38,659 bases of DNA from Nocardioides sp. GTDB taxonomy: Bacteria > Actinomycetota > Actinomycetes > Propionibacteriales > Nocardioidaceae. Shown piece by piece: positions 1 to 38,659 of the stretch (the first letter of the stretch is position 1; each line of letters begins with the position of its first letter). Below the pieces are notes generated by a model. It did not search any database and was not told where the DNA came from. It saw nothing but the letters and a program-made list of their open reading frames with translations. The position numbers were made by a program, and so were the translations under genes. The stretch is from positions 1 to 38,659 of the forward strand of contig NZ_JAEMSS010000015.1 of the NCBI RefSeq assembly GCF_016462705.1, read 5' to 3'.

Positions 1-3
1 GGC

Positions 4-987
4 TCAGCCGGGGCGGACGGCGCCGACGTAGGGCATGGAGTAGAGCTCGGCGACCCGGACGCCCGCACCCGGGTTGGCGGCGTGCACGATCAGGCCGTTG
101 CCGATGTAAATCCCGACGTGGCTGATGGGCGAGTAGTAGAAGACGAGGTCGCCCGGACGCAGCTCGCTGGCAGGGATGTGCGGGCCGGAGCCGTACTGGG
201 CGCTCGAGGAGTGCGGCAGCCCGACGCCCGCCTGGGCCCAGGCCATCATCGTGAGACCGGAGCAGTCGAACGCGTTGGGCCCGGCCGCGCCGTAGACGTA
301 GGAGTCACCGACCTGGGCCATCGCGTACTCGAGAGCGGCGGACGCGCGGCCGGAGGTCTCCACACCGGAGGGGAGGCGGACCGAGCCGCGGGAGAGCAGC
401 GCGGCGCGCTCCTCCTCCTCGAGACGTTCGAGCAGCGCCTCGGCCTCGCCGTGCTTCTCCTCGATCTCGGCCTTCTCCTTGGCCAGGAGGGCCTCGGTGC
501 GCTCGATCTCGGCGAGTCGCTCGGCGGTCGCCTTCGCGCGGAGGTCCAGGGCCTTGGCCTGGTCCGCGTACGCGTCGAAGAGCTGGGCCTGGACACCCTG
601 GTAGGCCGACATCGTGGAGAGTCCGGAGAGGAACCCGCTCGGGTCGTCGGAGACGATCACCTCACCGACGGCCGCCAGGCTCTGACCCTGGTACTGGCTG
701 ACGATGGAGTCCTGGAGCTCGTCGCGGGCCGCATCGAGGGTGGCGTCCTGACGCTGCTGGTCGGCGTTCAGCGAGTCCAGGTCCCGCTCGAGCTCTGCGA
801 GCTCGAGCTCGGCGTCGTTGAGGCGCTCGGAGGCCTGCTCGGCCTCGTGGTAGAGCCGGTCGACGCGCGCCTGCACGTCCTCGATGTCCGGCTCGGCCTG
901 GGCGGGCGACGAGGCGCCGAGCCCAAGGGTTGCGAAGAGCGCGATGCCCGAGAGGGCCGTGACGATTCGCCACCGGGGGTGGTGCAC
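4..987 (-). CDS. Secreted NlpC/P60 peptidoglycan endopeptidase
   Basis: Predicted exported cell-wall hydrolase of 327 residues that would cleave peptidoglycan stem peptides (family knowledge). Residues 1-31 form a signal peptide (Arg near the N-terminus, hydrophobic core, AQA just before Glu32). Residues about 33-195 are a charged coiled coil as in RipA-type proteins. Residues about 215-327 are the NlpC/P60 domain with catalytic Cys242 in FDCSGL and His290 in SHVGIYIG; His302 in VHAAN is the likely third residue. The GTG start follows AAGGAG at 11 nt. The gene is monocistronic and sits under a c-di-AMP riboswitch (1005-1172), a known arrangement for actinobacterial wall hydrolases. By position and architecture it resembles M. 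tuberculosis Rv2190c (from memory). Coiled coils in this family often control hydrolase activity or partner binding, so regulation by an FtsEX-like partner is possible but not shown. Confidence 0.95.
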   Translation of the reverse strand: MHHPRWRIVTALSGIALFATLGLGASSPAQAEPDIEDVQARVDRLYHEAEQASERLNDAELELAELERDLDSLNADQQRQDATLDAARDELQDSIVSQYQGQSLAAVGEVIVSDDPSGFLSGLSTMSAYQGVQAQLFDAYADQAKALDLRAKATAERLAEIERTEALLAKEKAEIEEKHGEAEALLERLEEEERAALLSRGSVRLPSGVETSGRASAALEYAMAQVGDSYVYGAAGPNAFDCSGLTMMAWAQAGVGLPHSSSAQYGSGPHIPASELRPGDLVFYYSPISHVGIYIGNGLIVHAANPGAGVRVAELYSMPYVGAVRPG

Positions 988-1004
988 GGTCGAGGGGTCT
1001 CCTT

Positions 1005-1172
1005 GGCGTCGTACGCCTACCGGGTGAGCTGACGGGTTCGGGCACGACTTGCCCTACCACCGCTCCTCACGGCCGCCTCTCGACGGTCGCACCTCACGGC
1101 GGATTCACCCCAGGTGCCCAGCCTTCGGGCAGGTGGTTCCCCGGCTCCCGGCGGACCGGGACTCAGCGCGGC
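1005..1172 (-). ncRNA. c-di-AMP riboswitch (ydaO/yuaA type)
   Basis: On the minus strand the 5' leader of the NlpC/P60 gene carries the conserved blocks of the ydaO/yuaA element in order: GCTGAGTCCCGG near 1166-1155, GGGTGAATCCGCCG near 1110-1097, GGTAGGGC near 1057-1050, and CCCGAACCCGTCAGCTCACC near the 3' end, followed by GGTAGGCG. These match the class as I know it from actinobacterial rpf/NlpC leaders. The element ends about 18 nt before the GTG, next to the ribosome binding site, so the switch could act by terminating transcription or by hiding the ribosome binding site. I do not see a clear terminator. Ligand and class are from family knowledge; boundaries are approximate. Confidence 0.92.
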
Positions 1173-1219
1173 GCCCGCGCGGACCGGCTGGTCCACTTCC
1201 ACGAGCACCTGGACACGCA

Positions 1220-1248
1220 CGCTAACGGTCCGTGCTCCGGTCGTCCAA
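1220..1248 (-). promoter_or_regulatory. Candidate promoter for riboswitch/NlpC transcript
   Basis: Minus strand TTGGAC (1248-1243), 17-nt spacer, TTAGCG (1225-1220). Transcription would start about 40 nt upstream of the riboswitch aptamer. By eye only; the rest of 1173-1336 shows no gene. Confidence 0.4.
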
Positions 1249-1336
1249 ACCTCAACCGTCCGCGCCGGGGAGATTTTCCGCACGTTGCGTCACACCATTC
1301 ACATCCGTCACTCAGACCTCAGCCCTCAGCTCGACC

Positions 1337-1543
1337 TCACGCCGATTCGACCTCCGGCCCGGACACGGGCTGGACCAGCCGCAGCGGCGGCACCAGGCCG
1401 CCCCGGGCCAGCACGTCCAGGGCGCGTTGCTCGTCGTCGTCGAAGGTGAGCTCGGGCGGCGGCCCGAGGAGCACCGTCACCACACAGTCGTGGCAGGCCA
1501 GACCCCTCACCACACAGGTGTCGCAGTCGATGCGTGTCGTCAT
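1337..1543 (-). CDS. Small conserved actinobacterial protein with two CxxC pairs
   Basis: A 68-residue protein from ATG 1543; an in-frame GTG at 1567 would add eight residues. Near the N-terminus are two close CxxC pairs (CDTC and CHDC, about residues 6-9 and 15-18), a pattern that could bind one zinc or an Fe-S cluster. The rest is acidic then proline/leucine-rich. It lies 48 nt downstream of another small cysteine-pair protein in the same direction, so the two are probably co-transcribed. I recall small proteins of this type as conserved hypotheticals beside the NlpC/P60 gene in actinomycetes, but know no function. The intact frame, the cysteine spacing and the partner gene are the support. 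Confidence 0.7.
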   Translation of the reverse strand: MTTRIDCDTCVVRGLACHDCVVTVLLGPPPELTFDDDEQRALDVLARGGLVPPLRLVQPVSGPEVESA

Positions 1544-1591
1544 GTCCCCGACGGTGACAGAGCCCACCGACAGTGGGCGGCCGGGCGGCCC

Positions 1592-1834
1592 TCAGCCGAC
1601 GTCGCTGCGCGCCACGAGCTCGATCGCGTCCGACCGGCCGCACCACCGGCAGGTCACCGACTCCACCGTCTCGTCGAGCACGTCGGTCTCCTCGACCTGG
1701 TGCGACCCGGCGAGGTCGAAGTGCCAGAACTCCGTGGTCGTGCGGGTGCGCCGTACGTCGAACCGGGTGAGGTTGCCGCAGCCGCCGCAGCGCCACCGGC
1801 TGGCGGCGTCCGGCAGGCCCGGGGTGGCGGTCAC
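1592..1834 (-). CDS. Small zinc-ribbon-like protein
   Basis: An 80-residue protein from GTG 1834. It contains CGGCG at about residues 16-20 and CRWCG about 45 residues later, the two knuckles of a zinc ribbon. The central part has a charged FDVRRT and FWHFD stretch. GTG 1834 is chosen because TAGGGT lies exactly 7 nt upstream, typical of a leaderless start; GTG 1843 would overlap this hexamer. It is divergent from the DEDD exonuclease gene and is followed by the second small cysteine-pair protein. Function unknown; nucleic-acid or protein binding is only an inference from the zinc ribbon. Confidence 0.72.
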   Translation of the reverse strand: MTATPGLPDAASRWRCGGCGNLTRFDVRRTRTTTEFWHFDLAGSHQVEETDVLDETVESVTCRWCGRSDAIELVARSDVG

Positions 1835-1841
1835 GCCCCAC

Positions 1842-1847
1842 ACCCTA
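1842..1847 (-). promoter_or_regulatory. -10 element, leaderless start of zinc-ribbon gene
   Basis: TAGGGT on the minus strand, 7 nt before GTG 1834, with no Shine-Dalgarno sequence between. The same hexamer precedes the pspA start at the same distance. Confidence 0.5.
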
Positions 1848-1933
1848 GGAGGACCTCAGGAGGAACAGCCCCCGAGCCCGGGGTCCGGCGTGGGTGCCGG
1901 GCGATGTCGGCGACCGGACCTACCGTCGCAGGC

Positions 1934-3721
1934 ATGGGTGACGGGACGTCGATGACGCCGGAGGTCGCGCGCTGGGAGTGCCAGCGCACCTTCGACGAGC
2001 TCGGCCGCCCCCTGCGCGACGTCACGTTCACCGTCGTCGACCTCGAGACGACCGGCGGTTCGGCCGAGGCCGGCTCGATGATCACCGAGATCGGCGCGGT
2101 CAAGGTGCGCGGCGGTGAGGTGCTCGGCGAGTTCCAGACGCTGGTCAACCCGCACACCGAGATCCCGCCGTTCATCGCCGTGCTCACCGGCATCAGCAAC
2201 TCGATGGTCAGCGACGCCCCACCCATCGACTCGGCACTGCCCGCCTTCCTCGAGTTCGCGGCCGGCACCGTCCTGGTCGCCCACAACGCCCCGTTCGACG
2301 TGGGGTTCCTGCGTCACTTCGCCGAGCGGCAGGGCCGGCCCTGGCCCAGGTTCGAGGTCGTCGACACGGCCAAGCTGGCCCGCCGGGTGATCACCCGTGA
2401 CGACGCGCCGAACTGCAAGCTGTCGTCCCTGGCCCTGGCGTTCCGCTCCACGACCACGCCCAACCACCGCGCGCTCTCCGACGCCCGGGCGACGGTCGAC
2501 GTGCTGCACGGCCTGATGGAACGGCTGGGCGGGCTCGGCGTCCACACGCTCGAGGAGCTGCAGACCTTCTCGTCCCGGGTGTCGACCGCCCAGCGGAAGA
2601 AGCGGCACCTCGCTGAGGGGCTGCCGCACGCACCGGGCGTCTACCTGTTCCGCGACGACCGCGGCCAGGTCCTCTACGTCGGCACGTCGCGCGACCTGCG
2701 CACCCGGGTCCGCAGCTACTTCACCGCCTCGGAGACCCGGTCCCGGATGGGCGAGATGGTCGGTCTCGCCCAGAGCGTCCAAGGGATCACGTGCAGCACT
2801 GCCCTCGAGGCGGAGGTCCGCGAGCTGCGCCTCATCGCCCAGCACAAGCCGCGCTACAACCGTCGCTCCCGGTTCCCGGAGAAGGTCCACTTCGTCAAGC
2901 TGACCCGCGAGGCGTGGCCCCGGCTCTCGCTGGTCAAGAAGGTCCTGGACGACGATGCCGACTACCTCGGCCCGTTCGGGTCACGTCAGGTCGCGGAGAA
3001 GTGCCTGGCCGCCCTGCACGAGACGTTCCCCGTGCGCCAGTGCTCCGACCGCTTCGGGCGACAGCCGTCACGGACGCCCTGCGTGCTCGCCGAGATGGGT
3101 CGGTGCCTGTCCCCGTGCGACGGCAGCGTCGACCACGCGACGTACGCCTCGGTCGTCCGGGTGCTGCGCGACACCCTGCTGCAGCGGCCCGACGAGGTGG
3201 TCGAGGCGATCAACAGCCGGATGGCCGGCCTCGCCGAGGACCAGCGCTTCGAGGAGGCGAGCGTCCATCGCGACCGGCTGGCAGCCTTCGTCCGGGCCAG
3301 CTCGCGGACGCAACGGCTCTCCTCCCTGACCCGGTGCCCGGAGCTGGTCGCGGTGCGGCGCGAGGACGACGGTCGCTGGGCGGTGCACGTCGTGCGCTAC
3401 GGCCGGCTCGCGGCCGCCGGCGTGATCCCGTCGGGCGCCGATGCCCGTCAGTACGTCGAGGAGCTGGGCGACTCCGCCGAGACGGTGCTGCCCGGTCTCG
3501 GACCGGTCGGCGCGGCCACGGCCGAGGAGTCCGAGAAGGTGCTGCGCTGGCTGGAGTCGCCCGGCGTGCGCCTCGTCGACGTCCAGGGCGAGTGGAGCTG
3601 CCCGGTGTTCGGCGCCGGCGGACGGACCGCCGTCCACGACGCCGTGGAGGAGTCCCGGCGCGCCCTGGTGCCGTTCGGGGAGCGGCGCGACCTCTCGCCC
3701 GTGGCCCGACCCGCCAGGTGA
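1934..3721 (+). CDS. DEDDh 3'-5' exonuclease / GIY-YIG (UvrC-like) fusion protein
   Basis: A 595-residue two-part nuclease. Residues about 30-200 are a DEDDh exonuclease like the DNA polymerase III epsilon proofreading subunit: VVDLETTG holds Asp36 and Glu38, AHNAPFDVGFL the second acidic motif, and NHRALSDA the catalytic His/Asp. From about residue 235 a UvrC-like part starts with a GIY-YIG domain (GVYLF, LYVGTSRDLRTRV), then a UvrC-like linker (GPFGSR, FPVRQC, CLSPC) and a UVR-like helix (INSRMAGLAEDQRFEEA). Role in DNA repair or mismatch processing is inferred. M. tuberculosis Rv2191, next to the NlpC gene Rv2190c, has this architecture as I recall. Starts at 1904 and 1952 are also in frame; 1934 keeps the usual short N-terminus. 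It lacks the UvrC C-terminal endonuclease/HhH region, so it is not UvrC itself. Confidence 0.9.
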   Translation: MGDGTSMTPEVARWECQRTFDELGRPLRDVTFTVVDLETTGGSAEAGSMITEIGAVKVRGGEVLGEFQTLVNPHTEIPPFIAVLTGISNSMVSDAPPIDSALPAFLEFAAGTVLVAHNAPFDVGFLRHFAERQGRPWPRFEVVDTAKLARRVITRDDAPNCKLSSLALAFRSTTTPNHRALSDARATVDVLHGLMERLGGLGVHTLEELQTFSSRVSTAQRKKRHLAEGLPHAPGVYLFRDDRGQVLYVGTSRDLRTRVRSYFTASETRSRMGEMVGLAQSVQGITCSTALEAEVRELRLIAQHKPRYNRRSRFPEKVHFVKLTREAWPRLSLVKKVLDDDADYLGPFGSRQVAEKCLAALHETFPVRQCSDRFGRQPSRTPCVLAEMGRCLSPCDGSVDHATYASVVRVLRDTLLQRPDEVVEAINSRMAGLAEDQRFEEASVHRDRLAAFVRASSRTQRLSSLTRCPELVAVRREDDGRWAVHVVRYGRLAAAGVIPSGADARQYVEELGDSAETVLPGLGPVGAATAEESEKVLRWLESPGVRLVDVQGEWSCPVFGAGGRTAVHDAVEESRRALVPFGERRDLSPVARPAR

Positions 3722-3801
3722 CCCGACTCGTCGTTCCGACTGACCGGTAGTCCCTTCGGACCATTTGTCCTGGTTCGACCACGGGGCCTCGAGAGCCGAC
3801 C

Positions 3802-3807
3802 TACGGT
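3802..3807 (+). promoter_or_regulatory. Candidate -10 for the FN3-repeat protein gene
   Basis: TACGGT, giving a leader of about 30 nt that contains the AAGGAG ribosome binding site at 3834-3839. No convincing -35 is seen. Confidence 0.3.
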
Positions 3808-3844
3808 GGCGCGAACTGCGCCCTCCGTTGCTCAAGGAGCTCTT

Positions 3845-6800
3845 GTGAGCCGATCTCGGTCCCTCGTCCGCGTCCTGGCGATGCTCGTCGTCACGCCTGT
3901 GGCCTTCGTGGGACTGGTGTCGGTGAACGCTCCGGCCGCCGTCGCGAACCAGCCGACGAGCCTGTCGCCGGCGGAGGGCAGCACGGTGGCGGGCCTCCCG
4001 GTCTTCTCCTGGGACAGGGTGCCGGGAGCCGCGCGGTACGACGTCCAGATCGCCACCAACGCGTCGTTCAGCAACATCGTCGTCGCCGAGAGCACGGTCA
4101 ACCACCAGTACGTCGTCCGGACCCAGCTGCCCAACGGCGACCTGTGGTGGCGGGTGCGGGTCAGCGGCTCGAATCCCTGGACCGCTGCCGGGTTCCGGCG
4201 CTCGCCCGGCGCGGCACCGACCCAGACCGGACCTGCCGACGGTGCGGTGCTCCCCCAGCCCCAGTCGCCACCCAAGCTCTCGTGGAACCCGGTCGCGGGA
4301 GCGACGGCCTACGAGCTCGAGTACGGGACCGATCCCAACTTCACCGACACCGCCCAGAAGACCAGCCGGTTCACCCGCGGCACGACCTTCGTGGTCCCCC
4401 TCCAGCAGCCCAACACCTACTACTGGCACGTCCGGGCCGAAGCCGGCCCCGGCAACTACACCGACTGGTCGGCCGTCCGCTCCTACGTCGACCCGGGACT
4501 GGCCGCGCCGCTGCGCGTGTCGCCGGTTCCTGACCCGGCGAACCCGAACGTCGCCCCGGTCGTCCAGGACGCCGTGCTCAGCTGGACCCCGGTGCCCGGG
4601 GCCGCGAGCTACGACCTGCAGGTCAGCACGGACCGCAACTTCCTGACCGTCGTGGAGGACCGACGCGGGATCAGGGGAACCACCTACGCCCGTCCGGGCA
4701 CCCTGAACAACGACCAGTACTTCTGGCGGGTCCGCGCCGTCGACGCCGCCGGCTACCGGCCGGCCTGGCCGTCGACGTCGGACGCCTGGAGCTTCCGTCG
4801 CAACTGGCCGGACCAACCGGAGCTGGAGTACCCGCTCGACGAGTCCACCGTCGGTGACCCGTTCTACTTCCAGTGGACCGGCACCCAGCTCGCCAGCACG
4901 TACGTCGTGGAGCTCAGCACCAACGACAGCTTCACGCCCGAGTCCTCGGTCATCAGGTGCCGCACCGTGAAGACGACCTTCACGCCGGCAGCCAACGGCG
5001 ACTGCTGGCCGGGCGCCGCCGGCACCTACTTCTGGCGGGTCAAGGCCATCGACGACTACTCGAGCCCGGCCCCGGTCTCGGACCTGATCTCGGCGGAGGT
5101 CTTCAGCTTCACCTACGACCCCGAGCTGGTCTCGCTGCAGAGCCCGTCCCAGGGCGAGTCGGTGACCGTCCCGACGCTGTCGTGGGCAGCGAGCGCGGGG
5201 GCCTCCTACTACGACGTCACCGTCACCAACATCGCGACGAGCGCGGTCACCTCGGGCCGCACCGCCGGTGTGTCGTGGACCCCCTGGCACATCCTGGAGC
5301 CGGGGACGTACCGGTGGAGCGTCAGAGCCGTCAGCGAGGACGGGCGCGCAGGGTCGAGCGTCCTTCCGGCATGGCAGCGCACGTTCACCGTCGTCTCGTC
5401 CCCTCCCGCCACGGCGACGACCCCCGCCCCGACGTCGCCCAACGCGGTCCACAGGCACCAGCCCACGCTCACCTGGACCCCGGTGACGAACGCCACGGGC
5501 TACCGGCTCTACATGCGGCGCGGGAGCAGTGGTGGGTGGCAGGAGGTCGGCAACTTCCCCTACCCCGCCGGGGAGGACACCGGCACCAGCCGTCTCGCGT
5601 CTGGCAACTACCAGTGGTTCGTCGAGGCCTACAGCGGCGGCACGGTCATCGCCAGCGGCGCGATCGGGACCTTCACGCTGGCCCCACCCGCCGTCGTGAC
5701 CGGATACCGCGCCGCCATCACGGGCAACCACCTGACCGGCGCCGCCGGGACACCCGTCGTGGACTGCGACGCCACCCTGCCGGCGAGCTGCCAGAACCTC
5801 CGCCAGACGCCGGTCCTCTCCTGGGACGCGCACCCGGACACCGCCTACTACAGGCTCTGGGTGTCCTACGACGCCGAGCTGACCAACCTCGTTCCCCGGC
5901 TGGGTGGGATCCGCGTCTACAGCACCATGTGGTCCGACACCGTGGCACTCCCCGACAGCCAGGCCGGGACCGCCTACTTCTGGACCGTCCAGCCGTGCCG
6001 GGCGAGCGACGCCTGTGCGCCCCTGCAGCACGCCGAGCACTCGTTCAACAAGCTGAGCAACGCGGTCAAGCCCCTCGCCCCGCTGGAAGGCGATGTGGTG
6101 AGCAACGCCGTCCAGTTCCGCTGGGAGGACTACCTGCAGACCGTGAGCACCGCGGACAACTCCGACTCCAACCCGTCGACGCCCGCCACGACCGAGGCCC
6201 TCTACTACCGGGTCGAGGTGGCGACGGACCCCCAGTTCGACGCGGTGATCGACAGGTTGGAGGTCGACCAGCGCAGCGTCGTCTCGCCGCACACCACCTA
6301 CCCGGAGGGCCCGCTGTGGTGGCGGGTCCAGGCCGTCGACGGCTCCGGCAACCCGCTGACCTGGAGTGACCCCGTCGCGTTCACGAAGCGCTCGCCGGTC
6401 CCGGTCCTCACCAGCCCCGTCGACGACGCGGTCGTGGCCGGCGACCAGGCCCTCGAGTGGCAGGGCGCCGATTTCGGCGTCACCTACGACGTCGAGATCT
6501 ACCGCAACGGGGACACCGGCGCCAACCCGGTCAACCGGGTGCGGGTCGACTACAACGACCCGCGCCAGACGTTCGCCCTGGACGCGCCGCTGCCGGCCAG
6601 CGGCAACCCCTACGTGTGGCGAGTACGCCGCAACGACGTCAGCGGTCGCAACGGCGACTGGAACACGGCGGCCAGTCCCACGGCGTGGGGACGGTTCCGG
6701 GTCAGGGACGTGGTCCCGACACTGGTCGCGCCGGTCGGCGGAGCGCGGGTGGAACCTTCCGACGGCCTGTTCACCTGGCTGCCGCAGAACGCGGCCAGCA

Positions 6801-7828
6801 GCTACCGGGTCGAATGGCGCTTGGCCGGCAGCGGCAGTGCTCCCTACTACGCCACGACGCACGCCACCGCCTGGGCGCCGGTCGACACCCTGGGTGGAGG
6901 GGACTGGGAGTGGCGGGTCACCGCCGTCGACATCACGGGCGTCGACATGGGCACGTCTGCCTGGACCCGGTTCCTGGTCGTCGACACGCCGACCGCCCAG
7001 CCCGGGGTGAGCATCTCCGGCAACGGGCAGGTCGGCACCCTGCTCACGGCGACGGCTCCGGTCTGGGACATGCCGGACGTGGCCACGACCTACCAGTGGT
7101 ACCGGGGCGACTGGCCGGTCCCCGGAGCCACGGCGACGACGTACACCGTGGTCGGCGACGACGTCGACCGCCCGCTCACCGTCCGGGCGACCGGCGCCCG
7201 GGACGGCTACAAGAACGGCGTCTCGACCAGCAACGTCATCCACGGCTCGCTCGGCGCGGTCGTGCAGCCGACCGAGGTGCCCACGATCACCGGCGTCGCC
7301 GCGGCCCGCGAGACGCTCACCGCGCAACCGGGCACCTGGCCCGGCTCCCCGACGTACGCCTACCAGTGGTTCGTCGACGGACAGGCCGTCGCCCGGGAGA
7401 CCGGTCAGGCCTACGTGGTGCGGACCCGGGACGCGGGCCTGCCGGTGTCGGTGCGGGTCACCGCCACGACTGCCGGCTACGCCCCCGGTTCGGCGATGAG
7501 CGCGCCGAGGGCGGTGTCCAAGCTGTCGAGCAAGACCACGGCGACGGCACAGGTCAAGAAGATCACCACACGCGACCGTGGCGTGCTCGACGTCTACGTG
7601 GAGATGTTCGACTACGCGACCACGCTGGGTGCGGTGAAGGTGACCGACGCGGGCAAGGTCATCGCCACCACGGCGCTGAAGGCGAACGGCGACGGGCGCC
7701 TGGTGATCCGGCTGAAGAAGCTGAAGGTCGGCAAGCACAAGCTGGTCGTCAGCTACACCGGCAGCTCGGCCACCGCCCCGTCGCAGGCGAAGCCGCTGGT
7801 GATCAAGGTGGTCAAGGTCAGGAGATGA
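3845..7828 (+). CDS. Giant exported protein with about ten fibronectin-III-like repeats
   Basis: A 1327-residue exported protein. GTG 3845 is chosen because AAGGAG lies 5 nt upstream and the first residues (SRSRSLVRVLAMLVV, ending near APAAVAN) make a signal peptide. About ten FN3-like repeats of 90-120 residues follow; each has a PxxG or P(x)D opening, an SW strand, a YDVQIATNASF-like strand and ends with YFWRVRAVD or a variant. After them are two Ig-like repeats with YQWYRGD and YQWFVDG cores and DGY/AGY ends, then a C-terminal Lys-rich beta domain (about 1230-1327) resembling bacterial Ig-like 3. No LPxTG, transmembrane tail or catalytic domain is visible, so it is probably released or loosely wall-bound. 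Adhesion or binding of surface polymers is inference. The frame is intact and codon use matches the neighbours. Confidence 0.88.
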   Translation: MSRSRSLVRVLAMLVVTPVAFVGLVSVNAPAAVANQPTSLSPAEGSTVAGLPVFSWDRVPGAARYDVQIATNASFSNIVVAESTVNHQYVVRTQLPNGDLWWRVRVSGSNPWTAAGFRRSPGAAPTQTGPADGAVLPQPQSPPKLSWNPVAGATAYELEYGTDPNFTDTAQKTSRFTRGTTFVVPLQQPNTYYWHVRAEAGPGNYTDWSAVRSYVDPGLAAPLRVSPVPDPANPNVAPVVQDAVLSWTPVPGAASYDLQVSTDRNFLTVVEDRRGIRGTTYARPGTLNNDQYFWRVRAVDAAGYRPAWPSTSDAWSFRRNWPDQPELEYPLDESTVGDPFYFQWTGTQLASTYVVELSTNDSFTPESSVIRCRTVKTTFTPAANGDCWPGAAGTYFWRVKAIDDYSSPAPVSDLISAEVFSFTYDPELVSLQSPSQGESVTVPTLSWAASAGASYYDVTVTNIATSAVTSGRTAGVSWTPWHILEPGTYRWSVRAVSEDGRAGSSVLPAWQRTFTVVSSPPATATTPAPTSPNAVHRHQPTLTWTPVTNATGYRLYMRRGSSGGWQEVGNFPYPAGEDTGTSRLASGNYQWFVEAYSGGTVIASGAIGTFTLAPPAVVTGYRAAITGNHLTGAAGTPVVDCDATLPASCQNLRQTPVLSWDAHPDTAYYRLWVSYDAELTNLVPRLGGIRVYSTMWSDTVALPDSQAGTAYFWTVQPCRASDACAPLQHAEHSFNKLSNAVKPLAPLEGDVVSNAVQFRWEDYLQTVSTADNSDSNPSTPATTEALYYRVEVATDPQFDAVIDRLEVDQRSVVSPHTTYPEGPLWWRVQAVDGSGNPLTWSDPVAFTKRSPVPVLTSPVDDAVVAGDQALEWQGADFGVTYDVEIYRNGDTGANPVNRVRVDYNDPRQTFALDAPLPASGNPYVWRVRRNDVSGRNGDWNTAASPTAWGRFRVRDVVPTLVAPVGGARVEPSDGLFTWLPQNAASSYRVEWRLAGSGSAPYYATTHATAWAPVDTLGGGDWEWRVTAVDITGVDMGTSAWTRFLVVDTPTAQPGVSISGNGQVGTLLTATAPVWDMPDVATTYQWYRGDWPVPGATATTYTVVGDDVDRPLTVRATGARDGYKNGVSTSNVIHGSLGAVVQPTEVPTITGVAAARETLTAQPGTWPGSPTYAYQWFVDGQAVARETGQAYVVRTRDAGLPVSVRVTATTAGYAPGSAMSAPRAVSKLSSKTTATAQVKKITTRDRGVLDVYVEMFDYATTLGAVKVTDAGKVIATTALKANGDGRLVIRLKKLKVGKHKLVVSYTGSSATAPSQAKPLVIKVVKVRR

Positions 7829-7874
7829 CCAGGAGCTGAGCGGTCCGGAGACCGGCTACGGTTCGGCCATGCCC

Positions 7875-7880
7875 TAGATT
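7875..7880 (+). promoter_or_regulatory. -10 element, leaderless start of Lrp-like gene
   Basis: TAGATT, followed by 6 nt and GTG 7887; no ribosome binding site. Confidence 0.5.
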
Positions 7881-7886
7881 CGAGCC

Positions 7887-8165
7887 GTGATCACCGCCGT
7901 TGTCTTCGTGAAGGCCGACGTCGCCCGGATCCCGGAGGTCGCCGAGGCGATCGCCGCTCTGGAGGGTGTCAGCGAGGTCTACTCGGTGACCGGTCAGATC
8001 GACCTGATCGCGCTGGTGCGGGTGCACGACCACGAGGCCGTGGCCACCACGGTCGCCGACCGGCTCAACAAGGTCCCCGGAGTGATCTCGACCGAGACCC
8101 ACATCGCGTTCCGCACCTACTCCCGGCACGACCTGGAAGCGGCGTTCTCGCTCGGTCTGGAGTGA
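7887..8165 (+). CDS. Stand-alone Lrp/AsnC ligand-binding (RAM) domain protein
   Basis: A 92-residue protein made only of the effector-binding half of an Lrp/AsnC regulator. The ferredoxin-like RAM fold is visible: beta strand AVVFVKAD, helix IPEVAEAIAAL, GVSEVYSVTGQIDLIALVRV with the conserved G-D core, a second helix, and PGVISTETHIAFRTY. No helix-turn-helix is present, and the upstream sequence encodes none, so it should not bind DNA alone. Stand-alone members of this type can sense amino acids or join full-length Lrp proteins in mixed oligomers (family knowledge); ligand unknown. The GTG start lies 6 nt after TAGATT. A GC hairpin follows the stop codon. Confidence 0.88.
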   Translation: MITAVVFVKADVARIPEVAEAIAALEGVSEVYSVTGQIDLIALVRVHDHEAVATTVADRLNKVPGVISTETHIAFRTYSRHDLEAAFSLGLE

Positions 8166-8169
8166 GGAT

Positions 8170-8185
8170 CCCGCCGCAGGGCGGG
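8170..8185 (+). terminator. GC hairpin after the Lrp-like gene
   Basis: CCCGCC, loop GCAG, GGCGGG, 4 nt after the stop codon. There is no T-run, so termination is uncertain. Confidence 0.4.
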
Positions 8186-8306
8186 GCCGGGCCGGCCGTG
8201 GAACTGGGCCTGGTCAATTGGCGCAAACAGGTCTAGCGCAGCCGTCGATCCTCGTAGCCTTGACGAGACCCGCAGGCACGACGGCTCCGCCGAGGAGAGA
8301 CCCCAG

Positions 8307-8384
8307 ATGCGACTGCCCAGCGTCGCCGCTCGCGGCGACCTCGCCACCGTCGGTCGGCTGACCCGTCACGCCACGGGGCGATGA
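8307..8384 (+). CDS. Short upstream ORF (25 codons) overlapping the DUF2142 gene
   Basis: ATG 8307 is preceded by a strong GAGGAG (8292-8297) at 9 nt. It encodes a basic peptide of 25 residues starting MRLPSVAARGD and ending RHATGR. Its TGA overlaps the ATG of the following membrane protein as ATGA. The downstream ATG has only a poor ribosome binding site, so the short ORF probably loads ribosomes for it by coupling. The reading frame also holds a perfect hairpin (8322-8339). It might be a regulatory leader peptide; the peptide itself resembles nothing I know. Confidence 0.5.
   Translation: MRLPSVAARGDLATVGRLTRHATGR
8322..8339 (+). promoter_or_regulatory. Hairpin inside the upstream ORF
   Basis: GTCGCCG, loop CTCG, CGGCGAC: a perfect 7-bp stem within the leader ORF, 41 nt before the start of the membrane protein gene. 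A ribosome on the leader ORF would melt it. Could be chance in GC-rich DNA. Confidence 0.35.
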
Positions 8385-9859
8385 CCAGCCTCGGGGCAGC
8401 GCCCACCGCGCCGGCCGCACCCTCCACCCGGTCCGTCCCGGGCCGAACGGTCCTTCTGGTGCTGCTGGGCCTGGCCGTCGTCCAGGCGGCGTGGATCTGC
8501 GTCGTCGCGCCCTACGGAGGGGCGGACGAGATCGAGCACGCCTACCGCGCCGACGCCACCGCGCACGGCGAGTTCCTTCCTGACTACGTGGTCGGACCCG
8601 GTGGGCGCGGTGAGCTCCTGTCGGTGCGGGAGTCGCTGGTGGACGCGGCTCGGCCCGAGTGCGTGGCGCTGGCACTGGCCGCGCCGGACAAGTGCCAGCC
8701 CGTCGAGCGCCTCGACGACGGTCGCGTGCTGGTCGCCAGCTCGGCCGCCAGGTACAACCCGGTCTTCTACGCCGTCATCGGCACCGCCGCGCTGCCCTTC
8801 GAGGGCACGGCGGCGCTCTACGCGATGCGCGCGTGCACGGCCCTGATCTGCGTGCTGCTGCTCACCTGGGCCTTCCTCGTCACCGCGCGCCGGCGCTCCC
8901 GGTGGCCGACGGTGGGCCTCCTGCTGGCGATGACCCCCGTGGTGACCTACAGCGCCTCGGTCGCCGCCCCCAACGGCGTGGAGCTGTGTGCCGCGATGCT
9001 CGCGTGGTGCGCCGGCCTCGCCGCCGTGGACCGTCTGAGGAACGGGGACCAGATCGGCTCGTCCACGCTTGCCGCCCTCACCGTCGGCCTGGTGCTCGTG
9101 GGGCTGCCCCGCACGTTGGGACCGCTGTGGGTGGCCGTCATCGTCGGGGCCCTGGTCCTCCTGGCGCCGGCCGCCCAGTGGGCCGCCGCCGTCCGGAGCC
9201 GGCCGCGTCGCTGGTGGGCGTCGATCTGCCTGGTCATCGCCTCGTGCGGGGCGGGCGCTCTGTGGACCATGGTCTCCGGCGCCAACCAGCCGAAGCTGGA
9301 GGGGCTCGAGTTCGAGGGCTCCCCGTTCCCCGGGATCCTGATCCAGCCCATCGTGTGGCTCCTCCAGTCGATCGGGGTCTTCCCCCTGCGCGACGAGTTC
9401 GCCCCCTGGCCGGTCTACGCCCTCGTGCTCGCGGTGTGGGGGGCGTTGCTGTTCATCGCTCCGAGGACCGCACTCCGTCGCGAGCGGCTCGCGGTGCTCG
9501 TGCTGGTGGTGGGCCTGACCGCCCTGCCCGTCTGCCTCACCCTCCTCACGTACAGCGACCTCGGCTTCGCCTGGCAGGGGCGTTACACCTGGCCCGCTGC
9601 CTGCGGCGTGATCCTGATCCTCGCCGAGTCCTGCCGAGGTGACGGCTCGGAGACCGACCGGGTGCTGCTCCCGGCCGTGCTCGCCATGGGGGCCGTGGTC
9701 CACGTCATCTCGCAGCGATCGGTCCAGCTGGGTGAATCGACCGACGCCGCCACCGCGACCGCCGTGGGCGGACTGCTCGTCCCGATGCTCTCGGTCCTGG
9801 GCTTCGGCCTCCTCTGGCTCGGGCTCACCCGGCACCGCCGAGAACCGGCTCGACCATGA
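8381..9859 (+). CDS. DUF2142-type polytopic membrane protein
   Basis: A 492-residue integral membrane protein with about ten hydrophobic segments. After the first segment (residues about 25-45) comes a loop with PYGGADEIEHAYRADA; the acidic DE..H motif at this place is typical of DUF2142 and recalls the catalytic acidic loop of GT-C glycosyltransferases that use lipid-linked sugars (family inference). A large exported loop (about 60-125) holds two cysteines (PECVAL, PDKCQP) that could form a disulfide. Start ATG overlaps the stop of a 25-codon ORF, and its own stop overlaps the ATG of the next gene (ATGA), so the three are translationally coupled. A role in cell-envelope polysaccharide assembly is possible but unproven. 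Confidence 0.8.
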   Translation: MTSLGAAPTAPAAPSTRSVPGRTVLLVLLGLAVVQAAWICVVAPYGGADEIEHAYRADATAHGEFLPDYVVGPGGRGELLSVRESLVDAARPECVALALAAPDKCQPVERLDDGRVLVASSAARYNPVFYAVIGTAALPFEGTAALYAMRACTALICVLLLTWAFLVTARRRSRWPTVGLLLAMTPVVTYSASVAAPNGVELCAAMLAWCAGLAAVDRLRNGDQIGSSTLAALTVGLVLVGLPRTLGPLWVAVIVGALVLLAPAAQWAAAVRSRPRRWWASICLVIASCGAGALWTMVSGANQPKLEGLEFEGSPFPGILIQPIVWLLQSIGVFPLRDEFAPWPVYALVLAVWGALLFIAPRTALRRERLAVLVLVVGLTALPVCLTLLTYSDLGFAWQGRYTWPAACGVILILAESCRGDGSETDRVLLPAVLAMGAVVHVISQRSVQLGESTDAATATAVGGLLVPMLSVLGFGLLWLGLTRHRREPARP

Positions 9860-11316
9860 GCAGGGCCCGGTCGACCCTCCCGGACCTGGACGCGGCCTCC
9901 GACGGCACGCCCGAGGGCGAGGGCCGAGACCCCGTCTCGGCCGCGGTGCGCTGGATCCTCCCCTACGCCGTGCTCACCGGCGTGCTGCTGCTGATGGTCA
10001 GGCTCGCGGCGAAACCGCTCGACAACACCGACACCTACTTCCACCTGAGGTTCGGTCACGAGTTCCTGACCGGCAGCTGGGAGCTCGGCCGGCCGGGCTC
10101 GGTGACCGGCTTCGCGACGGCCGACTGGGTGCCGACGCAGTGGCTCACGCAGGTGGTGATGGCCAGGTTCGAGGACTGGTTCGGCCTTCCTGGCGTCGCG
10201 TGGCTCTCCGGCCTGCAGTTCCTCATGCTGGCCGTCACGTTCTTCGTGGTCGCCCGGCGACGGGCGGACCCCGTCATCGCGGTGCCGCTCGTCATGGTCG
10301 CTCTGTGCGCGTCCGCCGCGGGCATGTCGATGCGCCCCCAGGTGCTGAGCTACGTCCTGGTCGCCGTGACCACCTCGCTCTGGCTCCGCGCCCAGGAGAC
10401 GGGACGCCCGCCCTGGGTCCTCGTGCCGCTCACCTGGGTCTGGGCGATGTGTCACGGGATGTGGCCGGTCGGCATCGTCATCGGGGTGACCGTCGTGGTC
10501 GGCGCGTGCCTGGACCAGAGGTCGACCAGGAGCCTGCGGCAGCTTGCCGTCCCCGCCTTGTCCGCGGCCGCCGCCTGCGCGACACCGGTCGGACCCCGGC
10601 TCGTCGAGGCGGTGCTCACGGTCAGCTCACGGGGCGAGTACTTCAGCGAGTGGGGCACGCCGGTCTTCACCGAGCTGAACACCATCGCGGCCCTGGGCCT
10701 GCTGGGCGCCGCGACCGTGATCGCGATCCGGCGCGGCAGCACCTGGGTCCACATCCTGCTGATCGGGCTGGCCGCCGCGTGGACCGTCTACTCGCTGCGC
10801 ACCGTGCCGGTGGCCGCCGCGATGCTGGCGCCGGTGCTCGCCGCGAGCGCGCAGCGTCTGGTCGGACCCCGCTCCCCCACCCTGCGGGCGGAGCGCTACT
10901 GGGTGGCCGGCGCCGTGGTGGCCGCGCTGGCGCTGCTCGCGGCCCAGGTTCCCGACGCCGCCGACCGGCCACCGGCCGCACTCCGGTCGCTCGACCAGCC
11001 GCTCTCCGAGCTGCCGAGCGGCACCAGGCTGCTCACCGACACGGGCTACGGCGGCTACGTCGTGTGGCGCTTCCCGGAGCTCGAGGTGTTCAGCCACGGC
11101 TACGGCGACACCTACACCACCGCCGAGCTCGACCGGGACGCCACGGTGTCCGAGCTGCGGTCCGGATGGCTGGAGATCATCCGCGACGACGAGCTCGGCT
11201 ACGCCGTGCTGGATCCCGACTCCGAGCTCGCCTACGCGTTGCGTGAGCTCGCCGGCTGGCGGGTCGTGGAGGAGTCCTCGTCGTTGCAGCTCCTGGCCTC
11301 GTCGCCGCCGGCCTAG
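9856..11316 (+). CDS. Polytopic membrane protein, GT-C glycosyltransferase-like
   Basis: A 486-residue protein with a roughly 35-residue cytoplasmic N-terminus, about ten membrane segments and a soluble C-terminal part of about 120 residues (after AAQVPDAA). The first outer loop has [16 protein letters not shown], very like the DTDTYFHLR type motifs of oligosaccharyltransferase/GT-C proteins, followed by [12 protein letters not shown]. This suggests a lipid-linked sugar transferase, but no substrate can be named. The C-terminal part holds [19 protein letters not shown], common in this membrane-protein type. The start overlaps the DUF2142 stop (ATGA). The stop codon shares the palindrome CTAG with the stop of the convergent trpD, leaving no intergenic space. 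Confidence 0.72.
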
Positions 11317-12350
11317 GCCGAGGAGGCCTCGACCCAGCGCTCGAGAGTCTGCTGCGCGGCACCGCTGTCGACGGCCTCCGCCGCCCGGAGGATGCCTGCG
11401 GCGAGCTGCTCGTCGAGCGACTCCTGCGTCGCGTCGTACGCCGCCTCGTGGACGGCCAGGGCAGCACCGGCGTTGAGCAGGACCGCGTCGCGCACGGGCC
11501 CGGTCTCCCCCGCGAGCAGCCGGCGCACCACCTCGGCGTTGTGCGCCGCGTCGCCGCCCCGGAGGTCCTCGACCGTGGCCGGCGCCAGGCCGTGCGCCGC
11601 GGGGTCGATGCTCGCGGTCGTGACCTCGCGGTCCCTGACCACCCACATCGACGACGTGGTCGTGGTCGTGAGCTCGTCGAGACCGTCGTCGCCACGGAAG
11701 ACCCAGGCGTCCACGCCGCGCTGGGCGAACACGCCGGCCATCACGGGAGCCATCCGGGGGTCCGCGCAGCCGATCGCGTTGGCCTGGGGGCGAGCGGGGT
11801 TGGCCAGGGGGCCCAGGAAGTTGAACGTCGTGCCGATGCCGAGCTCCCGGCGGGGCACGGCGGTGTGCCGCATCGCCGGGTTGAACGCGGCGGCGAACAG
11901 GAAGGTGATGCCGACCTCCGTGGCCAGCGCCGCCACCCGGCCCGGCGGTAGGTCCAACCGGACACCGAGCGCCTCCAGTACGTCCGCCGAGCCGGACTGC
12001 GAGGACGCTGAGCGGTTGCCGTGCTTGACCACGCGCGCGCCCGCACCCGCGGCGACGATGGCGGCCATCGTCGAGATGTTGACCGACATCGACCGGTCGG
12101 CGCCGGTGCCGACGACGTCGAGCAGCCGACCCTCGACCGCGATGGGTGTCGCGTGCTCGGCCATGGCGTCGACCAGCCCGCCGACCTCCTCGACGGTCTC
12201 GCCCTTGGCCCGCAGGGAGACCGCGAAGCCGGCGATCTGCGCCGAGGTCGCCTCGCCGCCGAGGATCTCCCCCATCGCCCACGCCGTCTGGGCGCTCGTG
12301 AGGTCGGTGCGCGCGACGAGCGCGCCCAGGACCTCGGGCCAGGTGGACAC
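11313..12350 (-). CDS. trpD: Anthranilate phosphoribosyltransferase TrpD
   Basis: Transfers phosphoribose from PRPP to anthranilate, the second step of tryptophan synthesis. The 345 residues match the normal length. Visible are the N-terminal helical domain ([17 protein letters not shown]), the PRPP loop [36 protein letters not shown] for anthranilate binding, [12 protein letters not shown] and [15 protein letters not shown], and [12 protein letters not shown] for metal binding. Asn-Ile-Ser-Thr and His-Gly-Asn-Arg are intact. Start GTG 12350 lies 7 nt after the receiver-like gene, so trpD is the last gene of a three-gene operon and not with other trp genes. M. tuberculosis trpD (Rv2192c) is likewise beside ctaE. 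The 3' end converges on a membrane protein gene at a shared CTAG. Confidence 0.97.
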
Positions 12351-12357
12351 GGACTGC

Positions 12358-12777
12358 TCAGGCGGTCGCAGGGGTCCGCGGTCGCAGCAGCGCCACCGCG
12401 GTCTCGGCGAGCTCGATCGGGTCGATCGGGTGCGGCACCGCGCCGTCGGCCCGCGACCAGGTGGCCAGCCAGGCGTCCTGCGGCCGACCGGTCAGCACCA
12501 GCAGCGGCGGGCACTGGTAGATCTCGTCCTTGAGCTGCTTGGCGATGCCCATGCCGCCGGCCGGCACGGCTTCCCCGTCGAGGATGGCCAGGTCGATCCC
12601 GCCGGCGTCCATGTTCTGGATCACGACCGGCTCGGTCGCCACCTCGACGTAGGTGACCTCGGGCAGGTCCGGGTGCGGCCGCCGGCCGAGCGCGAGGATG
12701 ACCTGCTGCCGGGTGTTCACGTCGTCGCTGTAGACGAGGACCCTGAGCCGGTCCTGGTCGCGCATCTGGTCGGCCAC
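12358..12777 (-). CDS. Receiver-like single-domain protein (atypical response regulator)
   Basis: A 139-residue protein with the layout of a CheY-like receiver and no output domain: [16 protein letters not shown] (acidic pair after beta 1), [10 protein letters not shown] (candidate phospho-Asp), [12 protein letters not shown] (switch Thr). At the place of the conserved Lys the sequence reads [12 protein letters not shown], so Lys is replaced by His, and phosphorylation may be altered or absent. The proline after it is kept. It is the middle gene of a minus-strand operon with a CtaG-like protein 9 nt upstream and trpD 7 nt downstream. No histidine kinase is adjacent. The GTG start has TAGCAT 6 nt upstream, so an internal leaderless transcript is possible. 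Its role is unknown. Confidence 0.75.
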
Positions 12778-12783
12778 GCCTGG

Positions 12784-12789
12784 ATGCTA
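12784..12789 (-). promoter_or_regulatory. Candidate internal -10 before the receiver-like gene
   Basis: TAGCAT on the minus strand, 6 nt before GTG 12777 and overlapping the CtaG-like stop codon. It might give a separate leaderless transcript. Confidence 0.3.
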
Positions 12790-13674
12790 TCGCTGCGAGC
12801 TCTGCTCCCGTGCCTCGAGCCGGTCGAGCCGGCGATCCTCGCGCTCCGCCTCCCGCATCGAGGAGCGCACCCACTGCACGAACAGCACGCCGAACAGGAC
12901 CAGCCCGATCAGGTCCCCGCTGGCCCACAGGATGCCGCCGGCGAGGTGCTGGTCGTCGAGGGCGTCCGGCAGCCACGAGTAGCCCGCCCGCTCGCGCAGG
13001 GCGGTGTAGTGCGCGCCGCCGAGCAGGGTCTCCTGACCCATGATCGTGACCCCGAGGAACGCGTGGAACGGGAGCGTGAGGACCGCCAGCATCATCCGGA
13101 ACGGGTAGCCGACCCGTCCCGGGAGCGGGTCCACACCGACCAGGGGCCAGAAGAACAGGGCACCGACGGCCACGAGGTGCACGTGCATCATCTCGTGGAC
13201 GTACGCCGAGTCCAGCGATGCGGCGTACCAGCCGGAGAAGTAGAGCGCCCAGGGCGAGATGACGTAGAGGAGCAGTGTCAGCGGCGGGAAGGACAGCACC
13301 TGCGCGACCCGGGAGTGAAGGACGGCCAGCAGCCAGCGACGCGGGCCCGGCGGCAGGGTGCGCAGCGCCAGGGTGACCGGTGCCCCGAGCGCCAGGGCGA
13401 GCGGGACCAGCATCGACAGCACCATGTGCTGGACCATGTGCACGCTCAGCAGGGTGGTGTCGTACGCCGCCAGACCCGATGACGTGGCGACGTAGAAGAG
13501 GCCCATCCCGACACCCACGAACATGACCGTCCGACCCAGGGGCCAGGCGTCGCCGCGGCGGTGGAGGGCCCGCACGCCGACCAGGTAGAGACCGGCAGCC
13601 CAGACCGTGAGGACCAGGGGCACTGGGTCCAGTCCCCACTCGGTGATGACCCTGCCCAGGTCGAACGGTGGCAC
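12787..13674 (-). CDS. Cytochrome c oxidase assembly protein, caa3-type CtaG family
   Basis: A 295-residue membrane protein with about seven transmembrane segments and the histidine pattern of the caa3_CtaG family: HMVQHMVLSMLVPLALALG, ALYFSGWY, and HEMMHVHLVAVGALFFWPLVG. Members are thought to help copper delivery or assembly of cytochrome c oxidase; this is family knowledge and differs from the Cox11-type CtaG. The C-terminus is a charged tail. Start GTG 13674 (PPFDLGRVITEW) is preferred because TACTGT lies 6 nt upstream; a longer frame to 13770 would run into the divergent ctaE promoter. Divergence from ctaE-qcrCAB supports a role in oxidase biogenesis. Confidence 0.88.
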   Translation of the reverse strand: MPPFDLGRVITEWGLDPVPLVLTVWAAGLYLVGVRALHRRGDAWPLGRTVMFVGVGMGLFYVATSSGLAAYDTTLLSVHMVQHMVLSMLVPLALALGAPVTLALRTLPPGPRRWLLAVLHSRVAQVLSFPPLTLLLYVISPWALYFSGWYAASLDSAYVHEMMHVHLVAVGALFFWPLVGVDPLPGRVGYPFRMMLAVLTLPFHAFLGVTIMGQETLLGGAHYTALRERAGYSWLPDALDDQHLAGGILWASGDLIGLVLFGVLFVQWVRSSMREAEREDRRLDRLEAREQSSQR

Positions 13675-13680
13675 CCGTCC

Positions 13681-13686
13681 ACAGTA
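13681..13686 (-). promoter_or_regulatory. -10 element, leaderless start of CtaG-like gene
   Basis: TACTGT on the minus strand, 6 nt before GTG 13674. It sets the start and lies in the 73-nt divergent region shared with ctaE. Confidence 0.45.
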
Positions 13687-13735
13687 GGCCTGCGAAACAC
13701 CCGGCCCCGGGTCTGGCCCCCGGAGCAGGTCACGA

Positions 13736-13741
13736 CATAAT
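13736..13741 (+). promoter_or_regulatory. -10 element, leaderless start of ctaE
   Basis: CATAAT, then 6 nt and GTG 13748. No Shine-Dalgarno sequence. This would drive ctaE-qcrC-qcrA-qcrB. Confidence 0.5.
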
Positions 13742-13747
13742 GACCGC

Positions 13748-14389
13748 GTGGCGACAGCAGCGACGACCATTCCGGCCTCCCGTCTTCACGGGCACCACGA
13801 CCGGCCGAGCATGGTCAGCGTCGGCACGATCATCTGGCTCTCCAGCGAGCTGATGTTCTTCGCGGCCCTGTTCGCGGCCTACTTCACGATCCGTTCGGTG
13901 AGCCCGGAGCTCTGGGCGCAGAACACCGGGCTGCTCAACATCCCGTTCGCCTCGGTCAACACCACGATCCTGGTGCTGTCGTCCCTGACCTGCCAGCTCG
14001 GCGTGTTCGCGGCCGAGCGCGGTCAGGTGGGCCGCCGCGGGTCGCTGTTCGACGTGCGCGGTTGGGGCCTGCGTGAGTGGTTCATCCTCACGTACTTCAT
14101 GGGGGCGATCTTCATCGCCGGGCAGGTCACCGAGTACGTCACCCTCGTCCAGGAGGACGTGACCATCTCGAGCTCGGCCTACGGCTCGATGTTCTACCTG
14201 ACCACGGGCTTCCACGGCCTCCACGTCACCGGCGGACTGGTGGCATTCCTGCTCGTCCTGGGCCGCACCTACATCGCCCGGCGCTTCACCCACGAGCAGG
14301 CGGTCAGCGCCATCGTGGTGTCCTACTACTGGCACTTCGTCGACGTCGTCTGGATCGGGCTGTTCGCCACGATCTACCTGATCAAGTGA
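13748..14389 (+). CDS. ctaE: Cytochrome c oxidase subunit III
   Basis: Subunit III of the aa3 oxidase, 213 residues with five membrane segments, the short actinobacterial form that lacks the first two helices. Motifs: [17 protein letters not shown], the FHGLHVTGG helix and [14 protein letters not shown] near the C-terminus; all are characteristic of COX3. In the supercomplex it supports subunit I and proton uptake. The N-terminus is hydrophilic ([20 protein letters not shown]). It is the first gene of ctaE-qcrC-qcrA-qcrB, with qcrC starting 17 nt after its stop. The GTG start follows CATAAT by 6 nt, consistent with a leaderless mRNA. Other oxidase subunits (ctaC, D, F) are encoded 7 kb away on the other strand. 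Confidence 0.97.
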
Positions 14390-14406
14390 GGGAGCGGATC
14401 TCCGGC

Positions 14407-15294
14407 ATGAGGCACGTCAACGGCTGGACCAACCGCTGGGCCGGCCGTCTCTCACGGCACCGCCGCCGTCCCATCGCCGGCGCCGTCCTGCTCCTGCTCG
14501 GCCTGGTGCTGACCGGCAGCATGTACGCCGTGTTCGCGCCCGCCCAGGCGGGGTCGACCGACAGCAACGAGGAGCTCGTCCGCGAAGGACGTGCCCTCTT
14601 CCTCGTCGGCTGCTCGACCTGCCACGGCGTCAACGGCGAGGGCATCGACACCGTCAACGGCAACCAGCTCGGCCCGCCGCTGGCAGGGGTTGGCGCTGCG
14701 GCGGTCGACTTCCAGGTCGGCACCGGCCGGATGCCGATGGCCCAGCCGGGTCAGCAGAACCCGGTCAAGCCCCAGGTCTACGACCAGGACGAGATCGACG
14801 CGCTCGCCGCCTTCGTCGCCAGCCTCGCCCCCGGCCCGGCCGTGCCCGATGAGGCCGACTACTCGACGGCCGACCTCAGCGAGGAGGAGCGGGTCGAGGC
14901 GATCGCCCGAGGCGGGCTGATCTTCCGGACCAACTGCACCGCGTGCCACAACTTCGCCGGCAACGGCGGGGCGATGCCGCGCGGCGGCTACGCGCCGGAC
15001 CTGAGCCAGACCGAGGCCCGCTACATCTACGAGGCGATGCTCACCGGCCCCGGCAACATGGACAACTTCTCCGACGGCAACCTGTCGCCGGAGGAGAAGC
15101 GGGACGTCATCGCCTACCTCTACTCACTGCGTGAGCAGCCCGCCTACGGCGGGTTCACCCTCGGCGGCCTCGGCCCGGTGAGCGAAGGACTGTTCGCGTG
15201 GGTGGTCGGGATCGGCGCGATGGTGGGCTTCGCCATCTGGATCGCCGCCCACACCACGCGCTCGACGAGGCAGAAGGACGGTCAGGCAGCATGA
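14407..15294 (+). CDS. qcrC: Diheme cytochrome c subunit of the bc complex
   Basis: Membrane-anchored diheme cytochrome c1 of the actinobacterial menaquinol:cytochrome c reductase, 295 residues. It passes electrons directly to the CuA centre of the oxidase, replacing soluble cytochrome c. Seen: basic N-terminus and first membrane helix (about 22-44), heme site 1 CSTCH (Cys69-His73), heme site 2 CTACH (Cys177-His181), candidate axial Met residues in GRMPMAQ and GPGNMDNF, and a C-terminal helix (about 262-285). ATG 14407 is chosen because GAGGGAG lies about 10 nt upstream; an in-frame GTG at 14386 would overlap the ctaE stop. The stop overlaps the qcrA ATG as ATGA. Confidence 0.97.
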   Translation: MRHVNGWTNRWAGRLSRHRRRPIAGAVLLLLGLVLTGSMYAVFAPAQAGSTDSNEELVREGRALFLVGCSTCHGVNGEGIDTVNGNQLGPPLAGVGAAAVDFQVGTGRMPMAQPGQQNPVKPQVYDQDEIDALAAFVASLAPGPAVPDEADYSTADLSEEERVEAIARGGLIFRTNCTACHNFAGNGGAMPRGGYAPDLSQTEARYIYEAMLTGPGNMDNFSDGNLSPEEKRDVIAYLYSLREQPAYGGFTLGGLGPVSEGLFAWVVGIGAMVGFAIWIAAHTTRSTRQKDGQAA

Positions 15295-16454
15295 CTGGGC
15301 AGATGAGTCCCGAGCACGCGCCGGACGGCACGGGGCACCAGCCGGTGGAGATGAACGACGCCGACGGGCAGCCCATCGGCCACGGACTCCCGGCGCTCCC
15401 TCCGGACGAGCCGATCAAGAACCCGGGGCTCCCGGTGCACACCTGGCGGCCCACCGACGTCGACCCCGCGATGGAGAAGCGGGCGGAGCGACAGATCGCC
15501 GCGCTCTTCGGCCTCTCGGCCGTGTGCGGGGTGCTGTTCGTGGTCGCGTACTTCAACGTGGGCGAGAACGAGACCGTCATCGGCCTGGGCGCCCAGACCG
15601 TGGCGCTGGGTTCATCTCTCGGCGGAGCCCTGCTCCTCATCGGCATCGGGATCATCCAGTGGGCCCGCAAGCTGATGGCCGACCACGAGATCGTGGAGAT
15701 GCGTCACCCCGCCCGGTCGTCCGACGAGGACCGCGAGGCCACCCTCGCCCAGCTGTCCCAGGGCGCCGAGGAGTCCGGGATCGGCCGACGGCCGCTGGTC
15801 CGCAACTCGCTGCTCGGGGCCGTCACGGTCCTGCTGGCACCCGCCGTGGTCCTGTTCCGCGACCTCGGCCCGACCAACGCCCAGGTCACCGAGGCCGGCG
15901 ACTACCCCGGCGCCGGTCTGGAGCACACCGTGTGGGACCGCGGCGTCCGGGTCGTCCGCGACGTCGTCGGCACGCCGATCCGTCCCTCGGACCTCGAGAT
16001 CGGCGACCTCGTCAACGCCGAGCCGGAGACGATCTTCGCCGTCGACGAGGACGGTGAGCCGCTGCTGGAGGGCGTGCCGCTGCAGGTCGCCAAGTCCAAG
16101 GGCGCGGTCGTCCTCACCCGGATGGACCCCGCGGACAACACCCCCGGCGAGGGTCGTGAGGACTGGGACGTCGACGGCATCCTCTGCTACTCCAAGATCT
16201 GCACCCACGTGGGCTGCCCGATCTCGCTCAACGAGCGCAAGACCCAGCACCTGCTGTGTCCCTGCCACCAGTCGACCTTCGACCTCGCCGACTCCGCCAA
16301 GGTGATCTTCGGACCGGCGGCCCGAGCCCTCCCCCAGCTGCCGCTGATGGTGGACGAGGAGGGCTACCTGGTGGCCCAGAGCGACTTCCGTGAGCCCGTC
16401 GGCCCCAGCTACTGGGAACGTGACTCCGACGCCAGCACGACCGAGATCGAGTGA
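15291..16454 (+). CDS. qcrA: Rieske iron-sulfur subunit of the bc complex
   Basis: Rieske 2Fe-2S protein of 387 residues, the long actinobacterial form. It oxidises menaquinol at the Qo site and reduces the diheme cytochrome. An N-terminal hydrophilic region is followed by three predicted membrane helices (about 70-90, 100-124, 172-190) and the Rieske domain. Cluster ligands are in CTHVGC (Cys304, His306) and CPCHQSTF (Cys323, His326), with Cys309 and Cys325 placed for the usual disulfide. The GPAARALPQLPL loop is also typical. Start ATG 15291 overlaps the qcrC stop; qcrB follows 11 nt after the stop codon. Confidence 0.97.
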   Translation: MTGQMSPEHAPDGTGHQPVEMNDADGQPIGHGLPALPPDEPIKNPGLPVHTWRPTDVDPAMEKRAERQIAALFGLSAVCGVLFVVAYFNVGENETVIGLGAQTVALGSSLGGALLLIGIGIIQWARKLMADHEIVEMRHPARSSDEDREATLAQLSQGAEESGIGRRPLVRNSLLGAVTVLLAPAVVLFRDLGPTNAQVTEAGDYPGAGLEHTVWDRGVRVVRDVVGTPIRPSDLEIGDLVNAEPETIFAVDEDGEPLLEGVPLQVAKSKGAVVLTRMDPADNTPGEGREDWDVDGILCYSKICTHVGCPISLNERKTQHLLCPCHQSTFDLADSAKVIFGPAARALPQLPLMVDEEGYLVAQSDFREPVGPSYWERDSDASTTEIE

Positions 16455-16465
16455 CGAGGTCACGC

Positions 16466-18226
16466 ATGAGCATCGACACGAGCAAGGTCGCCGACAGCAA
16501 CACCACTGCGGCCACCGCCAAGAAGCCGAACCGCGCGGGCGCGGCCGCCACCTGGGCCGACGACCGGCTCGGGCTGGCGACGATGATGAAGAAGAACCTG
16601 CGCAAGGTCTTCCCCGACCACTGGTCCTTCATGCTGGGCGAGGTCGCCCTGTGGAGCTTCGTGGTGCTGCTGCTCTCGGGTGTCTTCCTGACCTTCTGGT
16701 ACGTCCCGAGCATGGGCGAGGTGCACTACGAGGGCTCCTACGACCCGCTGCGCGGCGTCGAGATGTCGGAGGCCTACGCCTCCAGCCTGAAGCTGTCCTT
16801 CGACGTCCGCGGCGGACTGCTCATGCGGCAGATGCACCACTGGGCGGCGATGCTGTTCATCGCGGCGATGATGATCCACCTGCTCCGGGTCTTCTTCACC
16901 GGTGCGCACCGCAAGCCGCGTGAGCTCAACTGGGTCATCGGCTGCCTGCTCCTGCTGCTCGGCACGCTGGAGGGCTTCACCGGCTACTCCCTGCCGGACG
17001 ACCTCCTGTCCGGCACGGGCATCCGGGCCGCGGACGGCTTCCTCAAGGCGAGCCCGGTCGTCGGCAGCTACATGTCGTTCTTCCTCTTCGGTGGCGAGTT
17101 CCCGGGTGACGCGATCATCCCGCGGTTCTACACGATCCACGTGCTGCTGATCCCCGGCCTGCTGCTCGCCCTGATCACCGCCCACATGCTGCTGCTCGTC
17201 TACCACAAGCACACGCAGTGGCCCGGCCCCGGCCGCACCGAGCACAACGTGGTCGGCTACCCGATGCTCCCGGTCTACGCCGCCAAGGCGGGCGGGTTCT
17301 TCTTCATCGTCTTCGGCGTCACCGCGCTGATGGGTGGCCTGCTGTCGATCAACCCGGTGTGGCTGTTCGGGCCCTATGACCCGTCCAAGGTCACCGCCGG
17401 TTCGCAGCCCGACTGGTACATGGGGTGGCCGGACGGTCTCCTGCGGATCATGCCGGGCTGGGAGAGCCACATCTTCGGGCACACGATCTCGTGGAACGTG
17501 ATGGTCCCGATCCTGCTCGTGCCCCCGCTGATGCTCACGATCCTGATCCTCCTGCCCTTCCTGGAGTCCTGGATCACCGGTGACAAGCGGGACCACCACC
17601 TCCTGCAGCGACCGCGCAACGCACCGACCCGGACCGCGGTGATGGTGTCCCTGATGACGTTCTACGGCCTCTCCTGGGCGGCCGGCGGCAACGACCTGAT
17701 CGCGATCACGTTCGACCTGTCGATCAACCAGATCACCTACTTCATGAGAGTCGCGGTGTTCCTGGGGCCGGCCTTGGCCTTCATCATCACCAAGCGCTGG
17801 TGCATCTCGCTGCAGCGCAAGGACGAGGAGGTGCTGCTCCACGGCTACGAGACCGGCATCATCATGCGGTCGCCCGAGGGCGGCTACTCCGAGCGGCACC
17901 TGCCGATCAGCGAGGCCCGGGCCTTCACCATGACCGCACGGGACCGCGACCCGGACCTGGCCGAGCTCCAGTCCGGGGAGGACGGCGTGGACGCCAACGG
18001 GCTCGAACCCAAGCGCAGCCCGCTGGCGGGCATCCGCCGTCGGCTCCAGACCACGATGTACGCCGACAACATCCAGAAGCCGACCGCCGAGGAGCTCGAG
18101 GCGGCACACCACCACGCCGAGCACGAGCACGAGCTCCAGGCGGCGATGGAGGGTGTGTCCGCCGACGGGCACCAGTTCGACGGTCACCACCTCGTCGAGG
18201 AGGAGACCCTCCGCGGCGACCACTAG
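16466..18226 (+). CDS. qcrB: Cytochrome b subunit of the bc complex
   Basis: Menaquinol-oxidising cytochrome b, 586 residues, with eight or more membrane helices. Heme-ligand histidines are in RQMHHWAAMLFIAAMMIHLL and in YTIHVLL...LITAHMLLL. The Qo-site PEWY motif appears as PDWY in QPDWYMGWPDG, as in other actinobacteria. The C-terminal extension of about 150 residues is soluble and ends in a histidine/glutamate-rich tract (AAHHHAEHEHELQ, then GHQFDGHHLVEEE), which might bind metal; this is an observation without known function. ATG 16466 has GAGG about 9 nt upstream; GTG 16451 overlaps the qcrA stop and is a less likely start. Last gene of the operon, followed by a strong hairpin. This is the subunit targeted by Q203-type inhibitors in mycobacteria. 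Confidence 0.97.
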   Translation: MSIDTSKVADSNTTAATAKKPNRAGAAATWADDRLGLATMMKKNLRKVFPDHWSFMLGEVALWSFVVLLLSGVFLTFWYVPSMGEVHYEGSYDPLRGVEMSEAYASSLKLSFDVRGGLLMRQMHHWAAMLFIAAMMIHLLRVFFTGAHRKPRELNWVIGCLLLLLGTLEGFTGYSLPDDLLSGTGIRAADGFLKASPVVGSYMSFFLFGGEFPGDAIIPRFYTIHVLLIPGLLLALITAHMLLLVYHKHTQWPGPGRTEHNVVGYPMLPVYAAKAGGFFFIVFGVTALMGGLLSINPVWLFGPYDPSKVTAGSQPDWYMGWPDGLLRIMPGWESHIFGHTISWNVMVPILLVPPLMLTILILLPFLESWITGDKRDHHLLQRPRNAPTRTAVMVSLMTFYGLSWAAGGNDLIAITFDLSINQITYFMRVAVFLGPALAFIITKRWCISLQRKDEEVLLHGYETGIIMRSPEGGYSERHLPISEARAFTMTARDRDPDLAELQSGEDGVDANGLEPKRSPLAGIRRRLQTTMYADNIQKPTAEELEAAHHHAEHEHELQAAMEGVSADGHQFDGHHLVEEETLRGDH

Positions 18227-18242
18227 CCCCACCCGCTCCGCC

Positions 18243-18274
18243 ATCACCCGCCCGTGCTCGCACGGGCGGGTGAT
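18243..18274 (+). terminator. Strong terminator hairpin after qcrB
   Basis: Perfect 14-bp stem (ATCACCCGCCCGTG, loop CTCG, and its complement), followed by CTCGTT rather than a full T-run. It separates the bc operon from the LLM oxidoreductase gene, whose GGAGG lies only about 10 nt downstream. Confidence 0.8.
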
Positions 18275-18295
18275 CTCGTTCAGGAGGAACAGACG

Positions 18296-19363
18296 ATGGC
18301 CTACGACCGACCGGTGACGTTCGGGATCGACACGTTCGGCGACGTGACCGTCGACCCCGAGGGACAGCGCCGCACCGACGCCGAGGTCATCCGGGACGTC
18401 GTCGAGGAGGCCGTGCTCGCCGAGCAGGTGGGCCTGGACCACGTGAGCATCGGTGAGCACCATCGCGACGACTTCGCGGTGTCCGCGCCCGACATGGTCC
18501 TGGCCGCGATCGCCTCGCGCACCGAGCGGGTCACTCTCGGCACCGCGGTCACCGTGCTCAGCTCCGACGACCCGGTGCGCGTCTACGAGCGCTTCGCCAC
18601 CCTGGACGCCCTCTCCCACGGCCGGGCCGAGGTGACCCTGGGGAGAGGGTCCTTCACCGAGTCGTTCCCGCTGTTCGGCTACGACCTCGCCGACTACGAG
18701 GTCCTGTTCGCCGAGAAGCTCGACCTCTTCGCCCGGCTGCGCAGCGAGCGTCCGGTGTCCTGGGAGGGCACCACGCGCCGGCCGCTGGTCGAGGCCGACG
18801 TGCACCCCAAGACCGAACGCGGCACGATCCCCACCTGGATCGGTGTGGGCGGCTCACCGGAGTCGGTCGTCCGCGCGGCACGCTACGGCCTGCCGCTGAT
18901 GCTCGCGATCATCGGCGGGGACCCCGCGCGCTTCGCGCCCTACGCCGAGCTCTACCAGCGGGCTCTGCGCGAGCTGGACCAGCCGCCCCTCCCCGTGGGG
19001 GTCCACTCCCCCGGCTTCGTCGCAGCCACCGACGACGAGGCCCGCGACCTCCTGTGGCCGCACTACCGGGCGATGCGCGACCGGATCGGGCGCGAACGCG
19101 GCTGGCCGCCCGCCACCCGGGACCAGTACGACGCCGAGGCGACGACCGGCGCGCTGATGGTCGGCTCCCCCGAGAGCGTCGCGCGGCGCATCGCCCGCAC
19201 CGTCGAGGTCCTGGGCCTGTCCCGGTTCGACCTCAAGTACAGCAACGGCACGATGCCCCACGAGCACCTGATGACCGCCATCGAGCTCTACGGCACCCAG
19301 GTCGTCCCCCGGGTCAAGCAGCTGCTGAGCGAGAGTGGACGCGAGCGATCGGCCGCTCGCTGA
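18296..19363 (+). CDS. LLM-class (luciferase-like) flavin-dependent oxidoreductase
   Basis: A 355-residue TIM-barrel monooxygenase-like protein using FMN or F420 (family knowledge; cofactor cannot be told from sequence). Seen: FGIDTFGDVT at the first strand, VGLDHVSIGEHHRDDF (the luciferase-like EHH motif), SRTERVTLGTAVTVLSSDDPVRVYERFATLDALSHGRAEVTLGRG split across the barrel, WIGVGGSPESVVRAARYGLPLML, and the C-terminal GSPESVARRIARTVEVLGLSRF with LKYSNGTMPHEHLM. ATG 18296 has GGAGG about 9 nt upstream. It stands alone after the bc operon terminator. Substrate unknown. A 7-bp stem with 6-nt loop covers its last codons and ends just before the TGA. Confidence 0.92.
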   Translation: MAYDRPVTFGIDTFGDVTVDPEGQRRTDAEVIRDVVEEAVLAEQVGLDHVSIGEHHRDDFAVSAPDMVLAAIASRTERVTLGTAVTVLSSDDPVRVYERFATLDALSHGRAEVTLGRGSFTESFPLFGYDLADYEVLFAEKLDLFARLRSERPVSWEGTTRRPLVEADVHPKTERGTIPTWIGVGGSPESVVRAARYGLPLMLAIIGGDPARFAPYAELYQRALRELDQPPLPVGVHSPGFVAATDDEARDLLWPHYRAMRDRIGRERGWPPATRDQYDAEATTGALMVGSPESVARRIARTVEVLGLSRFDLKYSNGTMPHEHLMTAIELYGTQVVPRVKQLLSESGRERSAAR

Positions 19364-19526
19364 GTGAGAGCGCCCGCGATCGGTATCAGGCCTCAGCCGC
19401 ATCAGGACGACGGCTAGAGGCCACGGACGCTTGAATCTGCGAGCGGAGCGAGCGCGCCCCGCGATCGGCCCGGCGGCCACGATGGACGGCGGAGCTCCGC
19501 GGAGCGGAGCGGAGCGTCCGTCGTGG
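19341..19526 (+). repeat. GC-rich intergenic repeat cluster / bidirectional terminator region
   Basis: Between the convergent LLM and L,D-transpeptidase genes. Seen: stem GCGAGCG (19341-19347)/CGCTCGC (19354-19360) with 6-nt loop; three copies of GCGATCGG (about 19345, 19376, 19460); and a long inverted repeat CCACGATGGACG (19477-19488)/CGTCCGTCGTGG (19515-19526), perfect but for one G-U, whose loop holds the palindrome GCGGAGCTCCGC and repeated GGAGC units. No gene is seen in 19364-19551. It may terminate both transcripts or be a dispersed REP-like sequence. Confidence 0.6.
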
Positions 19527-19551
19527 GTGCCGGGCCGAACTTGCGGGGGTA

Positions 19552-20784
19552 TCAAGCCAGAGCCGAGCCCTCTTGCCACTCGGCCCAGCTGAGGTTCCAG
19601 TCCGACCAGCCGTTGCCGGGCTCGATCGACCGGTCCGTGCCGACGTACTCCACGACGTCCCCGCGGACGCTCATGTGGTAGAGCCAGTCGGCGTTGGCGG
19701 TGCTCAGGCCGGTGCACCCGTGGGAGACGTTGGCGCTCCCCTGGGAGGCGACCGACCACGGCGCGGCATGGATGAACTCACCGGAGGAGGTCACCCGCAT
19801 CGCCCACTGGACGTTGTCGATGTTGTAGCCGTCGGCGCTGTCGTTGGGGATGCCGACCGTCTCGGAGTCCATCCGCTTGGCGTCGTACTTCTCCATGATG
19901 ACCTTGATCCCCGAGCGGGTCGTGAACTTCGGCTCCTCACCGGTCGTGACGGGGAGGGTGCGCAGCAGCTTGCCGCCCGAGAACACCCGCATCTGGTGCG
20001 AGTCCATGTCCACCTTGTAGACGTGGGCGTCACCGACCTGGAAGTCGACGTGCCGGCTCTCCTGCCCGTAGATGCCGTTGCCCGCCGGGACGCTGTTGAT
20101 GTCGACGTCGACGCTGACCTCGGTCCCGGCCCGCCAGTACTTCTTGGGCCGGTAGTGGGCGACCTGGTCGCTCAGCCAGTACCAGCCGCCGGCCTGCTCG
20201 GGCGTGGACGTGACCTTCATGTGGCGCTCGAACGAGGCGCGGTCGGTCACGGGGACGTCGAAGCTGACGATGACGGGCATCCCCACTCCGACGGTCTCCC
20301 CGGCGAGCGGCGCCACGGACGGGTAGGTCTGCTGGTCGAGCGACAGGTCCTGGGTGGTGAACCGGGACCGGCGGGTGACCACGTCGCCGTCGTCGCCGCG
20401 TACGGCGGCCTCCACGACGTAGGTCGTGGCCGGCTCCAGCCGGTCCTCGGTCTTCCACATGCCGCCGTCACCCGAGATCTCGCCCTCCAAGGCGCCGGCC
20501 TCGCCCGAACCGGTGACCGTGACCGTGCTCAGCCGCCCGTGGGTGGCGGCGATCCTCAGGAGCGTGTCGACCGGGACGTCACGGGCGCCACGCTTCACGT
20601 TGCTCCTGATCGAGGCGGCCTCGGCGGGGGCTCCGTCGCTGCTGGAGGAGGACGACGGAGTGCCGTCTTGGGAGCCGGTGCCGGTGTCCGGGTCGGCGGA
20701 GCCCGACTCACAGGCGCTCAGCAACGTCGCGGCCAGCAGCAGAGCTGCTGCGCCGGTCGTCGATCGGACAGCCAGGGACGGCAT
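19552..20784 (-). CDS. L,D-transpeptidase lipoprotein with Ig-like domains
   Basis: A 410-residue enzyme predicted to make 3-3 peptidoglycan cross-links or attach proteins to the wall. Signal peptide with lipobox LLSAC, lipidated Cys25, then a Ser/Gly/Asp linker. Residues about 58-145 and 150-250 are Ig-like domains as in LdtMt2-type proteins, and residues about 253-385 the YkuD catalytic domain: HVYKVDMDSHQMRVF at its start, FIHAAPWS with His339, and the motif SHGCTGLS with His355 and nucleophile Cys357. Families usually show HGC(V/I)N or HGC(V/I)R; here the two residues after Cys are Thr-Gly. A C-terminal tail with several Trp follows. ATG 20784 has CTGGAG 8 nt upstream. Monocistronic, 115 nt downstream of ctaF. 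Confidence 0.94.
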   Translation of the reverse strand: MPSLAVRSTTGAAALLLAATLLSACESGSADPDTGTGSQDGTPSSSSSSDGAPAEAASIRSNVKRGARDVPVDTLLRIAATHGRLSTVTVTGSGEAGALEGEISGDGGMWKTEDRLEPATTYVVEAAVRGDDGDVVTRRSRFTTQDLSLDQQTYPSVAPLAGETVGVGMPVIVSFDVPVTDRASFERHMKVTSTPEQAGGWYWLSDQVAHYRPKKYWRAGTEVSVDVDINSVPAGNGIYGQESRHVDFQVGDAHVYKVDMDSHQMRVFSGGKLLRTLPVTTGEEPKFTTRSGIKVIMEKYDAKRMDSETVGIPNDSADGYNIDNVQWAMRVTSSGEFIHAAPWSVASQGSANVSHGCTGLSTANADWLYHMSVRGDVVEYVGTDRSIEPGNGWSDWNLSWAEWQEGSALA

Positions 20785-20870
20785 CAGGGCACTCCAGAGG
20801 GGTAGGTTCGATCAGCCTGAAAGGCTAACCAAGGGCTCCTACAGGAGACGAAACGGCGACGCGGAAGGTT

Positions 20871-20891
20871 GCGTCGGACCCGCGCCGACGC
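20871..20891 (-). terminator. Hairpin after ctaF
   Basis: GCGTCGG and CCGACGC form a 7-bp stem with a 7-nt loop, 8 nt after the ctaF stop. Probable end of the ctaC-ctaD-ctaF transcript, though no T-run follows. Confidence 0.45.
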
Positions 20892-20899
20892 TCAGGCCC

Positions 20900-21322
20900 T
20901 CAGTGAGCGTGCTCACCCCGGTAGTACTCGTAGATCCAGCCGGACAGCGCGACAGCGCCGAGCACGCCACCGATGATGACCAGCCACCACGCCAGCATCG
21001 CGACACCGTAGACCATGGCGCCGAGCGCCATGGCGCACCACAGCGGCCACCACGAGTACGGCGGGAAGAATCCCAGCTCACCCGCTCCGTCGGCGATCTC
21101 GGCGTCCTTGCGGTCCTCGGGACGCGGGTCCATCTTCTGGGCGTGGAAGCCCAGGAAGATCGTCACCATCAGGGTCAGCAGCGTGGTCATCGCCAGCGCC
21201 GAGGTGCCGGTCCAGTCACCGCCGTCGGTGTGCCCGCTCGCGTCGGTCACCAGCCAGTAGGCGGGCGTCACCAGCACCAGGAAGATGGTGCACGCGCCGA
21301 AGATCCAGGCCTCGGCCTTCAT
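20900..21322 (-). CDS. ctaF: Cytochrome c oxidase subunit IV (actinobacterial)
   Basis: A 140-residue membrane protein matching actinobacterial CtaF: an N-terminal pair of helices ([20 protein letters not shown] and [19 protein letters not shown]), a hydrophilic loop [22 protein letters not shown], the conserved [10 protein letters not shown] stretch, and a second helix pair. This loop packs against the other subunits in the mycobacterial supercomplex (family knowledge). The start overlaps the ctaD stop as ATGA, so the two are translationally coupled. Last gene of the minus-strand oxidase operon. Confidence 0.95.
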
Positions 21323-23085
21323 CGGCCCTCACCGTCCTTGTCATCGACCTGGCCGTCGACCCGGTCCTCGACCAGCTCCTCGCGGCCCTCCATGTCGGGA
21401 GCGTCCGCGAAGCCACCCTCGGCCGCCGCCTCGTTCTGGTCGAGCTCGATCGCGGCCACCTCCGGGTGGTGCAGGTCGAACGCCGGCGACTCGGAGCGGA
21501 TCCGCGGGATGGTGACGAAGTTGTGCCGCGGCGGCGGGCAACTGGTGGCCCACTCCAGCGAGCGACCCCAACCCCACGGGTCGTCGACCTCGACGAGGGG
21601 CGATTTGCGGGAGATGTAGACGTTGTAGAAGAACGGCAGCGTCGAGGCGCCCAGCAGGAACGCTCCGATCGTCGACACCTGGTTGAGCGTGGTGAAGCCA
21701 TCCGCAGGCAGGTAGTCCGCGATCCGCCGCTGCATGCCCTCGACGCCCAGCCAGTGCTGCACGAGGAACGTCGTGTGGAAGCCGACGAACGTCAGCCAGA
21801 AGTGCACCTTGCCGAGCCGCTCGTCGAGCATCCGGCCGGTCATCTTCGGCCACCAGAAGTAGAAACCCGCGAACATCGCGAAGACCACCGTGCCGAACAC
21901 GACGTAGTGGAAGTGGGCGACCACGAAGTAGGAGTCGGAAACAGTGAAGTCCAGCGGGGGGCTGGCCAGGATGATGCCGGTCAGGCCGCCGAAGAGGAAC
22001 GTCGTCAGGAAGCCGATCGACCAGAGCATGGGGGTGTCGAAGGACAGACTTCCCCCCCACATCGTGCCGATCCAGTTGAAGAACTTCACGCCGGTGGGCA
22101 CGGCGATGAGGAACGTCATGCCGGAAAAGAACGGCAGGTCCACGGCGCCGGTGACGAACATGTGGTGGGCCCAGACCGCCACCGAGAGGATCGCGATGCC
22201 GAGCGTCGCGCCCACGAGCCCGACGTAGCCGAAGATCGGCTTGCGGCTGAAGACGGGCAGGATCTCGGTCACGATGCCGAAGAACGGCAGCGCGATGATG
22301 TAGACCTCCGGGTGCCCGAAGAACCAGAACAGGTGCTGCCACAGGATCGCCCCGCCGTGCGCGGTGTCGAACACCTGGGCACCGAGCTGTCGGTCGGCCT
22401 CAAGCATCAACAGGGCTCCGGCGAGCACCGGGAAGGCGATGAGCACCAGCAGGCTGGTCACCAGCGTGTTCCACACGAAGATCGGCATCCGGAACATGGT
22501 CATGCCCGGCGCCCGCATGCAGATGATGGTGGTGATGAAGTTGACCGCGCCGAGGATGGTGCCGAGCCCGGCCATCCACAGACCCATGATCCACAGGTCG
22601 CCACCGACCCCGGGCGACCGGACCGCGTCGGACAGCGGCGTGTAGGCGAACCAGCCGAAGTCCGCCGCTCCCGTGGGGGTCAGGAAGCCGGACGCCGCGA
22701 TCAGGCCGCCGAACAGGAACAGCCAGTAGCTGAACATGTTGAGCCGCGGGAACGCGACGTCGGGAGAGCCGATCTGCAGCGGCATGATCACGTTGCCGAA
22801 GCCGAAGAACAGCGGGGTCGCGAACAGCAGCAGCATGATCGTGCCGTGCATCGTGAACAGCTGGTTGTAGAGCTCGTCGTTGACGACCTGTTGGCCGGGA
22901 AAGGCGAGCTCGGAGCGGATCAGCATCGCCATCAGGCCTCCGATGAGGAACCAGGCGAAGGACGTGCCGAGGTAGAGCTTGCCGATCAGCTTGTGGTCGG
23001 TCGTGGTCATGATCCGCGCCAGCTGCTGGCCGAGCGGTTTGCGGGCCGGCACGGCCGTGGCGGGGTGGGGCGCTGTCGCGGTCAC
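21319..23085 (-). CDS. ctaD: Cytochrome c oxidase subunit I
   Basis: Catalytic heme-copper subunit (EC 7.1.1.9), 588 residues, twelve membrane helices. Metal ligands are all present: His80 in LFTMHGTIM (heme a), His258 with cross-link Tyr262 in [10 protein letters not shown] (CuB), His307-His308 in WAHHMF (CuB), and His391/His393 in VVAHFHYVV (heme a3/heme a). Typical actinobacterial MTTTDHK N-terminal motif and an acidic, non-membrane C-terminal tail of about 60 residues. GTG start overlaps the ctaC TGA (GTGA), and its stop overlaps the ctaF ATG. Linkage of ctaD with ctaC and ctaF differs from M. tuberculosis, where ctaD is elsewhere (from memory). Confidence 0.98.
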
Positions 23086-24002
23086 TCGGAGTCGTCTCCT
23101 TCTTGTCCCCGTCCGGGTCCCTCGCCCTCGGCGAGGTCACCGAGACCCTGCTGGGTGTAGGCCTCGTCACTGCCGAGCAGCGGCATCTCGGACGTCCGGC
23201 CAGCCTCGGCGAGCTCGTCGACGTGGGCGTCGTACTCCTCGCGGCTCACGACGTGGACCTCGAACAGCATCCGGGAGTGGTAGACGCCGCAGAGCTCGTA
23301 GCACGCCCCGCGGAAGACGCCCTCACGGCTCGGGGTGATGGAGTAGTGGTTGACCCGGCCCGGGATGACGTCCATGCGCATGAGGAACGACGGGATGCCG
23401 AAGTTGTGGATGACATCGGGGCTGTACAGGTTGAAGCGCGTTGTCTCGTCGACCGGCAGCCACAGTTCGGGGATGTACGAGCCGGTGCCGACCTCGTAGG
23501 CGTACTCGTCGTAGGCGTAGACGTCGTCGTACCGGTCGTCGTCGGCGCTCTCGTCCATCTCGCCGAGGCCGTAGTTGAACGTCCACTGCCACTGCTGGCC
23601 CGTCACCTCGATGATGTTGTCGGGCGGGATGTCGCGCAGCACGTCGTTCTGGACCTTCACCGTGTGGTTGAAGAACACGATGACCATGACGACCGGGGCG
23701 AGGGTGTAGAAGATCTCCAGCGGCAGGTTGTAGCGGGTCTGGATGGGGATCTCGTCGTCGCTGCGGCGGCGGAACTTCACCACGGCGTAGAAGATCAGGC
23801 CCCAGACGATCACCCCGGTGACCAGCGCCGCGATCCAGGCGCCCTGCCACAGGTCGAGGGTCCGCTCCCCCTGGACGGAGGCGGGCTCGGGCATGGCGAG
23901 GCGACCGGCCTCGGTGTCGTCGGCGCAACCGCTCAGGAGGAAGCCCAGGAGCAGGGCCACGACGAGCGGAGTGCGCAGCCGCCGACGGCGCTGAAGACTC
24001 AC
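23082..24002 (-). CDS. ctaC: Cytochrome c oxidase subunit II, CuA lipoprotein
   Basis: Subunit II of the aa3 oxidase, 306 residues; takes electrons from the bc complex through CuA. A lipobox LLSGC gives lipidated Cys26, followed by two membrane helices (about 52-75 and 97-113) and the exported cupredoxin domain. The CuA ligands are complete: His199 in DVIHNFG and [12 protein letters not shown] with Cys234, Cys238, His242 and Met245. TGQQWQWTF is the aromatic entry region. An Asp/Tyr-rich insert ([20 protein letters not shown], about 151-170) is typical of actinobacterial CtaC. GTG start has GAGGGG about 8 nt upstream. First gene of ctaC-ctaD-ctaF, divergent from the cysteine desulfurase gene. 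Confidence 0.98.
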
Positions 24003-24022
24003 GAAAGAGCCCCTCTCGACTC

Positions 24023-24051
24023 ACTGTAAGACGTCACGTATTTGGCAGTAA
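24023..24051 (-). promoter_or_regulatory. Candidate promoter of the ctaCDF operon
   Basis: Minus strand TTACTG (24051-24046), 17-nt spacer, TACAGT (24028-24023), with about 20 nt to the GTG start. The spacer holds the palindrome GACGTC within GTGACGTC, a possible regulator site. Confidence 0.45.
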
Positions 24052-24135
24052 TGACCCTAGCCCAATGGTGCCGCCGCTCCGGCTCCGGGTGGGTCCTCCC
24101 GACGGGTGTTTCGAGACGGCCGCCGCCGCGGCTCG

Positions 24136-24141
24136 GATACT
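24136..24141 (+). promoter_or_regulatory. -10 element, leaderless start of cysteine desulfurase
   Basis: GATACT, 8 nt before GTG 24150. No Shine-Dalgarno sequence precedes the start. Confidence 0.4.
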
Positions 24142-24149
24142 TTTCACTC

Positions 24150-25226
24150 GTGGGCGACGGCGGGTATCTCGACAGCGCCTCCTCGGAGCCGCTGCACCCC
24201 GCGGCCCGCGAGGCGATGCTCGCCGCCCTCGACCAGGGGTACGCCGACCCGCGGCGGCTCCACCCGCCGGCGCGCAACGCGCGGCTGATCCTCGACAACG
24301 CCCGGGAGGCGGTCGCCGAGGCCCTCGGCGTACGGCGGGACGAGGTGTCGTTCACCTCGTCCGGGACCGACGCCGTGCACCGCGGCCTGCTGGGACTGCT
24401 GCCCCCAGGCGCCACGGTCGCACACGCGGCGGTCGAACACTCCGCCGTCCTGCACGCTCTTGCCTGGCGCCCGGACCTGAAGTTGCGCTCACTCCCGGTG
24501 GATGCGACCGGGCGCGTCGACGCGGAGCGGTTGGGCACCTACGACGTCCTCGCGCTCCAGGACGCCAACCACGAGGTGGGCACGATCCAGCCCGCCGTGG
24601 GCGTGGGCACGGTCTTCCGCGACGCGTGCGCCTCGATGGGCCGGGTGCCGCTGCGCGAAGGCTGGTCAGCGGCGGCCGGCTCGGCGCACAAGTGGGGTGG
24701 CCCGGCCGGCGTCGGGGTGCTGCTGGTCCGCCAGGGCGTCCGCTGGCGCAACCCGTTCCCTGCCGACGACCGGGTCGACGGGCGGGTCAGCGGCTTCGAG
24801 AACGTCCCCGCGGCCCTCGGTGCCGCCGCGGCCCTCCAGGCCGTGGTGGCCGAGCGCGACCTGGTCAACGCGCGCCAGCACGCGCTCGTGGACCGGATCC
24901 GCGCCGCGGTCGCCCGGATCCCCGACACCGAGGTGGTCGGCGACGCGGTCGTGCGGCTCCCGCACCTGGTGACGTTCTCGTTCCTCTACGTCGACGGCGA
25001 GGCGATCGTGGACGCGCTGGCCCGCCGCGGCTTCAGCGTCGCCAGCGGGTCCGCGTGCACGGCCTCCACGCTCGAGCCCAGCCACGTGCTCGCCGCCATG
25101 GGAGCACTGACCCACGGCAACCTCCGGGTGTCGCTGACCCGGGACGCCACCGAGACCGAGGTCAACGCGTTCCTGGCCGTGCTGCCCGAGGTCGTCGCCG
25201 AGATCCGCAGGGACGTGGGGATGTGA
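24150..25226 (+). CDS. Cysteine desulfurase-like class V aminotransferase
   Basis: PLP enzyme of 358 residues that would remove sulfur from cysteine as a persulfide. Seen: FTSSGTDAVHRGLLG (phosphate loop), EHSAVL with ring-stacking His97, DANHEVGTIQP (Asn140; canonical NNEIGTIQP), Asp158 in FRDACASMGRVPL, Schiff-base Lys181 in GSAHKWGGP, and Cys303 in SGSACTASTLEPSH, the sulfur-carrying Cys. The usual Gln after the PLP Asp (DATQS) is replaced by Ala (DACAS). GTG 24150 is chosen for the GATACT at 8 nt and because the protein then starts at the usual YLDSASS; longer frames have no homologous look. The TusA-like gene overlaps by GTGA, so the persulfide is probably handed to it. Confidence 0.9.
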   Translation: MGDGGYLDSASSEPLHPAAREAMLAALDQGYADPRRLHPPARNARLILDNAREAVAEALGVRRDEVSFTSSGTDAVHRGLLGLLPPGATVAHAAVEHSAVLHALAWRPDLKLRSLPVDATGRVDAERLGTYDVLALQDANHEVGTIQPAVGVGTVFRDACASMGRVPLREGWSAAAGSAHKWGGPAGVGVLLVRQGVRWRNPFPADDRVDGRVSGFENVPAALGAAAALQAVVAERDLVNARQHALVDRIRAAVARIPDTEVVGDAVVRLPHLVTFSFLYVDGEAIVDALARRGFSVASGSACTASTLEPSHVLAAMGALTHGNLRVSLTRDATETEVNAFLAVLPEVVAEIRRDVGM

Positions 25227-25447
25227 TCGAGCTGGACTGCCGGGGACTCCCCTGCCCCCGGCCGGTCATCGAGCTGGCGAGGCAGATCCTCGCGGTCGAG
25301 GTCGGCGAGGTGCTGGCCGTCGTCGCCGACGACCCCGCCGCGGCCTACGACATCCCCGCCTGGTGCCGGATGCGGGAGCAGGAGTACGTCGGCGCCGATC
25401 TGGCCGACGACGGCGTGCCGCGCTACCTGGTGCGCCGTCTCGGCTGA
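25223..25447 (+). CDS. TusA-family sulfur carrier protein
   Basis: A 74-residue protein with the TusA/SirA signature: LDCRGLPCPRPVIELA at residues 4-19, where Cys11 of the CPxP motif accepts persulfide sulfur. Its second half (VVADDPAAAYDIPAWCRM) fits the fold. The GTG start overlaps the desulfurase TGA as GTGA. I recall annotations of fused cysteine desulfurase/TusA proteins in actinomycetes, so here the two parts appear split by a coupled overlap in the -1 frame. Likely receivers are tRNA thiolation or cofactor synthesis, but nothing nearby settles this. Confidence 0.88.
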   Translation: MIELDCRGLPCPRPVIELARQILAVEVGEVLAVVADDPAAAYDIPAWCRMREQEYVGADLADDGVPRYLVRRLG

Positions 25448-25463
25448 CCAGCGCGCGGACGGG

Positions 25464-26465
25464 TCAGACCAGGTGCGGTCGCACGGCTTCGGCCGCGTCG
25501 CCGCCGTAGGAGTGGTCCAGGCGGGCCAGGAACTGCTCGGCGGTGAACGTGTAGTCCTGCGGTCCGACGGTCTCCACGACGTACGCCGCCAGGACGCAAC
25601 CCACCTGCGCCGCGTGCTCCTCGCTGAGCCCCCAGGCCAGCGCGCCGAGGAAGCCGGCGCGGAACGCGTCGCCGACACCGGTGGGCTCGATCGCCACGAC
25701 GTCCTTGGCCGCGTGCAGCTCGAGCGGGTCAGCGCCCTGGCGGGTGATCCGGACACCGGCGGCACCGAGGGTGGTGACCTGGGTCCCGACCCGGTCCAGG
25801 ATCTCCTCGGCCGACCAGCCGGTCTTCTGCTCGATCATCGCCGACTCGTACTCGTTGGAGAACAGGTACGCCGCGCCGTCGATCAGGCTGCGGATCAGGG
25901 CCCCCTCACCGAACGCGAGCTGCTGGCTGGGGTCGGCGATGAACGGGTAGCCGCGGGTGCGGCACTCGTCGGTGTGCCGCAGCATCCCGTCCGGGTCGTC
26001 GGCGCCGATCAGGACGTAGGACGGCGCGCCGACGTCCGCCACGATCGGGGCCAGCTCGACCAGCCGGGCCTCGCTCATCGCGCCGGGGTAGAACGACGCG
26101 AACTGGGCTCCGGTGACGTCGGTGGTGCACACGAACCGGGCGGTGTGCTGGGTCTCGGAGATCCGGACGTGGGCGCAGTCCACGCCGTGCCGCTCCAGCC
26201 ACGAGCGGTAGTCGGCGAAGTCCTCGCCCGCCGCGCCCACCAGCACCGGCGACAGACCGAGCCGGCCGAGGCCGAAGCACATGTTGGCGGCCACGCCGCC
26301 GCGGCGGATCTCGAGGTCGCTGACGAGGAACGAGACCGACAGCTTGTCGAGCTGCTCGACCACCAGCGAGTCGGCGAACTTGCCGCCGAACGTCATCAGG
26401 TGGTCGGTCGCGATGGAGCCGGCGATGAGCAGGGCGCCGCCAGGACGGTCAGGGGTGTCGGGCAC
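25464..26465 (-). CDS. adoK: Adenosine kinase / PfkB-family carbohydrate kinase
   Basis: Ribokinase-fold kinase of 333 residues, closely resembling M. tuberculosis Rv2202c, a characterised adenosine kinase: GSIATDHLMTFGGKF, SFLVSDLEIRRGGVAANMCFG, VGAAGEDFADYRSWL, SETQHTARF and SFYPGAMSEARL are nearly the same as I remember. The C-terminal EPTGVGDAFRAGF holds the anion hole and catalytic Asp. It would phosphorylate adenosine to AMP for purine salvage. GTG 26465 is preferred: TATCGT lies 8 nt upstream. It also flanks ctaC in M. tuberculosis, with asnB between them; here the desulfurase-TusA pair occupies that place. A 12-bp palindrome sits just upstream. Confidence 0.88.
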   Translation of the reverse strand: MPDTPDRPGGALLIAGSIATDHLMTFGGKFADSLVVEQLDKLSVSFLVSDLEIRRGGVAANMCFGLGRLGLSPVLVGAAGEDFADYRSWLERHGVDCAHVRISETQHTARFVCTTDVTGAQFASFYPGAMSEARLVELAPIVADVGAPSYVLIGADDPDGMLRHTDECRTRGYPFIADPSQQLAFGEGALIRSLIDGAAYLFSNEYESAMIEQKTGWSAEEILDRVGTQVTTLGAAGVRITRQGADPLELHAAKDVVAIEPTGVGDAFRAGFLGALAWGLSEEHAAQVGCVLAAYVVETVGPQDYTFTAEQFLARLDHSYGGDAAEAVRPHLV

Positions 26466-26473
26466 GTGCCGAA

Positions 26474-26479
26474 ACGATA
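26474..26479 (-). promoter_or_regulatory. -10 element, leaderless start of adoK
   Basis: TATCGT on the minus strand, 8 nt before GTG 26465. The palindrome at 26489-26500 lies where the -35/spacer region would be. Confidence 0.4.
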
Positions 26480-26488
26480 GGTGCAAAC

Positions 26489-26500
26489 TACCGATCGGTA
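26489..26500. promoter_or_regulatory. 12-bp perfect palindrome in divergent promoter region
   Basis: TACCGATCGGTA, between adoK (minus) and the 72-residue protein gene (plus), upstream of both -10 elements. A possible regulator site shared by both genes; no matching regulator is known here. Confidence 0.4.
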
Positions 26501-26527
26501 CGACTCGGCGTACCCGTCAGTAGTCTC

Positions 26528-26533
26528 TAGCGT
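26528..26533 (+). promoter_or_regulatory. -10 element, leaderless start of the 72-residue protein gene
   Basis: TAGCGT, 7 nt before ATG 26541; no ribosome binding site seen. Confidence 0.4.
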
Positions 26534-26540
26534 CGACCAC

Positions 26541-26759
26541 ATGACCGCCTACGACGACCTGGCCACCCCCGCGCAGATGCGGGAGGACTGCCGCGCGGCG
26601 GGCCGGCACCTGCGGCTGGAGCGGGCCGCGGAGCGGGTCTCCCACCCGGCTCCGAGCATCCTGTTCGAGGACTTCCCGCGCGAGGTGCCCAAGCGGGAGA
26701 TCGCCATCAGCGCGGCGGCGCAGCGGATCGCGAACGCGCTCGAGCTGCACCTGGACTAG
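26541..26759 (+). CDS. Small conserved-looking protein of unknown function
   Basis: A 72-residue protein I do not recognise. It is charged and probably helical (MREDCRAAGRHLRLERAAERV), has a central SHPAPSILFEDFPREVPKRE segment and ends in a second helix (AISAAAQRIANALELHLD). No signal peptide, membrane helix or metal motif apart from one Cys. ATG 26541 is chosen for the TAGCGT hexamer 7 nt upstream; an upstream in-frame start at 26481 would cross the shared promoter. It is divergent from adoK and ends at a very strong hairpin. Intact frame, a clear terminator and its own promoter-like element support a real gene. Confidence 0.72.
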   Translation: MTAYDDLATPAQMREDCRAAGRHLRLERAAERVSHPAPSILFEDFPREVPKREIAISAAAQRIANALELHLD

Positions 26760-26764
26760 AACCG

Positions 26765-26807
26765 CGCATGCGAAAGCCCCCGCCTGCGGCGGGGGCTTTC
26801 GCATGCG
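26765..26807. terminator. Bidirectional terminator, 20-bp perfect stem
   Basis: A perfect palindrome of two 20-nt arms around a TGC loop, with GAAAGCCCCCGCC in the left arm and GGCGGGGGCTTTC in the right. It lies between the convergent 72-residue gene and the A-type Fe-S carrier gene, and would stop both. Confidence 0.85.
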
Positions 26808-26836
26808 TCAGATCAGTGAACGGGTCTCCGCACCGG

Positions 26837-27205
26837 TCAGTGGAACGAGTCGCCGCAGGCGCAGGAGCCGGTCGCGTTGGGGTTGTCGATCGTGAAGCCC
26901 TGCTTCTCGATCGAGTCGACGAAGTCGATCATCGCACCGTTGAGGTAGGGGACGCTCATCCGGTCGACGACCACGGACACGCCGTCGAAGTCGGTGACGA
27001 CGTCGCCGTCGAGCGTGCGCTCGTCGAAGAACAGCTGGTAGCGGAGGCCCGAGCAGCCACCGGGCTGCACGGAGATGCGGAGCGCGAGGTCGTCGCGTCC
27101 CTCCTGCTCGAGGAGGCTCTTCACCTTGCCTGCGGCGACGTCGCTCAGGTTGATGCTGTCGGTGCGGCGCTCGGTCTCAACAGCGTTCGTGAGCTGTTCG
27201 GTCAC
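26837..27205 (-). CDS. A-type iron-sulfur carrier (IscA/ErpA family)
   Basis: A 122-residue HesB/IscA-family protein that carries or inserts Fe-S clusters. The three conserved cysteines are in PGGCSGLRYQ and in the C-terminal CACGDSF (CxC). The N-terminal region before AAGKVKSLLEQEG is variable. The start is GTG 27205 with GGGAG 7 nt upstream; the longer frame to 27331 has no homologous look. It corresponds to Rv2204c of M. tuberculosis, which is also next to a glycerate-kinase-like gene (Rv2205c). NadA, encoded 2 kb away, is a 4Fe-4S client candidate. Function from family. Confidence 0.93.
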   Translation of the reverse strand: MTEQLTNAVETERRTDSINLSDVAAGKVKSLLEQEGRDDLALRISVQPGGCSGLRYQLFFDERTLDGDVVTDFDGVSVVVDRMSVPYLNGAMIDFVDSIEKQGFTIDNPNATGSCACGDSFH

Positions 27206-27269
27206 TAGGGGACTCCCAAAGTCTCGGGTGGCGGGTGCTCTGCCTGCCTCAATGGTCGCACACCGGGGG

Positions 27270-28367
27270 TTATTCCGGGACCCGGCGTGACCAGGTCCGG
27301 GCCACCCGCTCGGCCATGTCCGCCAGCGCACCGGCCGGGTCCGCGAACGCCCGGTCCTTGCCGACCAGGTCGACCAGGGCGTACGCCGACTCCACGCCCA
27401 GCGCCCGCATCTCCCGCGACCCCACGAGGACCTGGCCCGCGAGCGCGACGCACGGTCGCAGCGCGGCCTCGGCGACCTTGGCGACGCCGTAGGGCACCTT
27501 GCCGGACCGGCTCGAGAAGTCGAACGCGCCCTCCCCCGTCACGACCAGGTCCGCGGCAGCCGCCCGCTCGCGGAGCCCCACCGCCTCGACGACCAGGTCG
27601 ATGCCCGGCTCGCGGGCGGCACCGACGGCGAGCAGGGCGAACCCGACTCCACCAGCGGCACCGGCGCCCTTCTCGAGGGCGAGCCGCCGGTCGACGGCAC
27701 CGGCCCACTGCTCCAGCCACGCGTCGACGACGGGGAGCCGGTCCTCGGTGATGCCCTTCTGCGGCCCGAACGTCTTGGTGGCGCCGAACAGGCCCGTCAG
27801 CGGGCTCTCCACGTCGCTGGCGGCGACCAGCCGCACACCCCCGACCGCGGCCCGGGCCGGGCCGAGGTCGACCTCGGTGACCCCGTCGAGCCCGGCCGCG
27901 CCCGCGTCCAGGGCGCTCGGCGACGTGGCGCCCAGCGCCGCGAGCAGGCCCGCTCCCCCGTCGTTGGTGCCGCTGCCGCCGAGGCCGACCACGACGGTGC
28001 CGGCCCCCGTCCCGATCGCGGCCCGGAGCAGCTCTCCCACGCCGTACGTCGTCGCGCCTTCCGCGCCGCGGCCGCCGGTCAGGTGCAGCCCGCAGGCCTG
28101 GGCGCTCTCGACGTACGCCGTTCCGTCGTGCAACAGGAGCGTGGCCGGGACCGGCTCGCCGAGCGGGCCCCGGACCGTCTGCGCCAGCAGCTCGCCGCCG
28201 AGCGCGGCGTGGAGCACGTCGACGAAGCCGGGCCCTCCGTCCGACATCGGCGCCAGGTCGAGCTCGTCGCCAGGCGCGTGCCGGGCCCAGCCGGTCGCGA
28301 TGGCCTGGGCGGCCTCGACCGCGGAGAGGGTGCCCGCGAACTTGTCCGGCGCCACGAGAACCCGCAT
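27270..28367 (-). CDS. Glycerate kinase (GlxK family)
   Basis: A 365-residue kinase that phosphorylates D-glycerate to 2- or 3-phosphoglycerate. Characteristic of family I glycerate kinases: VLVAPDKFAGTLSAVEAAQA at the N-terminus, APMSDGGPGFVDVL, ESAQACGLHL, VGLGGSGTNDGGAGLLAALG, FGPQKG and VTGEGAFDFSSRSGK. ATG 28367 has GGGGAG at 9 nt; the GTG at 28385 would leave this ribosome binding site inside the gene. It ends 64 nt before the IscA-type start in the same direction. In M. tuberculosis Rv2205c holds the same place. Physiological substrate route (photorespiration-like or serine/glyoxylate metabolism) cannot be read from the neighbours. Confidence 0.93.
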   Translation of the reverse strand: MRVLVAPDKFAGTLSAVEAAQAIATGWARHAPGDELDLAPMSDGGPGFVDVLHAALGGELLAQTVRGPLGEPVPATLLLHDGTAYVESAQACGLHLTGGRGAEGATTYGVGELLRAAIGTGAGTVVVGLGGSGTNDGGAGLLAALGATSPSALDAGAAGLDGVTEVDLGPARAAVGGVRLVAASDVESPLTGLFGATKTFGPQKGITEDRLPVVDAWLEQWAGAVDRRLALEKGAGAAGGVGFALLAVGAAREPGIDLVVEAVGLRERAAAADLVVTGEGAFDFSSRSGKVPYGVAKVAEAALRPCVALAGQVLVGSREMRALGVESAYALVDLVGKDRAFADPAGALADMAERVARTWSRRVPE

Positions 28368-28389
28368 GCGTCGAGTCTCCCCCACGGCC

Positions 28390-28395
28390 TACGGT
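28390..28395 (+). promoter_or_regulatory. -10 element, leaderless start of GNAT gene
   Basis: TACGGT, 6 nt before GTG 28402, in the 34-nt gap between the divergent glycerate kinase and GNAT genes. Confidence 0.4.
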
Positions 28396-28401
28396 GACGC
28401 G

Positions 28402-29280
28402 GTGGGTGACTGGACGATCCGGCCGATGCGCCCCGAGGACGTGCCGGTCGCCGAGCGGCTGAGCGACGAGGGCTTCTACCAGCTCGACCTCAGGACCCAG
28501 CGGGCCGACCGGCCGCCACCGGAGCGCCGGACCGTCGAGCACAGCGCGGGCTGGGAACGGCGCACCCGGCACTTCCTGGAGACCGATCCCGGCGGGTGCT
28601 GGGTCGCCGAGGACGACTCGGGAGTCCTCGGCTTCGCGACCTCCATCCGCCGCGAGCTGATGTGGTGCCTGGCCACGTACGTCGTCCGGCCGGGGCTGCA
28701 GGGCCAGGGCATCGGTCGCCCACTGCTCGAGGCGGCGCTGCACCACGGGCGCGGCTGCCTGCGCGGGATGCTGTCGGCGTCGGCCGACCCGAAGGCCGTC
28801 CGGCGCTACCGCGCCGCCGGCTTCGACCTGCACCCACAGATGTTCCTCATCGGCGAGGTGGACCGGTCCGCCATTCCGGTCCTCGACAAGGTCCGCGAGG
28901 GATCGTCGAGCGACATCGAGCTGATGGACTCCCTCGACCGACGGACCCGTGGAGCGGCGCACGGCCCGGACCACCCGCTCCTCCTGTCCTCCTTCCGGCT
29001 CCTGGTCAGCGACTCGAGCACCGGCTCGGGGTACGCGTACGTCAGCCCGGGTCGCCTGCAGCTGCTCGCGGCCAGCAACCGGCGTACGGCGCAGCGGCTG
29101 CTCTGGGCCGTGCTGGCCGACACCGAGGGCCCTGCTCTCGTCCCCCACGTCACCGCGGCCAACCACTGGGCCGTCGACGTCGGTCTCGCCGCCCGCCTCG
29201 ACCTGCACCAGGAGGGGTATCTCGGGCTGCGTGGGATGAAACCGCCGGCGCCGTACGTTCACCACGGTGCCTTGCTCTGA
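28402..29280 (+). CDS. GNAT-family N-acetyltransferase, probably tandem-domain
   Basis: A 292-residue protein. The first GNAT domain (about 1-150) shows IRPMRPEDVPVAERLSDEGF, GCWVAEDDSGVLGFATS, and the acetyl-CoA motif TYVVRPGLQGQGIGRPLL, then AVRRYRAAGFDLHPQMFLIG. The remaining 140 residues ([46 protein letters not shown]) look like a second, degenerate GNAT fold without a clear acetyl-CoA loop. Tandem GNATs of this kind occur in actinomycetes. Substrate unknown. GTG 28402 lies 6 nt after TACGGT; longer frames overlap the glycerate kinase gene. nadA follows 34 nt later. Confidence 0.85.
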   Translation: MGDWTIRPMRPEDVPVAERLSDEGFYQLDLRTQRADRPPPERRTVEHSAGWERRTRHFLETDPGGCWVAEDDSGVLGFATSIRRELMWCLATYVVRPGLQGQGIGRPLLEAALHHGRGCLRGMLSASADPKAVRRYRAAGFDLHPQMFLIGEVDRSAIPVLDKVREGSSSDIELMDSLDRRTRGAAHGPDHPLLLSSFRLLVSDSSTGSGYAYVSPGRLQLLAASNRRTAQRLLWAVLADTEGPALVPHVTAANHWAVDVGLAARLDLHQEGYLGLRGMKPPAPYVHHGALL

Positions 29281-29302
29281 CAACCCGCGGAGCCCGGAAA
29301 CC

Positions 29303-29308
29303 TAGGAT
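29303..29308 (+). promoter_or_regulatory. -10 element, leaderless start of nadA
   Basis: TAGGAT, 6 nt before ATG 29315; no Shine-Dalgarno sequence at a useful distance. Confidence 0.5.
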
Positions 29309-29314
29309 GGCCGC

Positions 29315-30481
29315 ATGACGACCGTCGACCTGCCGCTCCTGCCCCTCGGCCGGGGCGTGGACCTTGGCTCGGAGCGCGGTGTCGAGTGTCCCGGCGACCT
29401 CCCGTCGCCCTCCGACCCCGACCTGGTGGCGCGCGCCGTCGCCGCCAAGGAGGCGCTCGGCAGCCGGGTGTTCGTCCTCGGTCACCACTACCAGCGCGAC
29501 GAGGTGATCCAGTTCGCGGACGTCACGGGTGACTCGTTCAAGCTGGCGCGGGAGGCGGCCGCCCGCCCCGAGGCCGAGTTCATCGTCTTCTGCGGCGTCC
29601 ACTTCATGGCCGAGTCGGCCGACATCCTGACCTCACCCGACCAGAAGGTGATTCTCCCCGACCTCGCCGCCGGCTGCTCGATGGCCGACATGGCCCGGCT
29701 CACCCAGGTCGAGGACGCCTGGGCCGCGCTGGTCGAGGCGGGCATCGCCGACGAGGTCGTGCCGGTGACCTACATGAACTCCAGCGCCGACATCAAGGCG
29801 TTCTGCGGGCGCAACGGCGGCGCCGTGTGCACCTCGTCCAACGCGGAGACCGCCCTCGAGTGGGCGTTCGAGCAGGGTTCGAAGGTGTTGTTCTTCCCCG
29901 ACCAGCACCTCGGCCGCAACACCGCGGTCCTCAAGATGGGCATGTCCCTGGACGACTGCGTCGTGTGGGACCCGCACCGCCCGCACGGCGGGCTCACCGT
30001 CGAGCAGCTGCGCGACGCCCGGATGATCCTCTGGAAGGGCCACTGCTCCGTGCACGGGCGCTTCTCGCCGGACACGGTGGACGACCTGCGCGCCACCATC
30101 CCCGGCATCCAGATCCTGGTCCACCCCGAGTGCACGCACGAGGTGGTCCTCAAGGCCGACCTGGTCGGCTCGACCGAGTTCATCATCAACACGATCGAGG
30201 CGGCCGCCCCGGGCACCGCGTGGGCGGTCGGCACCGAGCTCAACCTGGTGAAGCGGCTGGCCGCCGCCCACCCGGACAAGCGGATCGTGTTCCTGGACAA
30301 GACCGTCTGCTACTGCTCGACGATGAACCGCATCGACCTGCCCCACCTCGTCTGGGCGCTGGAGTCGCTCGCCAACGACACGGTGGTCAACCAGATCGAG
30401 GTCGACCCGGAGACCGAGCGCTGGGCCAAGGTGGCCCTGGACCGGATGCTGGCCCTGCCGGGCAAGACGCACAAGGACTAG
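29315..30481 (+). CDS. nadA: Quinolinate synthase
   Basis: Condenses iminoaspartate with dihydroxyacetone phosphate to quinolinate in de novo NAD synthesis; a 4Fe-4S enzyme. 388 residues, the long actinobacterial form. Motifs: VLGHHYQRDEVIQFAD, FCGVHFMAESADIL, DLAAGCSMADMA (cluster ligand Cys121), VTYMNSSADIKAFCGR, FFPDQHLGRNTA, WKGHCSVHGRF (ligand Cys244), HPECTHEV, STEFIINTI and DKTVCYCSTM (third ligand Cys332 or Cys334). ATG 29315 lies 6 nt after TAGGAT. nadB and nadC are not in the window, so it appears as a single-gene unit with a hairpin after its stop. The nearby IscA-type carrier and cysteine desulfurase could serve its cluster; this is inference. Confidence 0.97.
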   Translation: MTTVDLPLLPLGRGVDLGSERGVECPGDLPSPSDPDLVARAVAAKEALGSRVFVLGHHYQRDEVIQFADVTGDSFKLAREAAARPEAEFIVFCGVHFMAESADILTSPDQKVILPDLAAGCSMADMARLTQVEDAWAALVEAGIADEVVPVTYMNSSADIKAFCGRNGGAVCTSSNAETALEWAFEQGSKVLFFPDQHLGRNTAVLKMGMSLDDCVVWDPHRPHGGLTVEQLRDARMILWKGHCSVHGRFSPDTVDDLRATIPGIQILVHPECTHEVVLKADLVGSTEFIINTIEAAAPGTAWAVGTELNLVKRLAAAHPDKRIVFLDKTVCYCSTMNRIDLPHLVWALESLANDTVVNQIEVDPETERWAKVALDRMLALPGKTHKD

Positions 30482-30486
30482 CCCCA

Positions 30487-30514
30487 CGCGTGTCGAGCGC
30501 CAGCGAGACACGCG
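30487..30514 (+). terminator. Hairpin after nadA
   Basis: CGCGTGTC (30487-30494) and GACACGCG (30507-30514), an 8-bp stem with 12-nt loop, 6 nt after the nadA stop. No T-run. Confidence 0.5.
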
Positions 30515-30519
30515 AGGGC

Positions 30520-30580
30520 GGCGGTGGTCGAGGAGGTCGCGCAGCGACCGTCACGAGGCCAGGTGAGCCGGTGCTGGAAC
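30520..30580 (+). repeat. Possible dispersed actinobacterial repeat
   Basis: Sequence beginning GCGGTGGTCGAGGAGGTCGC, with the hairpin GGTCGC-GCA-GCGACC (30535-30549), between nadA and the convergent histidine kinase. It resembles a dispersed repeat I associate with Nocardioides-type genomes; recalled, not checked. No gene is seen in 30482-30580. Confidence 0.35.
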
Positions 30581-31306
30581 TCAAGCAGGCAGCTCGAACC
30601 AGAACGTCGCGCCGACACCGTCCGGACCGTCGGTGACGCCGATCGCCCCCCCGTGCGCATCCACCACCCGGCGGCACGTCGCCAACCCGATGCCCATCCC
30701 CTCGACCCGCTTGTCGAGACGCACGGTCGGCTCGAAGACCCGCTCGCGCTGGTCCTCCGGGACCCCGACCCCGTTGTCGGCGACCTCTATCCGCCACCGC
30801 TCACCGGCGCGGGCCGCGGAGACGGTGACGCGCAGGGACCGGTCCGGCGACCGGAACTTCACCGCGTTGCCCACCAGGTTGAGCAGCAGGCGGCGCAGCA
30901 GCGACTCGTCGCCCGCCACGACCGGGAGCTCACCGACCACCAGGTCGACGTCCTCGAGCGTGCCGCCGAGGTCGGCGACCACGTCGGCGGTGGCCCGGGC
31001 GAGGTCGACCGGCACCGGGTCGATCGAGCTGCCGATCCGGGCGAACGCGAGGACGTCCTCGATCATCGCCGTCATCCGCGCCGAGCCGCGGAGCGCCCGG
31101 GTGATCAGCGGCAGCACGTCCTCGGCGGCGGCCCCGTCCTCGAGCTCGTCGCGGATCAGCTCGAGCGACAGCGACATCGTCGTGAGCGGGGTCTTGAGAT
31201 CGTGGGTGACCTGCCCTGCGAAGGCCGCCAGGCGTTCGTCACAGCCGTCGGGCTGGACCGGCATCGCCGCCATGGGACGTTCGCTGTCGGAGCCGGGGGC
31301 GGTCAC
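30581..31306 (-). CDS. Orphan soluble sensor histidine kinase
   Basis: A 241-residue kinase core with no membrane segment and no recognisable sensor domain. HisKA: FAGQVTHDLKTPLTTMS with phospho-acceptor His35. HATPase: N box LLNLVGNAVKFR (Asn143, Asn147), G1 VADNGVGVPED (Asp177), and G2 GMGIGLATCRRVVDAHGG. The first 25 residues are short and variable. No response regulator is adjacent; the receiver-like protein 18 kb away is the only other two-component-like gene here. GTG 31306 has TATGCT 6 nt upstream. Such short kinases can take signals through other proteins; partner unknown. Confidence 0.9.
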   Translation of the reverse strand: MTAPGSDSERPMAAMPVQPDGCDERLAAFAGQVTHDLKTPLTTMSLSLELIRDELEDGAAAEDVLPLITRALRGSARMTAMIEDVLAFARIGSSIDPVPVDLARATADVVADLGGTLEDVDLVVGELPVVAGDESLLRRLLLNLVGNAVKFRSPDRSLRVTVSAARAGERWRIEVADNGVGVPEDQRERVFEPTVRLDKRVEGMGIGLATCRRVVDAHGGAIGVTDGPDGVGATFWFELPA

Positions 31307-31312
31307 TGGCTC

Positions 31313-31318
31313 AGCATA
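31313..31318 (-). promoter_or_regulatory. -10 element, leaderless start of histidine kinase gene
   Basis: TATGCT on the minus strand, 6 nt before GTG 31306. Confidence 0.45.
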
Positions 31319-31382
31319 GGAAGCGAGCGGTCTCCCGGTGGGCGAACCCGCAGACCGCGTCGCGCGGCCTCGGGCAGCCGAG

Positions 31383-32219
31383 TCAGGCCTTGTCGGCCTG
31401 GTCCTCCGACGTGGCGCTCGACCCGTCGGTCACCGTCTCCGCGACCGGCTCGCCGGCCAGGATCTCGCCGGGCGGCGGGGCGGCCTCGATCGCCTCGGGC
31501 GCGTCGGCGGCGGGCAGGGCGTCGGTCCCACCCTTGAGCCGGGCCAGCTCGGCCTCCACCTCGGCCTGCGAGCTCATCGCCTCGAGCTCACGGGTGATGT
31601 CGTCCCCGCGGTTGAAGGACGAGGCGTCGTCGAGCGCGCCGGAGGCGATCAGCTCGTCGATCGCGCTGGCCCGGGCCTGCATCTGCGCGGTCTTGTCCTC
31701 GGCGCGCTGGATGGCGGCGCCGACGTCGCCCATCTCGTCCCCGAGGCCGGAGACGGCCTCGTTGATGCGGGTCTGGGCCTCGGCCGCGGTGTAGGTCGCC
31801 TTGATGGTCTCCTTGCGGGTCCGCAGCGACTCGACCTGGGCCTGGAGGCGGGACTGAGCCATCGTCAGCTTCTCCTCCTCGCCCTGGAGCTGGGCGACCT
31901 GAGCGCGGACGGAGTCGATCTGCGCGTTGAGCCCGGACTTGCGGGTGAGCGCCTCGCGGGCCAGGTCCTCGCGGCCCATCTCGAGCGCCTTCTCGGCCTG
32001 ACCCTGCAGCTTGGCGGCCTGGGTCTCCAGCTGGGCGACCTGCATCTCCATGCGCTTGCGGCTCGTGGCCACGTCGGCCACGCCGCGGCGCACCTTGGTC
32101 AGCAGCTCGAGCTGGCGCTGGTAGCTGTAGTCGAGCATCTCCCGCGGGTCCTCGGCCCGGTCGAGGGCCTTGTTGGCCTTGGATCGGAAGATGTTGAGGA
32201 AGCGGGTCCAGAGGCTCAT
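31383..32219 (-). CDS. pspA: PspA/IM30 (ESCRT-III-like) membrane-stress protein
   Basis: A 278-residue PspA/Vipp1-type protein that coats and repairs stressed membranes. N-terminal amphipathic helix MSLWTRFLNIFRSKANKALD, then DPREMLDYSYQRQLELLTKV (typical PspA region), and a long heptad-rich coiled coil to about residue 215 (MEMQVAQLETQAAKLQGQ and following). The last 60 residues are a low-complexity acidic Ala/Pro/Glu tail, longer than in E. coli PspA but usual in actinobacteria. ATG 32219 is preceded by TAGGGT at 7 nt. No pspBC or pspF genes are near; a DUF3043 membrane protein is divergently encoded. Confidence 0.93.
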   Translation of the reverse strand: MSLWTRFLNIFRSKANKALDRAEDPREMLDYSYQRQLELLTKVRRGVADVATSRKRMEMQVAQLETQAAKLQGQAEKALEMGREDLAREALTRKSGLNAQIDSVRAQVAQLQGEEEKLTMAQSRLQAQVESLRTRKETIKATYTAAEAQTRINEAVSGLGDEMGDVGAAIQRAEDKTAQMQARASAIDELIASGALDDASSFNRGDDITRELEAMSSQAEVEAELARLKGGTDALPAADAPEAIEAAPPPGEILAGEPVAETVTDGSSATSEDQADKA

Positions 32220-32226
32220 GTCGGTC

Positions 32227-32232
32227 ACCCTA
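32227..32232 (-). promoter_or_regulatory. -10 element, leaderless start of pspA
   Basis: TAGGGT on the minus strand, 7 nt before ATG 32219; same hexamer and distance as for the zinc-ribbon gene at 1834. Confidence 0.5.
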
Positions 32233-32261
32233 CGGCCGAGCGGCAAGCGCGCGCGAGACCG

Positions 32262-32267
32262 TAGACT
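32262..32267 (+). promoter_or_regulatory. Candidate -10 for the DUF3043 gene
   Basis: TAGACT, giving a leader of about 56 nt before TTG 32330. No clear -35. Confidence 0.35.
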
Positions 32268-32329
32268 CGGCGGCGCTGATCCGTCGTACCACTCACCGCG
32301 CCCGCACCGCATCGCACCGAAGAGGCACC

Positions 32330-32923
32330 TTGTTCCGTCGCAGCAAGTCCGACACCGCCACCGCCGAGGCCGGCCAGCCCGAGGGTCACGCCTCGGGCAA
32401 GGGGCGCCCGACGCCCACCCGCAAGGAGGCGGAGGCGGCTGCCCGGGCGCGCGCCAAGGTGCCGCGCACCCGCAAGGAGATGCTGGCGGCGCAGCGGATG
32501 GCCAAGACCGAGTCCAGCGCCAAGGTCCGCGCCGGCATGAAGGCCGGTGAGGAGCGCTACCTGCTTCCCCGCGACAAGGGGCCCGTCCGCCGGTTCGTCC
32601 GCGACTTCGTCGACAGCCGGCTCTCGTTCGTCGAGCTGCTCATCCCGTTGCTGGTCGTGACCATGGTGCTGGGCTACTCGGGCAACGAGGCGATGCGGTC
32701 GATCGGCAACACGATCCTGCTCGGCACCGTGCTGCTGGTCATCGTGGACATGGTCACGCTCCGGATGCGGCTGCGCCGCCAGCTCGCCGAGCGCTTCCCT
32801 GACGAGCCGACGAAGGGCCTGACCTACTACGCGATCACCCGGGCGCTCCAGATGAAGTTCATGAGGCTGCCCAAGGCCCGGGTGAAGATCGGCCAGCAGC
32901 TCCCCGACGACTACCACCGCTAG
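32330..32923 (+). CDS. DUF3043 membrane protein
   Basis: A 197-residue actinobacterial protein of unknown function. The first 95 residues are basic and hydrophilic (SGKGRPTPTRKEAEAAARAR, then VPRTRKEMLAAQRMAK), with GEERYLLPRDKGPVRRFVRDFVDSR before two membrane helices (about 98-116 and 124-142). The C-terminus is cytosolic and basic. Start TTG 32330 is preceded by AGAGG; MFRRSK is the usual first residues in this family. The gene diverges from pspA and its stop lies 5 nt before the start of the next membrane protein. This family is commonly found near the respiratory cluster in actinomycetes (recalled). Confidence 0.88.
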   Translation: MFRRSKSDTATAEAGQPEGHASGKGRPTPTRKEAEAAARARAKVPRTRKEMLAAQRMAKTESSAKVRAGMKAGEERYLLPRDKGPVRRFVRDFVDSRLSFVELLIPLLVVTMVLGYSGNEAMRSIGNTILLGTVLLVIVDMVTLRMRLRRQLAERFPDEPTKGLTYYAITRALQMKFMRLPKARVKIGQQLPDDYHR

Positions 32924-32928
32924 CCTCG

Positions 32929-33768
32929 GTGCCCGTCCAGGCGCTGGGCCTGAGCGCCGGACTCCTGTCCGCGGCCGTGTTCGGCGTCGCGGCGGTCGTG
33001 CAGGCACACGCCGTACGCCGCTACCCCGGCACCCCGGACCAGCTGTTCGGGTTCGTCGGGCGCTCGCTGCGCGACGCCCGGATGATGGCGGTCGTCGCGG
33101 CCTACCTGGTCGGGTTCCTCCTGCACGCGGTGGCCATCTGGTACCTCCCGCTCTACCTCGCCCAAGCGCTGGTGTCGCTGTCCCTGCCGGTCTCCGCGCT
33201 CGCCTCGCGCCGGGTCGAGCACGCCCTGCACCGGACGGGCTGGGTGGGCGTCGGGCTGGTCACCGGAGGGCTGGTGCTCCTCTCCCTGGGCGCCGGCGAC
33301 CCGGGCTCGGTCATCACGACCGGCACGTTCGTGGCGCTCCTGTGGACCGCGGTCGGCCTGCTGGTCGTGGCCTCGTTGGCCAGGCGCCACCTCGCCGGGC
33401 CGCTCCTGGGCCTGCTGGCGGGGCTGGGCTACGCCGGCTCGGCGATCTCGGTCCGCGGCGTCGGGACGCCGGTGGAGGCGGTCGTCGTGGCCGCGGCGCT
33501 GGCCGTCCCGTCGTTCAGCCTGGTGGCGTTCTGGCTCTACTCCCTGGGCATGCACGACGCGGCGGTGCCGTCGACCACGGCCTCGCTCATCGTGGCCCAG
33601 ACGTTCGTGCCGGCGGCCGTCGGCGTGGCGCTCCTGGGCGACCAGGTGCGGGACGGGTGGTGGCCGGCCGTCGGCCTGGGGATGGTCCTGTCGATGGTGG
33701 GCGCGCTGGTGCTCGCGCTGCGGCACGCCCCCGACGTCAGAAGTCCCGCCGCGCCGGCGACGCGTTGA
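32929..33768 (+). CDS. EamA/DMT-like polytopic membrane protein
   Basis: A 279-residue integral membrane protein with about nine hydrophobic segments and short loops. The arrangement (LSAAVFGVAAVVQAHAVRR, AYLVGFLLHAVAIWYLPLYLAQAL, and a similar second half with YSLGMHDAAVPSTTASLIVAQTFVPAAVGVALL) recalls the duplicated drug/metabolite transporter fold. Transported substance unknown. Start GTG 32929 lies 5 nt after the DUF3043 stop, suggesting one transcript. The 3' end overlaps the convergent aldo/keto reductase gene by 32 bp. Confidence 0.8.
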   Translation: MPVQALGLSAGLLSAAVFGVAAVVQAHAVRRYPGTPDQLFGFVGRSLRDARMMAVVAAYLVGFLLHAVAIWYLPLYLAQALVSLSLPVSALASRRVEHALHRTGWVGVGLVTGGLVLLSLGAGDPGSVITTGTFVALLWTAVGLLVVASLARRHLAGPLLGLLAGLGYAGSAISVRGVGTPVEAVVVAAALAVPSFSLVAFWLYSLGMHDAAVPSTTASLIVAQTFVPAAVGVALLGDQVRDGWWPAVGLGMVLSMVGALVLALRHAPDVRSPAAPATR

Positions 33769-34735
33769 ACGACGCGTCGCGGTAGGCGATGTCGCCGACC
33801 ACCTCGTCGATCCGCTCCATGAGCGCCGGCTCGATGGTGACGCCCGCGGCCTTGACGTTCTCGGAGACCTGCTCGGGGCGGCTGGCGCCGATGATCGCCG
33901 ACGAGACGTTCGGGTTCTGGAGCACCCAGGCGACGGCGAGCTGAGCCAGGCTGAGGCCTACCTCGTCCGCGACGGGCCGCAGCCGCTGGACCCGCTCCAG
34001 CACGTCGTCCTTCATCCAGCGCGAGATCATGTCCGAGCCGCCCTTGTCGTCGGTGGCCCGCGATCCCTGGGGCGGCTGCTCCCCCGGCTTGTACTTGCCG
34101 GTGAGCGCACCCTGCGCGATGGGCGACCAGACGATCTGCTGGATGCCGAGCTCCTGGCTGGCCGGGACCACCTCTTCCTCGATGACCCGCCAGAGCATGT
34201 TGTACTGCGGCTGGTTGGAGACGAAGGGGATCCGGAGCTCGCGCGCCAGCGCGTGACCCGCCCGCAGCTCGTCGGCGCGCCACTCCGAGACGCCGATGTA
34301 GAGCGCCTTGCCGGCCCGCACCACGTCGGCGAACGCCTCCATGGTCTCCTCGAGCGGCGTCTCGTGGTCGTACCGGTGGGCCTGGTAGAGGTCGACGTAG
34401 TCGGTGCCGAGGCGACGCAGGGAGCCGTCGATGGACTCCATGATGTGCTTGCGCGACAGGCCGTGGTCGTTGTGCGCGCCCGGGCCGGTCGGCCAGAAGA
34501 CCTTGGTGAAGATCTCGAGCCCCTCCCGGCGCTGCCCGGACAGCGCCTTGCCCAGGACGCTCTCGGCCTTGGTGTTCGCGTAGACGTCCGCGGTGTCGAA
34601 CGTCGAGATGCCCTCGTCGAGGGCGCGGTGCACGCACGCCAGCGCGGCGTCCTCCTCGACCTGCGACCCGTGGGTCAGCCAGTTGCCGTAGCTGATCGCC
34701 GAGACCTTCATGCCGCCGAGATTGCGAAACTCCAT
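33737..34735 (-). CDS. Aldo/keto reductase, Kv-beta-like
   Basis: NADPH-dependent oxidoreductase of 332 residues. Tetrad: Asp47 and Tyr52 in FDTADVY, Lys78 in FTKVFW, His120 in DLYQAHRYD. The pattern EFRNLGGMKVSAISYGNWL at the N-terminus, SLRRLGTDYVDLYQAH, YIGVSEWRADEL, VSNQPQYNML and SSAIIGASRPEQV is that of the AKR subgroup related to potassium-channel beta subunits. ATG 34735 is chosen because TACTGT lies 7 nt upstream; the longer frame to 34768 would meet the stop of the tetR gene. Substrate unknown. It overlaps the EamA-like gene at its 3' end. Confidence 0.94.
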   Translation of the reverse strand: MEFRNLGGMKVSAISYGNWLTHGSQVEEDAALACVHRALDEGISTFDTADVYANTKAESVLGKALSGQRREGLEIFTKVFWPTGPGAHNDHGLSRKHIMESIDGSLRRLGTDYVDLYQAHRYDHETPLEETMEAFADVVRAGKALYIGVSEWRADELRAGHALARELRIPFVSNQPQYNMLWRVIEEEVVPASQELGIQQIVWSPIAQGALTGKYKPGEQPPQGSRATDDKGGSDMISRWMKDDVLERVQRLRPVADEVGLSLAQLAVAWVLQNPNVSSAIIGASRPEQVSENVKAAGVTIEPALMERIDEVVGDIAYRDASFNASPARRDF

Positions 34736-34742
34736 ACCGGCG

Positions 34743-34748
34743 ACAGTA
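34743..34748 (-). promoter_or_regulatory. -10 element, leaderless start of aldo/keto reductase gene
   Basis: TACTGT on the minus strand, 7 nt before ATG 34735, between the tetR stop and the reductase start. Confidence 0.45.
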
Positions 34749-34767
34749 GCCACTACGCCGAGAACCA

Positions 34768-35400
34768 CTACGTCGAGCGCGAGGTTCGTCGCAGCCTGGC
34801 GCGCACCGCCCGCCGGGCCACGGGCCCGAGGTCGTCCAGGATCTCGGCGACCGCGCCGAGCTGCTCCAGCGCGGCGAGCGCCTGCTGGGCACCCTCGGCG
34901 TCGACCCCCTCGTAGAGCTCCAGTCCGATGAACCCGGCTCCGATGGCACGCGCCAGACCGGCCCGGTCGGTGATCTCGAGCAGCGGGCTGTCCGCAAGCA
35001 CCCGACGCACCGCGATCTCGACCTCCCGGTTCCAGGCCTCCATCGCGTGCTGCGCGGCCGCAGCGAGCAACGGATCGCGCTGCGCCCCCGCCATCAGCTG
35101 GGCCATCACGGCGAGGTTGCCCGACGCCTGCTCGCGCTCGTGGAGCGTGCGGCCGACGGCGAGCAGCTCCGTGAACGAGCCCACCGCCGCCAGCTCCTCA
35201 CGGTACGACGCGACGCTGGCGTCCGCGGCCTCGGTGCACGCCGTCGCGACCAGCTCGGTCACCGTGCCGAAGTGATAGAAGACCAGCGCCTGGTTGACGC
35301 CCGCCTCGGCCGCGACCACCCGGGCCGAGGTCCCCGCGATCCCCTCACGGCCGACGACGGTGTGCGCGGCGGCCAGCAGTGCGGCCTTCGTGTCGGTCAC
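34768..35400 (-). CDS. TetR-family transcriptional regulator
   Basis: A 210-residue regulator. N-terminal helix-turn-helix at about residues 22-45 (GTSARVVAAEAGVNQALVFY, then HFGTVTEL), followed by an all-helical ligand domain (about 60-200). Ligand not predictable. The GTG start overlaps the stop of the upstream membrane protein gene (GTGA), so both are one transcript from a promoter holding two TTGAGCG-type palindromes, the likely binding sites for this protein. It therefore probably represses its own operon and the divergent GNAT-azlCD operon. Confidence 0.93.
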   Translation of the reverse strand: MTDTKAALLAAAHTVVGREGIAGTSARVVAAEAGVNQALVFYHFGTVTELVATACTEAADASVASYREELAAVGSFTELLAVGRTLHEREQASGNLAVMAQLMAGAQRDPLLAAAAQHAMEAWNREVEIAVRRVLADSPLLEITDRAGLARAIGAGFIGLELYEGVDAEGAQQALAALEQLGAVAEILDDLGPVARRAVRARLRRTSRST

Positions 35401-35813
35401 ACAGGTATCTTCCGCTGCCAGTCACGCCCGAGCACGACGACCGGGCCGACGACGAACCCGATGCCGGCGCAGACGACCAGCGCGGCGCCCACGACGACGA
35501 TGCCGTAAGGCCCGACCGCGACGTACGCCGACGCCGCACCGCCGACGCTGCCAACCGCTGCCGCGCCCAGCCGCGACGCCCCCTCGGTGCGAAGCGACCC
35601 CGCGAGCAGCGCGAGCACGATGCCGCAGCCCAGGCCGAGCACGGCACCCACGCACCCCCCGACGAGCACGCCGAACCCTCCGAACACCACCATCCCTGCG
35701 AGCGAGCCGCCGAGCAGGGACAGCGCGCCTCCGACGGCTCCGCCGCAGGCGGCGCCTGCCAGGAGCCCGACCACCAGCCCTCGGACCACGATCACCACGC
35801 GACCTCCCACCAT
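35397..35813 (-). CDS. Small Gly/Ala/Val-rich membrane protein, co-transcribed with tetR
   Basis: A 138-residue membrane protein of four or five hydrophobic segments rich in Gly, Ala and Val (VVIVVRGLVVGLLAGAACGG at the start, IVVVGAALVVCAGIGFVVGP near the end), with a short basic end DWQRKIPV. No family recognised. ATG 35813 has GGAGG at 6 nt, a strong site. The stop overlaps the tetR start. Its place in a repressor operon is typical of a small transporter or resistance protein, but composition alone cannot show that. Confidence 0.72.
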   Translation of the reverse strand: MVGGRVVIVVRGLVVGLLAGAACGGAVGGALSLLGGSLAGMVVFGGFGVLVGGCVGAVLGLGCGIVLALLAGSLRTEGASRLGAAAVGSVGGAASAYVAVGPYGIVVVGAALVVCAGIGFVVGPVVVLGRDWQRKIPV

Positions 35814-35826
35814 CTCCCACCTCCGG

Positions 35827-35842
35827 TTGAGCGATCGCTCAA
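35827..35842. promoter_or_regulatory. TetR operator O1, perfect 16-bp palindrome
   Basis: TTGAGCGATCGCTCAA, 14 nt upstream of the membrane protein-tetR operon start and overlapping its leader. Centre lies 31 bp (about three helical turns) from O2. Confidence 0.75.
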
Positions 35843-35857
35843 ACACTACCACCGGAC

Positions 35858-35873
35858 TTGAGCGACCGCTCAA
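35858..35873. promoter_or_regulatory. TetR operator O2, near-perfect 16-bp palindrome
   Basis: TTGAGCGACCGCTCAA, identical to O1 except one central base. It covers the likely -35 area of the rightward GNAT-azlCD promoter; between O1 and O2 is TAGTGT, a candidate -10 for the leftward operon. Confidence 0.75.
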
Positions 35874-35885
35874 AATGCTCCCTGA

Positions 35886-35891
35886 CAGGAT
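35886..35891 (+). promoter_or_regulatory. Candidate -10 for GNAT-azlCD operon
   Basis: CAGGAT, 7 nt before ATG 35899, right after operator O2. Confidence 0.35.
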
Positions 35892-35898
35892 GGGCGGC

Positions 35899-36453
35899 AT
35901 GTCCTCCCCCACGGCCGACGTCAGCGTCCGGGTCGCCTGGGCCGACGACGCCACGGCGATCGCGGCGGTCCAGCTGCGAGCCTGGCCCGAGCTGTACGCC
36001 GGGGTGCTGCCGGCCGAGTCGATCCCGAGCGGGCCCGAGGCCGTCGACGCCGCCGCTGCCGCCTGGCGCGACTCCATGAGCAAGCCCGGCGACGCCCGCA
36101 ACCGGGTGCTCGTCGCGCTCGAGCGCAACCGCGTCGTGGGGTTCGCGATCACCGGACCCGCGAGCGACCCCGACTGCGACCCGGTCGCCGACGGCGAGCT
36201 GCAGGAGCTCACCCTGGACCCCGCCGAGCGTGGCAAGGGCCACGGCTCCCGGCTGCTCCAGGCCGCGGCGGAGACCATGCAGGCGGACCGATTCACCCGG
36301 TCGGTGACCTGGACGCTCGCCTCGGACGACGCCCTGCGGAGCTTCCTCACCAGCGCCGGCTGGGCCCCGGACGGTGCGCACCGCGAGCTCGACCTGGACG
36401 GCTCGGGCGACACGCTCGTGAAGCAGGTCCGCCTGCACACCGCCTTGTCGTGA
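35899..36453 (+). CDS. GNAT-family N-acetyltransferase
   Basis: A 184-residue acetyltransferase. Seen: VRVAWADDATAIAAVQLRAW at the N-terminus, RVLVALERNRVVGFAITGP, and the acetyl-CoA motif ELQELTLDPAERGKGHGSRLL, followed by TRSVTWTLASDDALRSFLTS and AGWAPDGAHREL. Substrate unknown. In-frame ATGs at 35875 and 35890 are possible starts; 35899 is preferred because the hexamer CAGGAT lies 7 nt upstream and the protein then begins just before the conserved strand. Its stop overlaps the azlC GTG, so it is in one operon with azlC and azlD, controlled from the double-operator region. Confidence 0.88.
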   Translation: MSSPTADVSVRVAWADDATAIAAVQLRAWPELYAGVLPAESIPSGPEAVDAAAAAWRDSMSKPGDARNRVLVALERNRVVGFAITGPASDPDCDPVADGELQELTLDPAERGKGHGSRLLQAAAETMQADRFTRSVTWTLASDDALRSFLTSAGWAPDGAHRELDLDGSGDTLVKQVRLHTALS

Positions 36454-37109
36454 CCCGCTCGACGGTCCGCGACAGCCTCGGCGTGGGCGTCGCCACCGGG
36501 CTGTACGGCGCATCGTTCGGGGCGATCTCGGTGGGGGCGGGACTGTCGGTCCCGCAGACCTGCGTCCTGTCGCTGCTGATGTTCACCGGCGCCTCCCAGT
36601 TCGCCCTGGTCGGCGTGCTCGGCGGCGGCGGCTCGGCCCTGTCGGCGGCCGCGACCGCGATGCTGCTGGGGACCCGCAACACCCTCTACGGGCTGCGCGT
36701 GGGGCCGCTGCTGTCCTGGCGTGGCGTCCGCCGGGCGGGCGCGGCGCACCTGCTCATCGACGAGTCGACCGCCATGTCGGTCAACCGCGACTCCCCGGAG
36801 GACGCCCGGCTCGGCTTCCTGGTCACGGGCGGCTCGGTCTTCGTGCTCTGGAACCTCTTCACGCTGCTCGGCGCGGTCGGTGGCAACGCCATCGGCGACC
36901 CGCGCACGTACGGCCTCGACGCCGCCGTCGGTGGCGCGTTCCTCGCGCTGGTGTGGCCGCAGCTGACCACCACCGCCAACCGGGTCGTCGCCCTGCTGGC
37001 AGTGGCCGTGGCGCTCGGCCTGGTGCCGGTCACCGCGGCCGGCGTACCGGTCCTCGCCGCCGGCGGCGTGGCTCTGCTGGCGGGACTCCTGTCCCGCGGG
37101 ACGTCATGA
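36450..37109 (+). CDS. azlC: AzlC-family branched-chain amino acid exporter, large subunit
   Basis: A 219-residue membrane protein, large component of the AzlCD (LIV-E/BrnFE type) exporter for branched-chain amino acids or related compounds. Seen: SLGVGVATGLYGASFGAISV, FTGASQFALVGVLGGGG (the family signature), LLGTRNTLYGLRV, and DESTAMSV. Six or seven membrane helices. GTG start overlaps the GNAT stop (GTGA); stop overlaps the azlD ATG (ATGA). Substrate may differ from branched-chain amino acids in this family; unresolved. Confidence 0.93.
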   Translation: MTRSTVRDSLGVGVATGLYGASFGAISVGAGLSVPQTCVLSLLMFTGASQFALVGVLGGGGSALSAAATAMLLGTRNTLYGLRVGPLLSWRGVRRAGAAHLLIDESTAMSVNRDSPEDARLGFLVTGGSVFVLWNLFTLLGAVGGNAIGDPRTYGLDAAVGGAFLALVWPQLTTTANRVVALLAVAVALGLVPVTAAGVPVLAAGGVALLAGLLSRGTS

Positions 37110-37405
37110 CCTGGGCGGCCGTGGTCGGAGCCGGCGTCGGCTGCTACCTGCTCAAGCTCGCCGGGGTGTCGGTGCCGCCGAGCGTCCTCGAGCGGCCGCT
37201 GGTACGACGGGTGGCCGGGCTGATACCGGTCGCCCTGCTGTCGGCGCTGGTCGCCGTACAGGTCTTCTCCTCGGGTCAGCGACTGGTCCTCGACGAGCGT
37301 GCCGCGGGGCTGGCCGCGGCGGTGCTGCTGCTCGTCCTGCGTGCGCCCTTCCTCGTCGTGGTGGTGGGGGCCGCGCTGGTGGCGGCACTCCTCCGCCTGG
37401 CCTGA
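37106..37405 (+). CDS. azlD: AzlD-family exporter small subunit
   Basis: A 99-residue protein with three or four helices, the small partner of AzlC. Typical start MTWAAVVGAGVGCYLLKLAG, then PLVRRVAGLIPVALLSALVA and a hydrophobic C-terminus. ATG overlaps the azlC stop. Last gene of the GNAT-azlC-azlD operon, followed at once by a long inverted repeat. Confidence 0.92.
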   Translation: MTWAAVVGAGVGCYLLKLAGVSVPPSVLERPLVRRVAGLIPVALLSALVAVQVFSSGQRLVLDERAAGLAAAVLLLVLRAPFLVVVVGAALVAALLRLA

Positions 37406-37406
37406 C

Positions 37407-37475
37407 CCGGCCGGCGCTTCGTCTGCAGCTACCAGTGGGACGAGCCCACGGAACCGCAGACGAATCGCCGGCCGG
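37407..37475. repeat. Long imperfect inverted repeat with nested hairpin
   Basis: Left arm 37407-37426 and right arm 37456-37475 pair over 20 bp with one mismatch (outer CCGGCCGGCG, inner TTCGTCTGC). The 29-nt loop holds a nested stem GTGGG (37435-37439)/CCCAC (37445-37449). It lies between convergent azlD and the M4 protease gene, so it could be a bidirectional terminator, a structured RNA or a small mobile repeat. Confidence 0.75.
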
Positions 37476-37477
37476 TC

Positions 37478-37501
37478 GGTCAGCCGGTCAGCCGGTCAGC
37501 C
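37478..37501. repeat. Three tandem copies of GGTCAGCC
   Basis: Perfect 8-bp triplet repeat following the inverted repeat. The TGA of the M4 protease gene lies in the third copy, so slippage here could change the protein end. Confidence 0.8.
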
Positions 37502-38659
37502 GACGCTGACCGCGCTCCAGGCGGCAGCCACGGCCGCCCGCTGGGTCGACGCCGCCCCGAAGAGGTCGGTCGCCGCGTTGAGCGTGGCCGTCCGGGCCTG
37601 GGCGTAGGTCGTGCCCGACGTCATGTAGACCGTCAGCGCCCGGAACCAGATCCGCTGGGCCGCGTCCCGGCCGATGCCGGTCACCGTCGAGCCGTTGCAG
37701 GTCGTGGAGCTGTGCGCGACGCCGTTGATGGTCTTCGCGCCCGACCCCTCGGCCAGCAGGTAGAAGAAGTGGTTGCCCACGCCGGACGAGTAGTGAACGT
37801 CCAGGTTCTTCGTGTTGCTGCTCCAGCAGTTCGGCGAGTCGCCGTCCGCGATCGGGTTGTCCATCCTGCGGAAGCCCTGGTGCGCAGCGAGGTCGAACTC
37901 CTCGCCGATCAGGTAGTCACCCGGGTCGTTGCCGTTGGCCGCGTAGAACTCGACCATCGTGCCGAAGATGTCCGAGGTCGCCTCGTTGAGACCACCCGAC
38001 TCGCCCGAGTAGGTCAGGCCGGCGGTGTTCTCGGTGACGCCGTGCGACATCTCGTGACCGGCGACGTCCAGGCTGACGAGCGGACCGAAGCTGGTGCCGT
38101 CGCCGTCGCCGTACGTCATCTTCGTGCCGTCCCAGAACGCGTTGACGTAGTTGGAGCCGTAGTGGACCCGGTTGAACGAGCCGCTGCCGTTGCCGAAGAT
38201 GCCGTTGCGCCCGTGGACCAGCTTGAAGTAGTCCCAGGTGACGTTGGTGCCGTACTGCGCGTCCACGCCGGCGGTCGCCCGGTTGCTGTTGCTGCCGTTG
38301 CCGAACGTGGTGCTCGAGCTGGTGATCTGGGTCCCGGCCGAGCAGCCGGCCCCGAAGATCTGGCAGAAGACCGAGTCCGTCCTGTTGTTCATGTCGGTCG
38401 TGTAGGTGTTGCCGCGGGTGGAGTCCTTGAGCTGGTACGTCGAGCCGGACTGCGTGACCTGGAGCGGGACGGTGCCGCTGTAGAGCGAGTTGCCGGTCCC
38501 GTCGACGTTGACGACGCGCTCCTCGCGCCGCAGGACCTGGCCGGACCGCGCGTCGACGTACGTCGAGAGCCGGCTCGGGGTCTGGTCGGCGCGCTTGCCG
38601 ACCGTGACGACCTCCCAGGCCAGCCGGGGCCTGCCCGAGAGCGTCTCGACGACCAGGCG
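37496..38659 (-). CDS. M4-family (thermolysin-like) metalloprotease, N-terminus beyond window
   Basis: Partial secreted zinc neutral protease; the frame is open to the window edge, so the signal peptide and much of the propeptide are missing. At the edge lies the end of the FTP/PepSY-type propeptide (AWEVVTVGK, then STYVDARSGQVLRREERVV). Mature domain: zinc site HEMSH (codons 38042-38056) and GGLNEATSDIFG with the third zinc ligand Glu, DYLIGEEF, NPIADGDSPNCW, and HYSSGVGNHFFYLLAEGSG with the catalytic His region; the C-terminal helical domain ends in AAVAAAWSAVSVG. No C-terminal binding domains. An internal ATG at 38392 is not the real start because propeptide sequence continues upstream. 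Convergent with azlD. Confidence 0.94.
   Translation of the reverse strand, partial: RLVVETLSGRPRLAWEVVTVGKRADQTPSRLSTYVDARSGQVLRREERVVNVDGTGNSLYSGTVPLQVTQSGSTYQLKDSTRGNTYTTDMNNRTDSVFCQIFGAGCSAGTQITSSSTTFGNGSNSNRATAGVDAQYGTNVTWDYFKLVHGRNGIFGNGSGSFNRVHYGSNYVNAFWDGTKMTYGDGDGTSFGPLVSLDVAGHEMSHGVTENTAGLTYSGESGGLNEATSDIFGTMVEFYAANGNDPGDYLIGEEFDLAAHQGFRRMDNPIADGDSPNCWSSNTKNLDVHYSSGVGNHFFYLLAEGSGAKTINGVAHSSTTCNGSTVTGIGRDAAQRIWFRALTVYMTSGTTYAQARTATLNAATDLFGAASTQRAAVAAAWSAVSVG

Follow-up and report, generated by a model that had tools for sequence, protein, structure and literature searches.

What kind of element is the 69-nt inverted repeat (positions 37407 to 37475) that lies between two convergent stop codons in the window, a 38,659-nt stretch of Nocardioides DNA? 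As a preliminary description of this DNA had stated, it is located between azlD (37109 to 37405, plus strand; PF05437, E value of 1.1e-12) and an M4 metallopeptidase gene (37496 to 38659, minus strand, open at the window edge; PF01447/PF02868), whose stop codons are 1 base and 20 nt, respectively, from the repeat, which takes up most of the 90-nt gap between them. The same description had regarded the repeat as more than a plain terminator and had proposed a structured RNA or a small dispersed element.

The hairpin in the azlD/M4 gap

The 20-bp stem with one mismatch that had been described is real: the arms (37407 to 37426 and 37456 to 37475) are 20 nt each and 29 nt apart, and they are 95% complementary (19/20), with C37417/T37465 as the sole mismatch. 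The loop is folded, as had been claimed, but it does not form a separate hairpin; this interior (37427 to 37455), variable among the relatives described below, prolongs the stem with bulges, most clearly on the minus strand. On that strand, the 69-nt hairpin has a folding energy of −56.7 kcal/mol (z = −8.67), and none of 200 dinucleotide shuffles was equally stable; for the 89 nt around it, the folding energies were −60.6 on the plus strand (z = −7.8) and −66.9 on the minus strand (z = −8.5). Rfam 15 gave no match over the hairpin at the gathering score, and at a loose threshold all Rfam matches were far below gathering, many of them to microRNA models. A terminator scan covering loops of 3 to 8 nt reported no site at the hairpin, and the hairpin has no terminator T-tract.

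The part that is shared with other copies is a core of 51 nt (37416 to 37466, minus strand; 52 nt in most copies) with the conserved arms TTCGTCTGC (37418 to 37426) and GCAGACGAA (37456 to 37464; both as read on the plus strand). The outer stem extensions (plus-strand positions 37407 to 37415 on the left and 37467 to 37475 on the right) are not a conserved part of the family, and the nine extra pairs of the window copy fall outside the family core.

Among the M4 loci of 29 relatives, azlD adjoins the M4 gene in 15, with gaps of −4 to 122 nt. None of these 15 sites carries a window-type hairpin, and the element is therefore optional there; by eye, several of the gaps hold unrelated hairpins and several hold no visible one. 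At the orthologous site of another species (L047, 1372 to 1494), a run of GGCCCAACTCGACCC-like repeats looks like a further palindromic family. Two other observations concern the window itself: GGTCAGCC occurs three times in tandem at 37478 to 37501, at the end of the M4 gene beside the hairpin, which on the minus strand gives consecutive TGA triplets, and a c-di-AMP riboswitch (RF00379, 56.8 bits) is present at 1012 to 1168 on the minus strand, directly upstream of the minus-strand open reading frame (ORF) at 4 to 987.

A dispersed hairpin family in Nocardioides

Plain BLAST with 89 nt at an E value of ≤0.001 found in the hairpin's own genome only the copy itself; at E ≤ 1 in 145 relatives, it was uninformative, with matches in all 145. 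A search with the arm sequence, allowing ≤2 mismatches, revealed sites with two arms facing each other about 45 nt apart; these sites and the covariance model described below identify the hairpin as a repeat. The paired arm recurs in the same genome and in relatives, as expected for the small dispersed element that had been suggested. The single arm is not enriched (94 one-arm matches versus 174 for the reversed pattern, at ≤2 mismatches), and a search of 96 genomes for perfect 9-nt arm pairs located two copies in the genome of the window and four in that of another species. In 11 aligned copies, the arm is conserved and the interior is variable yet still folding, and most of these copies have a low folding energy compared with shuffles.

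A covariance model built from these 11 copies, the window copy among them, was run on 215 Nocardioides genomes and matched the window copy at 37412 to 37468 on the minus strand (55.6 bits, E value of 5.9e-12). The first genus-wide search scored the best ≤25 candidates per genome under strict filters and a later one scored ≤150, and the copy numbers given here are lower bounds because of these limits. Among the best ≤25 candidates per genome, strong matches (E < 1e-5) were present only in the window's genome (G000), N. islandensis (G026), the metagenome-assembled genomes (MAGs) TY_ISSM_2_bin.27 (G243) and RYN_195 (G240), and G171; single weak matches in many other genomes were taken as chance. 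There are at least 9 copies in the window's genome (88% complete; window copy included), about 33 or more in N. islandensis, at least 28 in TY_ISSM_2_bin.27 (57% complete), and at least 13 in N. agariphilus; the family is also present in RYN_195, N. iriomotensis, and three more Nocardioidaceae/Propionibacteriales MAGs. In N. islandensis some copies are in tandem, once as four consecutive copies about 74 nt apart. Most copies were recovered on both strands, because the palindromic arms read alike.

Thirteen pattern matches outside the Nocardioidaceae/Propionibacteriales (50 to 55 nt, with differing interiors), from Kuenenia, Desulfobacteraceae, Spirosoma, Lachnospiraceae, Arthrobacter, Bradyrhizobium, Rhodovulum, and a proteobacterium, were set aside as chance or other repeats. 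A Kuenenia MAG (L182, L194, and L226) has a multicopy hairpin (GATTCGTCAGAATTC..) with GTAG nearby, possibly a standard GTAG-REP whose arm happens to look similar, and a Desulfobacteraceae MAG (L185 and L258) has repeated GATTCGTCTGATT runs on two contigs. Viral contigs gave zero matches to the hairpin pattern.

The hairpins of this dispersed family have conserved arms, a variable interior, and a near-constant length. We pooled 98 copies from 11 sources, 97 of them distinct (L219 repeats L080). They share the arm CGATTCGTC[T/A]GCG, and the consensus reads CGATTCGTC[A/T]GCG...C[T/A]GACGAATCG. A 52-nt core is found in 86 of the 98; the 12 copies without a usable one, including the window copy, were set aside before core counts, and the duplicate L219 was removed before the nearest-neighbor, tag, T-tract, and pair 9/44 counts (leaving 85). 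When 48 to 56 nt were allowed in the pattern, 64 of 65 Nocardioidaceae/Propionibacteriales matches were 52 nt long and one was 53 nt. Core positions 1 to 8, 10, 12, 43, and 45 to 52 carry 1.7 to 2.0 of 2 bits, and positions 0, 11, and 53 carry 1.4 to 1.5.

The preliminary description had named a single-copy sequence without compensatory changes in relatives as the result that would speak against it. The covariance search in related species found copies in several Nocardioides genomes, and core pair 9/44 shows compensatory change (A-T in 46, T-A in 30, other in 9; n = 85), with pairing in 78 of 86 copies where the column frequencies predict 42. Both forms of this pair occur within G026 and within G243, and in 5 of 13 shared-site copy pairs the species differ at it on both arms. 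In the 11-sequence seed alignment alone, no pair is changed on both sides and there is no covariation; the compensated pair becomes visible only once both subfamilies are included, and pairing outside the core is little or not above column expectation (86 other copies). In a concerted-evolution test, 53.7 of 85 copies had their nearest neighbor within their own genome (mean of 20.0 and maximum of 34.5 after shuffling). Between the two copies at each of the 13 shared sites (11 matched through common neighboring genes and the two with L227 through their flanking sequence, by eye), however, 7 to 24 of the 29 interior positions are different, which points to a mixture of vertical descent and turnover.

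Most copies are located at gene 3′ ends. Counting 93 of the 98 copies (four weak matches and L219 were left out), 69 have a gene 3′ end ≤40 nt away, 23 lie between two convergent 3′ ends, and 24 have a gene 5′ end ≤40 nt away; genes were called by a crude rule based on ORFs and codon positions, and some copies "inside" genes may be ORF errors. A T-tract (≥5 T in the 9 nt after the stem) follows 0 of 85 copies on either strand, and there is no excess of flanking direct repeats that would indicate target-site duplication (4 offsets, k of 3 to 6, 85 copies). This location and the nearly fixed length, together with the link to a nuclease-like gene described below, go beyond what the preliminary description expected.

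A gene bracketed by hairpins

A DUF559/AbiEi-like gene of N. islandensis (L071, 561 to 1508, minus strand) has family hairpins on both sides, three in all within 1.2 kb; its neighbors are genes that we take, from their translations, to be clpX and valS. N. agariphilus has a gene 65% identical to it, also beside a clpX end, with two family hairpins upstream and one past the stop codon (two of the three seen by eye). In both species, one hairpin is located just upstream of the likely start codon, and the 3′ end of the gene also has a copy.

The protein has an AbiEi-like N-terminal part and a DUF559/MTES_1575-like C-terminal part. Matches of the N. islandensis protein to known families are weak, including that to the PADLOC AbiEi model, and those of its homologues are also weak, though clearer: across 33 homologues, DUF559 was matched in 12 (best E value, 9.8e-6), MTES_1575 in 6, and AbiEi_4 in 4 (E ≤ 0.01), and the weak profile matches of the family are to PF04480, PF18741, and PF13338. 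Among 33 aligned sequences (L286 was excluded for its internal stop), E205 and D237 never vary, and E251, D253, H257, and D266 are conserved at ≥90%; this D...ExD...H pattern is expected of Vsr-like PD-(D/E)XK nucleases. The product is probably a PD-(D/E)XK nuclease. When solved structures were searched with a profile, the sole match was a weak one, to an endonuclease-like protein (E value of 0.26), and a structure model from a two-sequence alignment was too poor (mean pLDDT of 46) to give a usable match in a fold search. Relatives of the protein were found in none of the viral contigs and none of the plasmids searched, and among phages there was one distant match (29.5% identity) in an unannotated record from human feces; no link to viruses or plasmids emerged.

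Homologues at E < 1e-40 are present in 76 of 215 Nocardioides genomes. We tested 30 gene loci, the best scoring from these 76 genomes with one locus per genome, and two-sided hairpins sharing an arm word of ≥8 nt were present at 20 of 30, versus 2 of 29 M4 peptidase control loci. Matching-arm hairpins therefore bracket the gene in most tested loci. The N. islandensis locus scores zero in this strict test, as the arms of its 3′ hairpin are imperfect; under a more lenient criterion (≥4 shared 7-mers, applied to the gene loci only), 24 of 30 loci were bracketed. The window's genome (88% complete) has four homologous places, none bracketed by GATTCGTC hairpins and one with a lone TTCGTCTGC arm. 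Two of these places (L260 and L264) lie between directly repeated hairpins of a very different kind, and the arrangement is therefore not peculiar to one arm. In TY_ISSM_2_bin.27, with its 28 copies, there is no gene homologue at E ≤ 0.001 in an assembly 57% complete.

Arm sequences vary among lineages, most of which have TCGTGTGCC and others TCGTCCGCC, GTTG-types, or ATTCGTC[T/A]GC. Hairpins with the TCGTGTGCC arm are themselves dispersed: 61 of 215 genomes together hold 544 copies, with a maximum of 96 (in G020), and a reversed-pattern control gave 0; 73 of the 75 plus-strand matches listed are exactly 44 nt long, although 38 to 54 nt were allowed. The gene (E < 1e-40) was found in 9 of 9 genomes with ≥20 such copies, in 16 of 18 with ≥10, and in 36 of 61 with ≥1. 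The remaining 25 of the 61 have no homologue at this threshold, among them G059 and G009 with 10 copies each, and 40 genomes have the gene and no TCGTGTGCC hairpin.

For the second arm type we fixed a prediction beforehand: TCGTCCGCC hairpins should be concentrated in G226, G050, G206, G232, and G205, in which the gene has TCGTCCGCC flanks (on one side only in G226). The prediction held in all five, with 11, 9, 13, 6, and 14 copies, respectively. Six or more copies were found in 5 of the other 210 genomes; by coordinates, three of these (G043, G041, and G202) have the gene between two TCGTCCGCC hairpins, and G010 and G170, with 13 and 7 copies, have no homologue at E < 1e-40. At least one TCGTCCGCC match occurs in 32 of 215 genomes, against the nonzero background of a GC-rich pattern (13 control matches). 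Counting gene-bracketing copies as well, the 15 genomes labeled as TCGTGTGCC flanked contain 309 TCGTGTGCC copies and 1 TCGTCCGCC copy, and the five TCGTCCGCC genomes contain 53 TCGTCCGCC and 8 TCGTGTGCC copies, 7 of these 8 in G232, which has two genes. The dispersed arm type of a genome thus tends to match, and agrees with, the flanks of its gene. On the protein tree, arm type changes 7 times for 7 states, versus ≥11 in 300 label shuffles (labels were assigned by eye, with a one-sided hairpin in L262, L271, and L275 and poor evidence in L285 and L289); neither the tree agreement nor the Fisher tests are independent of phylogeny, because a gene and its flanks are inherited as a unit and the genomes share ancestry.

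Some of the gene loci show further features. In 10 of 34 loci (L262, L268, L269, L272, L277, L279, L282, L288, L311, and L312), the flanking sequence retrieved with the gene includes what its motif suggests to be a GlmS-like C terminus; the 3′ end of glmS is a known insertion spot of other elements. At L308, two identical TCGTGTGCC hairpins enclose a stretch that contains small ORFs and a duplicated gene end, and L307 has two similar ORFs with a hairpin after each, so that hairpins seem to accompany local duplications at these two loci.

Known palindromes and rival explanations

REP-like palindromes are common bacterial repeats, and, to our knowledge, Y1 tyrosine transposases are the only dedicated enzymes for them. 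Like REP/REPIN sequences with their RAYT genes, the Nocardioides hairpins are dispersed extragenic palindromes in many copies, some of which bracket a gene, but the bracketed gene is DUF559/AbiEi-like and does not encode a Y1 HUH tyrosine transposase, and the hairpin is longer, single, and of nearly fixed length. A GTAG (or CTAC) tag is present within 8 nt of the stem base in only 2 of 85 copies, and Y1_Tnp (PF01797, RAYT type) was detected in 0 of 8 hairpin genomes versus 5 of 14 control genomes. PMC3733652 describes REP/REPIN as short, species-specific dispersed palindromes in tens of copies, mainly downstream of coding regions and some of them bracketing a dedicated gene; the only dedicated REP enzymes that it discusses are Y1 tyrosine transposases, and its text does not contain the word Actinobacteria. 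The same text describes one large group, the CGTC-tagged REPs, as dispersed extragenic palindromes apparently without a dedicated transposase, with CGTC as an unpaired end tag, a stem of 8 to 9 bp, and a loop of 4 to 5 nt (PMC3733652). The Nocardioides family resembles this group in being a dispersed extragenic palindrome with CGTC in its arm (TTCGTCTGC), but here CGTC is paired inside an arm of about 10 to 12 bp around an interior of about 28 to 30 nt.

Other systems differ in further ways. Neisseria uptake sequences occur as short inverted pairs at gene 3′ ends, where they serve as terminators; the Nocardioides hairpins share this arrangement, but their single arm is not enriched. The boxes of integron attC sites (RYYYAAC/GTTRRRY) were present in 0 of 85 copies in either orientation, and, unlike DNA transposons or MITEs, the 85 copies show no target-site duplication. 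The bracketed protein weakly matches the AbiEi and DUF559 families (type IV antitoxin-like and Vsr-like restriction endonucleases). Among the titles and abstract openings listed by the literature searches, none links DUF559/AbiEi proteins to hairpin repeats, and those listed for Nocardioides palindromic repeats or REP plus nuclease do not name the gene-hairpin association.

The best explanation, in our view a probable one though well short of assured, is that the window hairpin is a solo copy of a REP-like family of palindromes of nearly fixed length. This family would be part of a genus-wide group of hairpins whose arm types are tied to a hairpin-bracketed DUF559/AbiEi-like gene, the protein of which would spread or maintain the hairpins. 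The mobility of the hairpins and the role of the protein, which might nick a folded strand, bind as a regulator, or be protective, are inferred. In the version that we favor, the AbiEi/PD-(D/E)XK-like protein would cut at the arm, which it would recognize in the form of a folded single strand, of a cruciform, or of paired sites in double-stranded DNA; cutting would spread or maintain hairpins and move the protein's own hairpin-bracketed gene, as RAYT is thought to do for REPs. Solo hairpins would be nonautonomous products of such a REP-like system, which appears to be the most economical account. The window copy itself probably serves azlD and the M4 gene as a 3′-end or termination hairpin, in a gap that in several relatives holds unrelated hairpins. 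More tentatively, and as a reading that we rate somewhat below even odds, a hairpin-specific nuclease of the PD-(D/E)XK (DUF559) type, and not of the HUH or DDE type, might copy or move hairpins of nearly fixed length in trans along with its own bracketed gene, with solo hairpins retained as 3′-end elements and with enzyme and arm codiverging across the genus; this would constitute a new class of mobile element.

Several of the same observations can be read differently. The copies could be bidirectional transcription terminators or mRNA 3′-end stabilizers that multiplied through ordinary duplication and through gene conversion, and the nuclease-like gene would then be bracketed only because terminators insulate it. 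The location of the copies, mostly near gene 3′ ends and for 23 of 93 between two of them, their very stable folding, the other hairpins seen by eye at the azlD/M4 site in several relatives, and the local duplications with hairpins at two loci would all fit, and intrinsic (rho-independent) terminators share the position just past stop codons (69 of 93 copies within 40 nt). However, the T-tract is missing from all 85 copies, a terminator could work without a conserved arm sequence or a near-constant length, and arm type tracks gene-flank type across genomes, and we regard this explanation as unlikely.

We consider it improbable that the hairpins are operators, at which an AbiEi-like regulator would bind the paired arms, separated by about 40 bp or close to four turns of the helix, both next to its own gene and at targets dispersed elsewhere. 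In favor of this are the binding of AbiEi antitoxins to inverted repeats in their own promoters, the AbiEi-type matches of some members of the family, the near-constant arm spacing, and, in N. islandensis and N. agariphilus, a hairpin just ahead of the probable start codon. However, the 3′ end of the gene also has a copy in both species, most dispersed copies are near 3′ ends, with 24 of 93 at 5′ ends, and the interiors of the 11 aligned copies still fold despite sequence change, which an operator would not need. Least credible to us, and very unlikely, is the reading as a structured RNA, either regulatory or small, for which many loci would code. The compensated pair and the low folding energies relative to shuffles in most of the 11 copies are in its favor, but there is no Rfam family at the gathering score, the neighboring genes look functionally diverse by eye, and the palindromic arms read alike, so that most copies are matched on both strands.

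Returning to the REP-like family, the bracketing of a nuclease-like gene by hairpins suggests that hairpins are spread by a system based on an enzyme that is not known to do this. If this is true, the DUF559/AbiEi-type gene matched to dispersed hairpins would be a second enzyme class for REP-like repeats, and genes of this type would gain a concrete, testable role. Many Nocardioides genomes supply their own matched pair of gene and hairpin, with other arm types as mismatched controls.
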